A stretch of 64,000 bases of DNA. Source: an uncultured bacterium (GTDB lineage: Bacteria > Calescibacteriota > Calescibacteriia > Calescibacteriales > Calescibacteriaceae). Shown here one piece after another: positions 1-64,000 of the stretch. The position numbers and the translations under genes were made by a program. The stretch lies in contig CALHPK010000009.1 of the NCBI GenBank assembly GCA_938036315.1, positions 62,001 to 126,000 on the forward strand, written 5' to 3'. How positions within the stretch are numbered: the first letter of the stretch is position 1; every line of letters begins with the position of its first letter. The notes beneath the pieces are model-generated. The model was not told the DNA's origin. It did no database searches and worked only from the letters and a program-made list of their open reading frames with translations.

Positions 1-1
1 G

Positions 2-736
2 TCATACCGTCCGTCGAAGTTTCTGCTAATCTCTCCTATTATTTTTATTATACCGATTGCGTTGATTGCTGATCAGCCCGATTATGGCTCAGCTCTGATA
101 ATTTTCTTGATCTTCTACATATGCATAATCTTATCCGAAATACCATTAAAAATAACCCTATCTATATCCGCTATCATTTTAGTAATCTCACCAATAGTAC
201 TTTGGAACTGGGGATTAAAGGAGTATCATAAAGAGAGAATAAGAGCTCTACTGAACCCAGAAGAAAATGTTCTGACTTCTGCATATCAGACAATACAATC
301 TAAAATAGCAATAGCAACTGGGGGGCTCAAAGGAGTAGGATTTGCCCAGGGATATCATAGCAGTGGTAAATGGATACCGAACCTTCCTTCAGATTTTGCA
401 TTCGTATCCATAGCAGAAGACTTCGGGTTTATAGGAGTATCTTTAACACTTATTCTACTGTTCGGATTCATAGCTTCCTTACTATATAAGGCATTCGTAT
501 CGTCAAGTAGATTTCCTCAGCTCCTACTATCCATAACAGCTGGAATCCTTGCAGAACACACTACAATTAACCTTTCTATGCTTGTTGGAATCATTCCAGT
601 TATAGGCATACCACTGACTTTGATCTCTCACGCAGGAACTCATAATGTATCAATTTCATTTCTAATTGGAATATGCTACGGAATTAGAGATGAAGAGAAA
701 AGATTCAAATTTATTCACTATGACGAAATAAAATAA
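2..736 (+). CDS. RodA/FtsW-type SEDS peptidoglycan glycosyltransferase, 3' part (5' end outside window)
   Basis: The reading frame is open from the window edge, so the N-terminal part is missing. About 244 residues remain. They show the SEDS signature: RPSKF (equivalent to QPSE), then ADQPDYGSA (equivalent to KQPDLGTA), a GVGFAQG loop, PSDFAF carrying the conserved Asp that is catalytic in RodA, IAEDFGFIG, and an N-x2-M-x2-G-x2-P-x2-G-I-PL stretch, separated by hydrophobic helices. SEDS proteins polymerise lipid II glycan strands in the inner membrane, and the loop pattern fits RodA (elongation) better than FtsW (division). The usual SYGGS near the end reads SHAGT here, which is unusual. Family call is firm; the paralogue is less so. 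Confidence 0.85.
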   Translation, partial: SYRPSKFLLISPIIFIIPIALIADQPDYGSALIIFLIFYICIILSEIPLKITLSISAIILVISPIVLWNWGLKEYHKERIRALLNPEENVLTSAYQTIQSKIAIATGGLKGVGFAQGYHSSGKWIPNLPSDFAFVSIAEDFGFIGVSLTLILLFGFIASLLYKAFVSSSRFPQLLLSITAGILAEHTTINLSMLVGIIPVIGIPLTLISHAGTHNVSISFLIGICYGIRDEEKRFKFIHYDEIK

Positions 737-754
737 TAAGAATAAGAAAAGAAA

Positions 755-773
755 GTTCACCCGCGTTCACCCG
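755..773. repeat. Tandem 9-bp direct repeat GTTCACCCG
   Basis: Two exact copies of GTTCACCCG (755-763 and 765-773), one base apart, lie between the RodA-like stop codon and the MarR-type gene. They are GC-rich in an otherwise very AT-rich 145-nt gap. A 10-bp period puts both copies on one DNA face, so they could be a protein-binding site for the downstream regulator. That role is inference. Confidence 0.4.
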
Positions 774-881
774 TCACCTAAATACGTAAAAAAAGTCAAA
801 AAATAGTTAACTAAATTAATCATTTATAAAATAAACGTAAATATAAAATTATAAGATTATATCTATCAGGAGTATAGATGT

Positions 882-1592
882 ATGATATCTTCTAAAGAAA
901 CAAAAGATCAGACTGGCTTTTCTCCTTTCAATCCTATATTTTTTGAGCAGGAGGCGGGAAGCAAAATCGTAGTACTTATAGATAAAATATCTAAAGTCTT
1001 AAGAAATAGTATGTGGGATAAAGTTCAAAAATACGACATCACAGCAACGCAGGGCTTTATTCTCGTATATCTTCTCTACAGTAGAGAAGAAAGAAGAAAT
1101 ATAAGTTCTATATCCGAAGACTTTAGAGTTTCAAAACCAACTATATCACGATCAGTTGATATACTTATTAACAAAGGTTTCATAGATAAAAAAGTAAATG
1201 AGAAAAACAAAAGGATTCACATCATCTCGCTAACTCCAAAAGGACTCGAAGTCGCGCAAGAACTATCCTCGTTCGCTACAGATATGGCAAAAATAGTATC
1301 CACAACTTTGACACCTAAAGAAAAGGGGAGTATAATTAAAGCTCTCCTGCTTTTAGCAAATAAACTCTGCAATGAGAAAATGATAGGGGAAATTAACTCA
1401 TGCGTAAGGTGTGCCTTTTTCTCTCAAGACTGGAAAACTGCAGATAATTTCTGGTGCTCAAAACTCAAAATCTTTCTCACAGTAGAAAATATAAGAATAG
1501 ACTGTCCATATTTTGAACCAATCCTGAAAAAAGAGGTAATAAGAAAAAGAGGGAGAAGAAAGGTAGCATCAGAGAAAAAATCTGAACTATGA
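882..1592 (+). CDS. MarR-family winged-helix regulator with C-terminal four-cysteine cluster
   Basis: This 236-residue protein has a MarR-like winged helix over about residues 30-155: recognition helix near RVSKPTISRSVDILINKG, wing near KRIHIISLTPKG. MarR proteins are usually about 140-170 residues. The extra C-terminal part holds C174-x2-C177-x14-C192-x15-C208, spaced to bind one metal ion or an Fe-S cluster, and ends in a Lys/Arg-rich tail. The start has a CAGGAG site 9 nt upstream. An overlapping mini-frame (ATG at 878, five codons) shares that site. It faces ispG with a 23-nt gap. Metal or redox sensing is inferred from the Cys spacing; the target genes are unknown. Confidence 0.8.
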   Translation: MISSKETKDQTGFSPFNPIFFEQEAGSKIVVLIDKISKVLRNSMWDKVQKYDITATQGFILVYLLYSREERRNISSISEDFRVSKPTISRSVDILINKGFIDKKVNEKNKRIHIISLTPKGLEVAQELSSFATDMAKIVSTTLTPKEKGSIIKALLLLANKLCNEKMIGEINSCVRCAFFSQDWKTADNFWCSKLKIFLTVENIRIDCPYFEPILKKEVIRKRGRRKVASEKKSEL

Positions 1593-1615
1593 GGAAAAAA
1601 ATATGAACTATAACC

Positions 1616-2773
1616 TTATCTACCTTCGCTTTGCTTTACTATCTCGAGAAGTTTTTTTGATATCTCTTCTGAGGATTTACCGACTTTGAGCCTTGGTTCT
1701 CCTCCAATATATATTATAGCTGAAGAACCCCCACCAACAACCCCAAAATCGGCTATGTATGACTCCCCTGGACCATTGACAACGCACCCCATCACAGCAA
1801 CAGAGGATTTCAAACCAAGCCTTATTACCTCTTTCTCTACTTCTTCTGCTATTTTCATTACATCAATCTGAGTTCTCGCACAGGTTGGACAGGCAACAAC
1901 CTTACCCTCCTCATCTCTCAGACCCAATGATTCAAGAATCCTCTTCCCAACTATTACTTCCTCAACCGCTGGAGCAGCGAGCGAGACTCTTATTGTGTCT
2001 CCAACACCAAGCCAAAGCAGAATACCAATAGCAACTGCAGACCTTGCAGTCCCAGAAATTCGAGTCCCAGCTTCTGTAACACCAATATGCAGAGGGTAAT
2101 CACTAATCGAAGAAAAAATAAGGTATGCACAAATCGTGTCATAGGCAGATGATGACTTGAGTGAAACTTTCATGTTGTAGTATCCCATATTCTCTATGAG
2201 CTTAACATTAAAAAGTGCACTCTCACATAGAGCCTGTGGAGTTGGCCTACCATATTTTTTAAGTATCGGCTTTTCCAAAGAACCCACATTCACTCCAACC
2301 CTTATAGGGATATTTTTCTTTTTAGCAAGATCTACTATCCTCTCAAGATAATCGATTCCGATGACCTTTATATTCCCCGGATTTATCCTTATACAATCTG
2401 CAAGGTTATCTTCTAAAACTTTTATAGCCGGCTTTGGACCAAAATGTATGTCTGCAACGATAGGAATTTTGACCTTGTCCCTTATCTTTGAAAGTGATAT
2501 CGCAGATTTTTCATCAGGTACAGATATCCTCACTATATCTGCTCCCACATCTTCGATCTCTTTTACTTCTTTCAAAAGTGCATCTGTATCTTCGGTTGGA
2601 TTTTTGGTCATAGTCTGGACTGAAATCGGAGCATCTCCCCCGACCTGAACTTTACCAACATTTATCTTCCTTGTTTTTCTTCTCTGAAAACGCCTTACGC
2701 TCAAGCTAGCGGATCTTACTAACTCTTCGACTTCCTCGAATATTTCATTTTCTGATTTTGATACAAGTCCCAT
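1616..2773 (-). CDS. ispG: 4-hydroxy-3-methylbut-2-enyl diphosphate synthase (GcpE)
   Basis: It catalyses the penultimate step of the MEP isoprenoid pathway: reductive ring opening of MEcPP to HMBPP by a [4Fe-4S] enzyme. The 385-residue protein has the N-terminal TIM-barrel start (VGGDAPISVQTMTKNPTEDT), IRINPGNI, GVNVGSLE, and the C-terminal cluster ligands C295-P-T-C298 plus CVVNGPGE. This is the short two-domain bacterial form. A roughly 30-residue extension rich in Glu and Arg precedes the barrel. It lies 45 nt downstream of sufS on the same strand, so a cysteine desulfurase is made next to an Fe-S enzyme. The ATG start has no clear Shine-Dalgarno site. Confidence 0.96.
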   Translation of the reverse strand: MGLVSKSENEIFEEVEELVRSASLSVRRFQRRKTRKINVGKVQVGGDAPISVQTMTKNPTEDTDALLKEVKEIEDVGADIVRISVPDEKSAISLSKIRDKVKIPIVADIHFGPKPAIKVLEDNLADCIRINPGNIKVIGIDYLERIVDLAKKKNIPIRVGVNVGSLEKPILKKYGRPTPQALCESALFNVKLIENMGYYNMKVSLKSSSAYDTICAYLIFSSISDYPLHIGVTEAGTRISGTARSAVAIGILLWLGVGDTIRVSLAAPAVEEVIVGKRILESLGLRDEEGKVVACPTCARTQIDVMKIAEEVEKEVIRLGLKSSVAVMGCVVNGPGESYIADFGVVGGGSSAIIYIGGEPRLKVGKSSEEISKKLLEIVKQSEGR

Positions 2774-2818
2774 CTATTCTATTTATGTTAGCAATCGTGA
2801 AGATTAATCTTGTTGTTT

Positions 2819-4048
2819 TCAAGAAAAGATAGAAATAGCTTTTTTAAGAACTTCCAAAAAGTGAGTTATTTCATCTTCAGTATTGTATATGTAGAATGAG
2901 ATTCTAACACTGTTTTCTATTTTAAGCCTGTTCATAAGAGGTTGTGCACAATGGTGACCAGATCTCACGGCAATACCGTATCTATTCAGGAAATCTGCTA
3001 TATCGTGGGGATGAACTCCTTCGACATTGAAGGATATAATTCCAACGAAGTTGTCTCCTGATGGTTCAACATAAAGCCTGACCTTATTTATTTTCTTCAA
3101 TTCTTCAAATGTAATGCTAAGAAGCTTCTGCTCGTGCTCAATTAAGCATTCTTCATCAATAAAAGTGAGATAATCTATGGCTGCGCCTAGTCCTATTCCA
3201 CCTGCTATATTTGGAGTTCCAGCCTCAAACTTGAATGGCAGTTCATTCCAATCAGCCCCTTCCAATGAAACTTTAGATATCATATCACCACCGTACATAA
3301 ATGGCTGAATTGTCTCGAGAATTTCTTTCTTACCCCACAGAAAACCGGTTCCTGGTGGTCCAAGCATCTTGTGGCCTGATGCAAATATAAAATCACATCC
3401 GATTTCCTGAACATTTATTCTTCTATGTGGGAGGAGCTGGGCACAATCGACTATAACCAATATATCAGGCTTTATCCTTTTGGCATCCCTTACTATCTTT
3501 TTAATATTGGGCATATATCCGGTAACATTGGAAGCTCCGGTTATGGTCAATATTTTCGTCCTTGAATTTATATACTCAAAAAGCTGATCCTCCTTTAATG
3601 TTCCATCTTCATTTATATCAACAAATAAAAGCTCTGACCCTTTGTATCTTGCTACAAACTGCCACGGGACAATATTTGAGTGATGTTCCATAACTGTAGT
3701 AATTATTCTATCACCCTTCGAAATAAGATGAAGTCCGAGTGAATAGGCAAGAAGGTTAACCGCTTCCGTAGCATTTTTTGTAAAAATTATTTCCCTCCAG
3801 CTCCCTGCCGAAATATAACTCGAAACTTTCTGATGAGACTCTATGTACTTTTCTGTTGCTTCATAAGATAGAGTATGAACAGCTCTATGAACATTTCCCG
3901 AAAAGCGCATCATATAATCATCAACCGCCTTTATAACCTGAATAGGTTTTAATGAAGTCGCAGCACTATCAAAGTAGACCAAAGGATATCCATCTATCTT
4001 TCTCTCAAATATGGGGAAATCTCTCCTTATAACTTTGGGATCAAACAT
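2819..4048 (-). CDS. sufS: Cysteine desulfurase, SufS/CsdA type (class V aminotransferase fold)
   Basis: This PLP enzyme takes sulfur from cysteine for Fe-S cluster assembly. Visible features are YFDSAATSLKP at the N-terminus, EHHSNIVPW, ITGASNVTGY, DCAQLLPH, the PLP lysine K227 in SGHKMLGPPGTG, and the active-site cysteine C367 in RSGHHCAQPLM. The short active-site loop is typical of group II (SufS) enzymes. I start at the ATG (MFDPKVIRRDFPIFE); three residues upstream are possible from a TTG. No sufB, sufC, sufD or sufU gene lies in the window, so the partners must be elsewhere. The 176-nt gap to the divergent DUF885 gene must carry both promoters. Confidence 0.94.
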   Translation of the reverse strand: MFDPKVIRRDFPIFERKIDGYPLVYFDSAATSLKPIQVIKAVDDYMMRFSGNVHRAVHTLSYEATEKYIESHQKVSSYISAGSWREIIFTKNATEAVNLLAYSLGLHLISKGDRIITTVMEHHSNIVPWQFVARYKGSELLFVDINEDGTLKEDQLFEYINSRTKILTITGASNVTGYMPNIKKIVRDAKRIKPDILVIVDCAQLLPHRRINVQEIGCDFIFASGHKMLGPPGTGFLWGKKEILETIQPFMYGGDMISKVSLEGADWNELPFKFEAGTPNIAGGIGLGAAIDYLTFIDEECLIEHEQKLLSITFEELKKINKVRLYVEPSGDNFVGIISFNVEGVHPHDIADFLNRYGIAVRSGHHCAQPLMNRLKIENSVRISFYIYNTEDEITHFLEVLKKAISIFS

Positions 4049-4224
4049 AACTACCAAATAGTAACCTCAAAATGCAAATTAAATTTAAATTTGATCCTTA
4101 ATATCATAAGAGAATTTCATAAAACTTCAAGAACTTCTGAATATTATAGATCTGCCAATCTGAACACTTCCAAAATTTCTGCCGAGGCAATATAAAAATA
4201 AGAAAAACAGTATATTTTAAAAGT

Positions 4225-5934
4225 ATGGAGAGGGAAAAGAAAAAAAATGATTCGAAGACAAAAATACAAAAGCAAGAAGATATAAGACAAATCTTTGAAG
4301 ACTTTTGGGAATGGTATTTGAAAGAAAATCCAATTCACGCAACACTTATAGGGGATGAAAGATATGATGATAAGCTACCGGATATATCCCGCTCCCACAA
4401 AGACGAGCTAAAAAGTAAACTTAAAGAGTTCAAAGCAAAAATTAAAAAGTTCCGGAGAATACCGGAGCAAGAAAAAGTAAATAAGGAAGTCCTCATATGG
4501 TATCTTGATGATTCCCTCGAATACTTAGAGCAGGACATAGAAGATTTTCAGATAGATCATATAAGTGGTAATCATCTTATGATCTTTGAAATTGCTAACT
4601 TTCAAAAGATCGATACAAAAGAAAGATTTGAAAATTTCATCGAAAGAATAAGAAAGTTCCCAAAGTTAATGGATGATTATATTGAAAACCTGCGAATTGG
4701 GATAGAAAGGAAAAGAACCCAATTTCGCATCCCAGTTCAAAGATGCATAAAACAGTGTGAGAACATATTATCAAAAAATGATGAGGAGCTACCTCTGTGG
4801 AGAATCGCAAAAATGGCTCCAGCTGAAGAGACGGAATATCGATCCAGAATTCTGAAATCTACAATAAATGAAAGCTTAAAACCCGCAATTAATAAATTTT
4901 TAGAATTCCTGAAGATTTATAATCCAAGGGAAAAAGAAGGAATTTCATCTATCCCTCAAGGTGAGGAGAATTATTTGTTTCTTATCAAGCATCACACAAC
5001 GCTAAAACTTTCCCCAGAAGAAATACATCGCACTGGCCTTGAAGAGCTTAGGGAAATTCAGGAACAGGTGAAAAAACTTGCTCCCAAAATTAACCCCGAA
5101 GCAAAAACAATAAAAGAACTTATGGATAGTGTGAGAAGGGATAAAAAGAATTTCTTTTCATCAAAAGATGAGATTGTAAAAACATATGAAAAGACAGTAG
5201 AGCAGATATATGGCAAGCTTGAGCATTTCTTTGGGAAGTTACCAAAAAGTAAGGTAATCGTCAAACCAGTTGAGGAGTATCTTGAAAAGGATGCGGTGGG
5301 GGCATTTTACTATAGACCATCTGCAAATGGAGATCGCCCTGGAATCTTCTATATAAATACATATATGCCAGAACAGAGACCAAAATATGAAATCATCGCA
5401 CTTGCAGTCCATGAGGCAGTACCCGGACATCACCTGCAGATAGCATTAGCACAGGAGTTGGATCTCCCACAATTCAGAAGATATATAGACTGGGATGCAT
5501 TTACTGAAGGCTGGGGTCTATATGCTGAAAGAGTCGCAGACGAAATGGATCTTTATCAAGAACCCATATACAAACTCGGAATGTTCACAATGCAGGCCTG
5601 GCGCGCAATAAGACTAGTGGTAGATACAGGACTTCACCACTTCGGATGGTCAAGAGAAAAAGCAATAGAATTCTTCTCGGAAAATGCAGGCTTGGAAGAT
5701 ATAGAGGTCATAAACGAAGTCGATAGATATATCATATGGCCAGCTCAAGCACTTGCATATATGATAGGTATGAAAAAAATTCTCGAGTTGAGAGCCTTTG
5801 CACAAAAAAAACTCAAAGATAAATTTTCCCTAAAATTATTCCACGATACAATACTATCAGAAGGCGGTATACCACTCGAAATACTTGATAAAACTTTCAA
5901 AAGAAAAATGAAATCTATCATTTCTATAAAATGA
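4225..5934 (+). CDS. DUF885-family zinc-metallopeptidase-like protein
   Basis: This 569-residue protein has the family's metal-site signature H396-E397-AVPG-H402-H403 followed by E428 in WDAFTEGWGLYAE. This is an HExxxGHH variant of the HEXXH motif with a downstream Glu ligand. Domain start near residue 22 (FEDFWEWYLKENPIHATLIGDERYDD) and end IIWPAQALAYMIGMKKI are also typical. The family is regarded as gluzincin-like; substrates are mostly unknown. There is no signal peptide (the N-terminus is MEREKKKND), so it is probably cytoplasmic, whereas many homologues are exported. It overlaps metG by 4 nt (ATGA), so the two are translationally coupled. Confidence 0.85.
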   Translation: MEREKKKNDSKTKIQKQEDIRQIFEDFWEWYLKENPIHATLIGDERYDDKLPDISRSHKDELKSKLKEFKAKIKKFRRIPEQEKVNKEVLIWYLDDSLEYLEQDIEDFQIDHISGNHLMIFEIANFQKIDTKERFENFIERIRKFPKLMDDYIENLRIGIERKRTQFRIPVQRCIKQCENILSKNDEELPLWRIAKMAPAEETEYRSRILKSTINESLKPAINKFLEFLKIYNPREKEGISSIPQGEENYLFLIKHHTTLKLSPEEIHRTGLEELREIQEQVKKLAPKINPEAKTIKELMDSVRRDKKNFFSSKDEIVKTYEKTVEQIYGKLEHFFGKLPKSKVIVKPVEEYLEKDAVGAFYYRPSANGDRPGIFYINTYMPEQRPKYEIIALAVHEAVPGHHLQIALAQELDLPQFRRYIDWDAFTEGWGLYAERVADEMDLYQEPIYKLGMFTMQAWRAIRLVVDTGLHHFGWSREKAIEFFSENAGLEDIEVINEVDRYIIWPAQALAYMIGMKKILELRAFAQKKLKDKFSLKLFHDTILSEGGIPLEILDKTFKRKMKSIISIK

Positions 5935-7427
5935 AATTCTACATAACTACACCAATCTACTATGTAAACGATAAACCTCACATAGGACACGCATACACAA
6001 CAATAGCAGCTGATATTCTGGCAAGATTTAAAAGATTAATGGGCTACAATGTCTTTTTCTTGACTGGAACTGACGAACATGGCAAAAAGATAGAAAAAGC
6101 AGCCGAAGAACTTAAAATATCCCCAAAAGAACTCGCAGATAAAAATCATATAATCTTCAAAGAACTCTGGGAAAAGCTTGATATCTCATATTCAAAGTTC
6201 ATAAGAACTACAGATCCAGAACACCAAGAAGCTGTAAAAGTATTCTGGACAAAAATGGTCTCATCAGGCACCGTGTACAAAGGAAAATATGTAGGATGGT
6301 ATTGCATACACTGTGAGTCTTTCTTTCCAAGTTCACAAGTCAAAGATGGAAAATGTCCATCCTGCGGAAGAGCAGTCGATATACTTGAAGAAGAAAGTTA
6401 CTTTTTCTCCGTGAAAAAATTCAAAGAAAAACTATCCAAATATATTGAAACATCCAATTTCATAAGACCCGAATTCAGGAAAGCTGAAGTTCTTAATGCT
6501 CTGAAAGAGATTGATGATATCTCTATATCAAGAAGCAGAGAAAGGGTCTCCTGGGGCATCCCTGTTCCCGGCGACGACAAGTTTGTAATATATGTATGGG
6601 TTGATGCTTTGATAAACTATGTCTCAGCATTGGGATACCCCAATGGAGATAAAATGTCATTTTGGCCAGCCGATGTACATTTTATCGGGAAAGATATATT
6701 GAAATTCCACGCAATATACTGGCCAATGTTTCTTGAAGCGGTAGGACTTGAACCTCCAAAAACTATCTTCTCACACGGATGGTGGCGCGTAGAGGGTAAA
6801 AAGATGTCAAAATCACTCAAAAATGTAGTTGATCCTTTCGAGATTGCAAAACTTTTCGGATCAGATACCCTGCGGTTCTTTATGTTCAGAGAAATTCCAT
6901 TTGGCAGAGATGGTGATTTCTCAGAGGAGGCAATAAGAAAAAGATACGAAAGTAATCTGGCAAAGGATTTCGGAAATCTTTTACTCAGAGTCTCAAAATT
7001 TGCCGAAAACAATTTCCCTGAAGGCGTCAGAAAGAACTTCCCATCATCCAATACAGAACTTGAAACTGCATTCGATCTGTGGATGGAAAAAATGGAAAAT
7101 ATAGATTATTTTTCTGCCTTAGATGTAATTTGGAATCTTGTAAATTTAGCTAATAAATTGATGGATCAGAAAAGTCCGTGGAATCTTATAAAGCATGATA
7201 GAGAAAAAGCGGAACAAGTCATATATGAATTAGCTCACATCATAAAGGTAATAATATTTATGCTTTACCCGTTTTGTGTCTCGACTTGCAGGAAGGTGTC
7301 TCACAACTTTGGTATCCAGTGGCTACTTGATGAATCCAGTCCTAAAGATAAAAAAGACGTTCTGGGCTTTCAAGAAAAATTCAAAATATCAAGCACAGGA
7401 GTTCTGTTCCCGAAAATCGAAGGTTGA
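5931..7427 (+). CDS. metG: Methionyl-tRNA synthetase, catalytic form without C-terminal tRNA-binding domain
   Basis: This class I synthetase charges tRNA-Met. The PHIGHAYTT nucleotide motif holds H17-I-G-H20; K291-MSKS-LKN is the second signature. The connective peptide carries a zinc knuckle with C125-x2-C128 and C142-x2-C145. The anticodon-binding helical domain follows to residue 498. The EMAP/Trbp111-like dimerisation domain found in many 640-680-residue homologues is absent. The start codon overlaps the DUF885 stop (ATGA). The last 58 nt overlap the 3' end of the convergent phospholipase-C-like gene, so these bases code on both strands. Confidence 0.97.
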   Translation: MKFYITTPIYYVNDKPHIGHAYTTIAADILARFKRLMGYNVFFLTGTDEHGKKIEKAAEELKISPKELADKNHIIFKELWEKLDISYSKFIRTTDPEHQEAVKVFWTKMVSSGTVYKGKYVGWYCIHCESFFPSSQVKDGKCPSCGRAVDILEEESYFFSVKKFKEKLSKYIETSNFIRPEFRKAEVLNALKEIDDISISRSRERVSWGIPVPGDDKFVIYVWVDALINYVSALGYPNGDKMSFWPADVHFIGKDILKFHAIYWPMFLEAVGLEPPKTIFSHGWWRVEGKKMSKSLKNVVDPFEIAKLFGSDTLRFFMFREIPFGRDGDFSEEAIRKRYESNLAKDFGNLLLRVSKFAENNFPEGVRKNFPSSNTELETAFDLWMEKMENIDYFSALDVIWNLVNLANKLMDQKSPWNLIKHDREKAEQVIYELAHIIKVIIFMLYPFCVSTCRKVSHNFGIQWLLDESSPKDKKDVLGFQEKFKISSTGVLFPKIEG

Positions 7428-8365
7428 AACTGCCTCAAAGCGGTAAAGTATCTATCACATGACACTTCTTTCTCCCTTCTTCGCACCTTGACCACAGATT
7501 TTCTAAGCTCTTCAGCGATACAAATAGGTTCAATACCAGTTGGATCAAATTCTAAAATTCGAGATTTTGTGAATTCAGATAAAAACCTCTCGGAAAGCCT
7601 AACACTTAACTCAAGGTATTTATGAATAACAGAAGAAAATATATTATTCCCATTTCTAATGCGCAATTTCATCTTTGATCTTATAAACTCCTTCATTATA
7701 TTAATCTTTAAGGTAGAAAGATATATCTTGACATTGGCTTTCGCTGAAGATATCAGAGTACCGGTTATATTCTCTTCCAAAAACTCTGTGCATTCTCTAA
7801 CTTCTGGAGAACTCTGAATAAATTTTATTTTCTTCCATATCTCAAGTGGAACTAATTTCTCCGCCTCAAGCTCTATCTTCACATGAAAAAACTTAGAATT
7901 GTGTTGCAATCTCTTATTTTCTGTAAAGACTTCTGCTAGCATAATCTCTGGTATCATAAAATTATGGGCAACAATATCATGTGAAAGATGATTCATATAC
8001 CCAACCATAAAAGCTCTTACTTTATCAGTTCTGCACCTATCAAAAATAGACAGAACATACGAAAAATTATGCGGATGTATTTTCCAATTAGATAGATTTT
8101 TACCTATCACTATATCTGCCAAAATATTACCCCATAAAAACTGAATCTGAAAATTTGATATAAGTTTTGAAAGTATTCCATCTACTGATCCCAGCAATAC
8201 AGAGTTGGCCATTAGCGTATGAGCTCCCGGACCCCATGCAAAAAGCTCCTGTTCAAAAGGAAATAAAGATAAAAATAAAAAAACAAGAACGAATACAAAA
8301 AAATCAATGTGTGAATTTTTCACAATACTGTAATAAGCTCTCATATCACCATACAATAAATTCAT
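7370..8365 (-). CDS. Secreted zinc-dependent phospholipase C-like protein
   Basis: The 331-residue product begins with a hydrophobic export segment (about residues 20-43, ending FEQELFAWG). After it comes a zinc-dependent phospholipase C-like fold: WGPGAH near the mature N-terminus, ADIVIGK, and GYMNHLSHDIVAHN, corresponding to the family's G-x3-H-x3-D-x3-H metal ligands. In clostridial alpha-toxin the mature N-terminal Trp is itself a zinc ligand; the W of AWGPG could play that role. Environmental homologues are often housekeeping or of unknown function, so toxin activity should not be assumed. The stop lies 58 nt inside metG on the other strand. Confidence 0.75.
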   Translation of the reverse strand: MNLLYGDMRAYYSIVKNSHIDFFVFVLVFLFLSLFPFEQELFAWGPGAHTLMANSVLLGSVDGILSKLISNFQIQFLWGNILADIVIGKNLSNWKIHPHNFSYVLSIFDRCRTDKVRAFMVGYMNHLSHDIVAHNFMIPEIMLAEVFTENKRLQHNSKFFHVKIELEAEKLVPLEIWKKIKFIQSSPEVRECTEFLEENITGTLISSAKANVKIYLSTLKINIMKEFIRSKMKLRIRNGNNIFSSVIHKYLELSVRLSERFLSEFTKSRILEFDPTGIEPICIAEELRKSVVKVRRREKEVSCDRYFTALRQFQPSIFGNRTPVLDILNFS

Positions 8366-8439
8366 CAGCAGTTGATGAAGAAATTATTTTTACCAAAAAA
8401 TTAATAAAATAAACTGAAATTTTTCGGCTCAGTTTCCAT

Positions 8440-9198
8440 CTACAGTGAAATTCTGATAGGAGTCAAATACGATTGATAAGCAACAAGCATATCATTAGCA
8501 AGCTTTAGGGATAAAACCTTAGATATCAATTTATTGACCGGTGATATTCCCTTCAGAATAGGATAGCTCAGATTTATCAGCTTATACAGAGGAACATTGG
8601 GATAGAATCTTATCCATCTTCTTTCTATAATTGTCTTAATAGCATCTGAAAGCAATGTTAGAAACAATGGAAGATTCTTCGCCTCAGATGAGCCTTCATA
8701 TGCATCTTTTATAGCCTTGAAAAACATTATGTTTGCAACTTTTATTGCTCCAAGAGAACCGGCTAATCTTTTCTGCTTGATCACATCTAAAGCAAGCTCA
8801 TATGCTCCTTTAAGATTATCAATAAAAAGTAGGCTAGCCATCCTGCTCGACCACTCCTCTGTGGGATCTAAAATAGTAAGTTCAGTAAATACTCCGTCTT
8901 CCTCTCTCTCAAAGCACGCCCAGATAACCCTATCCTCCCTTGAAGATAGTATTATAGTGAACAAGTTTCCAGAAACAAACCGTGAGATCTTGAATGCTTT
9001 CATAGCTTGGTAGACTAATCTTACATCTATAAAGATATTCACAAAGAATGGATGATACAGTATCTCATCCCCCTGAAGCTTTTCCCCTCTTTTGATCTTA
9101 GAACATTTTTGAACAAGCTCTACCCATGGTCTTTTAAAAGCCAAACCCGCCCAACTTTTTATATCTCTTTCCTCAGGTGTCAACACTACCTCGCCCAT
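8440..9198 (-). CDS. Conserved-looking hypothetical cytoplasmic protein
   Basis: I do not recognise this 252-residue protein. It has no signal peptide or clear membrane segment. The middle (about 60-115) looks like alternating beta strands (FTIILSSREDRVIWACFER, FTELTILDP) and the rest is helical, with conserved-looking WAGLAFKRPW near the N-terminus. I start at the ATG MGEVVLTPEERD; six residues upstream would be possible from a TTG. It lies 74 nt upstream of the phospholipase-like gene on the same strand, so they may be cotranscribed, and only 54 nt from the divergent yraN start. Confidence 0.6.
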   Translation of the reverse strand: MGEVVLTPEERDIKSWAGLAFKRPWVELVQKCSKIKRGEKLQGDEILYHPFFVNIFIDVRLVYQAMKAFKISRFVSGNLFTIILSSREDRVIWACFEREEDGVFTELTILDPTEEWSSRMASLLFIDNLKGAYELALDVIKQKRLAGSLGAIKVANIMFFKAIKDAYEGSSEAKNLPLFLTLLSDAIKTIIERRWIRFYPNVPLYKLINLSYPILKGISPVNKLISKVLSLKLANDMLVAYQSYLTPIRISL

Positions 9199-9252
9199 AC
9201 TCAAAATCTTAAGCAAAGGTTCTTATCTATCAAAAATCCACAAATTTTTATC

Positions 9253-9627
9253 ATGAAGCACAATGTCGGAAAGCTCGGAGAATCAATAGCTAAAGAATAC
9301 CTAAGATCGAAAGGATACAAAATCTTAGAGACAAATTGGAGATACAGGGGAGGAGAAATAGATATAATAGCTATATCGCCAGAAGGAATCCTATCATTCA
9401 TCGAGGTTAAAACAAGGAGAACCGAAGATTTCGGTCTACCAGAAGAAAGTATAGACTACAGGAAAGCGAAAAAAATACTAAGTGGAGCACAACTTTTCCT
9501 GCACGACAAAGGATTTTCAGAATCGCAAATTGAAATAAGCTTTGATGTCATATCTATAACAATCTCCCCAGATGGAAACTTCAACATCAACCATATCAAA
9601 AATGCCTTCTCTGAATCTGACATCTGA
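9253..9627 (+). CDS. yraN: YraN/UPF0102-family endonuclease-like protein
   Basis: The 124-residue protein matches the UPF0102 family end to end: GKLGESIAKEYLRSKGYKIL, then NWRYRGGEIDIIAI with the nuclease-fold Glu and Asp, then FIEVKTRR with the E-x-K of a PD-(D/E)XK-like core. Its function is poorly established. The ATG at 9253 gives the standard family N-terminus; the longer open frame upstream runs antisense through the neighbouring gene and should not be used. It shares a tiny divergent promoter region with the unknown gene to its left. Confidence 0.9.
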   Translation: MKHNVGKLGESIAKEYLRSKGYKILETNWRYRGGEIDIIAISPEGILSFIEVKTRRTEDFGLPEESIDYRKAKKILSGAQLFLHDKGFSESQIEISFDVISITISPDGNFNINHIKNAFSESDI

Positions 9628-9690
9628 CATAAAATACTTTCAATAACTGTAAAACAGGAAAAATAAAACAAATTAAGATAAATTGATCTG

Positions 9691-10257
9691 ATGGTAAGCC
9701 AGCTAAAAATAACCTCCGCTTTTAAAGAGTGGAACTCGGTGGTTGAAGCCTTAGGGCACGGAGAACAAATTATTATCTTGAGAAAAGGCGGAATAATCGA
9801 AGATGAAGGATATTTTTACCCAAAAGAGAAGCATTTTTTGCTTTTCCCGACACAAACTCATGAGAGGAAAGAACTTCTCAAAAAGGTTTATCCGAACGAA
9901 AGTGTAATCGATGGAAGTGTGCTTATAAAATACTGGGCTGAAACTAAATGGGCAGGACAGATATTCAGTGAAGCAGAAATCAAAGCACTTGACCCATATC
10001 ACATATGGAAAGAGGAGGTAGTACTTGAGAGATTCCACAGATGGAACGAGGATAAGGTATGGTGCCTGGTGGTCAGAGTTTACAAGTTTAAAAACCCTAT
10101 CAGAATAGAACTAATTCCAGATTACGCCGGATGTAAATCTTGGATAAACATAATAGAAGAAGTTCCAGTAAGAGATTCTGAACCAGTAATTGGAGATTCA
10201 GAATTTGAAAAGAATTTCAACAATATATCTAAAATCTGCAGATTTATACCTTTGTAG
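9691..10257 (+). CDS. DUF1802 family protein
   Basis: This 188-residue protein has the family hallmarks: FKEWNSVVEALGHGEQIIILRKGGI at the start, then YFYPKEKHFLLFPTQTHER, and a mid-protein WAETKWAGQIFSEAEIKAL. DUF1802 has no established function; it is a small soluble domain found mainly in cyanobacteria, Deinococcus and delta-proteobacteria. It lies 63 nt after yraN on the same strand. Its last 14 nt overlap the 3' end of the convergent CDP-alcohol phosphatidyltransferase gene. Confidence 0.8.
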   Translation: MVSQLKITSAFKEWNSVVEALGHGEQIIILRKGGIIEDEGYFYPKEKHFLLFPTQTHERKELLKKVYPNESVIDGSVLIKYWAETKWAGQIFSEAEIKALDPYHIWKEEVVLERFHRWNEDKVWCLVVRVYKFKNPIRIELIPDYAGCKSWINIIEEVPVRDSEPVIGDSEFEKNFNNISKICRFIPL

Positions 10258-10786
10258 TAGATCTAATATTTTTCAGATATTGAGAAATGTACTGAGCTCC
10301 ACTCACCACCGCTAGTATGAATGCCACAAGTAAAGATACATCTCCCAGAAAGCTTGCAGAAATTCCGAAGTACTCGTCACGAAGTATATAAGAACCAACC
10401 GCAAAATTTTCTGCAAATGTTTTCAATTTAGCTGAAAATGAACTTGGAATGTGAAACGAATGCCTCTCAGCGGATATGCGTAACCCAAGTACCACAATTT
10501 CTCTTATGACTATAACAATAGATGGAATGAGAGGTACGTCTTGCAATTTCATAAGTGTAATCAGAGTTGGTATAAAAAGAACTTTATCCGCAAGTGGATC
10601 AAAGATATCACCATCTAAAGATTTTTCCTTTGATCTTCTCGATAATAAGCCATCTATGATATCGGTTAGTGCGAAAGCTACATACAGAAAAAAGATGAAA
10701 ACTCTGCTAAATCCAGAAATCATAAGGACAGGCACAATGCATCCCCCAAATCCTCTCAGTATTGTAAAAAAATTCTCAACTTTCAT
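10244..10786 (-). CDS. pgsA: CDP-alcohol phosphatidyltransferase, PgsA-like (phosphatidylglycerophosphate synthase)
   Basis: This integral membrane enzyme transfers a phosphatidyl group from CDP-diacylglycerol, in PgsA's case to glycerol-3-phosphate. The 180-residue protein has four to five hydrophobic segments and the signature D-G-x2-S-R-x8-G-x3-D-x3-D in DIIDGLLSRR...GDIFDPLADK. The usual Ala before Arg is Ser here. Length and the DPLADK core fit PgsA better than phosphatidylserine synthase. The start (MKVENFFTILRG) is an ATG without a strong Shine-Dalgarno. A second family member lies at 42738-43508, so acceptor alcohols may be divided between them. Confidence 0.85.
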   Translation of the reverse strand: MKVENFFTILRGFGGCIVPVLMISGFSRVFIFFLYVAFALTDIIDGLLSRRSKEKSLDGDIFDPLADKVLFIPTLITLMKLQDVPLIPSIVIVIREIVVLGLRISAERHSFHIPSSFSAKLKTFAENFAVGSYILRDEYFGISASFLGDVSLLVAFILAVVSGAQYISQYLKNIRSTTKV

Positions 10787-10866
10787 CGCAAAGAATGATA
10801 ATTAATTAATGAAAAAAAGATATTCTAAGTAACGGAATTCTGTCAAATTCTATAGTCAGCTTTTAG

Positions 10867-12186
10867 TCAAAGTTCTTTGAAGTCGAAAAATTCTGTGAAT
10901 TCTGGTTTAGGTTTGACAGCTCTCCTTTTCTTTCTTCTCCTGCTACCCCTTTTTGCGTGACTTTCAATCATTCTAGCGAGCTCCATCTCCTCTTTGCTTC
11001 TTCTTTTTCTTCTAACCTTATCTTTGAGCATATCTATTCTGAATGTTTTGGCATACTTAGAAAGGGCGGTTCTTAATTTCTGGAAAGCCCTCTTTTCAAT
11101 CTGTCTTATTCTCTCTTTTGATATTTTGAGCTCATCTGATAATTCCTTTAATGTTTTCGGTCTTAGAGAAAGGTATCTTTGCCTTATAACCTGTTGCTCC
11201 TGAGATGCCAGGGTTAAGAATGCATCAGCAAGTCCTTTGTTTATAAAATCTTTTGAGTCCTCTATTTCCGCTCTTGCTACTGGATCTGAGCTCTCATCAG
11301 CAGTGAGAATATCTGCAAGCTTCAAACTTCCTTCATCATCCTGGGGAGTATCCAAAGATATATCTCGTGACCTGACACGAGCAGACATCAGTTTTATCTT
11401 CTCTTCGTCAACATTAAGTTTCTTTGATTGGTCTTGTATATCCTCCTCCCTGGTCTCATCCCTTATTTTGAATATGTTAGCAAATATTTTTCTTTCATCT
11501 TGAGTTGTTCCCAATTTTATTATTGAGAAGTTGTTAAGGATACAGTTATGTATGAAGGCTCTTATCCAGTATGATGCATAGGATATAAATTTCACACCTT
11601 TTGATGGATCGAATTTTCTTATTGCAAATAATAATCCTATTATTCCTTCTGAGACAAGGTCTTCGATAGGAACTCCCCAATTTCTGTAATCCAGGGCCAT
11701 TTTTATGACGAATCTTAGATTCGCAAGAGCGAGCCTTTTGGCAGCCTCTCTATCTCTGTATTTTCTGAACCTTATTGCCAGCCTTCTTTCCTCTTCAGGA
11801 GACAGAAGCTGGTATTTAGAGACATCCTTTAGCAGAAAAGAAAACGGTGTCTTTACAGAATCTCGGCTACCAGATTTAGAAGTTTCTATCTTCCTAACCG
11901 TCTCCGAAGCTTTCCTTCTCAAACTTGTAAAATCACGAGAAAGTAGCTCATCAAATACCTCATCTGCTATCTTCTCCTCTTCTTTTACCTCTTTTTTCCT
12001 TATATCCTCTATCTTCTTTACATCTCCTACCTTCTTAGATTCTGCCCCGTCAGCCCCCTTCCTTGTATTGCCTACCTTCTCCGCTTCTATACTCTTGACC
12101 TTCATATGTTCCTGCATCTGTGTTTTTTTTCTGCTCTCTGCTCTTTTACGATGAGTTATCTTCTTTTTTCTCTCTTTTTTTACCAT
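10867..12186 (-). CDS. rpoH: RNA polymerase sigma-70 family factor, RpoH (sigma-32)-like, with basic extensions at both ends
   Basis: This 439-residue alternative sigma factor has region 1.2/2.1 (QLLSPEEERRLAIRF), region 2.2-2.4 (LRFVIKMALDYRNWG, PIEDLVSEGIIGLLFAIRKFDP, FISYASYWIRAFIH), the RpoH-box-like KLGTTQDERKIFANI, and region 4.2 (LKELSDELKISKERIRQIEKRA). RpoH proteins direct heat-shock transcription and are usually about 285-320 residues. Here roughly 110 Lys/Glu-rich residues precede the core and about 60 Arg/Lys-rich residues follow region 4.2. Those tails could bind DNA or regulate the factor; this is inference. There is no clear Shine-Dalgarno site. The heat-shock role is inferred from the family. 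Confidence 0.85.
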   Translation of the reverse strand: MVKKERKKKITHRKRAESRKKTQMQEHMKVKSIEAEKVGNTRKGADGAESKKVGDVKKIEDIRKKEVKEEEKIADEVFDELLSRDFTSLRRKASETVRKIETSKSGSRDSVKTPFSFLLKDVSKYQLLSPEEERRLAIRFRKYRDREAAKRLALANLRFVIKMALDYRNWGVPIEDLVSEGIIGLLFAIRKFDPSKGVKFISYASYWIRAFIHNCILNNFSIIKLGTTQDERKIFANIFKIRDETREEDIQDQSKKLNVDEEKIKLMSARVRSRDISLDTPQDDEGSLKLADILTADESSDPVARAEIEDSKDFINKGLADAFLTLASQEQQVIRQRYLSLRPKTLKELSDELKISKERIRQIEKRAFQKLRTALSKYAKTFRIDMLKDKVRRKRRSKEEMELARMIESHAKRGSRRRKKRRAVKPKPEFTEFFDFKEL

Positions 12187-12235
12187 AAATCAAAAAAAAT
12201 TAATTATGCTAACATATTCTTAATACTTATCTATT

Positions 12236-13315
12236 TTAATCGGAAAAATCTTCTCCTTTCTGATTTTCAAAAATTGACATAAATATATAAAGTTCATTGA
12301 TTTTTCCTACACTAACCCTTATAAACTCTGGATAGCCGTACTGCGCCATATCTCTCACAAATACCTTGTTTTTGATAAGTTCGGAATATCTTTTTTTTTG
12401 TTTATCCTGGACAAGGACAAAATTTGCCCAAGAGGGGACAAAGAAAACTCCTATTCTTTTGAAATTCTCCTCAAGAAATCTGATTCCTTCAAGATTGTTC
12501 CGGAGTGTTTTTTCTACGTACTCCTTATCGTCCAGAGCCCCTTCGGCTGCGACTATTGCTAAACAATTCACATTGAAAGGAGGCTTAAATTCCTTCTCGA
12601 TCTCATCAGAAAAATTACTTATAAGATACCCAAGACGGAGCCCTGCAAGTCCGTAGACCTTCGAAAAAGTACGGGTAACAAAAACAGAGTCCGATCTCTT
12701 GATATGAAGAGCACTTCTGTAATCATCACCACGCCAATCTTTACCGTTTAGAGAGAATGAAAACTCAAAATAGGCTTCATCCGAAATAACAAAGACCCCA
12801 TCTGGAATCATATCCAAAAAACTCTTGTAATCATCCTTTGGTATTATTTTTCCAGTGGGATTTATAGGGTGAGACAAACACAAAACTGCCGGCCTTTCCC
12901 TCTTTAGTGTCCTCAGAAGCTCCTCTAAATCGTAACCGAAGTTACTAAGAGGAACTTTGACAACCCCAAGCCCAAGATACCTTGCGCAAAATTCATAAAA
13001 TGCAAAAGTGCCTTCTCCAACTATAATTTTCAGATCTCTCCCGAGCTTCCTCATTGCAAATTTGAAAACAAACTCAATCACTTCATCTGAACCATTTCCT
13101 AAAACTATGTTTTTCTCCTCAATATCAATACCCTCTTTAGATAGCTTTTCCACAATCTTTCTCTTGACCGAATCGTAGTATCTCGAATAGAGATTTACCT
13201 TCATGATATTTTCCTTAATCGCTTCTATAGCTTTATCTGGAGGACCAAACGGGTTAACATTTGAATTGAGGAAAATTCCCTCTCCCCCGTAAGACTCAGC
13301 ATAAGGATACACCAT
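12236..13315 (-). CDS. hisC: Histidinol-phosphate aminotransferase-like (class I/II aminotransferase)
   Basis: This 359-residue PLP enzyme fits HisC: LNSNVNPFGPPDKAIEAI at the N-terminus, VLGNGSDEVIEFVF, CLSHPINPTGKII, ISDEAYFEF, and the PLP lysine K219 in TFSKVYGLAGLRLGY. HisC converts imidazole-acetol phosphate to histidinol phosphate using glutamate; related enzymes act on aromatic amino acids or threonine-phosphate. No other his gene is nearby, so substrate assignment rests on similarity. It is followed at a distance of 49 nt by rpoH on the same strand. Upstream lies the 11-bp palindrome at 13350. Confidence 0.85.
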   Translation of the reverse strand: MVYPYAESYGGEGIFLNSNVNPFGPPDKAIEAIKENIMKVNLYSRYYDSVKRKIVEKLSKEGIDIEEKNIVLGNGSDEVIEFVFKFAMRKLGRDLKIIVGEGTFAFYEFCARYLGLGVVKVPLSNFGYDLEELLRTLKRERPAVLCLSHPINPTGKIIPKDDYKSFLDMIPDGVFVISDEAYFEFSFSLNGKDWRGDDYRSALHIKRSDSVFVTRTFSKVYGLAGLRLGYLISNFSDEIEKEFKPPFNVNCLAIVAAEGALDDKEYVEKTLRNNLEGIRFLEENFKRIGVFFVPSWANFVLVQDKQKKRYSELIKNKVFVRDMAQYGYPEFIRVSVGKINELYIFMSIFENQKGEDFSD

Positions 13316-13349
13316 ATCAGATAAGTTTTATTTTTCTATTTTACAAAAA

Positions 13350-13360
13350 TGAATCATTCA
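13350..13360. promoter_or_regulatory. 11-bp palindrome TGAATCATTCA, candidate operator between hisC and atpZ-like gene
   Basis: TGAAT-C-ATTCA is a perfect palindrome with a one-base centre. It lies in the short gap between the divergently transcribed hisC and the AtpZ-like gene. The same sequence recurs in tandem at 32044-32064 in another divergent intergenic region. A shared dimeric regulator is plausible; no regulator can be named from sequence. Confidence 0.4.
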
Positions 13361-13394
13361 ATTGATTTCAAAATCTAAATCACAAAACGCTAAA

Positions 13395-13640
13395 ATGTAT
13401 TTAAACTCTATGAAGAAATCCACAGAAGATTTTTTCATACTTTTGGCGGTAGGGTTCGAATTCATTGGCATTGTAGTTGGAGGAGCTTTCGGAGGATACC
13501 TTGTAGGAAAATTTCTCAACATCAGAATGGGAGTCGGCGAAGCAGTAGGAACATTAATAGGACTTATAATCGCCACTCTCATAACAGCAAAAATCCTCAC
13601 CTTCTACCTAAAAAAGACCAAAAATAAGCGTAAAATATAG
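13395..13640 (+). CDS. atpZ: AtpZ/AtpI-family small membrane protein
   Basis: This protein of about 81 residues has two transmembrane helices (FFILLAVGFEFIGIVVGGAFGGYLVG and GEAVGTLIGLIIATLITAKIL) separated by a short loop (KFLNIRMGVG), the layout of the AtpZ/AtpI family that helps assemble or supply magnesium to F-type ATP synthase. Usually it opens an atp operon; here no ATP synthase gene is near, and the next gene is convergent 3 nt away. The start is uncertain: ATG at 13395 or 13410 (MKKSTEDFF) are the best choices, with a TTG at 13362 possible. Confidence 0.7.
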   Translation: MYLNSMKKSTEDFFILLAVGFEFIGIVVGGAFGGYLVGKFLNIRMGVGEAVGTLIGLIIATLITAKILTFYLKKTKNKRKI

Positions 13641-13643
13641 AAC

Positions 13644-14570
13644 TTACATAGCGCTTGAAATATACTTAAAAATCGGTATATAAAACAGAACAACAATCAA
13701 AATTATTATCCCTCCTGTTATAACAAAAAATAGAGGCTCAACCGCCTTCCTTAACAGTTCATAGGTAGATCTTGCTCTTTCTTCAAAAACTTGAGATATA
13801 TCTCTGAGAGCTTCCGACAATCTCCCAACTTCATAAGCCTTCTTCAGCTCATCCCTGAAATCCGGTAGAAACGCAAAATTCAACTCAATACCCCTCATAA
13901 CAGCTGAAGCTACATTTATAACTTCACTTTTTAATTTTCTATCATTGATCAAGGGTGAAACCAAGAGCAAAGCCTGCACAATTTCTATTCCATTCTCAAG
14001 ACACAAAGCTAAAGATCTCAACAATATCTGAATCTCATAATATCTCAAAAGCGGGTTACCCATATGAAAAGCAATAAAAATAGGAGATAGGACCACTACA
14101 ACAAAAATCAGAACTGAAAAGAATATATTACCCCTCAACATATTTGAAACCTTCACTATGGCAACCAGCCCAACACTATCTTCTTGAATACCTAAGTCAG
14201 AAATTAGCTCAAGCAGTTGAGGAACAACATAAGTAAGAATTACAAAGACAATACTCACCGAGAGAACAAAAGTCAGATAAGGGAAAACAAAAGCCCATCT
14301 GATATCTGCCCTGAATCTTCTGATCTTTTCAAATACGTCAATGACATCCTTAATTGAATCTTTGAGCCTTCCAGTCTCTTCCCCAATTTTTATATTCTGA
14401 ACCACAAACTCTGGTAATCCTTCATATTTCAGAGCTGTGGACAGAGGCATTCCTCTTCTGAGATACTCGGAGATATCACCTCCAACTTTTTCAGCTATCG
14501 AACTAAGTGTAAACCCTGCAGAAAGATACGTGTAAATACTTTTGAGTAACCTTAGCTCTCTGTCCTTCAT
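13644..14570 (-). CDS. Type II secretion/type IV pilus inner-membrane platform protein, GspF/PilC family
   Basis: This 308-residue protein has the paired T2SSF domain pattern: a cytoplasmic helical bundle with GEETGRLKDSIKDVIDVFEKI, a membrane helix (FPYLTFVLSVSIVFVILTYVVP), a second bundle (GIEIVQALLLVSPLI, EVGRLSEALRDISQVFEER), and a final helix (VITGGIIILIVVLFYIPIF). Typical GspF/PilC proteins are about 400 residues, so the first bundle is shortened. Family members form the platform on which the GspE/PilB ATPase acts. No GspE or pseudopilin gene is adjacent. A GspN-like gene 2.4 kb away suggests dispersed type II secretion genes. Confidence 0.85.
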   Translation of the reverse strand: MKDRELRLLKSIYTYLSAGFTLSSIAEKVGGDISEYLRRGMPLSTALKYEGLPEFVVQNIKIGEETGRLKDSIKDVIDVFEKIRRFRADIRWAFVFPYLTFVLSVSIVFVILTYVVPQLLELISDLGIQEDSVGLVAIVKVSNMLRGNIFFSVLIFVVVVLSPIFIAFHMGNPLLRYYEIQILLRSLALCLENGIEIVQALLLVSPLINDRKLKSEVINVASAVMRGIELNFAFLPDFRDELKKAYEVGRLSEALRDISQVFEERARSTYELLRKAVEPLFFVITGGIIILIVVLFYIPIFKYISSAM

Positions 14571-14640
14571 CTCACATAGGACTATCTCATATTTTTTATT
14601 TTATCACTTTTTTACTTTTTTTATTTATCTTACGATAGGG

Positions 14641-15984
14641 ATGAAACTATTTGGAACTGACGGAATAAGGTTTTTAGTTGATAGGGGACAGGAAGTACCC
14701 AACGATGATATTATATATAGCCCTGAGCTTATACTAAAGCTTGCATTAGCATCTGCAGTCGGACTACAAAGGGGGAAATATATGATAGTCCAAGATACAA
14801 GAAAATCATCACACCACATATCTATGATCTTTTCAGGAGTTTTTGCCTCGGCCGGGTCAGAAATACTCACAGGAGGAATCTTACCTACCCCAGCTGCTTC
14901 GATTCTTGTGAAAAAACTTGGTCTTGACGGAGCATTTTCTATCTCGGCATCTCATAACCCCCCGCAGTACAATGGAATAAAATTTTTCCTCAAAGATGGA
15001 TTCAAAGCAGACAGAAAAACAGAAGAAATAATAGAAGAAAAATTCTCTGATATAGAAAAAAATGGGAACTATAGTTCACAAATAGCAAACAAGATTTCCA
15101 GAATCCATAATCTATCTGAAATCGCTTTCTCAACTTATAAAAGCTCAATCCTAAACCTTTTTCCTAAGAACTTTTTAAGAGGACTAAGGATTGTTCTTGA
15201 TTGCTCAAATGGAGCAACATATAAAATAGCTCCAGAGATATTTTATGAGTTGGGTGCCAATATCAAAGCAATAGGAGTAAATCCTGATGGAGAAAACATA
15301 AATCAGGGCATCGGCAGTGAAAATCCAGATACAGCCCTGAAGCAAGAAGGAGACTTCAAAATTATCTTCGATGGGGATGGTGATAGGGTACTGATAGCCG
15401 ATTCAACTGAGCTGTATGATGGGGATCAGATAATCTCTGTCCTTGCAAAGTTTATGAAAGATGAAGGAACACTAAGATGGGGAATTGTTGGAACTATCCT
15501 TTCTAACTTTGCACTTGAGATCTTCTGCAAAGAGCTTGGATTAAACTTTATAAGAGTTGATGTAGGAGACAGAAATATAGCCTATAAAATGAAGGAGCTA
15601 TCTGCAAACTTAGGAGGAGAAGAATCCGGACACATAATACTTATGGATATTGTACCTACAGGTGATGGAATAATTACTGCTTTGAAAACTCTCTATTATA
15701 TTCTGAAATCTGGGAAGGAGCTTAAGGCTCTTGCAATAAAAAAGTTCTATCAAGCAAAAGCAAAAGTTTCCATCTCAAAAAGATTAGATCTGAATTCTGA
15801 TATCTTCTTGCAGGTTCACAAAATATCCAAAGAAATAGAAAGGGAAAATGGACGGGCAGTTATAAGATACTCTGGCACCGAACCAGTCTTGCGAATTATG
15901 GTTGAGCATCAAGATAAAGAAAAAGCCGAAAAATACAAAAATATATTGGAAGAAGAAATCAGAAAAATTTTTCTATCCCACTAG
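14641..15984 (+). CDS. glmM: Phosphoglucosamine mutase
   Basis: It converts glucosamine-6-phosphate to glucosamine-1-phosphate for UDP-GlcNAc, feeding peptidoglycan and lipopolysaccharide. The 447-residue protein starts exactly at the family N-terminus (MKLFGTDGIR). It has the phosphoserine S104 in SISASHNPPQYNGIKFF, the magnesium loop FDGDGDR, GGEESGHI sugar-binding loop, and the phosphate-binding RYSGTEP near the C-terminus. An open frame extends 33 codons upstream toward the divergent GspF-like gene, but the ATG at 14641 is the homologous start. It is probably monocistronic. Confidence 0.95.
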   Translation: MKLFGTDGIRFLVDRGQEVPNDDIIYSPELILKLALASAVGLQRGKYMIVQDTRKSSHHISMIFSGVFASAGSEILTGGILPTPAASILVKKLGLDGAFSISASHNPPQYNGIKFFLKDGFKADRKTEEIIEEKFSDIEKNGNYSSQIANKISRIHNLSEIAFSTYKSSILNLFPKNFLRGLRIVLDCSNGATYKIAPEIFYELGANIKAIGVNPDGENINQGIGSENPDTALKQEGDFKIIFDGDGDRVLIADSTELYDGDQIISVLAKFMKDEGTLRWGIVGTILSNFALEIFCKELGLNFIRVDVGDRNIAYKMKELSANLGGEESGHIILMDIVPTGDGIITALKTLYYILKSGKELKALAIKKFYQAKAKVSISKRLDLNSDIFLQVHKISKEIERENGRAVIRYSGTEPVLRIMVEHQDKEKAEKYKNILEEEIRKIFLSH

Positions 15985-16087
15985 ATTTTCTGGTACAACA
16001 CATAGCAAATAAAGACTTGCCGAATAAATCTTTCTTTCCATTACACCTAATAAATACCGCCCAAGCGATTTGTAAAATTTCTTATGG

Positions 16088-16993
16088 ATGAAGAATGAAA
16101 AAGTAGACACGACATCCTCAAGCGAAGAGATAACAGATGTGACAGATGTCTCATCTAGCGAAAGAAGTAAAGGGATAAACGAAAGAGTACTAATACTTGT
16201 TGTAGAATACCCTCCCGAGCTGGCTGGAAAGGAATTTGAAATAAATTCACCCGGAATTCTCGGGCGTCTCTCATCTACATCAATCCATATTCCCGAAAAT
16301 AGCGTATCAAGAAAACACCTTTTCTTTGACCCAGACCATAAAAATCAGAGGGTATACATAAGAGACCTGAATTCAACCAATGGCACCTATATAAACGGTA
16401 AAAAGATAACCGCAACATACATAGGCCCTGGAGATAAGATCCTTGTCGGAAGAGTTGCCCTGAGACTAGAAGCAAGAACTCTCACAGAGCACAATATAAG
16501 AAAAAGGCTCAGCAAAGATGCAGAAATAGATTCCCTAACCGGAATCTTAAATAGGAGAGCTCTTGAGGCAGAAATAACCAGACTCATAAACAGCCAAACA
16601 AAATTTTGTCTTGTATTCATAGATCTTGATGGATTCAAAAAGGTAAACGACACGTATGGACACAAAAAAGGAGATAGTATCCTCAGAATTTGTGGAGAAG
16701 TTATAAAAAGGAACATAAGAGAAAGTGATATTGCGGGCAGATACGGCGGCGATGAGATAATTCTTATCCTAAAAAACGTCGATTCAAACATAGCTGGTAA
16801 AATTATCGATAGAATAAGAACAAATTTCATCATAGAGTCAAAGAGCAAAGAAGGTATAAATATAGATTTCTCCTATGGAGTAGCAGAATTTCCCAAAGAC
16901 GGACTGAATTTCAGCCAGATTCTGGAGATCGCAGATCATAGATTATATAAGATCAAAGGGAAAAAGTATCCGAACTTAGCTTATCTGGGGTGA
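16088..16993 (+). CDS. FHA domain - GGDEF diguanylate cyclase
   Basis: The 301-residue protein joins an N-terminal FHA domain (about residues 35-135: GRLSSTSIHIP, NSVSRKHLFF, DLNSTNGTYING) to a GGDEF domain (about 145-298). FHA domains bind phosphothreonine; GGDEF domains make cyclic di-GMP. The active loop is RYG-G220-G221-D222-E223-I, with Ile in place of the final Phe, and an inhibitory I-site R-E-S-D lies exactly five residues upstream. So it is probably active and product-inhibited, responding to a phosphorylated partner; no Ser/Thr kinase lies in the window. The N-terminal 30 residues are Ser/Thr/Asp/Glu-rich and may be disordered. It overlaps the convergent gspN by 18 nt. Confidence 0.92.
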   Translation: MKNEKVDTTSSSEEITDVTDVSSSERSKGINERVLILVVEYPPELAGKEFEINSPGILGRLSSTSIHIPENSVSRKHLFFDPDHKNQRVYIRDLNSTNGTYINGKKITATYIGPGDKILVGRVALRLEARTLTEHNIRKRLSKDAEIDSLTGILNRRALEAEITRLINSQTKFCLVFIDLDGFKKVNDTYGHKKGDSILRICGEVIKRNIRESDIAGRYGGDEIILILKNVDSNIAGKIIDRIRTNFIIESKSKEGINIDFSYGVAEFPKDGLNFSQILEIADHRLYKIKGKKYPNLAYLG

Positions 16994-17827
16994 TGATAAC
17001 GTACCCCGAATTCTAAACTTCTGCTTAGGTATGTTTATTATCTTGGTCTTGAGCTCCACCGTAAGATCTAACTGGGAGTTTTGCAGACTTCTTTCAAACC
17101 TTACTGTTCCTGAAATTACACCTTCTACATCACCACCTTCTGATTTGAAGTTCAAAAACCTCAAGAATCCTTGATTTATTAGTGCCTCTACCTTGGTTTT
17201 ACCTAAGCTCAACTCTCCTTCAAAAAAGCTTCCCAGTTTCGCTGAATTCACAATTTCCAAAGTCATCTTCTCTGTGTATAAATTTACCTTCCCAGAAACA
17301 GCTGTTACTCCTTTTTCAAACCCCGATATCTCAATGCTATATCTTATCAACCCCTTTGCTACCACATCAATAAATTGTGAGACATCTTTCAAGTCCACCA
17401 CACCTTCTGACTTCACCTTGGATGGTACAAAACTTCCCGAACTTTTCAGAAAAGATAATTCAGCCTTAACGCTAGAAAGGTGAGTTTTGATTTTGATATA
17501 AAAGGGTATCTCACCAGAAAGCAAGGTAAAAAGTGAAAACAAAGACGGAGATATACTTACCTGATCAAATCTAATTTCTTTGCCATTCATTTTAAGGTCT
17601 AAACTCTGTAGAGCTATGCCGGGGGGAAATAAAAGCTTTACATCATCCACATAAATGTTTCCTGATTTATTTAATAGGTTCTTCACCAGATCTTTTGGGA
17701 AGAAAATATATAGACCACAAATTACCCCGAGCGAAAAGATAGAAAAATATGCTGAGATTTTCTTTACTATACTTACTAAACTTTTTCTTTTCTCTTTATT
17801 TCTATCTCTTTTACTATTATCATTCAT
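16976..17827 (-). CDS. gspN: Type II secretion system protein GspN-like
   Basis: This 283-residue protein has a basic N-terminus and one membrane helix (about 28-48), then a beta-rich periplasmic domain. Features shared with GspN of delta-proteobacteria and Leptospira are LLFPPGIALQSLDL after the anchor, repeated antiparallel strands, EGGDVEGVISGTVRFE, and a final RIRGTLSSPQ. GspN is an accessory inner-membrane protein of type II secretion, resembling AsmA-type repeats. Its start overlaps the lipoprotein stop upstream (TCAT on the plus strand, that is ATGA), so translation is coupled. The rest of the secretion operon is not here. Moderate confidence because the family is divergent. Confidence 0.6.
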   Translation of the reverse strand: MNDNSKRDRNKEKRKSLVSIVKKISAYFSIFSLGVICGLYIFFPKDLVKNLLNKSGNIYVDDVKLLFPPGIALQSLDLKMNGKEIRFDQVSISPSLFSLFTLLSGEIPFYIKIKTHLSSVKAELSFLKSSGSFVPSKVKSEGVVDLKDVSQFIDVVAKGLIRYSIEISGFEKGVTAVSGKVNLYTEKMTLEIVNSAKLGSFFEGELSLGKTKVEALINQGFLRFLNFKSEGGDVEGVISGTVRFERSLQNSQLDLTVELKTKIINIPKQKFRIRGTLSSPQIS

Positions 17828-19008
17828 TCAACTTGGAATTGAAGCATCTTCCTATTTTGGACTTTTGGCTTGATAGCCAGACCTTGTTTTTTCAGCTCAT
17901 CTTGTAGGGCAAACAGAAGCTCATCAGATTGCCCCTTATACCAAATGCGGAATGTCATAAGTTTCGAAGTTACAGTCTCTCTTTTATATTCAGAAGATAT
18001 GGCTTTTATAGAATCAGATAACTTTTTCTGCCGTTCCAGATCTCCAAAATTGCCGTAGATAAAGACAAGGAACTGTTTTCCTTTTTTAAGGTCAGATTTC
18101 CAGTAGTCCATTATCTGAGTTATAACTTTGTCAACAGCATCTCTTACCGCCTCAGATATAGTAACCCTGTCTTTCCCAGGACCAGCTACCAACTCTTTCG
18201 AAAAACCAGTGGAAGAACCTATAAGTCTACCCGTTGTAGTTTCGTATGCCTTAAGAGAAACTGCAGATTTCACTGTTTTATCTGACCCTACTCTCCCCTC
18301 CTCAAACTTGCCCTCTACAGTAATGTAGATATCACCTCCTATTGAGAGAGCAATCTTTGCTGCTGGATCCTGAGGTAAACCCTCAACCATTTCTATCTGC
18401 TCCGCCATTTTATACAACTGTTCAACTGTGTCAGGATTCAGAACTTCAAATTTTCTTGTAGTGAAATAAGAGTTCGCCTCGCTAATGGCAAAATCAATCC
18501 AAGCCTGTCCTTTTGCTGTCTCATGCGGTATGACAACTATTGATGGGTTTTCAAGAGCCTCTATTACTTCTTCCCTTTTTTGGATATATCCAGCAGAAGA
18601 GAGAAAATCTTCAAGGAGCTTCTTTCTCACCACAGCATTAGCTTCCACTCTGTACTTTCCCTGCGGAGTTCTAGTTGCTCTGGGAGTTCCTTGCAGAGTC
18701 ACATATCTATCCATATCTTTGTAGATAGCTTCTTTGTTTGCCTCAACCTTTAGTTTTTCCTGTTCAGTTTGAGCAAGATTTTGTATAACTATCCACATAG
18801 CATTTAGCTTTGCCTCAACTATTGCTCCGTCGTTATTTTCCCATTCTCCAACTGCTCTTACAAGAACAGTTTCAGGATCTAAGGAAGATATTATCTGCGC
18901 ATTGTATGTCACTGGGTACTGAGGGAGTTTTTTTGCACAGGAGAAGAACAAGCCGACCGCAAACAATAAAGCTAATACACCCATGCCTATTAATCTTTCT
19001 AACTTCAT
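17824..19008 (-). CDS. Lipoprotein of unknown function (possibly LPP20/FlgT-like fold)
   Basis: Starting at the ATG with a strong site (AAGGAGGT, 7-nt spacer), the protein has 394 residues: a signal peptide ending in LFFSC (lipobox), so it is membrane-anchored and periplasmic. Residues about 50-135 (VRAVGEWENNDGAIVEAKLNA, GKYRVEANAVVRKKLLEDFL) resemble the repetitive N-terminal module of LPP20/FlgT-type proteins. A middle region (IVVIPHETAKGQAWIDFA) recalls the nucleotide-free TolB/FlgT-M fold. The C-terminal 85 residues (FLVFIYGNFGDLERQKKLSDSI) are separate. I cannot name the function. It is coupled to gspN, suggesting a secretion-related role. Confidence 0.65.
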   Translation of the reverse strand: MKLERLIGMGVLALLFAVGLFFSCAKKLPQYPVTYNAQIISSLDPETVLVRAVGEWENNDGAIVEAKLNAMWIVIQNLAQTEQEKLKVEANKEAIYKDMDRYVTLQGTPRATRTPQGKYRVEANAVVRKKLLEDFLSSAGYIQKREEVIEALENPSIVVIPHETAKGQAWIDFAISEANSYFTTRKFEVLNPDTVEQLYKMAEQIEMVEGLPQDPAAKIALSIGGDIYITVEGKFEEGRVGSDKTVKSAVSLKAYETTTGRLIGSSTGFSKELVAGPGKDRVTISEAVRDAVDKVITQIMDYWKSDLKKGKQFLVFIYGNFGDLERQKKLSDSIKAISSEYKRETVTSKLMTFRIWYKGQSDELLFALQDELKKQGLAIKPKVQNRKMLQFQVE

Positions 19009-19015
19009 AACTTTT

Positions 19016-19023
19016 ACCTCCTT
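19016..19023 (-). promoter_or_regulatory. Strong Shine-Dalgarno site fixing the lipoprotein start at 19008
   Basis: The minus strand reads AAGGAGGT with 7 nt to the ATG at 19008. This excludes the longer in-frame extension (start at 19044), whose first residues would put a non-signal peptide ahead of the lipoprotein signal. Confidence 0.75.
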
Positions 19024-19163
19024 TACACAGAACAAAAATCTCAATCTACATATTAATTAAATTAGCTGAAAATTTTGCAGATTTTTCGATTTTTTGACTG
19101 TCAAGATTTCAAATCAAAATTTCAAAGATTCTCAGAAAAAATGTCAGCTGATACGAATAATAC

Positions 19164-20126
19164 TCAATTTACAGCCATCAGAAGATCTACTGCCCTGAAA
19201 AGAATCACTGCAGTAGCAAGCCCTATCCAAGGAATGGCAAACCAAAAAAATGCAATATACCTTATATAAATATTTTCTTTTAACTTTCCCCTTGCTGCAG
19301 AGATTCCTATCATACCTGCTGTCATCGTTTCATTTATAGAGATAGGTATACCAAAAAACGAAGCAATGAGAATTATAGTTGCCTCCATAGATAGTAAGTA
19401 TATTGCTCTGAGTAGTCCGAGCTCAACTATCTTCGTTCCTGCTTTTTTTGCTATTGAAGGTCCAAAAAGCTGTGAACCAATGAACATAAATAACGCCCCA
19501 AGAAGCACCGATCTATCCAGAGGATATCCTCGAGCATATAGAAAAGCCACCGAATTTCCAAGGTTGTTAGCTCCTGCTGAGAAACCGAAATAAGCTCCAG
19601 CAACAACTATCAAAAATCTAAATAGCATTCTCAGGAACCTTATATCCCATTTCGCCGCAAAGTTTAGAATGCGAAAATAAAGGAATTTTTCAAAAATATA
19701 ACCTAAGATAAAAGCAATTGCCGGAGTAGCGATCCACCAACATACCACAACTATAAACTTAGTAAAGTAGAGGTGATCCGTAGCAATCCCTATCCCAACA
19801 ATAGATAATGAAACGATATGTGTAGTAGCTATTGGGACTTTTAGAATGTTTGCAAGGAGAATATAAACTATAGAATTTATGTAGAATGTCAAAGTAGCTC
19901 CATTCTGAGAAAGTATGAATGACGGGGCTAGTTTCTCTCCAAGTGTCACAAGCACATTCTTCCCCAGAAAGAAAGCCCCTAAGAATATCGCAACCCCTGA
20001 AATGAGACATAACTGCCTTGGACTCAGGGTTCTTGCTGAGTACGGAGCGGCCATAACCGTACCCCCATTTGATCCCCCAATAGTGACGGCAAGAGAAAAT
20101 GCAAGAATTCCAAATAGTAAATCCAT
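19164..20126 (-). CDS. PiT-family inorganic phosphate (or sulfate) permease
   Basis: This 320-residue integral membrane protein has about 9-10 hydrophobic segments and the two inverted PHO4 signatures: GGSNGGTVMAAPYSARTLSPRQ in the first half and GFSAGANNLGNSVAFLYARG in the second. Canonical copies read GANDxANA; the first copy here, GSNGGTVM, has lost the Asp. PiT carriers use proton or sodium gradients to import phosphate; some relatives carry sulfate. A TusA-like sulfur gene is divergently oriented 97 nt away, so sulfate is worth considering. It is shorter than the 400-500 residues of many PiT proteins because the central cytoplasmic loop is small. Confidence 0.82.
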   Translation of the reverse strand: MDLLFGILAFSLAVTIGGSNGGTVMAAPYSARTLSPRQLCLISGVAIFLGAFFLGKNVLVTLGEKLAPSFILSQNGATLTFYINSIVYILLANILKVPIATTHIVSLSIVGIGIATDHLYFTKFIVVVCWWIATPAIAFILGYIFEKFLYFRILNFAAKWDIRFLRMLFRFLIVVAGAYFGFSAGANNLGNSVAFLYARGYPLDRSVLLGALFMFIGSQLFGPSIAKKAGTKIVELGLLRAIYLLSMEATIILIASFFGIPISINETMTAGMIGISAARGKLKENIYIRYIAFFWFAIPWIGLATAVILFRAVDLLMAVN

Positions 20127-20222
20127 AATATTTAAATCAAATAATGTACCAGAACTTACACTATTGCTAAAACAGTAAAATCGAAAAAGTTAAACTCTTG
20201 TTCTCCAACCTAAATTTAATTT

Positions 20223-20450
20223 ATGGTTGATTATGAAATCGACCTGAGAGGCACTGAATGTCCTATGAATGTAATTATTGCTAAAGTCAAGATGAAGGAA
20301 GTCCATACTGGTAAAATGGTTAGGATAATTGTTGATTTCCCCGCTGCGTACGATGATGTCCCTCAAGCACTAAAAAACGAGGGATATAAAATTATATCTA
20401 TGAAAAAGCTCAACGAAAAGGATATGGAAATCATAGTCCAAAAAACATAA
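20223..20450 (+). CDS. TusA/SirA-family sulfur-carrier protein
   Basis: This 75-residue protein has the TusA fold pattern and conserved CP motif (IDLRGTECPMNVIIAKVKM), with the sulfur-carrying cysteine at residue 15. It continues with the expected strand VRIIVDFPAAYDDVPQALKNEGY. TusA proteins relay persulfide sulfur from cysteine desulfurases for tRNA thiolation, molybdenum cofactor or dissimilatory sulfur metabolism. Without neighbours such as DsrE or rhodanese the pathway cannot be chosen. Asn replaces the Pro common after CP-x in the CPxP motif. The gene stands alone, followed by about 500 nt of non-coding DNA. Confidence 0.85.
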   Translation: MVDYEIDLRGTECPMNVIIAKVKMKEVHTGKMVRIIVDFPAAYDDVPQALKNEGYKIISMKKLNEKDMEIIVQKT

Positions 20451-20947
20451 GTGATGATAAAGTGCTTCATCCAAAAAAGAGATGATAAAGTGTTTCATCT
20501 GAGAAACGTAACTGAATAAACTGAAACTATTTGAAAGATCCTACCTTTAGTTTTGCTCATATCTTGTATTCGTTTTCTGGCTATTGAACATATCCTTTTG
20601 TTTCAACAAAGTCAGATCTTTACTGATTTTATTTCCAAGTTGCGCAATTGAGTATATTTGTGCTCACAAATTATCAAATAATTTTCTTCACAGAAGATGT
20701 AGTTCAGAAACTTTACCACCAGATAGTCACCACCTGCCCCATATCATCAGAAATCTGATATAACTAAAAAGTATCTTATCTTTAGCAGTAATTTTAGGGT
20801 CTCTTATGCTAAATTCCTTGCTAGGAACGAATTGTGAGAATCCGAAAGTTTGAAGAATATGATAGAATGCAATCATTGTAAAATTCTGCTTATTTGATTA
20901 TCTTATGATAAAATAAAAATGTTCTAAAATCTTTAATTTGTAAAGAT
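20451..20947. other. Non-coding stretch between tusA-like and methyltransferase-like genes
   Basis: These 497 nt hold no credible gene; short ATG frames inside (such as one of 15 codons near 20808) have no ribosome-binding site. The first 50 nt contain the imperfect 19-bp direct repeat described separately. No tRNA fold, T-run terminator or riboswitch-like structure is evident. The last part must contain the promoter of the downstream gene, but I see no clear consensus boxes. Confidence 0.6.
20453..20499. repeat. Two copies of GATGATAAAGTGYTTCATC
   Basis: The 19-mer GATGATAAAGTGCTTCATC (20453-20471) recurs with one C-to-T change at 20481-20499, a 28-bp period. Each copy has GATGA and TCATC arms around a 9-base centre, so each could fold into a small hairpin or bind a dimer. 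They sit directly after the TusA-like stop codon. Confidence 0.5.
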
Positions 20948-22087
20948 ATGCTTGAGATAAGAATGACGAAAGTTATCGATTTTATTGAAAAGGAGATCGA
21001 GAAAGGTAACGTAGTTGGGAGAATTGCAGATAAGATATTTCCACTACTGTTTGTCACCTTAAAAAGCAAGAATCCATCCGATCTGAAAAAAAATATAGCA
21101 CTGTATCTTCTGACAAGGAGAATACTTGATACTGGAGCTGGCATAACAGCAATAGCTTCATTGGGGACACTTTCAGAGATAGGAATCACAAAAAAGCTAT
21201 ATAACTGGCAGAGCACAGAAAATCTTGCGCAGGAATTCTACATAGATAGAGAAAGGCTAGAAACACTTCTTGACTTTCTGGTAAAGGATGGCATTCTTGA
21301 AACCGAAACCAGAAACGGGATAAGATTTTACAGAATCGGAGATGATTTCAAAAGATTCCTAAAAAATGGGGAAGGAACTATTGCACTACTGTGGTCACAG
21401 TTAAAAGCTCTCTCAGAACTCCCCAGAATACTTAAAACTAAAAAACCATCACAAACTCTTGATATATACAATCTCGAAGGAGACTATAAGTCCCTACTTT
21501 TAGGAGTCAATGAATTTTTATACAGAGCTACACAGGAGCTTATGAGAAAATACGAATTCAAAAATCTAAAAAGAGTTATGATCGGTTCTATGGGAGTGTC
21601 TTTTGCGAAAAATATTCAGAAAAGATTTCCTGATGTTGAAATACATATAGGATGCTACCCACATCTGATAAGAGAAGTTCCAAAACTTATAGAAAAATAC
21701 AAACTTACTAACGTGAAAAGTATAAAAGAGCATAAAGGTAGCCCTTCGGAAGATAAGTGGGGTGATGAAGAAAAGAAATATGATCTTGTATTTTTGACTA
21801 AGAAGCTAACATTGAGGAATCTCAGCGAGTTTGGCAATGAATTTCTGAGAAAATCACATAGTGTTCTAGCAAAGGGTGGATATGCTGTTATATGGGAAGC
21901 TATTGTCGATGACTCCGGAACAAAAGGTCCTTTGCTGGAATCGGTTTTAGATATACTCGTGAGCTACTCTGGGAAGAGATGGAAAGAATCTGATTTGAGA
22001 AAACATATCCTTTCATTCGGTTTTGAAAAATTCGAAGTTGTAAGGTGTTTAGGTGGTAGGACAACCTTCGGAATAGCTGTAAAGTAA
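20948..22087 (+). CDS. Acetylserotonin-O-methyltransferase-like protein with degenerate SAM site
   Basis: The 379-residue protein has the architecture of plant/bacterial O-methyltransferases: a helical dimerisation and winged-helix part (about 75-150, with LAQEFYIDRERLETLLDFLVKDGILE) and a Rossmann-like C-terminal half. The glycine-rich motif I, normally D-x-G-G-G-x-G, reads IGSMGVSFAKN, and the acidic residue after the second strand is replaced in HIGCYPHLI. Later elements (YDLVFLTKKLT, LAKGGYAVIWEAIVDD) keep the fold. It may have lost SAM binding or use another ligand. There is an additional N-terminal helical stretch of about 60 residues. It is convergent with the lipase gene (26-nt gap). 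Confidence 0.65.
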   Translation: MLEIRMTKVIDFIEKEIEKGNVVGRIADKIFPLLFVTLKSKNPSDLKKNIALYLLTRRILDTGAGITAIASLGTLSEIGITKKLYNWQSTENLAQEFYIDRERLETLLDFLVKDGILETETRNGIRFYRIGDDFKRFLKNGEGTIALLWSQLKALSELPRILKTKKPSQTLDIYNLEGDYKSLLLGVNEFLYRATQELMRKYEFKNLKRVMIGSMGVSFAKNIQKRFPDVEIHIGCYPHLIREVPKLIEKYKLTNVKSIKEHKGSPSEDKWGDEEKKYDLVFLTKKLTLRNLSEFGNEFLRKSHSVLAKGGYAVIWEAIVDDSGTKGPLLESVLDILVSYSGKRWKESDLRKHILSFGFEKFEVVRCLGGRTTFGIAVK

Positions 22088-22113
22088 GTTCCCGGAATAG
22101 CTATTCTGAATAG

Positions 22114-22965
22114 CTATGAAGTAGACTGAGGATTCTCTGTTACAGCATCTGTTTTAGATGAACTATAAAATTCAATCTTCTCTATATACTCAGATATCTT
22201 ATTTGCTACTTCCTTTGAGAATAAAATACTAAAATGCCCATAATTATCGTAAACCACACAATTTGAATGTGGAGCCAAGCTCCTCAGATCAGTAATAAAT
22301 TGGTCAAACTTAGCTCCAACATACATCGAAATTTCTTCTCTATCCATCTTTCCAAGTTTTTCGAGAAGCGCTGAATTGGGCCTCACTTCTCGCATAGCAA
22401 CACCCGGAAAAAAATAAGCTATTTTAGTCCCTCTGTGAGGAGATGATATGCAGACAAAACTTTTGACTTTCAAATTAAACTGCTCTTGATTCATGGCTAT
22501 GTACTTTGCTACAATCCCTCCTACAGAGAAACCAACAAGTACAATTTGATCTACTCCAAGGATTTCTGTAAACTGTCTTATATTTTTCACAATTTGAAGA
22601 GAAATATCCTCCACTCCACCTCCAAACGGGAATGAATCAAGAATAAAGATGTTTTCAAATTTTCTGTTTCTGAGCCTCCAAAAAATCGGATATAAAGATG
22701 CTTTAGTCATGAAGTAGCCCGGGATGAGAAAAACGGGGATCTTACTTCCTCCTTTTTGTCTTGGGACAAGGCTCTCAAGTCCCAAAAATCCGAATGGCCA
22801 TGAGAAAAAAATATAAAGAAGTGCTAAAAACTCCTTGATATAAATATTAAGAAAGCTCCACCATCTTATCTTCTCCTCGTTTGAAAGTTTCTCATAGACA
22901 AGGATAAAAAATGATAGTGTATGGAAAACAAACAGAATAAATAATATTATTTTGAAAAGGTTCAT
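22114..22965 (-). CDS. Alpha/beta-hydrolase, lipase-like, membrane-anchored
   Basis: The 283-residue protein begins with a hydrophobic helix (FKIILFILFVFHTLSFFILVY) and a second hydrophobic stretch near 45-62, then an alpha/beta-hydrolase fold: PVFLIPGYFMTK (oxyanion HG-like GY), nucleophile elbow G-F-S-V-G-G, SSPHRGTKIAYFFPG as in triacylglycerol lipases and PGAP1-type esterases, and a late YDNYGHFSILFS with the probable catalytic His. The substrate is unknown; a membrane lipid esterase is plausible. It lies 13 nt after the TolQ-like gene, so the two form an operon. Confidence 0.82.
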   Translation of the reverse strand: MNLFKIILFILFVFHTLSFFILVYEKLSNEEKIRWWSFLNIYIKEFLALLYIFFSWPFGFLGLESLVPRQKGGSKIPVFLIPGYFMTKASLYPIFWRLRNRKFENIFILDSFPFGGGVEDISLQIVKNIRQFTEILGVDQIVLVGFSVGGIVAKYIAMNQEQFNLKVKSFVCISSPHRGTKIAYFFPGVAMREVRPNSALLEKLGKMDREEISMYVGAKFDQFITDLRSLAPHSNCVVYDNYGHFSILFSKEVANKISEYIEKIEFYSSSKTDAVTENPQSTS

Positions 22966-22978
22966 TTAAATTCATCTT

Positions 22979-23875
22979 TTATTTGGTCTTACCTTTAGTG
23001 CTTTCTGCGGAAACCATAAGAGAAACCCAATTAACAGCTCGGACTGAATACTCTTCTATATCTGATATGAGTCCGTTTGCTCTTGATGAAACTATAGCAA
23101 AAAGGACAACACCTAAAATTGCGGTTATAAGTCCGAACGCTGTAGAATGCATAACGATAGCGATAGATTTTGAAAGATATATTTGTCTCTGGGCTGGATC
23201 GAGTGCCCCGACACCGCCGAACGCTTCAATAAGTCCTATAACTGCTCCAAGAAGTCCCAGAAGAACAGCGGTGTTTGCAAAGATATGAATGAGCGGTATT
23301 CTTGCCTGTATTTTTGATGTGAACTTCAGATACTCCTCTTCTGCCACTGAATTCACAAGTTCCTTAAGCTTTTCCTCACTTATGCTGGATGTATTGGTTT
23401 CTTTTATAACTTTAAGAGCAGAGTAAAGGATGCTACCAAGAGGGAACTTAGATAAACTTTCAGCAACCTCCAGAGCTCTTTGCAACCCACCTTCCTCAAA
23501 TGCATCCTTAACTTTTAAGAATATTTCCCTTGGCTTCCTGCCATATGTCACATATACAGCAATAAACCTTTCTATAGATAATCCTATGATAACAAGGAGC
23601 ATAAGCAATATAAAGTGCATCGGCCAATCACCAACTACATAAGCTTCGATGAGTTTCCCAATAATCCCTTTTTCCTCTTTTGCCTTGGCTTCCTCTCCCT
23701 CGCCTGCCCCCGCTTGCTCAACCGTTCCTGCCTCTGGGGTAGCTTGCTCAGGTGCAGGTTGAGTAGCTTCCTGAGCATAAGCAACTTTGTAAACTTTAGT
23801 AAAAAAGTAAAAGTACGAACCTGCCGACATAAAGACTACCAAAGACAAAATCAATGTCCTTTTCAAACCATGCAT
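22979..23875 (-). CDS. MotA/TolQ/ExbB proton-channel family protein
   Basis: The 298-residue protein has an N-terminal membrane segment or signal anchor, a Pro/Ala/Glu-rich periplasmic linker (about 30-62), then the TolQ/ExbB core: one helix (FILLMLLVIIGLSIERFIAV), a cytoplasmic helical loop, and two helices (FANTAVLLGLLGAVIGLIEAFGG, IAIVMHSTAFGLITAILGVVLFAIV) carrying the conserved Thr/Gly of the proton path. The start is set by GGAGGTGG, 7 nt upstream of the ATG. TolQ and ExbB act with TolR/ExbD; no such gene is adjacent. It sits between a lipoprotein gene and a lipase gene on the same strand. Confidence 0.88.
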   Translation of the reverse strand: MHGLKRTLILSLVVFMSAGSYFYFFTKVYKVAYAQEATQPAPEQATPEAGTVEQAGAGEGEEAKAKEEKGIIGKLIEAYVVGDWPMHFILLMLLVIIGLSIERFIAVYVTYGRKPREIFLKVKDAFEEGGLQRALEVAESLSKFPLGSILYSALKVIKETNTSSISEEKLKELVNSVAEEEYLKFTSKIQARIPLIHIFANTAVLLGLLGAVIGLIEAFGGVGALDPAQRQIYLSKSIAIVMHSTAFGLITAILGVVLFAIVSSRANGLISDIEEYSVRAVNWVSLMVSAESTKGKTK

Positions 23876-23882
23876 CACCCAA

Positions 23883-23890
23883 CCACCTCC
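23883..23890 (-). promoter_or_regulatory. Shine-Dalgarno site fixing the TolQ-like start at 23875
   Basis: The minus strand reads GGAGGTGG, 7 nt before the ATG at 23875. It argues against the 15-residue longer frame beginning at 23920. Confidence 0.7.
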
Positions 23891-24092
23891 ATCAAACCAT
23901 AAAATAACATGATAAAACAAAAATAAAATAAAAAAGGTTAGTCCAACATTTACTTCTTATATTTCTTAGAATTCTATTTCAGAAATACAAAAAAAGCAAA
24001 AACATTACTGAGAAAACCCCCCTTTTGCCTCTCCTTCACCATTGTAATAACTTTGAGCTACATCGCAAAAATAAAATTGTTAAGCATTATCA

Positions 24093-24851
24093 TCAGAAAT
24101 TTATAACTAATCCCAAACTCACCGTACCTTCAGATGGCACAAATCTATCTTTAAGTTCTAACTTCACATCTGCAGGCTCTGCACCAGACTGTGGATGAAA
24201 CTCCTTTAGGATAGGTACTAAAAATAACACCCCAAAATTGATAGCTACCACCCTACTCCCTAACTGGATACCCCCGTATATTGACGGCAGAATTAACTGG
24301 AATGGATCAGAGTATGTTTCTTCAAATTCTTGATATAACTCAGTAGTTTTATCCTTTTCCCACCTTACTTTAGCATAGGGAATAAAAATTAGTTGGGTTC
24401 CAGCATATAGCTCAATAACAATCCCAAGAGAGTCTGCATAAAGAGAAAACTGTAGGTCCGGGAAAAATTCTACTCCTGAAAGAGATGGTGAAGATATAAG
24501 TCTCTCACCTTTGAACCCTATAAAGTTCAAAAAGACCGAAGGTATAAAGCTCAAAGAAATTAACTTTGTATCTAACAGAGAGAAAATTTTCCCAACCCCC
24601 ATTCCAACCCTAAGATCCCCCTCCCAGGGAGCTCCGGATATATTAGGAGTGAGTAAAAAATGTTCACGTAAATTGATCGAGCTTGAAAAGTAAAGTCCAG
24701 ATAAACTTAGCCCGCCATTGGCTCTGAGATTCTTTTCATCTTTTACGTAGTAACCCACTGGAACTGGAGGAAAATAGTTCGGCCTTGCACACCCACCCGT
24801 TATGCACAGCATAAAAATAGCTGGACAAATGCTTAAGTTTCTGCCAAACAT
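24093..24851 (-). CDS. Lipoprotein with beta-rich body, unknown function
   Basis: The 252-residue product has a signal peptide with lipobox (CITGGC-A), so it is probably lipidated and periplasmic or outer-membrane. The body has alternating strand patterns with aromatic ends (GGLSLSGLYFSSSINL, LRVGMGVGKIF, LQFSLYADSLGIVIELYAG, FVPSEGTVSLGLVINF). The last residue is Phe after NF, the kind of C-terminal strand seen in outer-membrane barrels. It could be a small barrel that is also lipidated, or a lipocalin-like protein. The ATG at 24851 is preferred to a TTG three codons upstream. It is upstream of the TolQ-like gene by 217 nt on the same strand. Confidence 0.6.
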   Translation of the reverse strand: MFGRNLSICPAIFMLCITGGCARPNYFPPVPVGYYVKDEKNLRANGGLSLSGLYFSSSINLREHFLLTPNISGAPWEGDLRVGMGVGKIFSLLDTKLISLSFIPSVFLNFIGFKGERLISSPSLSGVEFFPDLQFSLYADSLGIVIELYAGTQLIFIPYAKVRWEKDKTTELYQEFEETYSDPFQLILPSIYGGIQLGSRVVAINFGVLFLVPILKEFHPQSGAEPADVKLELKDRFVPSEGTVSLGLVINF

Positions 24852-24997
24852 TGTACACAATTTACATCCTAAATCTCAAATTCAATCAATATTTTAGACT
24901 TTTTTTAAATTTTATTTCTAAGATTTGCTGCTAACAAGAAAATTTAGGGTGTCAGTATCTATCAAGTTAGAATGTTGGAGATTATCTATTGTGGACT

Positions 24998-25057
24998 AAA
25001 TCTCATCTGCTAGAGTGTTAGAATTTAAATTTTAGCCCTTAAGCGATTATGAGATTT
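24998..25057. promoter_or_regulatory. Inverted repeat in thiolase leader
   Basis: AAATCTCAT (24998-25006) is matched by ATGAGATTT (25049-25057), giving a 9-bp inverted repeat across 42 nt upstream of the thiolase gene. It could form a leader stem or be a pair of operator half sites. The arm contains the octamer AAATCTCA that recurs in other gaps. Confidence 0.35.
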
Positions 25058-25121
25058 CAGTCTTTTCTTATTTTTTAAATCAAAAATTTAATTTTAAAGT
25101 GGAAAAAGGAGGTAAATATTT

Positions 25122-26336
25122 ATGAAAACAGAAGCAGTAATCGTTGATGCAATAAGGACACCTATAGGTAGATCGAGTTGGAAAGGGCTTGAAAAGTGTG
25201 GACCAATGGGGCACTTGAGTGCAATTGAACTTGCTTCTTTACCTGTGAAGAAAATAATAGAAAGAACAAAAGTTGATACAAGAGAGGTAGAAGATGTTGT
25301 GTGGGGATGCCTGAGCCAAATAGGTGAACAGGGCTTCAACCTTGGAAGAACATTACTTTACCAAGCAGGTTTTCACGATGAGGCAGTAGGTTGTACAATC
25401 AACAGATATTGTGGTTCAGGTCTTCAGGCAATAAACTTCGCAGCGCAAGAGATAATGGCTGGAGAATGTGATTTAGTAATAGCTGGAGGATCGGAATCGA
25501 TGTCTAGATATCCTATGGGCTCAGATGCGCAGTTGGCTGCAAGAGCTGGCGCTCCTCTGGTTATACCAGAAACAGTTCAGCAAAAAGGGCTAGTGCCTAT
25601 GGGAGTCGCCGCAGATATGATAGCTCAAAAATACAAAATAACAAGAGAAGAAATAGAAATATTTGGATACAACTCCCAAAAAAGAGCAGTACTTGCTTGG
25701 AGAGCAGGAGTATATAACTCACAAATATTCCCAGTCGAAGCAGTAAAAGATGGACAGAAGTTCACCATAACCCGTGATGAAGGTGTAAGAGATAAAGCAG
25801 TTGATGATCCAGAGGGTTTCATCAAGGATATGCAAAACCTCCCCTACTCATTCACTACCGATGGACCTCATACCCCAGCAACATCGTCCCAGATATCTGA
25901 TGCTGCTTGCGCAGTTATGATCACAACACCAGAAAAAGCAGAAAAACTCGGATTGAAACCCAGAGCGAGATTTGTTTCCTTTGGACTCGCAGGCTCAGAT
26001 CCAGTCCTTATGCTTACCGGAATTGCTGACTCAATTAAAAATGCTCTAAAGAAAGCAAATCTAAAAATAGATGATATGGATATTATAGAAATCAATGAAG
26101 CATTTGCATCTCCTGTTATATATGCTGCAAGAGTATTGGGAATAGATTGGAAAACAGATATGAGACTCAATCCTAACGGTGGAGCAATAGCTCATGGACA
26201 TCCAATAGGCGCAACCGGAGCAATTCTCTTTACAAAAGCTTTATATGAACTTGAAAGACTCAAAAAACGCTATGCTGTAATATCTTTGTGCATGGGCGGA
26301 GGGATGGGAATTGCAACAATCATTGAAAGAATTTAA
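25122..26336 (+). CDS. Thiolase family protein (acetyl-CoA C-acyltransferase)
   Basis: Thiolases join or cleave acyl-CoA and acetyl-CoA. This 404-residue protein has all three active-site blocks: nucleophilic cysteine C97 in NRYCGSGLQAINFAAQEIMAG, the histidine loop NPNGGAIAHGHPIGATGA, and the second cysteine in LCMGGGMGIA. VDAIRTPIGR is the standard N-terminus. Sequence cannot separate biosynthetic acetoacetyl-CoA thiolase from the FadA beta-oxidation type; the NRYCGSG variant and lack of a fadB neighbour leave it open. A strong AAGGAGGT lies 8 nt before the ATG. It is followed 2 nt later by pyrE, an operon without obvious metabolic logic. Confidence 0.93.
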   Translation: MKTEAVIVDAIRTPIGRSSWKGLEKCGPMGHLSAIELASLPVKKIIERTKVDTREVEDVVWGCLSQIGEQGFNLGRTLLYQAGFHDEAVGCTINRYCGSGLQAINFAAQEIMAGECDLVIAGGSESMSRYPMGSDAQLAARAGAPLVIPETVQQKGLVPMGVAADMIAQKYKITREEIEIFGYNSQKRAVLAWRAGVYNSQIFPVEAVKDGQKFTITRDEGVRDKAVDDPEGFIKDMQNLPYSFTTDGPHTPATSSQISDAACAVMITTPEKAEKLGLKPRARFVSFGLAGSDPVLMLTGIADSIKNALKKANLKIDDMDIIEINEAFASPVIYAARVLGIDWKTDMRLNPNGGAIAHGHPIGATGAILFTKALYELERLKKRYAVISLCMGGGMGIATIIERI

Positions 26337-26338
26337 TA

Positions 26339-26908
26339 ATGCAACCTGATGCTCTTGAAGAAATAAAACAAGAAGCTCTAAAAATAATAAAGGAGAAAGC
26401 TGTCCTGAAGGGAGAATTTATACTCTCATCAGGGCAGAAGTCTAATTTTTACATCGACATAAAAAGAATTACTCTGGATGGGAAGTTCTTAGACATTATT
26501 ACTGAAATAATATCAGATTACGTTGCTAAAAACTTCAAAACTCGTAACTTTGCCGGGATAGAACTCGGAAGCGTTCCAATTGTTGCAGCTACAATCTTAA
26601 AAATGAAACAGAAAGGATATAATTCTAAAGGAGTAATTGTGAGAAAAGAGTTAAAAAAATATGGAACATCAAGAGAAATAGAAGGATCGGAAGATATCGG
26701 TTCAGCAATATTGATAGAAGATGTAATAACAACTGGGAAAACAACTGCTGATGCAATAGATAAGCTCCTTAGGAATAACATAAAAATAGAAGGAGTAATC
26801 ACAATCATAGATAGAGGCGGAGGAGAAAATATCAAATCGAAAGTCGATAAATTCTTCTCCCTGTTTGAAGCACGGAATGTTCTAGAAGATTCAGAACCTA
26901 AAATTTAA
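26339..26908 (+). CDS. pyrE: Orotate phosphoribosyltransferase
   Basis: It makes orotidine-5'-phosphate from orotate and PRPP in pyrimidine synthesis. The 189-residue protein has FILSSGQKSNFYIDIKRITLDG at the N-terminus, GIELGSVPIVAA, VRKELKKYGTSREIEG (the flexible catalytic loop), and the PRPP-binding motif LIEDVITTGKTTADAI. Length is typical. It follows the thiolase gene by 2 nt and overlaps the convergent TPR lipoprotein gene by 4 nt. No other pyr gene is in the window. Confidence 0.94.
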   Translation: MQPDALEEIKQEALKIIKEKAVLKGEFILSSGQKSNFYIDIKRITLDGKFLDIITEIISDYVAKNFKTRNFAGIELGSVPIVAATILKMKQKGYNSKGVIVRKELKKYGTSREIEGSEDIGSAILIEDVITTGKTTADAIDKLLRNNIKIEGVITIIDRGGGENIKSKVDKFFSLFEARNVLEDSEPKI

Positions 26909-28938
26909 CGAATATCAAGTAGCTGAGAAAGAGTACTTATTAGATTTCTTCCAACTATCTGTAAAAAGGCATTAATTTCAAACAAGGTCGGGAGTGAATA
27001 TCCCCTCTCATCAATAGACGGAATGAAAAATCTCAGAAAATCCCTATCTATGTACAGGAACCCAAAAATATCAGGATTCTGAAAAGCTACATATGGGAAG
27101 ACTGAAAACAAACCGTCAGGCTGAATACTGTAGTCTGTGGACTTAACCTTCAATCCTAATCTAACAGGTGATAGAAAGTGACCAGTATCAGCATACCTTA
27201 TAGTTTTTTCGCAAAACTCAGTTCTACTCCCTGCAAAGTTCTCTCTTATTCTGAAACCTACACAGAATTTCTTACATACTCCTCCATCTTCCTCAAGACA
27301 TATATTCTTATTTATGCCCTTGTCAGTTTTACATTCACCACTTTTCCCACAGTACTGGATACACCCCACATCTTGTGATGACATCAGAGATTCATAACAG
27401 TGCATAATGTTTATATCACAAGATACCTTTGAAGATTCAAAGCACATATTAGCCCTTGGATACTTACAGAAGAATGAGAAAATTGGATTACTCTCTGCAA
27501 GAGCGGGAACATCAGGAGAATCAGAGAGGCACTCCCATTCAAGCATAAAGTAGTTATCAGAAGTCCAAGCAGGTAGAATCTGTCTCAAAGCAACCGGTTG
27601 AGAAAACAACACCTTAAAATTGAATTTCAATCGATCCGGAATTATAGCTGTTATCAAACCAGCAACTATACCAGGATTCACAACTTGAAAAATCTGATTT
27701 ACGACTCCTTGAGGTACGCCGACAGAAGAAACTGAAGATATGAAAGAACTTATTAACCAGTCTAATATACCTGTTTTGAGAAAAACTGCTATAGAGAAAG
27801 ACAAAGCTTCCACAATATTTCTCCAAGAGATAAGTTCACCTTTCTCTACACTATTTTTCAAGGCAATAAAAAAGACTTTCAAATCTGGTGGTGGTATTAG
27901 AGTAGAAGCATAACACTTGACACATTTCCCTGTTTTTTCATCAATATACCCCCCTCTTTTTTCAGTAAGTTCTTTATCATAAAAGAAAGTAGAAGAAGTT
28001 GGGAAAGCAATAGTTTTTATAAAAGTTTCCCCTCTTTCTGATTCTCCCACCTCTATCCTCTGCACAATGTCATCGGCCTGATCATCTGTCTCACCAAGTA
28101 AGTAATCATAGAAATTAATCATAGAATCAGCAAGACCTATAAGAGAATTGGGTATCTCTTCCGTCCAGTACCTGATCCCACGTTTCGGTTCAATCCCTAA
28201 AAATGTTTCTTTGTCATTGAGAATAAATGGGATTATATTCATAATAAAGGTTCGCGCTGTAATAGCAGATATCCCTCCTTGAGATGATATGTACTCTGCA
28301 ACTCTTAAGATATTCCCTATTTCAAGATGTATATCAACGCTCATTATAAGTTTGACAATAGCTACAACTGCGCTCATAGCAGCGTATAATAAGTTAGCAT
28401 CCGCTGCATCATACTCACCGGAAAGATCTATTTCCCAGAATACTACATCGCGAAACTTTATGGTTATCGTAAGGTGTTCGACAAACAGGCTCCAACTTCT
28501 GTCTCTCCTTGGTATTTCAAGCTCTTGAATTATCCCTTCTATTGGTCTTATAAGATTTGGGATTAGCACATCAGCAACAAGGTCATTTAAAGTTCTACCT
28601 TTTGCTTCATCTGGAATTTCCGACTTTAAACCAAGCGGGGGAGATATTCCCCCTATGATTTGAGCTATAATATTTCCGAGCTCGATTACGATATTCTCTA
28701 TACTTTTACCTAAAGTAGCTATCTTGACAAGCGCCAAGCCAAAATGAGCTCTGGGGTCATGTGGGGAAATTTTTAGAGCCTCTGAAAAAGCTCGAGAAGC
28801 TTGTCCGTATTCCTTTTCACCAAGGGAAATTACCCCCTCCTTTAATAGAGTTTCAACACTTTTGTCTTCCTTCTTCTTGCAGGTTCCTGAAAAGATAAAT
28901 AGTGCAGAAAGCAAAATCAGTAGTAGTGCCCTTTTCAC
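26905..28938 (-). CDS. Large TPR-containing lipoprotein with cysteine-rich region
   Basis: The 677-residue protein begins with a GTG start and a lipoprotein signal (LFIFSGTC-KKK). One clear TPR-like helix pair follows (LGEKEYGQASRAFSEALKISPHDPRAHFGLALV, residues about 40-75). The long middle is helical and hydrophobic in places. From about residue 480 to 615 there are roughly fifteen cysteines in a short span (for example MHCYESL, GCIQYCGKSGEC, GGVCKKFCVGF), which looks like an extracellular disulfide-bonded module inserted before the final domain. I know no family with this order. It is on the surface or in the periplasm, role unknown. Alternative starts would lose the signal peptide. Confidence 0.7.
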   Translation of the reverse strand: MKRALLLILLSALFIFSGTCKKKEDKSVETLLKEGVISLGEKEYGQASRAFSEALKISPHDPRAHFGLALVKIATLGKSIENIVIELGNIIAQIIGGISPPLGLKSEIPDEAKGRTLNDLVADVLIPNLIRPIEGIIQELEIPRRDRSWSLFVEHLTITIKFRDVVFWEIDLSGEYDAADANLLYAAMSAVVAIVKLIMSVDIHLEIGNILRVAEYISSQGGISAITARTFIMNIIPFILNDKETFLGIEPKRGIRYWTEEIPNSLIGLADSMINFYDYLLGETDDQADDIVQRIEVGESERGETFIKTIAFPTSSTFFYDKELTEKRGGYIDEKTGKCVKCYASTLIPPPDLKVFFIALKNSVEKGELISWRNIVEALSFSIAVFLKTGILDWLISSFISSVSSVGVPQGVVNQIFQVVNPGIVAGLITAIIPDRLKFNFKVLFSQPVALRQILPAWTSDNYFMLEWECLSDSPDVPALAESNPIFSFFCKYPRANMCFESSKVSCDINIMHCYESLMSSQDVGCIQYCGKSGECKTDKGINKNICLEEDGGVCKKFCVGFRIRENFAGSRTEFCEKTIRYADTGHFLSPVRLGLKVKSTDYSIQPDGLFSVFPYVAFQNPDIFGFLYIDRDFLRFFIPSIDERGYSLPTLFEINAFLQIVGRNLISTLSQLLDIR

Positions 28939-29138
28939 ATCTGTACCCCCAAAGGTAAATTTTAATCACCAGAAGTCTTTGAGAAGTTGAATTTGAATTT
29001 ATAAGGCTCTCCAAGCGCAGGGTAGAAATTTTTTGATAATCAACACAAGTTATATCACAAAGACTCTTTTTGTTCTTTAATAAGCTTTATAATTTTGCTT
29101 AACTTAAAATATAAAAGTATTCTTTTGAAGTTTTTGCT

Positions 29139-29657
29139 ATGACTCGCAAGATCATCTGGGCTCCTTGGAGGATTGAGTACATAGAGAAAGCAAAGGAAAG
29201 TTTAGGAACTGATAAAAAAGATGAATGCTTTCTATGTACAGCATGGTACAACGATGATGAACTTGTAGTGTACAAAGCGCAAAATTCATTTATAATAATG
29301 AATAGATACCCGTACAATCCCGGGCATGTTATGGTATGCCCAAAAACTCACACCCGCTACTTAGAGAATATCCCAGAAGAAGAGAAAATAGAAATGTGGA
29401 AGCTTCTTGAGGTCTCAATAAAAGCGCTGACATCTGCAATAAAGCCACATGGATTCAACGTAGGTATCAACATAGGAAGAATCGCCGGAGCAGGACTTGA
29501 AGACCACCTTCACATCCATGTTGTCCCAAGATGGGCTGGAGACACAAATTTTATGCCAATATGTGGAAATTCAAAGATAGTAGTGGAAGACCTAAAATCA
29601 TCTATTATAAAAATAAAAAGTTACCTACAAGAAATAGTCAAAGAACTAAAAATTTAA
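29139..29657 (+). CDS. HIT-family nucleotide hydrolase/transferase
   Basis: This 172-residue protein has the histidine triad L-H-I-H-V-V-P-R-W preceded by GLEDH, and the family N-terminus LWAPWR-like (IIWAPWRIEYI) typical of the HIT branch related to diadenosine tetraphosphate phosphorylase and Fhit. Also present is FLCTAW with a C-x2-[CA] remnant of the zinc pair found in this branch, and NRYPYNPGHVMVCPK. Such enzymes cleave dinucleoside polyphosphates or adenylates. It is monocistronic with no visible Shine-Dalgarno sequence. Confidence 0.9.
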   Translation: MTRKIIWAPWRIEYIEKAKESLGTDKKDECFLCTAWYNDDELVVYKAQNSFIIMNRYPYNPGHVMVCPKTHTRYLENIPEEEKIEMWKLLEVSIKALTSAIKPHGFNVGINIGRIAGAGLEDHLHIHVVPRWAGDTNFMPICGNSKIVVEDLKSSIIKIKSYLQEIVKELKI

Positions 29658-29970
29658 AACTTATAGCAAAGAATTTAGTAAGCTGTAATTAGCTACAAAC
29701 TCAGGTGTTATCTATTACATCAATCTTACAAGAGCAAGACTTACACTCCAAATCTCATCTACAAAAATTATGACCAAATACCGTCATCTCACAAAAATAA
29801 AAACTTTATCCTGAAAAATAAAAACTTTTGCATTATAATATTCTTATATAAATATTTATTTTATATGATACTTATCTTACATTACCATATTCTTTTTAAA
29901 TTTTTGCTAATAGTTAATTTTAAGTTGATCGATTCAATGATAAACTTAGATAAAAAGGAGTAATAGAGCT
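29658..29970. other. Non-coding stretch upstream of the receiver gene
   Basis: These 313 nt are strongly AT-rich with no credible gene. They contain one AAATCTCA octamer (29750-29757), a repeated AAAAATAAAAACTTT-like tract around 29794-29828, and the promoter candidate at 29811-29839. The last 20 nt carry the AAGGAG ribosome-binding site of the receiver gene. Confidence 0.6.
29811..29839 (+). promoter_or_regulatory. Candidate sigma-70 promoter for the receiver/CheX pair
   Basis: CTGAAA (29811-29816, 4 of 6 to TTGACA) is followed after 17 nt by a perfect TATAAT (29834-29839). Transcription from about 29846 would give a leader of about 125 nt to the receiver gene. The -10 element is convincing but the -35 is weak in such AT-rich DNA. 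Confidence 0.4.
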
Positions 29971-30339
29971 ATGAGTGTAAAAAAGAGAGTCCTCATAGTA
30001 GATGACAGCGTTTTCACTTACGAACAGCTAAAAAATATAATTGAAAAAACCGGCATAGCAGAAGTCGTAGGGCATGCAAAAGATGGGATAGAAGGGATAA
30101 AACTTTATAAAAAACTCACACCTGATATTGTGTTTATGGATATCCTTATGCCGAATATGGATGGTCTACAAGCTCTCAAATCAATCCTCAGCATAGATAA
30201 AAGTGCAAAAGTTATCATAGTATCATCTTTGGGAGGAGCTGTTGAAAAAGCAGAAGAAGCCCTAAAGGCAGGAGCAAAGGGAATAGTCTCCAAACCATTC
30301 AACGAAAACGAAATAAAAGAAAAAATAGAGAAACTGTAA
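29971..30339 (+). CDS. Single-domain response regulator (CheY-like receiver)
   Basis: The 122-residue protein is a bare receiver: acidic pair D11-D12 in LIVDDS, phospho-acceptor D57 in VFMDILMP, the switch Ser in VIIVSSLGG, and the conserved lysine K108 in GIVSKPF. There is no output domain. CheY-like proteins bind flagellar or pilus motors or act as phosphate relays. It is followed 15 nt later by an MshEN-CheX protein, so the second product may dephosphorylate this receiver. No histidine kinase is in the window. It is preceded by an AAGGAG site. Confidence 0.93.
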   Translation: MSVKKRVLIVDDSVFTYEQLKNIIEKTGIAEVVGHAKDGIEGIKLYKKLTPDIVFMDILMPNMDGLQALKSILSIDKSAKVIIVSSLGGAVEKAEEALKAGAKGIVSKPFNENEIKEKIEKL

Positions 30340-30354
30340 AAAGGAGGACAAAAA

Positions 30355-31173
30355 ATGGGAGTAAAATTCTTTGGAGCTTTCTTAGTGGAAAGAGGGATAA
30401 TAACAAAAGAACAACTCCTTGAGGCTCTGGAAGAACAGAAAAAATCTAACCTCAAAATAGGAGAACACGCAATAAGACTCGGATACCTCACACCTCAACA
30501 GCTTGAAGACATAAGAAGGCTACAAAAAAGAGAAGAGATACTTTTCGGAGAGGCTGCAGTAAAACTCGGCTACCTTACAAAAGAACAAGTAGAACAAATA
30601 ATAAGAATACAAAAAAGCTCACATAAACTTCTGGGAGATATATTGGTTGAAAAAGGAATAATAACAAGAGAAACCCTTGTAAGAGAACTCAAAGCCTTTG
30701 AAAATGAACAAAGACAATACATGACAGAGACAGTATTTCTCCCAGAAGGTATAAAAGACAGAGATTTTATAAACATAGTCGTAGATCTGGGGAAAAAATT
30801 CCTTCTAAGAACAGTAGATATTAACACAAAGTTCGGAGACTTCTCTTTCGAAAACTTCAAAAAAAGAAACGAGTACGATGTCCAAGTTGATACCCTAGGA
30901 GATATAAAAGCAAAAGTTGTTTTCTCTCCACCCGAGAAATTAGGAGAGCTCCTTACCAAAGAATACGGACTCCCAAACACAATAGAACTCAGGAAAGATG
31001 CTGTCAAGGAATTTATGAATATTGTGCTGGGGAACGCAACCGCTAAAATGGAAAGGCTAGGGAAACGTATAAGTATCTCTGTACCCAAAGATCCAGATAT
31101 TGAGGGTAAAGCACTCAGATATACATTAGTAGCCCCGGATGAGGAATACATCTTCTACTTTAAAGAAGGCTAA
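30355..31173 (+). CDS. MshEN-repeat protein with C-terminal CheX/CheC-like phosphatase domain
   Basis: The 272-residue protein opens with three tandem units of about 35 residues resembling the MshE/GspE N-terminal module: FLVERGIITKEQLLEAL, IRLGYLTPQQLEDI with VKLGYLTKEQVEQII, and ILVEKGIITRETLVREL. In MshE such motifs bind cyclic di-GMP. Residues about 125-272 resemble CheX: the consensus D-x3-E-x2-N-x3-G is exact (D215, E219, N222, G226 in DAVKEFMNIVLGNA). CheX dephosphorylates CheY-P. The start has AAAGGAGG upstream. So a cyclic-di-GMP-sensing CheY phosphatase is a reasonable model; ligand binding is inference. Confidence 0.75.
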   Translation: MGVKFFGAFLVERGIITKEQLLEALEEQKKSNLKIGEHAIRLGYLTPQQLEDIRRLQKREEILFGEAAVKLGYLTKEQVEQIIRIQKSSHKLLGDILVEKGIITRETLVRELKAFENEQRQYMTETVFLPEGIKDRDFINIVVDLGKKFLLRTVDINTKFGDFSFENFKKRNEYDVQVDTLGDIKAKVVFSPPEKLGELLTKEYGLPNTIELRKDAVKEFMNIVLGNATAKMERLGKRISISVPKDPDIEGKALRYTLVAPDEEYIFYFKEG

Positions 31174-31185
31174 ATACAATCCATC

Positions 31186-31905
31186 CTATTTTCTGATACG
31201 AAATAACCTAGGGAGCAGAATCCCCATAGTTAACAAAGCAAAGAAAAGGAAAAGAAACACACCACCTATAAAATAAGAACTAACTTCATATCTACCGTAA
31301 AATCTATTATATCTGTAGATAAGAAGATATGGAGACAAACCTTTGGCCTCGGAAATTGCTAAAGCCAGATCCCTCTCAGATATGCGAAAAATGTGAAGAA
31401 ACCTCGCTACCCTACCAGAACCATCAACTACTATAACTACGTTAGGATGATATATCTCGCCTGTCTCTTTATCTTCCTCTATCTTATAATCGAATGATTC
31501 CAAAAACGATGCTATATCCTCCTGTAGATTCGTCCCTACAACAACCCAACTTCTGCCATCTATATTCCATCTCATCTGGAACTTCTTGAGATCATCCTTT
31601 GAGTCCCTACGATCGAATGAAAAGGTTATAATCTTAAAATCTTTACCCAATCCTTTTCCCAGACCCTCCCCCAAAAGTTGAATAAGCTTCGCAGTGATCA
31701 TAGAACAAAACGAAGGACAATTCGTATATATTGGTGATATAATTGTAGGCTTCCCTTCAATCAGCTCCAAAATAAAAGATTCATTACCATCTTGATCAAA
31801 AACCTTTATATTCCGGATCAACTTCCCTACATACTCTTCCCTGGGAAATGGAACCTCTGTGGATAAAATGGCTAAAACTGCCACAATTGACCCAAAATAA
31901 AGCAT
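31186..31905 (-). CDS. SCO1/SenC/PrrC-family copper-binding protein
   Basis: SCO proteins deliver copper to the CuA site of cytochrome c oxidase or act as thiol redox proteins. This 239-residue protein has an N-terminal membrane helix or signal, the thioredoxin-like core with the copper ligands C63-PSF-C67 (IYTNCPSFCS) and H153 in EIYHPNVVIVV, and SFDRRDSKDDL. An added C-terminal membrane helix (YFIGGVFLFLFFALLTMGILL) gives two anchors. ATG at 31905 is preferred to a TTG six nt upstream. No oxidase gene is in the window. It is convergent with the MshEN-CheX gene (12-nt gap). Confidence 0.85.
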   Translation of the reverse strand: MLYFGSIVAVLAILSTEVPFPREEYVGKLIRNIKVFDQDGNESFILELIEGKPTIISPIYTNCPSFCSMITAKLIQLLGEGLGKGLGKDFKIITFSFDRRDSKDDLKKFQMRWNIDGRSWVVVGTNLQEDIASFLESFDYKIEEDKETGEIYHPNVVIVVDGSGRVARFLHIFRISERDLALAISEAKGLSPYLLIYRYNRFYGRYEVSSYFIGGVFLFLFFALLTMGILLPRLFRIRK

Positions 31906-31911
31906 ATACAA

Positions 31912-32264
31912 ACTACTTAATCAACACAACCAACATATATAAAAAGAACAAAAATTGACCGACTAAAAAATTTTTTTCTCCGTAAAATTCTTCAACAACA
32001 TAACTAATAGCACCCAATCGATACACAAGCTATTCATAAAGACTGAATCATTCTGAATCATTCACACCTACAACTGGATAAGATACAGGTTCGACATTCT
32101 TCTTCTGAAGATATGTTCCAGATCTTCGGTAGCAAAACAATTAGATAGGTAATCCCTTATTATCAAGTTTTAGAATTAAATGCTCTCCAAAAGATCCTCT
32201 GAGTAAAAGTGTGGAAAAATTGAATATTTTGAGCAAAACTTGAAAAGTTATTTAAATTAATAGT
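31912..32264. other. Non-coding divergent region between SCO1-like and glucoamylase-like genes
   Basis: About 350 nt without a credible gene on either strand. It must carry promoters for both divergent genes. It holds the tandem palindrome at 32044-32064 and a weak GAAGAT/ATCTTC inverted repeat near 32106-32126. No clear -35/-10 pair stands out. Confidence 0.6.
32044..32064. promoter_or_regulatory. Tandem TGAATCATTC sites, candidate operator
   Basis: Two head-to-tail copies of TGAATCATTC (32044-32053 and 32054-32063); the second continues with A, giving the perfect palindrome TGAATCATTCA also found at 13350-13360. Spacing of 10 bp stacks the sites on one face of the helix. They lie in a divergent promoter region. 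Confidence 0.45.
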
Positions 32265-34649
32265 ATGTTTTCGATCTTCTTCAGGATTTTTTTTCTGTTT
32301 GGTGCGGCTTTATTACTCAGCATCAAATCACTAATTCCATCTACTACAAAAGAAGAAAATAGCTCAGAGAACATTGATTTTGAGATCTTTGGTCCTACAC
32401 GAATAAATGGGGTAGTTGGCAATGGCGCCCTATCTTGCGGAATATCCGAATGGGGAGAAATAACCGTGCTTAGGTATCCCTCACCTTCTCATTGGGATCA
32501 ACTTGATTACAAAACCAAACCAGGAGAAAAATCACGAGAGCTGAAATATTTTGGAGCACTACCAAATCAAGGAAGCTTCATAGCAATCTACTATAACGGA
32601 AAATTAATAATTCTCAGAGATATAGAATCAAACATGATAAACCAGCAATATAAATCAGAAGACTCTCCAATACTTGTCACAAAGTATAAAATTGATGATA
32701 ATACCGAAGTTATTGTAGAGGATTTTGTCCACCCAAAAGAAGACATACTCATAAGAGAAGTTTCTCTGAACCTGCAAGGCTCTGGTGATGCTTACCTCAT
32801 AAACTACTCCAACTTCGCACCTACAACTATAAAATTACCTAAACTACCTCTGGAAGATTGGGATGATGACACAAAAAATGATTTTGCAGCATTTACCCAA
32901 GAAGGATCAGTTATACAATTCACACCGTTTTTTAGAACAAGAGATGAATTGAGAAAAGAATACAAATATGTTAGAGAAAACATAAATTCAAGGGAAAAAC
33001 TTGTCGAGTATGCGAAAAACACATCAGGTATATTTATAAAGAGTTTAGCTAAAGGGATCGGAAAAAGCTACTCATACATAGGATTTGATGAAAGATGTGG
33101 TGATGGTCGGGAAGCACCTCTAAGTACTCCGGAGAGTGCATTCGAGAAAATGAAAAAATTCTCTCCAGATAATTTATATGAGATTGAGAATGAAAATTTT
33201 GTTCTTTGTTCTGCGGATTCCGTAAACATTGCGAAAATCTGCGAAGCTGGAACTTGTAACAAAGGCTTTATCATAGTAGCTCTTGGGAAGAATTTGGAAG
33301 ATGTCAACTCGAAAATGAATTTTGCACTGAAGAACCTGCAAAAACTCAAATCAGAAACAGAAGAATACTGGAGTAACTTAATAGGAATGGTTAAGGAAAA
33401 AAGCTGGTTCTCAAAGCTAAAAGAGAAAGAAAAAGCGGTATGCCAGAGAGCCTTGATCTCCATCCTACAGGCAACTGACAGAGATACAAAAGCTACTGTA
33501 GCATCCATCTCAACACAACCTCCGTATGCAGAAGACTGGCCAAGAGACGGAGCATATTTTAACATACTTTTGAACCTCGCTGGATTTACCGATGTGGCCA
33601 GAGAAAGAAATTACTTCTACGAAAAAGTTCAAAGCAAAGAACCAGAAGGAAGGATCCCAGCAGGAACATGGCGTATGAACTTTTACTCAGATGGGATGGT
33701 AGGTGGTCCATGGGACTTTGAAATAGATCAGGTCGGATTTGTAATATGGAGTTGGGCAACACACCTTATGTTTGAACCAAATAAAAACGAATTTCTGAAA
33801 AATATCTATTCAGCATTAAAACTTTCTGTGGAGGAAGTTCTCATAAATTGCAAAGATGAGAGAAATCTTCAATGTCTCGCTAATGAAGATGATAATCCAA
33901 TACCGTCAGTAACAATAGTCGGAAGTGCTATGGTGTATGCCGGGCTCTTTCATGCTCAAAAGATAGCACAAGCTTACGGTGATCTAGATTTGTCATCAAG
34001 AATAAAAGAAAGGATGAAAGAACTGGAAATAGCCATGCTACAAAATTATACCGATGAAAATGGATTTATTACATCATCAGCAAGCGAATTTCTAGAACAA
34101 GGCTTAGCATATATACTTTTCCCAGCAAACTTCCCTATGAAAACAGAGTGGATAATAAAGTACGGAGAAAGCTTAATTGATATGCTGAATCTCAATTTCA
34201 ACAAAAAAGGATTCCTTCTGTATGAAGGGAAATGGATAATCTCACTCATAATAGCCTCCGAAATACTAAAAAATAAAGATTATTTTTACTCAAAAAAATT
34301 CAAGGACGAAGCCGAAAAATATCTAAGAATACTTATAGAAGAAGTTCCTACGAAAACCTACCACTATGGAGAAATAGCAAGATACACTGTCAAAGATGGT
34401 GGCAAGATCTACGAAAATAGAATAGCAATGCCACATGTTTGGGAAGCTACTTTAAACTGCTTAACCTCTATAGCTTTACGAGATCCCCAAACCATTGAAC
34501 TTATGGGAGTTGACTTGAATGTATATAAAGAACCTCGGAAGGAGAAAAAATCAATTTGTAGTTCATTTGGGCTTCTATCTTTCCACTTTATTATATTTCT
34601 TTATCTAATCTGGAGCTTTTTTAGAATCAGCTTACATTTCAGAGGATGA
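32265..34649 (+). CDS. Glucoamylase-like (GH15-type six-hairpin) membrane-anchored protein
   Basis: The 794-residue protein has an N-terminal signal/anchor (FFRIFFLFGAALLLSI) and a C-terminal membrane helix (LLSFHFIIFLYLIWSFF). Residues about 40-330 form a beta-sandwich-like part (INGVVGNGALSCGISEWGEITVLRYPSPSHWDQLDY), as in bacterial and archaeal GH15 enzymes. The catalytic-type (alpha/alpha)6 part runs from about 375 to 750 with AEDWPRDGAYFN, GTWRMNFYSDG, WDFEIDQVGFVIWSW and MPHVWEATLNC. GH15 enzymes release glucose from alpha-glucans. Here the substrate is unknown and the enzyme would face the periplasm. Its end overlaps the convergent chemoreceptor-like gene by 18 nt. Confidence 0.7.
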   Translation: MFSIFFRIFFLFGAALLLSIKSLIPSTTKEENSSENIDFEIFGPTRINGVVGNGALSCGISEWGEITVLRYPSPSHWDQLDYKTKPGEKSRELKYFGALPNQGSFIAIYYNGKLIILRDIESNMINQQYKSEDSPILVTKYKIDDNTEVIVEDFVHPKEDILIREVSLNLQGSGDAYLINYSNFAPTTIKLPKLPLEDWDDDTKNDFAAFTQEGSVIQFTPFFRTRDELRKEYKYVRENINSREKLVEYAKNTSGIFIKSLAKGIGKSYSYIGFDERCGDGREAPLSTPESAFEKMKKFSPDNLYEIENENFVLCSADSVNIAKICEAGTCNKGFIIVALGKNLEDVNSKMNFALKNLQKLKSETEEYWSNLIGMVKEKSWFSKLKEKEKAVCQRALISILQATDRDTKATVASISTQPPYAEDWPRDGAYFNILLNLAGFTDVARERNYFYEKVQSKEPEGRIPAGTWRMNFYSDGMVGGPWDFEIDQVGFVIWSWATHLMFEPNKNEFLKNIYSALKLSVEEVLINCKDERNLQCLANEDDNPIPSVTIVGSAMVYAGLFHAQKIAQAYGDLDLSSRIKERMKELEIAMLQNYTDENGFITSSASEFLEQGLAYILFPANFPMKTEWIIKYGESLIDMLNLNFNKKGFLLYEGKWIISLIIASEILKNKDYFYSKKFKDEAEKYLRILIEEVPTKTYHYGEIARYTVKDGGKIYENRIAMPHVWEATLNCLTSIALRDPQTIELMGVDLNVYKEPRKEKKSICSSFGLLSFHFIIFLYLIWSFFRISLHFRG

Positions 34650-37013
34650 TTCTTTCATCACCGATTCGGTGTAGCTTATAGTCTTATCCACAAGAATCCT
34701 TATGTTATTAAGATCTTGTTCCAATTTATCAACTGCTAAAATGATTTTTCTACTCTCTTCTCTAATTCCTTCGAGTGAAACCCTCATATCCCTTACTATT
34801 CCATTGTATCTTGAAATGATCATACGGTACTCTGATGAGAATCTTTCGTATCTAGACTCAAGTTCTCTTATACTTTGAGAAACTTTTTCAAGTTTAGAGA
34901 ATATATTATCTACAGAAGGAATAATTTCTGCTACCACTCCTTTTATATCTTCAGATGCATTTGCAATGTCGGAAAACTTAGATTCAAACTCTGAAACTAA
35001 CCTCGATACTTCAGAAAATGTCTTCTTCGTATTACTCACATATCCTCCAAGCTGGTTCAGATACGACATAAAATCTTCGAGTATATCATCCACCTTTCCT
35101 GCATAAGCTTTTACAGATTCTATCTTATCTGCTATAGCGTTATCCCCTAATAAAATCTCGAGCTTTCTTCTTATCTCATTTATCAATGAAATAATCTCCT
35201 TTGTACCGGATTCTATTCTTTTCACATCTTCACTAATAAGATTGGAAAGTTGTTTTGAGAAAGTAGAGAACTCACCTGCAACTTCTGTCTGAGTAATCTT
35301 TGCGGAAGATATGGAAATATTCATTGAAAGTATAACGAGTCTCTTTTTCAATCTATCGATTTCTGAACGCAAACTCTCAATATCTCTGAATTTTTCTTCA
35401 AGATCTTCAAAAGTATCTTTAGAAATTTTCACGCTTTCGCTAAGCTCATCTAAGGATTTTTTGAACATCTCAAACGAGCTTATAAGTATCTGAAATTTTT
35501 TTTCGACCTGAGTTCCAATCCTGCTACCAACTTCATCTTGAGATAATGTTAGCACTCTTTTGGGGCCGCCTTTCAGAATATCGTAAATCTTTTGAAATTT
35601 AGATGAAACAGAAGAGAGTTTTCCTCTTAAGTCTCTTAGCTCTTTTATAATATCTAAAACTTCTTCAGATGAAGAAGAAGATGCCTCAAAAGTCAAAACT
35701 TCTAAAGTTTCAATTTCTTTACCAGACATTGCTATAATTCTCTCCGAATTTATGCGAATCAACTTCAGATCATTTATCAATGAATTTATCTGCCCTCGCA
35801 GCGATATAGAATCTGAAAATATCTTTGAAAGAACCTTGCCGATTCTTGAAGAAAAATCATCACATCTTGAACTTAAGATTTCCACCATCCCATGAGTATA
35901 GTTATTCTCAATAGATATTTTAAAGAATTCATCATTTGTCACAACCAAATTCTTAGAATCAATAAGATCTAATGCTTGAGAAATATAACTAACTAAAGAA
36001 CTATAGAATGCATATATAACTACAAGAATAATCACAGCTAAGATTCCAAATAGACTTAGGAAAAGCTTTTTGAACTCATCATCGATCCACTTCAACGGAA
36101 GATACAATCCTTTTATAACATTTTGACTCGCAAAGAAAACGAAAGCACCTGGAGAGACGTAGTCAAACAAAATATTCTCTCCAATACTTAACTTCTCTTT
36201 CATACTACTGATAATTACTTTATCAATGAATGGGTGCTCAGAATCTAAGATGCCAATCTCAAATGGTACAGTTCCTGGAATACTTTCGCCTCTGACAAAA
36301 TCATCAAACACCTGCTTTGCCTCACTATATCTGAGCTGTCGAATGTGGTTTTCAATAAATATACTGCTTACTAAAAATGCCACAAACAAGGCGTATGAAA
36401 TAAAAGCTATCAAAATCTTGAACTTCACCGAAATAGTAGGTGAAAAGTAAATTTTCTCCCTAATTTTACCTTCAATCTTAAATATCTTTGCAAATTCCCT
36501 TTCAAGATAATAGTAAATTATCTGTGAAACAGGTAGAGCTAAAAATACGATATTCAGAAGGAAAAAAAGGGCTACCCGTTCACTGGAAATCTCCCCAACC
36601 CTTATTATAACATACGATAAAATACCTGCAATAATCCAAATCAAAAAAGATACGGACGCTGAATAAAATGGTAAAGAAGAATAAGAGTTTATAAACTGCA
36701 GAAGCTCAGCTCCAGTCCCTATCCCCTGATTCTCAAGTTGCAGAAGTTGTCGATAAACCTGCTTAGTTCTGACTAACACAGCAAAGGCATAAACCCCAAG
36801 AAGTACAATATAAACGAAAATTAGAGGAGGAAGTATCCTCAGAAGAAATGGATATATCAACTTCCACCAATTAAGATAAACAACAGAAAAAACAACTCCT
36901 ACAACCAAACCTACAAACACGCTCAAATATATTGGTAAAAGAATAGAGAGGAACACAATCTTTCTTAACTTGTCACTGATTCCCGGACTTACACGCAAAA
37001 TACTCTGCTCCAT
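34632..37013 (-). CDS. Divergent methyl-accepting-chemotaxis-protein-like membrane protein
   Basis: The 793-residue protein has about five hydrophobic segments in its first 225 residues, an external loop of about 85 residues, one more membrane helix near 318-340, and then some 440 residues of nearly continuous helix and coiled coil. Around residue 565-600, LSMNISISSAKITQTEVAGEFSTFSKQLSNLI lines up with the chemoreceptor hairpin region N-x-LALNA-x-IEAARAGE-x-GRGF-x-VVA, but most tip residues have changed. It may be a receptor that no longer binds CheA/CheW, or binds a different pair. Its only nearby signalling genes are the receiver/CheX pair 4 kb away. Confidence 0.65.
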   Translation of the reverse strand: MEQSILRVSPGISDKLRKIVFLSILLPIYLSVFVGLVVGVVFSVVYLNWWKLIYPFLLRILPPLIFVYIVLLGVYAFAVLVRTKQVYRQLLQLENQGIGTGAELLQFINSYSSLPFYSASVSFLIWIIAGILSYVIIRVGEISSERVALFFLLNIVFLALPVSQIIYYYLEREFAKIFKIEGKIREKIYFSPTISVKFKILIAFISYALFVAFLVSSIFIENHIRQLRYSEAKQVFDDFVRGESIPGTVPFEIGILDSEHPFIDKVIISSMKEKLSIGENILFDYVSPGAFVFFASQNVIKGLYLPLKWIDDEFKKLFLSLFGILAVIILVVIYAFYSSLVSYISQALDLIDSKNLVVTNDEFFKISIENNYTHGMVEILSSRCDDFSSRIGKVLSKIFSDSISLRGQINSLINDLKLIRINSERIIAMSGKEIETLEVLTFEASSSSSEEVLDIIKELRDLRGKLSSVSSKFQKIYDILKGGPKRVLTLSQDEVGSRIGTQVEKKFQILISSFEMFKKSLDELSESVKISKDTFEDLEEKFRDIESLRSEIDRLKKRLVILSMNISISSAKITQTEVAGEFSTFSKQLSNLISEDVKRIESGTKEIISLINEIRRKLEILLGDNAIADKIESVKAYAGKVDDILEDFMSYLNQLGGYVSNTKKTFSEVSRLVSEFESKFSDIANASEDIKGVVAEIIPSVDNIFSKLEKVSQSIRELESRYERFSSEYRMIISRYNGIVRDMRVSLEGIREESRKIILAVDKLEQDLNNIRILVDKTISYTESVMKESSSEM

Positions 37014-37074
37014 ACATTAAATTTTAGAATTTCGAAAGCAACTTTCTCCTAAAAATTAAAATTTTATACTAATT

Positions 37075-38178
37075 ATGAAATACCAGATAATCCAAAGCGA
37101 TATAGAGAACTTCAGAAAAGAATTCGAAAGTATAAAGACAACAGTAAACCTCAATGCAATGCTAAATAAACTTCAGGAGATAGAAAATGCTCTCAAAAAT
37201 TCATCAGACCACCGAAAAATTTCCGAGCTTATGAAAGAAAAATCAAGCATTATAAAGAAAACAGAAAAATTTGAAAAAATCAATGAATTGATAGAGAATG
37301 TTGAAGGTCTATATGAGCTCTGGATTGAGTCAGGAGATGACGAGGCACTCAGAGAACTACAATCGGAAGCGTCCAGACTAAAAAGAGAACTTAAAAAACT
37401 CAAGATCGAGTTTATGCTATCAGACAAATATGATAAATCCAATGCAATAGTTGAGATAACCCCAGGAGCTGGAGGAACAGAAAGTATGGATTGGGCATCT
37501 ATGCTCTTCAGAATGTACTCAAGATGGGCAGAAGAACACTCATTTGAAGTGAAAATCATAGATAAAACACCAGGAGAACAAGCTGGGCTCAAGAGTATAA
37601 CATTCATCATAGAGGGAGAATATGCATACGGATATATGAAAGGAGAAAATGGAATCCATAGGCTCGTCAGAATTTCGCCCTTCGATGCTAACAGAAGAAG
37701 ACACACATCATTCGCCGCTGTCACAGTATATCCAGAAATTGACGAATCCATAAAAGTAGAAATAAATCCTGCAGACCTTGAAATAGAAACCTTCAGAGCT
37801 TCAGGTCCCGGAGGACAATATGTGAATAAAACTGATTCTGCAGTACGAATAAGGCACATACCCACAGGTATTATCGTCACATGCCAGTCTGAAAGATCAC
37901 AATACAAAAATAAACAAATAGCACTAAAAATACTTATCTCTCGTCTTCATGAAATTGAAAGACAAAAAAAAGAAGAAGAAAAAAAAGGGCTTGCTGAGAA
38001 AAAAGATATATCGTGGGGGAATCAAATAAGAAGCTATATATTGTATCCGTATAAACTTGTAAAAGATCATAGAACGGGCTATGAAACAGCACTTGCCGAG
38101 GAAGTCCTCGACGGGCAAATAGATGAATTCATAGAGGAATATCTTAAAAAACTAACCGCAAGCAAAATTATAAATTAA
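37075..38178 (+). CDS. prfB: Peptide chain release factor 2
   Basis: RF2 ends translation at UAA and UGA. The 367-residue protein has the RF2 anticodon-like tripeptide SPF in VRISPFDANRRRHTSFA, the catalytic GGQ in RASGPGGQYVNKTDSAVRI, and the N-terminal coiled-coil domain. Many prfB genes need a programmed +1 frameshift at an early in-frame UGA; here the frame is continuous from ATG, so that autoregulation is absent. An unknown gene and ribF follow with gaps of 7 and 6 nt. No clear Shine-Dalgarno is present. Confidence 0.96.
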   Translation: MKYQIIQSDIENFRKEFESIKTTVNLNAMLNKLQEIENALKNSSDHRKISELMKEKSSIIKKTEKFEKINELIENVEGLYELWIESGDDEALRELQSEASRLKRELKKLKIEFMLSDKYDKSNAIVEITPGAGGTESMDWASMLFRMYSRWAEEHSFEVKIIDKTPGEQAGLKSITFIIEGEYAYGYMKGENGIHRLVRISPFDANRRRHTSFAAVTVYPEIDESIKVEINPADLEIETFRASGPGGQYVNKTDSAVRIRHIPTGIIVTCQSERSQYKNKQIALKILISRLHEIERQKKEEEKKGLAEKKDISWGNQIRSYILYPYKLVKDHRTGYETALAEEVLDGQIDEFIEEYLKKLTASKIIN

Positions 38179-38185
38179 TAAAAAC

Positions 38186-38599
38186 ATGTTCATACGCCTA
38201 TTAACTAAAGTTGCTGAAACTATAATCCCATTCCCGAATAACAACCTTGAAAGTTTCAAAAACAATTTCATAGCAAGAGCCAAAGAATTTTTCGCAAATA
38301 TGGCAATACTACCACGCATTACCTTCTCGGTTATACTTATCCTAATTCAACTTACACCTATGTTAAGATACCTCAGGCCTTTTTCTAAACTCTCCATCGA
38401 AAAAAGAAAAAAAGTAGTAGAAAAATGGTATACATCAAAAATTATGACAAAAAGATTGATGATAAATGCCATAAAAGGACTATGCACTATGATATACCTG
38501 AGTCTACAAGGAGATGAATTCAATTTCAATTCTACAAAACCTAAAAGATGCGAGAAAATTACACAGAAACAGAATTTAGAATACTCCGAACAAAGCTAA
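38186..38599 (+). CDS. Small hypothetical protein with one membrane-associated helix
   Basis: I cannot assign this 137-residue basic protein. It has one hydrophobic segment (about 40-62, ILPRITFSVILILIQLTPML), then LSIEKRKKVVEKWYTSKIMTKRLMINAIKGLCTMIYLSL. The L-x3-x-R-x3-x2-W pattern recalls the helical lead region of some GMC oxidoreductase or gluconate dehydrogenase subunits, but nothing else of those is present. Lying between prfB and ribF with gaps of 7 and 6 nt on the same strand, it is very likely expressed with them. Real gene probable, function unknown. Confidence 0.55.
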   Translation: MFIRLLTKVAETIIPFPNNNLESFKNNFIARAKEFFANMAILPRITFSVILILIQLTPMLRYLRPFSKLSIEKRKKVVEKWYTSKIMTKRLMINAIKGLCTMIYLSLQGDEFNFNSTKPKRCEKITQKQNLEYSEQS

Positions 38600-38605
38600 A
38601 ACAAA

Positions 38606-39556
38606 ATGAGAGAAAAAGTAAAGACTCTAATCATATGGGACTTGAAAAAAGATCTAAATAAACTCCATCGTCTTAAGAACTCTGTGTTGTGTATAGGAAA
38701 TTTTGATGGATTACATAAAGGGCACAATAGGGTCCTACAAGAAGGATACGATATGTCTAAAAGATTTGAACGCCCTCTTGTAGCTATCTCCTTTCTACCT
38801 CATCCCCGTCTACTCCTTAGACCACAAAACTTCTTCATCCTCACTCCCGTTTCCGCAAAGATATTAGAACTTACAAAACTCGGCGCTGATTACTTGGTCA
38901 TGTTCAATTTTCCATCAATTATGAATATTGAGTACAAAGAATTTTGCGAATTTATAGAAGTTCACCTCAATCCCTGTGGAATATGTGTGGGGTTTGATTT
39001 TTCGTTCGGGAAAGGAGCTCTGGGCACAGCAGAGGACATAAAAAAATTCTTCTCCAAAATAGAAGTTAAAATTGTTGGTAAAATCAGTGTAAATTCTGAT
39101 CAAAAAATCTCTTCATCACTTCTGAGGAAAACTATAAGAGAAGGAAGCGTCGATAAATACCCAAAATACACAGGAAGATTTTACTCAGTTAGAGGATGTG
39201 TTGTAAAAGGAGAAGGAAGAGGGACTAAAATCGGCTTCCCAACTGCAAATATTTCGACTACATACTTTCTACCACCAGACGGAGTCTATGCGTGCTTTGT
39301 AAAATTACTTGATCAAGGTAATCAAACTGCGTTAAAGGCAGTCTGCAATATTGGACCACAGCCTACCTTCAACTCCAATAAAAAAACTCTGGAAGTATTC
39401 ATAATAGGATTCGAAGGAAATATATACCTCAAATCAATTGAAATTATGTTCGTAAAAAGAATAAGAGATGTAATGAAGTTCCAAAATCCTGAAGAACTCA
39501 AAAAAAGAATCCAGGAAGATATAGAGGAAGCAAAAAGTATATTGGCAAGCTGGTGA
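38606..39556 (+). CDS. ribF: Bifunctional riboflavin kinase / FAD synthetase
   Basis: It phosphorylates riboflavin to FMN and adenylates it to FAD. The 316-residue protein has the adenylyltransferase domain first (CIGNFDGLHKGHNRVL, ISFLPHP, GFDFSFGKGALG, and SSSLLRKTIREG) and the riboflavin kinase domain after about 190 (VVKGEGRGTKIGFPTANI, PPDGVYACFV, KAVCNIGPQPTF, EVFIIGFEGNIYLKSIEI). Length is standard. It is the third gene of the prfB-orf-ribF unit, and no FMN riboswitch is visible. Confidence 0.95.
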   Translation: MREKVKTLIIWDLKKDLNKLHRLKNSVLCIGNFDGLHKGHNRVLQEGYDMSKRFERPLVAISFLPHPRLLLRPQNFFILTPVSAKILELTKLGADYLVMFNFPSIMNIEYKEFCEFIEVHLNPCGICVGFDFSFGKGALGTAEDIKKFFSKIEVKIVGKISVNSDQKISSSLLRKTIREGSVDKYPKYTGRFYSVRGCVVKGEGRGTKIGFPTANISTTYFLPPDGVYACFVKLLDQGNQTALKAVCNIGPQPTFNSNKKTLEVFIIGFEGNIYLKSIEIMFVKRIRDVMKFQNPEELKKRIQEDIEEAKSILASW

Positions 39557-39638
39557 AGATGTAACAATAAAAACGAAAAAATATTTACCTCAGAAAGAAA
39601 ATTTAGGACATACACAAGATTAGATCAGTACTGTTCTT

Positions 39639-39674
39639 TGGATTCTAAATCTCAAATGGATTCTAAATCTCAAA
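39639..39674. repeat. Exact tandem duplication TGGATTCTAAATCTCAAA x2
   Basis: The 18-mer TGGATTCTAAATCTCAAA occurs twice head to tail (39639-39656, 39657-39674) in the 175-nt gap between ribF and the lipoate-ligase-like gene. Each copy contains CTAAATCTCA, which also occurs at 24869 and 24996. It may be a replication-slippage duplication or a pair of binding sites. Confidence 0.6.
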
Positions 39675-39731
39675 GAGAGCGGAAATATTAATAACTAAAG
39701 TGAAACAATAAAAATAAAAAATGACGAATGA

Positions 39732-40322
39732 ATGATATATCTTCTAAATTTAAATTCTAATTCTTCTTATCCTTTAGAGGTTAACAGATGGGCATATGAG
39801 AATTCCGAAAGAATAATCCACGTTTTCTCATTTTCTATAAGGTGTGTAAGCGTTGGTAGAACTTATCAAGATTTTCAGCCTATCAGTGCCGAAAGCTCCC
39901 CTGAAACCGAACACTTACCTGTTTTCAGAAGAATAACAGGTGGGGGCGCGGTCTTCCATTCTCCTGATAGTGATATATCCTTTGCGTTTTCATTTGAACA
40001 CGATCTAATTTCAATAAAAAAAATATTTTTGAATATAGCTAAAAAAATAAGCACATTTCTTGAAACAGAATTGAATTTAAACAACCTAAGAATTTTTGAT
40101 AATGGAGATATTTTACTAAATGATATAAAAATCTGTGGTATATCCTGTGTAAGGAAGGGGAAATTTTTTCTATTTGAGGGATGTTTTTTAATACCAAACA
40201 AGACAAAAAAAATCCCATTTAATTTTTCAAAATTATGTTTCAATTCATACGGAAAAAAGATCCGAAACTTCAAAGATTTATCAGCCAAACTCTTCAATTT
40301 TCTAAAAGAGAATTTTCAATAA
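39732..40322 (+). CDS. Short lipoate-protein-ligase-like protein (LplA/LipM fold)
   Basis: The 196-residue protein has the signature RRITGGGAVFH preceded by CVSVGRTYQDFQ, and ND-IKICGISC where the family has a conserved lysine that binds lipoyl-AMP, then GCFLIP. LplA enzymes (about 330 residues) have an extra C-terminal lid domain, absent here; LipM/LplJ-type are about 280. So this is a minimal catalytic module, which in split systems works with a separate accessory protein, not seen nearby. The gene is even more AT-rich than its neighbours. It could have drifted to another acyl or biotin substrate. Confidence 0.7.
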   Translation: MIYLLNLNSNSSYPLEVNRWAYENSERIIHVFSFSIRCVSVGRTYQDFQPISAESSPETEHLPVFRRITGGGAVFHSPDSDISFAFSFEHDLISIKKIFLNIAKKISTFLETELNLNNLRIFDNGDILLNDIKICGISCVRKGKFFLFEGCFLIPNKTKKIPFNFSKLCFNSYGKKIRNFKDLSAKLFNFLKENFQ

Positions 40323-40699
40323 GGTAACAGAAGCTGTATTCGGCAAGATAAAATAAAGAAATTTTTCAAAAATTTACTCATATCAAATATAATTCATTAA
40401 TAATAAATAATCTAAATTAAAATTTAAAACATTAAAAGTAATGAAACTTATATTCTTATATCTTTTAAATATATTCCTGAGAAGAAAAGAACTATAAAAT
40501 GAAATTTCTGGGGAAAATTTTTGAAAAATTTGACAAAAAAACGAAAAATTATTATAATTATTTTTGATGAAATTATTAAACGGATTTGAATTTTATGATT
40601 TCAAAAATTTTTATTCTTTACTTTTACTTTCATTAAATTTAACGGAGGAAAAGGTTAAAAATAAGTTGAATTTTAAAAATATTGGAAAAGGGGGAAAAC
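40323..40699. other. Very AT-rich leader/promoter region of the nicotinamidase-fusion gene
   Basis: These 377 nt hold no credible gene and are extremely poor in G and C. They contain a perfect consensus promoter (40530-40558), a weaker TTCAAA-17-TATAAT pair (40365-40393), many A-tracts and T-tracts that should bend DNA, and a Shine-Dalgarno-like GGAGG at 40644-40648 that serves no obvious start codon. Confidence 0.65.
40530..40558 (+). promoter_or_regulatory. Perfect consensus sigma-70 promoter TTGACA-17-TATAAT
   Basis: TTGACA (40530-40535), a 17-nt spacer and TATAAT (40553-40558) match the housekeeping consensus at every base. Transcription should start near 40565, giving a leader of about 135 nt to the nicotinamidase-fusion gene. 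It is the best promoter match I see in the window. Confidence 0.75.
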
Positions 40700-41752
40700 A
40701 TGCCTGAGATAGGAAAAAAAACAGCTTTAATAGTGGTAGATATACAGAAGGATTTTCTGCCTGGGGGAAATTTAGCGGTCCCAGATGGGGATAAGATAAT
40801 TCCAATCGTAAACGAGTATATACAAAAATTTGAAGAAGCAGGAGGATTGATAGTAGCTACAAGAGATTGGCATCCTGTAGATCATATCTCATTTAAGGAG
40901 AGGGGAGGGCCTTGGCCACCACACTGCATTCAAAATACCGACGGTGCAAAGTTTCATGATGATTTAAAACTCCCTGAGAATACCGTTATAATATCAAAAG
41001 CTGATGAACCTGATAAAGAAGCATACTCAGGATTCCAAGGAACAGAACTTCAAAATCTTCTCAAAGAAAAAGGAATTGACAGCGTATTTGTGTGCGGTCT
41101 TGCAACTGAATATTGTGTGAAAAATACTGTACTTGACGCTATAAAACTCGGATTCAAAACCCATATCCTCGCTGATGCTATAAAGGGAATAGATGCTAAT
41201 CCAGGGGATTCAGAAAAAGCAATAGAAGAGATGAAATCAGAGGGAGCAGAAATCGTAAATATAAAGGATGTAACGATAACACCTGGAATTATCCAAAAGA
41301 CCATAGAGTCAGTGGTTGAGTCCATAGAAGCCGCAACAGAAAAACCCCGTAAAGAGCTCCGAAGGAGTATTAAAAGAGCAAAAAAAGAGGTCGGGAAAAT
41401 TTTGAAAAGGTATGGTAAGAAAGTTGAAAAGGCTAGCAAACAAATCGGCGTGGAGCTATCAAGAACTATTCAAAAAGTAGCAGATATAATAAAAGAAACA
41501 TCAGAAAAAGTACGCGCAGGAGAGAGAGTAAAAATCAAAAAGCCTAAAGCTAAAGTAATGAGTAAAAAAAAGCCAGCAAGTATAAAGGGGAAAAAGATAA
41601 TAGCACCAAATGTGAAACAAAAGGTTAAAAAAATTTCCCAGAGGGGGAAACCCTCTGGGGGAAAAAGAAAAGGAAAAGGAGGTGGAAAACCTATGGCTAC
41701 CAAAAAAGCAGCCGCTGGAAAAAAGAAAACCGCAACCAAAAAGAAAAAGTAA
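40700..41752 (+). CDS. pncA: Nicotinamidase (PncA) fused to a long lysine-rich, histone-H1-like tail
   Basis: The first 195 residues are a complete nicotinamidase, which converts nicotinamide to nicotinate for NAD salvage: catalytic D14, K100 and C139 (GLATEYCVKNT), metal ligands D56, H58 (TRDWHP) and H75 (WPPHCIQ). Families stop near 200 residues, but this one continues to 350. Residues 197-270 look like amphipathic helices (EKPRKELRRSIKRAKKEVGK, KKVEKASKQIGVEL), and 275-350 are Lys/Gly/Ala-rich like bacterial histone-H1 proteins (KKKPASIKGKK, ATKKAAAGKKK). The tail could bind nucleic acid or another polyanion; that is inference. The ATG at 40700 follows AAAAGGGGGA. A hairpin terminator lies downstream. 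Confidence 0.9.
   Translation: MPEIGKKTALIVVDIQKDFLPGGNLAVPDGDKIIPIVNEYIQKFEEAGGLIVATRDWHPVDHISFKERGGPWPPHCIQNTDGAKFHDDLKLPENTVIISKADEPDKEAYSGFQGTELQNLLKEKGIDSVFVCGLATEYCVKNTVLDAIKLGFKTHILADAIKGIDANPGDSEKAIEEMKSEGAEIVNIKDVTITPGIIQKTIESVVESIEAATEKPRKELRRSIKRAKKEVGKILKRYGKKVEKASKQIGVELSRTIQKVADIIKETSEKVRAGERVKIKKPKAKVMSKKKPASIKGKKIIAPNVKQKVKKISQRGKPSGGKRKGKGGGKPMATKKAAAGKKKTATKKKK
41637..41659. promoter_or_regulatory. Strong 9-bp hairpin inside the pncA tail
   Basis: CCCAGAGGG (41637-41645), loop GGAAA, and CCCTCTGGG (41651-41659) form a perfect GC-rich stem inside very AT-rich coding DNA. On the minus strand the stem is followed by AAATTTTTTT, the form of an intrinsic terminator for antisense transcripts. 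On the plus strand it precedes the internal ribosome-binding site by about 17 nt. Confidence 0.6.
41677..41695 (+). promoter_or_regulatory. Internal Shine-Dalgarno plus in-frame ATG within pncA tail
   Basis: AGGAGGT (41677-41683) is followed after 9 nt by an in-frame ATG (41693-41695). Translation from here would give a 19-residue peptide starting MATKKAAAGK and ending in KKKK. The site also simply encodes Gly-Gly-Gly, so chance is possible. Confidence 0.35.
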
Positions 41753-41782
41753 TAATCATAATACATTAATAATTATATAAAA

Positions 41783-41826
41783 AAGAAGGGGGATTTTCAA
41801 ATTTACTAAATAAAGTCCCCCTTCTT
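41783..41826 (+). terminator. Hairpin terminator after the pncA-fusion gene
   Basis: AAGAAGGGGGA (41783-41793) pairs perfectly with TCCCCCTTCTT (41816-41826) across a 22-nt loop, 31 nt after the pncA stop and 30 nt before rmlA. The 3' arm is pyrimidine-rich but no long T-run follows. It is one of very few hairpins in gene gaps of this window. Confidence 0.6.
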
Positions 41827-41855
41827 CTACCACAACCTGTGGGTGGATCAGATAT

Positions 41856-42737
41856 ATGAAGGCTGTTATACTAGCTGGGGGGAGAGGTACTCGCCTTTAT
41901 CCAACTACGTTTGTCGTGAATAAACACCTTCTTCCAATATACAACAAACCTATGATATACTACCCTGTATCAGTAGCTCTACTTTGCAGAATAAGAGAAA
42001 TAATTATCGTTACAAACCCTGAAGACGTAGAAATCTATAAAAAGTTGTTTCTCTTCACTGAAGAGATAGGGGTTGATATAAAATATGCTGTACAGGAAAC
42101 ACCTGGGGGATTAGCTCACGCTTTATTAACTGCGGAAGAATTCGCCAGAGGAGCTCCAATTTGCCTTATCTTAGGAGATAATATATTTTTCGGACACGGG
42201 CTCCCAGATATTCTTATGGAAGCCAGAAGATCAGTTGAAAAGGAGGGTGGAGCCTATATTTTTGTCTACTACGTAAACGACCCAGAAAGATATGGCATCG
42301 CAGAATTTGACAGTACAGGAAAAGTCATATCACTCGAAGAAAAGCCCAAGAAAGCTAAATCTAACTTTGCTGTAACTGGATTGTACTTTTATGATCAGAC
42401 AGTATTTGAAAAAGCAAGACGAATAGAGCCATCATCAAGAGGAGAGCTTGAAATAACATCTGTAAATCAGGAATATCTCAAGGAAGGTAAGCTCAAAGCA
42501 AAGCTTTTAGGAAGGGGATTTGCTTGGTTCGACGCCGGGACACATGAAAGCTTTCTTTCTGCAGGGGAATTCGTATATACTATAGAGAAAAAGACCGGAC
42601 TTATGATAGGCTGTCTAGAAGAAATAGCGTTCAATAACGGATGGATCAGCAGGCAAAAACTACTTACACTTGCAAATAGATTAAAAAATACAGATTATGG
42701 TGAGTACCTTTCAAAAATAGCCAAAAGCAAAGATTAA
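41856..42737 (+). CDS. rmlA: Glucose-1-phosphate thymidylyltransferase (RmlA/RfbA-type nucleotidyltransferase)
   Basis: It makes dTDP-glucose for deoxysugar and surface-polysaccharide synthesis. The 293-residue protein has [36 protein letters not shown], the magnesium-binding [44 protein letters not shown], and [16 protein letters not shown]. Length fits RmlA. The other rml genes are not here. The ATG follows a GGTGGA-like site. The stop is immediately next to that of the convergent CDP-alcohol phosphatidyltransferase, with no intervening base. Confidence 0.94.
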
Positions 42738-43508
42738 CTAGCCTCTCTTCCTCAGCTCTTTATATATATTTATTATTCTCTCCCCTGATGTCACAACTGC
42801 TCCAATAAATATCACAAAAACAGCTATTTTCAAAAATAGAATCTCCCCAAAGAATCTTGAATAGATTGAGTCAAAAATAAGAGAAAATGTGATTATAAAC
42901 ACTCTTTCTTGTCTTCTCATATATCCCTCTCGAGATACTATATTAAGAGATTCTGCCCTGGCTCTGGCATAACTCACAAGCAATGAAAATCCCATAGCAA
43001 GTAATGAGACAACCGATACAATAATTTCACCTTTTTTGATAATTACATAAGTTATACCTGCAAAAATTCCTATCTCACTTATTCTATCCAGGACAGAATC
43101 TAAAAAAGCCCCGGCCTTATCTTTTCTTCCAGTTTCCCTTGCAGTTTTTCCATCTACAATATCAAGAACTCCACCAATTGCAGCCGAGATCCCAGCAAAA
43201 GAGAACATCCCAAAAATCAAAAGCATTGCTCCTGAAATGTTGAAAATCAATCCAACAAGAGATATACTATCTGGATCTAGTCCTTTCAATGGTAATCTAT
43301 GTGCTATTTTATAAAGCCACCCTCCTACAAGATGATATATATTTCTGTAAAATGCCCATGATCTTTTTGTGTCCTTTTCGAATCTTATTCTTTCCTCTTC
43401 ACCGACACCAGATGGATGAATAATATAAAATACAAAAGAAAATATCACAAACGATAAAAATGCTACACCTACTATCAGATCCACCAGCTGAAGAATCTCC
43501 ATTTGCAT
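42738..43508 (-). CDS. CDP-alcohol phosphatidyltransferase family protein (second copy)
   Basis: This protein of about 256 residues has several membrane helices and the complete signature D-G-x2-A-R-x8-G-x3-D-x3-D (IVDGKTARETGRKDKAGAFLDSVLD). The LPLKGLDPDSISLVGLIFNISGA lead is typical of the family. The acceptor could be glycerol-3-phosphate, inositol phosphate or another alcohol; the longer size and sequence resemble phosphatidylinositol-phosphate synthase relatives more than PgsA. The start is ambiguous: ATG at 43508 (MQMEILQ), ATG at 43502 or GTG at 43514. It is divergent from rplL, whose start is 85 nt away. Confidence 0.85.
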   Translation of the reverse strand: MQMEILQLVDLIVGVAFLSFVIFSFVFYIIHPSGVGEEERIRFEKDTKRSWAFYRNIYHLVGGWLYKIAHRLPLKGLDPDSISLVGLIFNISGAMLLIFGMFSFAGISAAIGGVLDIVDGKTARETGRKDKAGAFLDSVLDRISEIGIFAGITYVIIKKGEIIVSVVSLLAMGFSLLVSYARARAESLNIVSREGYMRRQERVFIITFSLIFDSIYSRFFGEILFLKIAVFVIFIGAVVTSGERIINIYKELRKRG

Positions 43509-43581
43509 TACCACTTAAATTAAGGATAATTTTTTTGTTTTTCGTAAAAATCCTTTTACAATTCTTTAATGTATATGATAT

Positions 43582-43588
43582 AGGAGGT
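43582..43588 (+). promoter_or_regulatory. Strong Shine-Dalgarno AGGAGGT of rplL
   Basis: AGGAGGT lies 5 nt before the rplL ATG, fitting a highly translated ribosomal gene and contrasting with rpoB next door, which has no such site. Confidence 0.8.
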
Positions 43589-43593
43589 AAGCT

Positions 43594-44049
43594 ATGGCGG
43601 AAGAGAAAAAAAGCGAACTGAAGGAAGAGGTTGAACTTTCAGATAAAGTTAAGGGGATAATCGATAGCATAAGTAGTCTCAATGTTATGGAATTAGTTCA
43701 GCTTGTAAAAGCTCTGGAAAAGCTTTTCGGGATCTCTGGAGTACCTGTGGTTGCGGCTGGAGCAGGAATCCCAGCAGCACAAGCAGCAGGAGCCCAAGCC
43801 CCAGCAGAAGCTAAAGAGGAAGCAAAGAAAAAAGTATTCAATGTTATACTAAAAGAAGCCGGTCCCAATAAACTTCAGGTTATAAAAGAAGTGAGAGTAA
43901 TCCTCCCTAATCTTAACATAAAAGAGGCTAAAGATTTTGTCGAGTCGCTACCAAAAACCTTAAAAGAAGGAGTAGAAGAAAAGGAAGCGAACGAGCTCAA
44001 AGATAGGTTTGAAAAGATAGGGGCAAAAATAGAACTATCTGCAACCTAA
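43594..44049 (+). CDS. rplL: 50S ribosomal protein L7/L12
   Basis: L7/L12 forms the ribosomal stalk that recruits translation GTPases. The 151-residue protein has the N-terminal dimer domain (IIDSISSLNVMELVQLVKALEKLFG), an Ala/Pro-rich hinge (about 52-75), and the C-terminal domain (FNVILKEAGPNKLQVIKEVRVI, NIKEAKDFVESLPKTLKEGV). It is about 25 residues longer than usual because of a charged N-terminal tail (AEEKKSELKEEVELS). Normally rplJ (L10) sits directly upstream; here the upstream neighbour is an unrelated gene on the other strand. rpoB begins 60 nt downstream. Confidence 0.95.
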   Translation: MAEEKKSELKEEVELSDKVKGIIDSISSLNVMELVQLVKALEKLFGISGVPVVAAGAGIPAAQAAGAQAPAEAKEEAKKKVFNVILKEAGPNKLQVIKEVRVILPNLNIKEAKDFVESLPKTLKEGVEEKEANELKDRFEKIGAKIELSAT

Positions 44050-44109
44050 AATTCCTGAAAAACATCTATTTCTTAGTTTCTAAATATAAAATAAAAGCTA
44101 CTTTTCCAT

Positions 44110-47100
44110 ATGAAAGAAAATAACTCTCTGAATTTTCTAAATTCATTAAGGGAATACCCTTACATAGCATTTGAACTCCCTGATAGGTTTTTCCCAAGAG
44201 AAATTAGAAATTCTGTTGATATCCCAGATCTACTTAGTATTCAGAAAGAAACATTCGATTTATTCCTGCAAGAGGGTGTACCAGCAGAAAAGAGGTTAGA
44301 TGTAGGTATCCACAGAGTTCTCTCAACTTTGAAATTCCAGATCCCAGGAAGAAAACTTGAATATGTAGATTACCAACTAGATCCCCCCAGATACACTCCC
44401 GAAGAGTGCAAAGCCAGAGAACTTACATATTCATCAATAATGAAAGTGAAACTAAGGCTAACAATATTCGAAGATGAGAATAATTTAAAACCCAAAGAGA
44501 TAAGAGAAGAATGGGTATACTTTGGAGAAATCCCCAGAATGACGCAAAAATGCTCCTTTGTTATATCGGGAACAGAAAAGGTAGTAGTTAATCAGCTACA
44601 CAAATCTCCAGGAGTATATTTCGAATACGATAAGTCTAAGCTAAGAACAACTTCAAAATTTGTCCCAACCGCAAGAATAGTCCCATACAAAGGGATGTGG
44701 ATAGACTTTGATTTCGATCAAAAAGACATTTTATACGCTAGATTCCAGAAGAAAAAGAGGTTAAATGCCTGGGTATTCCTACGCGCTATAGGATTAGAGC
44801 TTGAAGATCTTCTTGATATATATATAAAAGAAAAATTGATGATCACTAAAGAAAATGATAAGCTTGTGGTTCTGAAGGAGATCAACCCAGATATTTTAAG
44901 ATACCAAAGGACCTCCCGAGATTACCCAGGAGTGCCAACCGGAAGCAGATTCACAAGAGCTATAATAGACTCATTGATGAAAACGGCTAAGATAATAAAA
45001 GATAGACCATTCATAGAAGTTTCAATAGAAGAATTTGATCCTACCAAAAGAAGTATCTGGGGAACCAGAGTACTAGCCCAGAGCATAACCAAAGACGGCA
45101 AGATCATAGCTCCGGTTGCAGAGGAAATAACTCCGGAACTCCTGATGAAACTTTATGAAAATGATATAACATCGATTGACACAATATGGTACGATGACGT
45201 ATTCATATCTGGATCAATTATCAGGACATACAAGGTAATGGAAAAAACACTCAAGATAAAAAGCCCAGAAGAAGCCGCTATTGAATTTTACAGGAGGACA
45301 AGACCTGGTGAACCAACCGACCCCAAGGTTATTTTGAACTCAGTAAGGAACGCATTTATGAACCCGACAAAATTTAATCTTTCACGTGTGGGTAGAATAA
45401 GAATATCAAAAAGATTTGATATTGAAGAAACATTCGAAATAATAATAACGAAAGATGGACAAATCCTCAAAGAAATAAAGGAAAAATTCTTAAAGTTTCA
45501 ATTGGCCTCGTGCAATTTAGAACTCAAAGACGGAGCAAAAATCAACCCAGGTGAAAGAATAAAATCAGAGCATGTAAAAAAACTTATAGAAAATGGAATA
45601 AAATACATTCCAATATCAGAAGAAGAGTTAAAAGAATATGCTCCTACCGAGGATATAAAAGATGAATCAGGAGAAGTAATAATCCCTAAAAAGAGGAATT
45701 TTGAAGACCATCATATAAAGATCCTGAAATCAAAAGGTGAAGAAATTAAATTCAAAGCCTATTGGTACCCCAATAGCTTAACATACCTTGATCTTTACAA
45801 GGTGATAGAGTATCTTTTTGACCTAAGAATGGGAAAAGAAGGTAGAAGTATAGATGATGTGGACAATTTAGCCAACAGACGTGTTAGACCAGTCGGAGAG
45901 CTCATAGAAATGGAATTAGCAAGAGGGATAGAAAGAATAAAAAGATCCATAATAGAAAAATTGAGTACTCCTGAAATTGAAAAAAAATCTTTACGAGATA
46001 TTGTCAATTTCAAACCAGCTGCATCAGCTCTTAAGGAATTTTTCGCAATGGGTCAACTTGTCCAGTTCCTTGATAATACTAATCCTCTCTCAGAACTTAC
46101 ACATAAAAGGAGACTTTCAGCTCTGGGAACTGGAGGGTTGAGAAGAGAAACTGCAGGCATAGAAGCAAGGGATGTTCACTCATCTCACTACGGGAAAATA
46201 TGTCCAGTGGAAACACCGGAGGGGCAAAATGTCGGTCTTATAGTTTCTATGGCAGCATTTTCAAGAATAGATGAACTCGGACTACTCCAGACTCCATACA
46301 GAAAAGTAATAAATGGCACTGTAGCAGATGAAATAGAATATATTTCGGCTTTAGATGAAGAGAAACTTCCAATAGCTCCCTGGGGTGTTGAAATTGATAA
46401 AAACGGAAAAATAGCACCTGAGGAGTTACCAGCGAGAGTCGGGACAGAAATCAAACTTGTCAAAAAAGAAGATATAAAGTATATTGATGCGGTTCCATAT
46501 CAGATTCTAGGAGTTTCTGCCTCGCTAATTCCATTCTTTGAGCACAACGATTCAAACAGAGCACTAATGGGCTCTAATATGCAACGGCAAGCAGTTCCGC
46601 TCCTTTTCACCGAACCGCCATTAGTCGGGACAGAAATGGAAAAAATAGTCGCAAAAAATTCTCTGGCAACCGTTACCGCAAGACACGCTGGCATAGTCAA
46701 ATATGTTGACTCAACAAGGATTGTTATAGAAGTAGATGACCCGGATTTTCCGGAGCTCAAAGGAACAGCAGATATATACACTCTTACAAAGTGGTCGCGA
46801 ACAAATCAATCAACATCGATAAACCAAAGACCCATCATTAGATTTGGAGAAAGAGTTAAAAGGGGACAGATAATAGCTGACGGACACGCAACAGCTGGCG
46901 GAGAACTTGCTCTTGGTAAAAATGTTCTGGTTGCTATAATGAGCTGGCGAGGATATAACTTCGAGGACTCCATAGTAATATCAGAAAGACTTGTATATGA
47001 TGATGTCTACACATCGGTTCACATCGAAGAGCTTTCTATTGACATAAGACAAACCAAACACGGTCCTGAAGAAATAACAAAGGACATCCCTGGGGTCTCC

Positions 47101-48783
47101 ACAGAACTTGTTGCAAACCTAGATGAGGATGGAATAGTAAGAGCCGGAGTTTTTGTGAATCCAGGAGATATTCTCGTCGGAAAACTCACACCTGTACCCG
47201 AGATGCCACTAACTCCAGAGGAAAGACTCATCAAATCAATTTTCGGTAAAGCTGTAGAGAATGTCATTGACACATCCTTAAGGTGTCCACCAGATATAAA
47301 AGGTATAGTTCTTTCTGTATTTGTTCACTACAGAAAAGATGTTGTCAAAGATCAGAGAATAAAGGCGCAGGAGGAGAAGATAATATTGAGAATAAGGAAG
47401 GATATGTCTGACGCGGTTGAGATTTTAAGAGGGAAACTCTGGGAGGGTATAGGAAAATATCTGCAGGATATAAAAGTAATATCTCCTATAAAAATCGATA
47501 AAAATATCTTCAATGATAATACAAAAGAATTCAGAGAAGCTTTAGTGGCAAAGCTAAAATCTTACAGAGAAACCTCGAGCATGGTAAAGTTCCTCGAATC
47601 CCTCCAAGGAAATATAGATGAAGAGTCTATCAAAAGGATATCAGAAGCTATAAAATCCTTTGAAGTAGAAGAAAAAACATTGAAAAAAATATTTGAGGAT
47701 AAGATAGCAGAAGTTAGAAAGGGAGAAGAACTCCCTCCAGGGGTACTCAAAAGAATAAGAATATTTGTAGCTTCAAAGAGAAAGATTCAAGTTGGAGATA
47801 AATTATCTGGGAGGCATGGAAATAAAGGAGTTGTATCAGTAATACTACCTCAAGAAGATATGCCATTCCTGCCAGATGGGACCCCTGTTGATATCATTCT
47901 AAGCCCACTTGGTATTCCATCAAGAATGAATATAGGACAACTTTTTGAGCTTGAACTTGGCTGGATATCAAAGGAACTTGGACGTAAAATAGCACAAGTC
48001 GTAGACAAACTTCAGGAAGAATTCATAATAAAAAATAAAGCTCAAATAAAGTCAAAAATCATGGAAATGCTCACGGATGGAGAGGATAAAACCGGAATTA
48101 TAGAGAAATTTTCCAAATATATAGATGGATTAAATGATGAGGATTTCGCAAAATTTGTTATAAGCTGCGAAAAACTCGGAGTAAGATTTAGCTGCCCACC
48201 ATTTTTAGGGATGACTGAGGAGGAATTAAAAGAAATTGCAAGAAGAGTTGGGATTCCAGATACTTTCTCGGTTGAGCTCAGAGATGGAATAACAGGTGAT
48301 AAATTTGATCAACCGGTTGCAGTTGGCTACATGTACATTATGAGATTGGTTCATATGGTAGAAGATAAAATACATGCAAGGTCCACTGGAACCTACTCGC
48401 TGATAACGCAACAACCGCTTGGAGGTAAATCAAGAGGTGGTGGGCAAAGGTTAGGAGAAATGGAAGTGTGGGCTCTTGAGGCATATGGAGCAGCATACAC
48501 TCTTCAGGAGATGCTCACCGTAAAGTCTGATGATATCTCCGGCAGAGAAAGAACTGTTCTGAATATCATCGAAGGGAAGCCGGTATACACTCCATCTATC
48601 CCCGAATCTTTCCTTGTCCTTGTCAAGGAGCTGCAGGCAATGGGTTTTGACGTGGAATTACTATCCAGACGAGATCTTGAGGAATTAGAAGCCAAAAAAG
48701 AGGAAACTCAAGAAGGGAAAGAAATTTTTATTCCTTTCTCTAAAAAAAGTGGATATGAAAGAGTACGAAATGATAAAAAATAA
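44110..48783 (+). CDS. rpoB: RNA polymerase beta subunit
   Basis: The 1557-residue protein carries all beta-subunit blocks: NSVDIPDLLSIQKETFDLFL, NRRVRPVGELIE, the rifampicin-region NPLSELTHKRRLSALG, VHSSHYGKICPVETPEGQNVGL, YNFEDSIVISERLV, GDKLSGRHGNKGVVS, and the C-terminal GQRLGEMEVWALEAYGAAYTLQEML. It is longer than the E. coli subunit (1342); extra length is in the lobe/beta2 region (about 440-560) and near the flap (about 1090-1210). At the position of E. coli Ser512 it has V651. There is no Shine-Dalgarno site before the ATG. Part of rplL-rpoB-rpoC. Confidence 0.98.
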   Translation: MKENNSLNFLNSLREYPYIAFELPDRFFPREIRNSVDIPDLLSIQKETFDLFLQEGVPAEKRLDVGIHRVLSTLKFQIPGRKLEYVDYQLDPPRYTPEECKARELTYSSIMKVKLRLTIFEDENNLKPKEIREEWVYFGEIPRMTQKCSFVISGTEKVVVNQLHKSPGVYFEYDKSKLRTTSKFVPTARIVPYKGMWIDFDFDQKDILYARFQKKKRLNAWVFLRAIGLELEDLLDIYIKEKLMITKENDKLVVLKEINPDILRYQRTSRDYPGVPTGSRFTRAIIDSLMKTAKIIKDRPFIEVSIEEFDPTKRSIWGTRVLAQSITKDGKIIAPVAEEITPELLMKLYENDITSIDTIWYDDVFISGSIIRTYKVMEKTLKIKSPEEAAIEFYRRTRPGEPTDPKVILNSVRNAFMNPTKFNLSRVGRIRISKRFDIEETFEIIITKDGQILKEIKEKFLKFQLASCNLELKDGAKINPGERIKSEHVKKLIENGIKYIPISEEELKEYAPTEDIKDESGEVIIPKKRNFEDHHIKILKSKGEEIKFKAYWYPNSLTYLDLYKVIEYLFDLRMGKEGRSIDDVDNLANRRVRPVGELIEMELARGIERIKRSIIEKLSTPEIEKKSLRDIVNFKPAASALKEFFAMGQLVQFLDNTNPLSELTHKRRLSALGTGGLRRETAGIEARDVHSSHYGKICPVETPEGQNVGLIVSMAAFSRIDELGLLQTPYRKVINGTVADEIEYISALDEEKLPIAPWGVEIDKNGKIAPEELPARVGTEIKLVKKEDIKYIDAVPYQILGVSASLIPFFEHNDSNRALMGSNMQRQAVPLLFTEPPLVGTEMEKIVAKNSLATVTARHAGIVKYVDSTRIVIEVDDPDFPELKGTADIYTLTKWSRTNQSTSINQRPIIRFGERVKRGQIIADGHATAGGELALGKNVLVAIMSWRGYNFEDSIVISERLVYDDVYTSVHIEELSIDIRQTKHGPEEITKDIPGVSTELVANLDEDGIVRAGVFVNPGDILVGKLTPVPEMPLTPEERLIKSIFGKAVENVIDTSLRCPPDIKGIVLSVFVHYRKDVVKDQRIKAQEEKIILRIRKDMSDAVEILRGKLWEGIGKYLQDIKVISPIKIDKNIFNDNTKEFREALVAKLKSYRETSSMVKFLESLQGNIDEESIKRISEAIKSFEVEEKTLKKIFEDKIAEVRKGEELPPGVLKRIRIFVASKRKIQVGDKLSGRHGNKGVVSVILPQEDMPFLPDGTPVDIILSPLGIPSRMNIGQLFELELGWISKELGRKIAQVVDKLQEEFIIKNKAQIKSKIMEMLTDGEDKTGIIEKFSKYIDGLNDEDFAKFVISCEKLGVRFSCPPFLGMTEEELKEIARRVGIPDTFSVELRDGITGDKFDQPVAVGYMYIMRLVHMVEDKIHARSTGTYSLITQQPLGGKSRGGGQRLGEMEVWALEAYGAAYTLQEMLTVKSDDISGRERTVLNIIEGKPVYTPSIPESFLVLVKELQAMGFDVELLSRRDLEELEAKKEETQEGKEIFIPFSKKSGYERVRNDKK

Positions 48784-48857
48784 AAAGGATAAAGAATAAA
48801 AGGAAATAAAAGGTAAGATAAAATTAATTTAAAATAAAAAATTTCAAGGGAAGAAAG

Positions 48858-51800
48858 ATGGAAACGAACAGAGAAGTAGTAAGAAGCGTAAACGATATAG
48901 AGGCAGTTCGAATATCTATTGCATCTCCAGAGAAAATATCACAGATAGCATATGGAGAGATTCGGCGCCCTGATACAATAAACTACAGAACTGGCAAACC
49001 AGAAAAAGAAGGATTATTCTGTGCTGTAATTTTTGGGCCAATAAATGATTTTGAATGCCTGTGCGGCAAATACAAAGGGCAAAGATACAGAGGAACGGTT
49101 TGCGAAAGATGTGGAGTTGAGGTAACATCAAAAAGAGTAAGAAGAGAAAGAATGGGCAAGATAACTTTAAGCTACCCCGTCACCCATATCTGGTTCCTAA
49201 AAGTAGCACCCAATCCCATATCGTCTCTACTAGATATGTCTCAAAGAGATATAGAGGATATTGTAAATTTTAGCCTTTGGATTGTAGTAGAACCTCCAGA
49301 AAAAATATACGAACTGAGCGTATCAGAACAGCACATCGAAAAACTCATAAAGGCCCTGAAACAATTTTCAGCCTTAGTAAGAGAAGTCGACTTTGAAAAA
49401 AAATACTCTCAACACATCGAACAGATAAAAAGATTTGAAACAGTCCTTAAAGAGATAGCTATAAGAAAAATCTTAATCAAATACGCATTCGATCCAGAAA
49501 TAAACAAAAGCAGAGATCCTCAGAAGTTATGCAACGGAATAATAAAGGAATTATCGAAGTTCAAAAACTTCAAAGAAGCAGAAGATATAGTTGAATCCAT
49601 CCAGGAGATAGAAGATAAACTAAAAACAATAGAAGATGAAAAAAGATCTGAAAGATTTGATGAGATAAAGGATAAAATAATAGCAAATGCTATCAAATTC
49701 CCTGAATATGTGATAGTTCACAGAGAAGTCATAGGACTGTTCGTTGCGCACTTTCCGAATATATTCCTACCCACAACAATTTTAGGTGGAATAGGTGGAG
49801 ATACTATAAAAGGATTCGATGAGAAAAATCTATCAGTTGAGAGGTTTAGCTTTGGAAAAGATCAAATAGCTTTGGTCGTCCACAAGAAAGATTCCCCAAA
49901 ATACACTGATCCATCAAAGCATAAGGTATCAAATTTTGTTGTAGGCTCTGGTGCAGAAACTATAAGATATATGCTCAAGAATTTAGATCTAAATAGACTC
50001 TCAGAATTGATCAGAGTGGAGATAGAAAACATAAATAAGAATCATAGAGCAGAAGAATCATCCAGATTCATCAGACTTTCAAGAAGGCTAAGAATAGTAA
50101 ATGAGTTTAAAGGTTCAGAAAACAGACCAGAATGGATGATAATGGAAGTGATTCCTGTGCTACCACCTGAACTAAGACCTTTGGTTATTCTGGAAGAAGG
50201 AAGAATAGCAAGGTCAGACCTTAACGAATTCTACCGGATGATAATCCAGAGAAATTCAAGATTAACAAAGATGAAAAGATTATTGGAACTTGGCATAGGG
50301 ATTCCAGATGCAGTTATTGAGAACGAAATTAGGTTACTTCAGGCAGCAGTTGATTCCCTTATAGATTCATCAAAGGCAAAAAAACCTCAGGCCTCAAGAA
50401 CTGGAAGACCTCTCAGATCACTTGCCGATATAATAAAGGGAAAATATGGGAGATTGAGACAGAATTTACTTGGAAAAAGAACTGATTTCTCAGCAAGAAG
50501 TGTGATAGTTGTTGGTCCGGATCTCAGATTGCATCAGATAGGAGTTCCAAAAGAAATAGCTCTGGAGATATTCAAACCATACATTATATGGTGGCTCATA
50601 AAGAAAAAAGGATTGGTTACCTCCGTAAAAGAGGCAAGAAAGCTATTTGAAGAAAAGAAATATTCAGCAATAAGTGGCAGAATCGATGAACAAACAAAGT
50701 GGTTATTCTACGCACTTGAAGATATTATAAAAGAGAAACTTATACTTGCTAATAGAGCTCCGACACTTCACAGGATGAACATTCAGGCATTCGAAATAGT
50801 CCTGACAGAAGGTAAAGCTATAAGACTGCACCCTTTAGTCTGCACAGCATACAATGCAGATTTTGATGGAGATCAGATGGGACTATTCCTCCCCTTATCC
50901 ATACAAGCTCAGACGGAATCCAGAATCCTTATGCTATCAACACATCAGATACTCTCACCAGCTCATGGAAACCCAATAGTATATCCAACCCAGGATCAAG
51001 TTATGGGGATATTCTGGATGACAAAAGAAAAAATAGGTGAGAAGGGAGAAGGGAGATTCTTCTCTTCAGCGAGAGAGGTTTACATAGCATATGAAAACAA
51101 AGAGGTATCACTCCATGCAATAATAGAGTGCTTGATCACGTGTTTGTGTAATAAATGTCATGGAAAAGAAAAAATCTACAGAACAACACCCGGAAGAGTA
51201 ATATTCTTTCAGGATGTACTTCCTAAAAAACTTTGTTTTGAACTTATAAACAAACCAATTGGTAAAAAGGAGATAATAGATCTAGTGGCCATATCAAGAC
51301 AAATAGCTGGCGAGAAAGAAACGGTTATCTTCCTTGACAAGATGAAGGATATAGGATTTGAAATGCTAACACGCTCAGGCTTTACGCTTGCAGTTCACCA
51401 CTTTGTCATTCCAGAAGAGAAAGGGAAAGTTCTTGAAGAAGCAGAAAGAATGGTCAAAAACATAGAAGAAAAATATGCAAAAAGACTTATTACTTGGGGA
51501 GAAAGATACAACAGAATAACCCAAATATGGCTTGAGTATACTGAAAAAATAGGTAAATTAGCAAGAGAAAAGGTCTCGTGGACAGAAATCGAAATCGGAG
51601 GAAGGAAAGAAAAAGTTATGTCTGACAATCCAGTCTTTTTGGCGGTTCACTCTGGAGCTCGTGGATCATACGAACAGATAAAGCAAATCTCCGGTATGAG
51701 AGGTGTAATGGCAAAACCCGGTGGCGAACTTATAGAATTTCCGATAAAGCACAACTTAAGGGAAGGATTAACCCCCCTTGAATACTTTATATCAACTCAT

Positions 51801-53675
51801 GGTGGAAGAAAAGGAATAGCGGATACAGCACTTAAAACCGCAAAAGCAGGTTACCTGACCAGGAAACTTGTAGATGTAGCTCAAGAAATTATAGTAAAAA
51901 CTGAAGACTGCGGAACTAAAAAGTTCATACGTATGACCCCCCTCACATACGGAGGGGAAGTTCTCAGACCACTATCGCACAGAATATTCGGCAGGGTAGC
52001 CGCGGATGATATAATTTCTCCTGAAACAGGAGAGATAATAGTCAAAAAAGGAGAATACATAACTAAAGAAAAAGCAACTCTTATAGAGGAACTCGGCATA
52101 GAAGAGGTAAGTATAAGGAGTGTCTTAACTTGCGAAGCTGAAGATGGAATCTGTGCAAAATGCTACGGATGGGCTTTAGCATCATGGGAAGAAGTAACTT
52201 TAGGAGAAGCTGTGGGAATAATCGCTGCACAAAGTATAGGAGAACCAGGTACCCAGCTCACAATGAGAACATTCCACTACGGCGGAATAGCAGCCCTTAC
52301 AGAAAAAGGAGATATAGTGGCAAATCACGATGGGAAAGTTAAATTCAAAGATTTTAAATATATAGAAGTCGAAATATCTCAAGAGGAAATGGAAAAACTC
52401 GGACTGACCAAAGAAGATATCATAGAAGGTAAGAAAATTCTCAGAGTTACATCAAGACTAGGAACAATAGAAATCGTATCAAAAAAGGAACGCACTCTTG
52501 AAAGATATGAAGTAAAATACGGAGCAGCAATATTTGTAAGACCAGATCAGGAAGTAAAAAGAGGACAGAAAATAGCAGTCTGGAACCCATATGCAAACAT
52601 AATCTTGACACACACCAGCGGTAGAGTCAAATTCAAAGATATAGTCCCCGGAGTCACAGTTATTGAAAAGAAAGAAGAAGTAACTGGTAAAGTCGTCAGA
52701 ACTATTATAGAGCCAATCGGGAAAGCAGCCTCCACTATGAGACCCTCTATAATCGTCACCACACCCGATGGGAAAGAAATAACCTACCCACTACCAGTGA
52801 GAGCTACAATATCTGTAGAAGAAGGAGCGAGCGTCAAAGCTGGAGAGGAAATAGCAAGAGTAGAAACAGGTTACGCAAAGACGAAAGATATAACAACAGG
52901 ATTGCCGAAAGTCGAAGAGTTCTTCGAAGCAAGAAATCCAAAGGAAGAAGCAGTAGTATCAGAAATAACAGGCAGAGTCGAGAAAATAGAAGATATAAAA
53001 GGTGGCAAAAAGAGAATAATAATAAAGCCTCTTGGTAAAGCATCGATGAAAGTCCAACAACGTTCATACGACATTCCTAAAAACAGACACATAATCGTAG
53101 TCTTGGGAGATATCGTAAATGCTGGTGATGCATTAACAGATGGCGTCCCCAATCCGAAATCTCTACTAAAAATAAAAGACCCAGACCATGTAGGTCTTTT
53201 CCTACTAAATGAGATACAAAAGATATACTCATCTCAGGGAATAGATATAAATGATAAGCACTTTGAAGTTATAATCAGGCAGATGATAAAATGGGTAAAG
53301 ATAAAGAATCCAGGGGATAGTTCCTTCATCCCGGGTGAAATAGTAGACAAGTTCAAGGTCAAACAGGAAAACGATAAACTAAGAAAAATGGGCAAGAAAC
53401 CAGCTATCTTTGAATATACAATTTTGGGCATCAGCAAAGCTTCTTTATACTCTGACTCATGGATCGCAGCCGCGTCATTCCAAGAAACTCCAAAAGTTCT
53501 CACCTCAGCAGCTTTAGCATCAAAAATAGATAAGCTAGAAGGTATAAAAGAAAACGTTCTCATTGGCAAACTCATCCCAGCAGGATCAAACTTTCCAGCT
53601 TACAGAAACATAGGAATTGAAACAGAAAAAATGCAAATCACCGAAGAACTAGTAGAAAGAGAATTGAAAAGATAA
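48858..53675 (+). CDS. rpoC: RNA polymerase beta-prime subunit
   Basis: The 1605-residue subunit has the N-terminal zinc finger ([20 protein letters not shown]), the catalytic magnesium motif [22 protein letters not shown], the bridge/trigger elements [17 protein letters not shown] and [35 protein letters not shown], and the second zinc site ([19 protein letters not shown]). A non-standard cysteine cluster C758-x3-C762-x-C764-x2-C767 lies just before [14 protein letters not shown]. A charged coiled insert occurs around residues 165-285. The GGGAAG site precedes the ATG. It is 74 nt after rpoB in the same operon. Confidence 0.98.
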   Translation: [1605 protein letters not shown]

Positions 53676-53701
53676 TAACAGCTACCGTTAAAAAGATCAG
53701 T

Positions 53702-54154
53702 GTGAAAGGCTTGATCCATTTTCTCAACTCAATAGTAAATGAGCGCAAAACTGTTATTATTCAAGGAATAAAATACGGGATGATCGGAGTATGTGGTTTA
53801 ACCTCTAACCTTTTGATATTTTCTTTTTTAGTATACATTCTTAAAGTGTGGTATATCGTATCGGGTATACTCGCTGGGTGGCTATCTATGACCCAGAACT
53901 TTATCCTCCACAGGAAATTTACCTTCAAAGGATACTCAAATTTCAAAGTCATATCATTAACCGGAATCAAAAGATATGCAAGATTCTGGATATTATCCCT
54001 GGTAAACATACCTCTTTTTTCATCTTTACTTTACACCCAAGTTGAATTTCTCCATTTACCAAAAGTCATAGCACAGTTCAATGCATCCTTAATAGGCGGA
54101 GTCATAAACTTTATAGTTGCAAGAAGATTCATATTTCATCCTGTCCAAATATGA
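53702..54154 (+). CDS. GtrA-like small membrane protein
   Basis: The 150-residue protein has four membrane helices in two pairs: IKYGMIGVCGLTSNLLIFSFLVYIL, VSGILAGWLSMTQNFILHRKFTF, FWILSLVNIPLFSSLLYTQ and VIAQFNASLIGGVINFIVARRFIF. The repeated N-F-x3-R-x-F-x-F pattern at the end of each pair is the GtrA signature. GtrA proteins are thought to move or flip lipid-linked sugars for surface-polysaccharide modification. GTG start, 27 nt after rpoC, so it probably reads through from the polymerase operon; the biological link is unclear. Confidence 0.85.
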   Translation: MKGLIHFLNSIVNERKTVIIQGIKYGMIGVCGLTSNLLIFSFLVYILKVWYIVSGILAGWLSMTQNFILHRKFTFKGYSNFKVISLTGIKRYARFWILSLVNIPLFSSLLYTQVEFLHLPKVIAQFNASLIGGVINFIVARRFIFHPVQI

Positions 54155-54173
54155 ACTTCATCATCACCTCTTT

Positions 54174-55172
54174 TTACCGCTTCAACTCCTCTATAACTTT
54201 ATTGAGTATAGTGTGCAGATCCTTGAGATCTTGAGAAAACCATATCTTATTCCTAACCTGCTCTCTGAGCCAAGCTTCATCCTCTTGAGAAAGTTTAATA
54301 AACTTCACTCCCATATTTCTTAATCTTTCCTTTGCCTTTTCCTGAAAGTCTCTTATGACTTTGCGACTCCTCCTTTCAAACTCCTTGAATTCCTCTTCAA
54401 AAGATCTTTTTACATCTGCGGGAAGAGAGTCCCAAGACTTCTTATACATAACCAGTGCCCCATGCTCATATCTGAATGGCAAATCAATAGCTATTTTTAC
54501 ATGATTGCACCACTGCAAACTTAAACAAGCTTCAGGACTTGAATGGAAAGATTCTATCATCCCTGTTTCAAGTGCAGTCAATACATCAGGAACCCGAAGA
54601 AATATCGGTTTTGTTCCCAGAACTTCCGGTACTTTGGCATCGATCGGTTCTCCAGCCCATGCCCAAAATCTTGTCTTACCTAAATCCTTAAGATTTGATA
54701 CAAGCTGTTTTGAAAAAAAGTAAGCTACCCCTTCTTCCGAAAACGCAAGAAGCTTAAAATTCCGCTCCTCAAAAAGCTTCCCAAAATATCCTTTAAATTT
54801 CTCTATAATCTCATCTATTTCTTCATAATTTTTGAAAAGCATTGGTAGATCTAAGATACCTGTCTCTGGCACTATTTTTTTCACCCCATTTATAGTAAAG
54901 GCCCCTGAGTGTAGCTGTCCCATCTTTATCTTTTTCAAGACTTCTTCTTCGTCTCCCATAACCCCACCTGGATAAATCATTATCTTTACTACTCCCTTGT
55001 GTCTTTCCTTTATATTCCGCACAGAAGAATCTAACAAATCATACCAAACTGATCCAACTGGAGCAAGTGTGGCTATCTTTATAGTCACCTCTTGTTGAGC
55101 AAATACAGAAGGACAGAACAAAATCAAAAGGAATAAAACATAAGTATTCAACTTCACACTTTTTGCACCCAT
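54174..55172 (-). CDS. TRAP transporter DctP-family solute-binding protein
   Basis: The product of about 332 residues has a signal peptide (LFLLILFCPSVFA, cleavage before QQ) and the DctP/TeaA fold: VTIKIATLAPVGSVWYDLL, YPGGVMGDEEEVLKKIKMGQL, GILDLPMLFKNYEEID, FWAWAGEP (near the conserved ligand Arg, here in KTRFWAW), and RVPDVLTALETGMIESFHSSPE. TRAP systems import organic acids using ion gradients and need DctQ and DctM membrane subunits; neither is adjacent. The ATG at 55172 is preferred to a TTG two codons upstream. The ligand cannot be predicted. Confidence 0.9.
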   Translation of the reverse strand: MGAKSVKLNTYVLFLLILFCPSVFAQQEVTIKIATLAPVGSVWYDLLDSSVRNIKERHKGVVKIMIYPGGVMGDEEEVLKKIKMGQLHSGAFTINGVKKIVPETGILDLPMLFKNYEEIDEIIEKFKGYFGKLFEERNFKLLAFSEEGVAYFFSKQLVSNLKDLGKTRFWAWAGEPIDAKVPEVLGTKPIFLRVPDVLTALETGMIESFHSSPEACLSLQWCNHVKIAIDLPFRYEHGALVMYKKSWDSLPADVKRSFEEEFKEFERRSRKVIRDFQEKAKERLRNMGVKFIKLSQEDEAWLREQVRNKIWFSQDLKDLHTILNKVIEELKR

Positions 55173-55235
55173 ATGCAAAATCCAATTTCAAAAATGAAAA
55201 CGTAAAAAATATATATTAAGCATCCAATAGTACTG

Positions 55236-55913
55236 ATGCATGTTCTTGAAAAAGATCGTAATGTTATACTCTACGGTTCAGATAGCATAAGGGAAGCTTT
55301 TTTCGAATGTGCAAAATTTGGACTCTTGTTTCCGTTTATTCCATTTATTGATATGTCGACTCAGGAGCTACTACAAATTTCAGATTTTTCAGCTTTCGGT
55401 TTCCCATTTACCCACTATGTCAGTGGCTTGGAAGTCGAAATAAGAAGCGGAAGCAACACAAAAGTAATAAAATACGGCGGAACCATATACAAAACCAATA
55501 CCACCTTCAATATAGTTCCACTACTTATCGGATCAAAAATACATCAGATCACAGGTAGCACAAAATATAAGCTTTTTACTGATCTCCAGAGCGAACAAAT
55601 AAAATTTAGGTGGACCTCGATAAAGATCCTCCCTCCAAAGCAGATATACTTATCTGACCTAAGGCAAAATAGGAACTCCAAGTACATCGTAAAGCAGGGG
55701 GAAAATATTTATGCCATCTCTGAAGAAATAGTAAGTGACTCAGTGAAAATTGATATCCCTAAAGATATAGATAAACTTGAAAAACTTTTTTTTAAAAAAG
55801 CTCTTAACCACATATCAGTAGAAACTGAACTTACAAAAGTGCTGAAAGAACATAAAAACCTGCTCATTATCTCGGAAAAGGAATATTTCCTATGTTTAAG
55901 TTTAAATGAGTGA
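55236..55913 (+). CDS. Hypothetical protein coupled to ABC permease
   Basis: I do not recognise this 225-residue protein. It has no signal peptide, no Walker A or B motif and no clear membrane helix, though the N-terminal third is hydrophobic (FGLLFPFIPFIDM). The middle is strand-rich (YVSGLEVEIRSGSNTKVIKYGG, FNIVPLLIGSKIHQITG). It overlaps the permease gene by 8 nt, so translation is coupled, and a role in that transporter is likely: perhaps a regulatory or accessory subunit in the place where the ATPase is normally encoded. Nothing in the sequence proves this. Confidence 0.6.
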   Translation: MHVLEKDRNVILYGSDSIREAFFECAKFGLLFPFIPFIDMSTQELLQISDFSAFGFPFTHYVSGLEVEIRSGSNTKVIKYGGTIYKTNTTFNIVPLLIGSKIHQITGSTKYKLFTDLQSEQIKFRWTSIKILPPKQIYLSDLRQNRNSKYIVKQGENIYAISEEIVSDSVKIDIPKDIDKLEKLFFKKALNHISVETELTKVLKEHKNLLIISEKEYFLCLSLNE

Positions 55914-57435
55914 GATTCTCGAGTTCATACTAAATTTTCCTGAACTCCTCGCCTTAAGCGTAGTATCTCTTTTTCGCATATTCATAGCATATTTTATAAG
56001 CATAACTTTAGCAATCATATTATCTTACATAGCAGTATCACATTCGAAACTTGAGAAAATTCTCATAGGCATCATCGATATTATGCAATCTATACCGGTC
56101 TTAAGCTTCGTTCCAGCAGTCATGATCTTTTTGACAAAATTTGGGAAACTCGGAGCGGAATTAGCATCGCTTATCCTCATAACAACTGGTATGATATGGA
56201 ATCTAATCTTTTCTTACTACTCATCTTTAAAATCAATTCCAAAAGAACTTCGGGAAGTAGGTAAAATAGCTCATATAGGTCCTCTAAATAAATTTCTTTT
56301 CATAGATCTACCATACGCTATACCAGGTTTAGTATGGAATAGTATGCTGTCATTTGGCGGTGGATGGTATTTTCTGATGTACTGCGAGACGATAACTGTT
56401 GGTAACATTGATGTGAAACTTATAGGCATAGGCTCAGCAATTCTAAACGCATCAGAAGATGGTAATATAATAGCGGCAATAGAAGGTATCCTATCTATTT
56501 TGATAATTGTAACGCTAACTTTTCTACTTTTGTGGATTCCAATGGAAACTTGGTCAAAAAAATTCGTAGTAGAAGAAGAAATTCATGGGAAAGCGATATC
56601 GCCCTCTATGTTCAAAGCAACGTACAAAATCTTAGATAAAATATATCATCTATTATTAAGATTGGCGTCAAAATTCAGAGATAGGCCGATGAGCTTTGAT
56701 ATAGTTAGCAAAACTGCATATATTTTTGTAATCTGCCTCCTTTCTGCACTTGGGATATTTACTTTGTGGTTGATGACAAAAATCCCACTGAACGAGCTCC
56801 TTGATGTTCCTACATCTTTCCTTTTATCATTAATGAGGGTTATAGTTGGAATTTGCATTTCTTCAGCTATAGCAGTACCACTGGGGGTATACATAGGACT
56901 AAGGGCAAACATCCTTGCAAGGCTACGTCTTGTGATCTTAATTTTGTCGTGTCTGCCCGCTCCCGCACTAATACCTGTAATCTTTTCCGCTCTTTCAAAA
57001 TTTGATCTTGGCATAGAAATAAACGCAATCTTGGTCATAATACTTTCATCTATTTGGTACATCTTTTTCAATACCGCGGGAGGAGTAGCTTCTATACCGC
57101 AAGAATACTTTGATCTTGCTAAAATTACCAGAATGAACAGAAAGGATAAACTTACAAAGATAATAATACCCGGATCTGCAAAAAACATGATAGTTGGATT
57201 CATAACCGCCTGGGGTGGAGCATGGAATGGGACATTTGTAGCCGAATACATAGAATTCAAAGGAGAAAAACATGCTCTTCGGGGAATCGGCAGCCTGATA
57301 TCCGAATCAGCAGAGAAAGGGAACCTTGAAATGCTTATGTTCTCAACAATACTACTGGCTTTTTCCATATTTATAATAAATCTGTTCGGATGGCGTAAAG
57401 TACTCAACTTTATCCTGCAAAGACACCTTACCTGA
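55906..57435 (+). CDS. ABC transporter permease with two fused NitT/TauT-like domains
   Basis: The 509-residue membrane protein holds two BPD permease domains, about 1-220 and 265-505. Each has an EAA-type loop for the ATPase: IPKELREVGKIAHIGPLNKFLFIDLPYAIPG and IPQEYFDLAKITRMNRKDKLTKIIIPGSAKN. FGGGWYFLMYCE and WGGAWNGTFVAEYIEF are the paired signatures of this fused family. Such permeases work with an SsuB/NrtD-like ATPase. No ATPase or matching binding protein is encoded nearby; the orphan DctP gene on the other strand is of another class. It is convergent with argB (17-nt gap). Confidence 0.88.
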   Translation: MSEILEFILNFPELLALSVVSLFRIFIAYFISITLAIILSYIAVSHSKLEKILIGIIDIMQSIPVLSFVPAVMIFLTKFGKLGAELASLILITTGMIWNLIFSYYSSLKSIPKELREVGKIAHIGPLNKFLFIDLPYAIPGLVWNSMLSFGGGWYFLMYCETITVGNIDVKLIGIGSAILNASEDGNIIAAIEGILSILIIVTLTFLLLWIPMETWSKKFVVEEEIHGKAISPSMFKATYKILDKIYHLLLRLASKFRDRPMSFDIVSKTAYIFVICLLSALGIFTLWLMTKIPLNELLDVPTSFLLSLMRVIVGICISSAIAVPLGVYIGLRANILARLRLVILILSCLPAPALIPVIFSALSKFDLGIEINAILVIILSSIWYIFFNTAGGVASIPQEYFDLAKITRMNRKDKLTKIIIPGSAKNMIVGFITAWGGAWNGTFVAEYIEFKGEKHALRGIGSLISESAEKGNLEMLMFSTILLAFSIFIINLFGWRKVLNFILQRHLT

Positions 57436-57452
57436 CCATACCCTTCACAGAC

Positions 57453-58295
57453 TCACTTGACAATCTCAGTCCCAATACCTTCATCAGTGAATATTTCAAG
57501 TAGGATAGAATGCTTTATAAGGCCACTTATTATATGAACTTTTCTAACCCCATTTTCAACGGCTTTCACCGCAAGCCTGACTTTAGGAACCATACCATCC
57601 TTTATCACTCCTTCTGCTATAAGTTTTTCAGATATATCCTTTGTGAGTGTTTTTAGTAAATTACCGTTTTTATCAAGTACCCCCTCCTCATCTGTTAGCA
57701 ACAGTAATTTTTCTGCCCCAATCCATATTGCAAGCTCACAAGCCACTTCATCTGCATTAGTGTTCATAGAAGTACCATCCTCAAGAACGGTGATTGGAGA
57801 TATCACAGGGATAAAGCCAGATAAAAGTAGCTTTCTTATCTCTTCAACCCTCACTTCCTTTACTTTCCCCACTCTACCTTCTCTGACCTCTGAAATTATT
57901 GAGAACGCATCTACACCAGATACTCCTATTGCTTTTGCCCCTTTTTTGCAGATCGCAGAAACAACTTTACTATTTACTTTTCCATCAAGCACCATCTCAA
58001 CTACTTCCATTATTTCATCTGTAGTTTTTCTTATCCCCTCCTTGAACTCGGACTTTATGCCAAGTTTTTCAAGAATTTGCGTTATCTCCTTTCCTCCCCC
58101 ATGTACAACAATAACTTTCACACCCACAAGATAAAGTAGAACTATATCACCGGCTATCATATCAAGAACATACGGATCATCGAGAATTCTCCCCCCAATT
58201 TTTACAACGAAAATCTTATCCCTGAACCTGAGAAAGTATGGTATAGATTCAGTAAGTACCTCCGCCTTGTGTGAGAATTTTTCTTCCTTCAACAT
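57453..58295 (-). CDS. argB: Acetylglutamate kinase
   Basis: It phosphorylates N-acetylglutamate in arginine synthesis. The 280-residue protein has FVVKIGGRILDD, VVHGGGKEITQIL, the substrate-binding region around GIRKTTDEIMEVVEMVL, NTNADEVACELAIWIGAEKLLLLTDEEGVL, and KDGMVPKVRLAVKAVENGVRKVHIISG. This is the amino-acid-kinase fold. The N-terminal region is consistent with an arginine-sensitive hexameric type but I cannot confirm this. Other arg genes are not in the window. Confidence 0.95.
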   Translation of the reverse strand: MLKEEKFSHKAEVLTESIPYFLRFRDKIFVVKIGGRILDDPYVLDMIAGDIVLLYLVGVKVIVVHGGGKEITQILEKLGIKSEFKEGIRKTTDEIMEVVEMVLDGKVNSKVVSAICKKGAKAIGVSGVDAFSIISEVREGRVGKVKEVRVEEIRKLLLSGFIPVISPITVLEDGTSMNTNADEVACELAIWIGAEKLLLLTDEEGVLDKNGNLLKTLTKDISEKLIAEGVIKDGMVPKVRLAVKAVENGVRKVHIISGLIKHSILLEIFTDEGIGTEIVK

Positions 58296-58376
58296 TATCC
58301 ACTACGAATAGCTTCGCGCTTCTTCATATTTACAAATTTTCCTTTTATTTTTATTTTATAACTTTTTTAATTTTTG

Positions 58377-59387
58377 CTAATCAATTATCTGTTTTGCTGC
58401 TTTTTTAAGCCTGTTCATAATCCCAAGACCGACTCCCTCCTCCTCTACGGATTCAAAAATGATGACATCATATTTTTCACCAAAAGTAATGAGTATGTCG
58501 AAGAGATTTCTTGCAACTTCCTCGAGTGTCCGCCCAGCTGAGATAGTGTCTAATCCGAACTTCTCTTTTACCCTAAGGGCCCTCTCCTGATCTCCAAAGA
58601 CCACAACGACAATATTTTGTGACAATCTTTCTTCTCTCATTTTTTCTATAGCTGAAAAAAGTTTTTCCTTTGATGCAACTATAAGTTCTGCATTGGGACT
58701 GTAATGTTGATACTTAAGCCCCGGGCTTTTTGGCCTCTCACTTCCAGTGCAGTGAACCAATCTTTTTCCGATCACTTTTTCAATAGCTTTAGGTTCAATC
58801 ATGCCCGGGCGAAGTAGTAAAGGCTCTAATGGAGAGGTCAGATCAACCACGGTTGACTCTATACCTATTTTTATTTTCCCTTCAAGTACAAAAACTTTAT
58901 CCCCAAAATAGTGTCTTATATGTTCTGCTTTTGTCGCTGAAGGTTTTCCAGCTGGGTTAGCACTTGGAGCAGCTATGGGAACACCTGCCAGGTCAATAAG
59001 CTTTAGGGCAACTTTGTGAGATGGCATTCTTACTGCAACTGAGTCTAACCCAGCAGTAACAATATCAGGCACAGTCAGATTCTTCTTAAGAACAATTGTT
59101 AATGGACCGGGCCAGAAACTATCGATGAGCTTATATGCTTGCTCTGGAATATCTACGGCAATCAAAGGCAGGTCCTCTTTTTTTGATATATGAACTATGA
59201 GTGGGTTGTCAAGAGGTCTTCCCTTCAAACTGAAAATCTTTCGAACCGCCCTTTCGTCAAAGGTGTTTGCACCCAGACCATAAACTGTCTCTGTAGGGAA
59301 AGCAACAACTTCACCTTTCCTTATCAATTCCGCAGCCTTAGCTATCTGCTCCTCATTCGCTTCTGCTATCTCCTCCTCAACCCACAC
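58377..59387 (-). CDS. L-threonylcarbamoyladenylate synthase, Sua5 type (YrdC plus SUA5 domain)
   Basis: It makes threonylcarbamoyl-AMP for the t6A modification of tRNA position 37. The 336-residue protein has a YrdC domain (about 15-205: VVAFPTETVYGLGANTFDE, KGRPLDNPLIVHI, DSFWPGPLTIVL, VAVRMPSH, PIAAPSANPAGKPSAT, IESTVVDLT, LLRPGMI) and the additional C-terminal SUA5 domain (ERPKSPGLKYQHYSPNAELI to the end), so it is the long form. The start is a GTG; no better in-frame start is near. Other t6A genes (tsaB, tsaD, tsaE) are not present. Confidence 0.93.
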   Translation of the reverse strand: MWVEEEIAEANEEQIAKAAELIRKGEVVAFPTETVYGLGANTFDERAVRKIFSLKGRPLDNPLIVHISKKEDLPLIAVDIPEQAYKLIDSFWPGPLTIVLKKNLTVPDIVTAGLDSVAVRMPSHKVALKLIDLAGVPIAAPSANPAGKPSATKAEHIRHYFGDKVFVLEGKIKIGIESTVVDLTSPLEPLLLRPGMIEPKAIEKVIGKRLVHCTGSERPKSPGLKYQHYSPNAELIVASKEKLFSAIEKMREERLSQNIVVVVFGDQERALRVKEKFGLDTISAGRTLEEVARNLFDILITFGEKYDVIIFESVEEEGVGLGIMNRLKKAAKQIID

Positions 59388-59542
59388 GATTTGTGAAAAT
59401 CTTGGAAAAACTATGAACCCCCTCGAAAATCTCTAAAATTTCAACTTTCAATAATCTATAAATCTAAAACTAAAAATTTAATTAATGATTTTTAATAAAT
59501 TTGTAAATTAAATATAACTAAATAATCTGAGGAGGTTATGAG

Positions 59543-60928
59543 ATGGGAAAAAAGATAGAGGCTAAGATAATTGAGAGTTCTCCTGAACCACTGAAAGTAG
59601 CACTAAAAGCCCTGGCGGAGGTAAGGGGAATAAGCGAGTCAAAAATTATAGATCATATAAAGGACATACTTATTGAAACCGCAAAAGATATTTTAGGAGA
59701 TGGTGATTACGATGTTGAAGTAGATCAAGATAACTTCATTATCAAAAGAAGAAAAAGAGTCGTTGAAGTTGTGAAAAATCCGAATTACGAAATTTCTCTT
59801 GAAGAGATAAAAAAGATAGATCCAAGAGCCGAACCCGGCGATGAAGTCGATGAAATTATACCATTTTCAGCCTTCGGCAGACGCGGGGCACAAAAAGCAA
59901 AATCTTTGCTCACAATGCAACTTACCGGCGCAATAGAAGAAGCCATATTCGAAGAATATTCAAAAAAGAAAGGTCAGTTAATCACAGGAATAGTTAAAGA
60001 AGTTGAGTTTAACAGGTTCACCCGTAGCAAACAAGTATTTGTAAACCTCGGCAGAAACATAATAGGAACCTTGGGTCCAGAAGACTTACTTCCTCAGGAT
60101 ATGAGTAAAATAAAAGAAGGAGACAGTATAAAAGCAATCATCAAAGAGGTGAGAAAGAAAAAGGAGGGGAAATTTGAAAGAACAGAAATAATCCTATCAA
60201 GAACAGATCCGAAATTTGTTGAGGAGATACTAAGAAAGAATGTGAGTGAAGTTGAGCATGGGGTGGTAAAAATCAAAAAAATAGTTAGAGAACCGGGGAT
60301 GAGGAGCAAAATTCTTGTCTACTCCAATGATCCATCAATAGACCCAGTCGGAACCTGCATAGGAATTAAGGGCATCAGAATAAAGAACATAATGCAGGAA
60401 CTAGGGGGCGAAAGAATAGATATAATTGCATACACAACCGACATCCAAAAATTGATAATGAACTCCTTGGGAATAACAAAAGCCAGCGGGATCTCTATAA
60501 GAAAAACCCAAGATTTTACTGAAGCTATTGTCTTTGTGCCGGATGATATTTTAGCTATGGCTGTTGGTAGGAAAGGAGTAAATGTTAAACTTGCCTCCGA
60601 GCTGCTCGATATGAAAATCATCGTCAGGTCTGAAACAGAAAGAGAAAGAATAAAAGCTATGCTACCAGAGTTTTATAAACAGTTCGGACTTGGAGAAAAA
60701 CAATCTCAAATACTCTGGGAACACGGTTTCAAAACGCTCGAGGATATAGCTTTGGCACCACTTGAAAAACTGAAAGGCATCCCAGGAATGACTGAGGAAG
60801 AGCTAACAAAACTCTGGCAGGGAGCAAGAAAACTATATTTTGAAAAACTGAAAGAAATTAGCTCCAGAGAAGCGAAAGAAGAAGAAAAAGAAGAAGAAAA
60901 AGGAGCTGAAGCAGGACAAGAACAATAA
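59543..60928 (+). CDS. nusA: Transcription termination/antitermination protein NusA
   Basis: NusA binds RNA polymerase and RNA and controls pausing and termination. The 461-residue protein has the N-terminal domain (about 20-125, ALAEVRGISESKIIDHIKDILIETA, and an ISLEEIKKIDPRAEPGDEVDE stretch), S1 domain (about 140-215), two KH domains (DPVGTCIGIKGIRIKNIMQELGGERIDII and AMAVGRKGVNVKLASELLDMKI), one C-terminal HhH repeat (HGFKTLEDIALAPLEKLKGIPG) and a Glu/Lys tail. Usual neighbours rimP and infB are missing. GAGGAGGT precedes the ATG. The next gene begins directly at the stop codon. Confidence 0.96.
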   Translation: MGKKIEAKIIESSPEPLKVALKALAEVRGISESKIIDHIKDILIETAKDILGDGDYDVEVDQDNFIIKRRKRVVEVVKNPNYEISLEEIKKIDPRAEPGDEVDEIIPFSAFGRRGAQKAKSLLTMQLTGAIEEAIFEEYSKKKGQLITGIVKEVEFNRFTRSKQVFVNLGRNIIGTLGPEDLLPQDMSKIKEGDSIKAIIKEVRKKKEGKFERTEIILSRTDPKFVEEILRKNVSEVEHGVVKIKKIVREPGMRSKILVYSNDPSIDPVGTCIGIKGIRIKNIMQELGGERIDIIAYTTDIQKLIMNSLGITKASGISIRKTQDFTEAIVFVPDDILAMAVGRKGVNVKLASELLDMKIIVRSETERERIKAMLPEFYKQFGLGEKQSQILWEHGFKTLEDIALAPLEKLKGIPGMTEEELTKLWQGARKLYFEKLKEISSREAKEEEKEEEKGAEAGQEQ

Positions 60929-61366
60929 ATGATAGGAAAACAAGGGCTCTTTGAAATCATCTCTACCGAAATAGATTGGAACATAGACTATGAAAAGCTT
61001 ATCTTTGGTTGTAGAGCAAAAATAAAGGTGAGGATTGGCGACAGGATAAAATTTGGGTTTGCTTCATCAAAGAATGGACAAATTAACGCGTTTGATATTG
61101 CCCTACGGAATGTGCTAACAGAATTCTTCCCACAAATAGAATGGATAAACCTCACAGATTATCAAGTTGAACTTGTAGGAAAAGAAAAGGGAACCCACGG
61201 ATATGTCAAAGTTAAGGTTGTCGTCGAATCCCGAGAAAGTAAAAAGTTTGAGATGGAATCAATGGGGGCTGATCTCGTTGCGGCAAGTATAGAAGCCCTC
61301 GCTGGAGCTTACGAAATGGCACTCCAGGAAATCTTGTCAAAAGAAAAAGAAATGAAAATAACATAA
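60929..61366 (+). CDS. Stand-alone LeuA/CimA C-terminal regulatory (allosteric) domain
   Basis: The 145-residue protein matches only the regulatory domain of 2-isopropylmalate/citramalate synthases: SSKNGQINAFDIALRNVL, LTDYQVELVGKEKGTHGYVKVKVVVES and MGADLVAASIEALAGAYEMAL. In CimA this last part reads G-x2-x-N-I-x2-AS-x2-AL-x-D. There is no HMGL-type TIM barrel here. It starts at the base after the nusA stop codon, so translation is coupled. Possible roles are a detached leucine or isoleucine sensor for a synthase encoded elsewhere, or a new use of the fold beside nusA. The domain assignment is good; the role is open. Confidence 0.75.
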   Translation: MIGKQGLFEIISTEIDWNIDYEKLIFGCRAKIKVRIGDRIKFGFASSKNGQINAFDIALRNVLTEFFPQIEWINLTDYQVELVGKEKGTHGYVKVKVVVESRESKKFEMESMGADLVAASIEALAGAYEMALQEILSKEKEMKIT

Positions 61367-61432
61367 ACAAAAGTCTACAACGTAAAAATCTCAAAAAAGC
61401 AACGAAAGAAAAAGCTCAATTAACATAAAAAT

Positions 61433-62794
61433 ATGGGAGTCTCTATATTCAAAACTATAAGGTCACCAGTGATAAAAATAATGTATCTTTTACTTGCAGT
61501 CTCATTCTTCATAGGATTCGGCATCCTCGGATCACTATCTTTCAAACCAGGATTGCCAGAGATAAAAATTGGAGATAGCAAAGTAAAGTATGATGAATTT
61601 ATGCTCGTTATGAAAGATATGGGGGGAGAAGATTTACCTGAGGAAACAAGAGCTATGCGCGCTTTTGATATGCTTGTCCTAAGAAAAGCAATCTCCTCCC
61701 TTATGGAAAATGAAATGAAGATCAATATAGATAAAACTTCAATTTTTGGAATATTAGCTTCACCAGCCGGAATAAGATCAAGGCAAGATTACAACAATCT
61801 ACTCAGGAGTCTTGGAGTGACACAAAGCTCATTCGAAAATTATCTTGTAGATTCATATCTTTTTGCAAAACTTCAAGATATCATTGTAAGAGTAGAGACA
61901 GCGGGTGATTTTACAGAATTTCAAAATTTTGTGACAAGATACCTTGGCTCACGCCAGCTCTCGATAGCAGAAATAGATAAATCAAAATTTAGCGTAAAAT
62001 ATCATGAAAAAGAAATGAAAAAATATTACCTCATAAATCAACATGAATTCAAAGTCCCAGAAAAGAGAGAATTCTGGATAGCAAAGTTTAGCTCAGAGGA
62101 AAAAGCCAGATCATTTTTCGATGAAAATAAAAATACAAAATTTCAAAGCTTTGAAGAATTTGAAAAGATAGTAGCTAATAAAGAAGGGAAAGCAACAACA
62201 ACCATTATAGGCAAAGAAAGAGGAGTTCAAGATCTCCAATTAGCCCCATTTTTTGCTGTGCCTGAAGGTACTATCTCACCGCCACTGCAGGCTCGAGATG
62301 AGTGGTGGATAGTGCATGTGAACAAAGTATTTCCCGAAAATATAATGAGCTTTGAAGAAGCTCTCCCTAAAATAAAACAAAGGTTCTACACAGAGCAAGT
62401 CAAAAATGAACTAAGAAAAATCATATCACAAAAAAATCTAGACTCACTCGATGAATTCGAAAGATTCATTTCAAAATATTCAGAAAATATATACAGAGAA
62501 ACAATTCCAATCCATTTAGATTTCTACCCTCACATAGGAGTCCAGCAGGAGCTTACCCCATACCTATCAATAGAGAAAGAAGATTTTGTATTCCCGATAC
62601 CAGTGGAGAACAAAGATAAAGTTTTTGTCGTGTTTATTGGCAAATTTTTCCCAGCTCCTGAAGAAAAATTTTCTCAAATGCTCATCAGTGATGTTGAAAG
62701 AATAATTCAAGGGATTGTAGCATCATATCTACCCAGAATTAAAGTGAAACCAGCATCAAAGGAAGAAGCTATTAAAAAGCTAACAGGTATGTAA
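61433..62794 (+). CDS. Membrane-anchored SurA/PpiD-like peptidyl-prolyl isomerase
   Basis: The 453-residue protein has one N-terminal membrane helix (IMYLLLAVSFFIGFGILGSL), a SurA-N-like helical region (about 40-190: IKIGDSKVKYDEFMLVMKDMG, QDYNNLLRSLGVTQSSFENYLVDS), and a parvulin-like domain (about 200-330: FKVPEKREFWIAKFSSEEKARSFF, DLQLAPFFAVPEGTISPPLQARDEWWIVHVNKV, SFEEALPKIKQRFY). It probably helps fold envelope proteins at the periplasmic face. PpiD is longer (about 620) and has the same single-anchor topology. Separated from the LeuA-domain gene by 66 nt on the same strand. Confidence 0.8.
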   Translation: MGVSIFKTIRSPVIKIMYLLLAVSFFIGFGILGSLSFKPGLPEIKIGDSKVKYDEFMLVMKDMGGEDLPEETRAMRAFDMLVLRKAISSLMENEMKINIDKTSIFGILASPAGIRSRQDYNNLLRSLGVTQSSFENYLVDSYLFAKLQDIIVRVETAGDFTEFQNFVTRYLGSRQLSIAEIDKSKFSVKYHEKEMKKYYLINQHEFKVPEKREFWIAKFSSEEKARSFFDENKNTKFQSFEEFEKIVANKEGKATTTIIGKERGVQDLQLAPFFAVPEGTISPPLQARDEWWIVHVNKVFPENIMSFEEALPKIKQRFYTEQVKNELRKIISQKNLDSLDEFERFISKYSENIYRETIPIHLDFYPHIGVQQELTPYLSIEKEDFVFPIPVENKDKVFVVFIGKFFPAPEEKFSQMLISDVERIIQGIVASYLPRIKVKPASKEEAIKKLTGM

Positions 62795-62836
62795 AAAATA
62801 CGCAACAAGCTCTTTATGCAAAGGTAACCTTGTTTA

Positions 62837-63907
62837 CTAAAAGGAATATGGATATCTGAAGATTCCATCCTCAGTGATGATCGATGAGATGAGCTCTGGA
62901 GGAGTTATATCAAATACGTAGTTTATAACATTGGTTTCATCATGAGTAATTTTTACCCCAAAAATTTCTTTCACCTCACGTGGGTCTCTTTGCTCCAAGG
63001 GGATAGTATCAGAGCTAACATCTATAGTTGTTTTTGGAGCAAGAACATAAAAAGGGATGGAAAAATGCTTTGACAAAATAGCAAGCATAAGAGTTCCTAT
63101 TTTGTTCGAAACCGTTCCATCTTTGAGAATCCTATCTGCCCCCGTCAGAACACAACTTATGTGGGGGGATGATTTTGACATAACAAATGCAGAAGCGGAA
63201 TCAACTATTAGCTTGAACTTTATTTTCTCTCTTATAAGCTCCCACGTTGTGAGCCTTGCCCCTTGCAAAAATGGTCTTGTCTCCAGAGAAATAACTTCTA
63301 TGTCCTTACCGAGCTTTTTGACCGCATACTTTATGGCCGAAAAAGCAGTACCCCATCCCCCGGTTGCTAAACTTCCAGTGTTACAGATAGTAAAAACAGT
63401 TCCTTCATCTGGAATGAGCTGAGCACCATTTTTCCCTATAAGGTAGCAGGATTTGAAGTCCAAAAACCAAATCTCCAAGGCTTTTCTTCTCATTCTTTCG
63501 ACCAAATCACTGCCTTGAGAACTTACAAACTCTTCCTCCATATCTTGAAGAGCTCGAAAAAGATTGTAAGCAGTCGGGCGCGAATCAAGTATTACGTTCT
63601 TTATTTCACAGAACACCTTATAATCTACTTTCTGCCCTTTCTCTACCCTTTTTTTCAATCCAAGCCAAACCCCGAAAGCGGCTGATATTCCTATTGCTGG
63701 CGCCCCCCTGACGACCATATTCTTTATGCAAAGCGCTACATCCCGTTCATCTCTGCAGATAACCCATTCTTCCCTCAAGGGCAGATACCTCTGATCTAAG
63801 AACTTGATGCAGTCATCACACAACTCAAACCAGGTATGTCTTCTCCCACCCTCTGTCTCTTCCTCAAATATCCTACTTACTTCATCACTCATCGAATCTA
63901 CTCTCAA
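62837..63907 (-). CDS. mtnA: S-methyl-5-thioribose-1-phosphate isomerase (or related eIF2B-like isomerase)
   Basis: MtnA isomerises methylthioribose-1-phosphate in methionine salvage. The protein has KFLDQRYLPL, MVVRGAPAIGISAAFGVWLGL, the active-site region TICNTGSLATGGWGTAFSAIKYA, ETRPFLQGARLTTWEL, the Asp motif CVLTGADRILKDGTVSNKIGTLMLA, and PFYVLAPKTTID. A GGGAGG site sits 8 nt before a TTG at 63907, giving 356 residues near the family length; the ATG at 63940 would add 11. No other methionine-salvage gene is present; some homologues serve as ribose-1,5-bisphosphate isomerases. Confidence 0.92.
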   Translation of the reverse strand: MRVDSMSDEVSRIFEEETEGGRRHTWFELCDDCIKFLDQRYLPLREEWVICRDERDVALCIKNMVVRGAPAIGISAAFGVWLGLKKRVEKGQKVDYKVFCEIKNVILDSRPTAYNLFRALQDMEEEFVSSQGSDLVERMRRKALEIWFLDFKSCYLIGKNGAQLIPDEGTVFTICNTGSLATGGWGTAFSAIKYAVKKLGKDIEVISLETRPFLQGARLTTWELIREKIKFKLIVDSASAFVMSKSSPHISCVLTGADRILKDGTVSNKIGTLMLAILSKHFSIPFYVLAPKTTIDVSSDTIPLEQRDPREVKEIFGVKITHDETNVINYVFDITPPELISSIITEDGIFRYPYSF

Positions 63908-63915
63908 TGCTAAAT

Positions 63916-63921
63916 CCTCCC
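63916..63921 (-). promoter_or_regulatory. Shine-Dalgarno GGGAGG supporting a TTG start for mtnA
   Basis: On the minus strand GGGAGG lies 8 nt before an in-frame TTG at 63907, whereas neither the ATG at 63940 nor the ATG at 63892 has such a site at a proper distance. This decides the start, with moderate certainty. Confidence 0.5.
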
Positions 63922-64000
63922 TTGCAGTCATCCTTACCAAAACCTCATTATTGTTTTTATATCCATACCCAAATTGCCCATATTCCCAAGGCCAGAAAAT

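Follow-up and report, generated by a model that had tools for sequence, protein, structure and literature searches.

A nicotinamidase fused to a lysine-rich tail in the Calescamantes, with a probable nested start for a free histone H1-like peptide

Does the gene at 40700..41752 (plus strand) of the 64-kb stretch of DNA analysed here (the window) specify one protein or two? Its open reading frame, open throughout, encodes 350 amino acids that comprise a nicotinamidase and a basic tail. The sequence-only reading had described an intact PncA fused in frame to a histone H1-like tail, and this architecture is borne out in all five family genomes that we compared. These are the window genome (G000) and four others (G001–G004) of the Calescamantes, uncultured bacteria from hot springs, family of Ca. 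Calescibacterium; they represent three genera, include one close pair (G001 and G003) and are each 82–86% complete.

The nicotinamidase (PncA/isochorismatase-fold) domain spans residues 8–190 (40721..41269, plus strand), with catalytic D14/K100/C139 and metal-site D56/H58/H75. Residues 8–188 match Pfam Isochorismatase (2e-39), and the top PDB match of the ORF product is the Pyrococcus horikoshii nicotinamidase 1ilw (7e-77). AlphaFold models residues 1–190 with a pLDDT of ~97, and Foldseek aligns the model to 1ilw with a TM score of 0.98 over the target, at 0.7 Å. The isochorismatase-like fold expected of PncA is therefore found by Pfam, AlphaFold and Foldseek alike, and the sequence holds both the D-K-C triad and the D-H-H metal site. 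An alignment of 18 sequences shows no variation at D14, D56, H58, H75 or C139 and very little at K100, in agreement with the earlier assignment of all six residues. By these features the enzyme part of the fusion is an ordinary PncA, predicted to hydrolyse nicotinamide. It is the one isochorismatase-family gene of the window genome.

The PncA–tail fusion is present in 5/5 family genomes across the three genera, with tails similar in make-up, so that it recurs in four genomes besides our own. Carriers include Ca. Calescibacterium sp. SKYB43 and Ca. C. nevadense (identical sequences), relatives from which the window is assigned to the Calescamantes. A comparable tail is absent from every other PncA homologue with a readable frame (mostly from archaeal and bacterial MAGs), among which the longest extension is 42 residues (L049). 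The fusion is genuine and lineage-specific, and not a product of chance or assembly. The statement that known nicotinamidases end near residue 200 needs narrowing: the Drosophila enzyme (9u8m) has 357 amino acids with a long extension at the N terminus, and the Plasmodium nicotinamidase likewise has a long N-terminal extension (PMC5531466). At the C terminus, no extension comparable to this tail was found on any other nicotinamidase. The gene preceding pncA is lipoate/biotin-ligase-like in 5/5 genomes (39732–40322 in the window; family named by eye), and the gene following it differs among the five.

As a protein, the tail begins with basic helices (residues 197–272; 41288..41515, plus strand), which AlphaFold predicts with low confidence at 197–211 and 217–272, and continues as a disordered Lys/Gly-rich linker that is hardly conserved as protein (41516..41674, plus strand). 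Residues 191–275 carry a net charge of +10, and pLDDT falls below 50 over residues 279–345. The closest pair of genomes, G001 and G003, has a dN/dS of 0.05 for the enzyme part and ~0.09 for tail residues 191–290, so the helix is under purifying selection within the long protein. The ratio climbs to 0.44 over residues 291–320, and the last 22 residues show zero amino-acid changes. The tail has the acid-poor, disordered, Lys/Ala/Pro-rich segment of H1-like bacterial proteins, with Pro sparse; it is low-complexity sequence and matches no Pfam family above the cut-off. No significant paralogue of the tail was found elsewhere in the genome.

The end of the tail contains a second candidate start. 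In the alignment of the five proteins the sole invariant block of the tail is KGGGKxM (KGGGK with Met two residues later), whose DNA reads AAA GGA GGT GGR AAA NCN ATG in 5/5 genomes, the codons of other glycines being mixed. Here lies an internal Shine–Dalgarno (SD) sequence, AAAGGAGGTGG (41675..41685, plus strand), invariant in the five genomes and separated by 7 nt from an ATG at 41693. The frame that opens at this ATG runs to the TAA of the long ORF (41693..41752, plus strand) and encodes MATKKAAAGKKKTATKKKK, 19 amino acids of which 9 are Lys. The peptide has 22–27 residues in the relatives, and its composition is 44–50% Lys without Arg or acidic residues. A conserved SD, a start in frame and a shared stop, the marks of an in-frame nested gene, are all present.

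The 16S 3′ end GGATCACCTCCTTT was detected in 4/5 genomes, and the internal SD complements the 16S 3′ end CACCTCCTTT exactly, over AAAGGAGGTG. Its computed pairing with the anti-SD has a free energy of −16.5 or −16.6 kcal/mol in 5/5 genomes; that of the primary start, which is weaker in every genome, ranges from −10.9 to +2.6. Among 273 in-frame internal ATGs in the long ORFs of the window, none reaches −13. The pattern AAAGGAGGTG-N4-10-ATG occurs at 14–37 sites per genome, versus 0–2 for the reversed pattern that served as a control. Nearly all of the sites that we read lie just upstream of ordinary genes, such as HU and rpsH-like, FtsZ-like and acyl carrier protein-like genes (all but HU named by eye), and by this placement the pattern is a real start signal in these genomes. 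Its one occurrence in the window is the internal site. On this sequence evidence, a second, independently initiated gene for a free H1-like peptide very probably occupies the end of the tail. The earlier view of the tail solely as part of a fusion stands as to the fusion itself and gives way for the last 19 codons, which very probably have their own conserved SD and ATG.

The internal start resembles that of HU (PF00216), a single gene in each of the five genomes whose start region is nearly the same. The HU starts (L146, L147, L148, L149 and L170) have AAAGGAGGTGGRAAnnCYATG in common with the internal start, a likeness that extends past the SD (AAAGGAGGTGGGAAAACATG in G002). Over 21 bases the internal and HU sites show no difference in G001 and agree at 20/21 in G004, and in G000 both have CCT before the ATG. 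HU and internal sites match best when paired within the same genome, with 2 of 120 permutations equally good; with five genomes, two of them close, this within-genome match is suggestive only.

Separately, a 30-amino-acid ORF that stands alone, MAAKKAAGKKATAKKTSAKSTAKKSAKKKR, lies behind AAAGGAGGTAGCCGAGCC and has an SD of its own in G221, a GC-rich genome from outside this lineage (L181, minus strand, ~2860); it comes after a threonine-aldolase-like gene. This case suggests that lysine-rich mini-proteins like the nested peptide may also exist as standalone genes.

Upstream of the internal SD the coding sequence is predicted to fold into a GC-rich RNA hairpin (41634..41662, plus strand), with a core stem of 41637–41645 paired with 41651–41659 and the loop GGAAA. 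Hairpin and SD are 8–16 nt apart, in this order, in 5/5 genomes. The hairpin varies in sequence from genome to genome and is alike in shape and place, its stem arms being CCCAGAGGG/CCCTCTGGG in G000, CCCGGGGG/CCCCCGGG in G001 and G003, CCCCGAG/CTCGGGG in G002 and CCCCAGGAGA/TCTCCCGGGG in G004. No other 40-nt stretch of the ORF is as stable in any of the five genomes; equal stability is reached in only 0–9 of 1,000 synonymous resampling draws, and in 0 of 3,540 coding windows in the 64 kb of G000. By dinucleotide shuffling the hairpins of G001 and G003 are not unusual (z of −0.9 and −1.6), so for this pair the case rests on position and stem conservation: between the two genomes 0/16 stem bases have changed, compared with 3/9 loop bases and 18/60 upstream bases. 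The residues encoded at the hairpin differ (PSGGK, DISRG, GGGKS and VSSRG), so the constraint acts on the nucleic acid. The hairpin probably protects or exposes the internal start.

Several other roles for these elements can be set aside. A sense-strand terminator is ruled out, as A-rich sequence and not T follows the hairpin. Programmed frameshifting is ruled out by the order of hairpin then SD and by the closure of the other frames within ~30 codons (G000), and a lysine-codon attenuator by the downstream gene, which varies and, where recognisable, is not one of lysine biosynthesis. Nor is such a hairpin a general trait of strong starts: among 32 strong-SD sites pncA alone reaches −22.3, the next being −14.6. 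A search of Rfam returned no match to the hairpin at E up to 1.

It could be argued that there is a fusion and nothing else, in which the enzyme has a single polycationic anchor in its tail, and Lys/Gly-rich coding yields the SD-like block and the hairpin as by-products. The frame is indeed open throughout, the helix part is under purifying selection and the KGGGK codons are SD-like in a purine-rich genome; Lys/Gly-rich coding sequence is inherently purine-rich and SD-like, and KGGGKxM might be conserved as protein sequence. However, a by-product would hardly be expected to combine a perfect 11-nt SD, proper spacing and a conserved Met while the adjoining tail residues diverge, to have no counterpart among the 273 internal ATGs, or to come with a hairpin whose shape is conserved when the encoded protein is not. 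We regard this explanation as unlikely.

A sigma-70-type promoter, TTGACA-17-TATAAT (12/12), lies upstream of the gene at 40530..40558 (plus strand), and strong matches (10–12/12) are also found upstream in G001, G003 and G004, with none in G002. A second perfect TTGACA-17-TATAAT promoter stands at position 1308 of the window. The promoter of pncA had been called the best in the window; its match is perfect, and it shares first place with the one at 1308. After the stop, a G/C-rich inverted repeat (41784..41830, plus strand), seen by direct reading of the sequence, is a probable transcription terminator, and the other four genomes also have G-run/C-run repeats after the stop. The hairpin scan, with a loop limit of 8, did not return this repeat.

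On the opposite strand, a promoter at 41800–41772 could drive an antisense RNA that runs across the internal SD, ends at the hairpin and would repress synthesis of the peptide. In G000 this minus-strand promoter (TTGAAA-17-TATAAT, 11/12) is the third-best of the window, and the hairpin, followed on that strand by AAATTTTTTT, reads as a terminator (span 41800–41628); in G004, moreover, an A·C mismatch of the sense stem becomes a G·U pair in the antisense strand. Yet the other four genomes, which all have the hairpin, show an unremarkable promoter (0.25–0.85 of background windows equal it) and, for the most part, weak T tracts. We therefore consider antisense control improbable.

What the tail would bind can be narrowed by the gene content of the five genomes. 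Judged by charge alone, both tail and peptide should bind polyanions, and the sequence-only reading had listed polyphosphate among the candidates. A role as granule anchor, either on PHA in the manner of a phasin or on polyphosphate in the manner of AlgP, would fit weak phasin and apolipoprotein-type matches, which arise from amphipathic composition, and has a precedent in AlgP (PMC9239181). The phasin-type Pfam matches are far under the cut-off, however, and PhaC, PPK1 and PPK2 were found in 0/5 genomes (82–86% complete), so the tail has neither the curated profile nor the accompanying PHA synthase of a phasin. Polyphosphate is accordingly an unlikely target and the granule anchor as a whole very improbable, which leaves nucleic acid. 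The enzyme is probably held on nucleic acid by its tail; the nucleoid is the likeliest site, and RNA a possible one.

That a sequencing or assembly error joined pncA to an adjacent histone-like gene has a negligible chance of being true: five separate assemblies carry the fusion, with in-frame indels, which rules out a frameshift, and in 48 loci no tail-less pncA is followed by a separate histone-like ORF that could represent a split ancestor. Nothing was found in favour of such an error, and neither of the refuting conditions named in the sequence-only reading applies.

We thus return to the two-protein reading, which we consider reasonably probable: one strongly promoted gene may yield a polyanion-tethered nicotinamidase and, by internal initiation, a free mini-histone. 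Fusion, SD, ATG and hairpin are all conserved, and both coding parts are under selection. One transcript from the gene's own consensus promoter would direct the synthesis of two proteins. Ribosomes starting at 40700 would make a nicotinamidase whose positive helical and disordered tail tethers it to nucleic acid; those that we infer to load at the internal SD and ATG (41675–41695) would give a lysine-rich, H1-like mini-protein of 19–27 residues as a free product, in larger amount than the long tethered enzyme. Where processing of the mRNA leaves a stable 3′ fragment, the hairpin would mark or protect its 5′ end; alternatively, it would leave the SD free. This role, like nucleic-acid binding, is less certain than translation of the peptide. 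In a thermophile, the free peptide, as a small polycation, would work alongside HU to coat or compact nucleic acid; the fused copy would hold nicotinamide removal, and perhaps sirtuin de-inhibition, near nucleic acid.

All five genomes have two SIR2 homologues and one NAPRTase (the next step after nicotinamidase), and in Escherichia coli deletion of nicotinamidase resembles deletion of CobB (PMC5734772). A link of the fused enzyme to sirtuins, to which we see no tie here, is therefore possible. A more ambitious version of the two-protein reading is doubtful: the nested mini-histone start would be co-controlled with HU through their common initiation region, the hairpin would belong to a new intragenic class, and a single transcript would set the packing of the nucleoid together with NAD salvage and the activity of sirtuins.

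The open-access literature that we searched yielded no precedent for PncA, H1-like tail and nested gene together. Nor did it yield a metabolic gene that harbours an H1-like mini-protein, or a nested in-frame start with a conserved hairpin ahead of it. If the two-protein reading is correct, a single bacterial gene would encode an enzyme as well as a free peptide of chromatin-like character, its coding sequence would contain an RNA element, and conserved internal ribosome-binding sites would be a route to microproteins that annotation overlooks. It would also be a bacterial case of nicotinamide removal sited on nucleic acid, with two sirtuins alongside.

Among known systems, the P. horikoshii PncA (1ilw/1im5) is alike in fold and in catalytic and metal residues (0.7 Å and 64% identity in the Foldseek alignment); it ends near residue 180, without basic tail or nested gene. 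AlgP (PMC9239181), mycobacterial HupB (PMC5676037) and chlamydial Hc2 (PMC2848022) also have Lys/Ala-rich disordered tails, which bind DNA. Those tails are described on DNA-binding or uncharacterised domains, whereas here the tail is on a metabolic enzyme, and the three abstracts mention no nested start. HU of the same genomes has a near-identical initiation region and likely the same cellular compartment, but its protein has no homology to the peptide and its start has no obvious upstream hairpin. The closest parallels in gene organization are Cas11b within cas8b (PMC11899642) and the two-polypeptide endolysins (PMC9430671), in which the C-terminal part is likewise made on its own from an internal start. 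In both, the short product joins the same complex as a subunit or binding domain, whereas here it would be a 2-kDa polycation, and the internal SD of pncA, unlike those nested genes, is preceded by a conserved hairpin.
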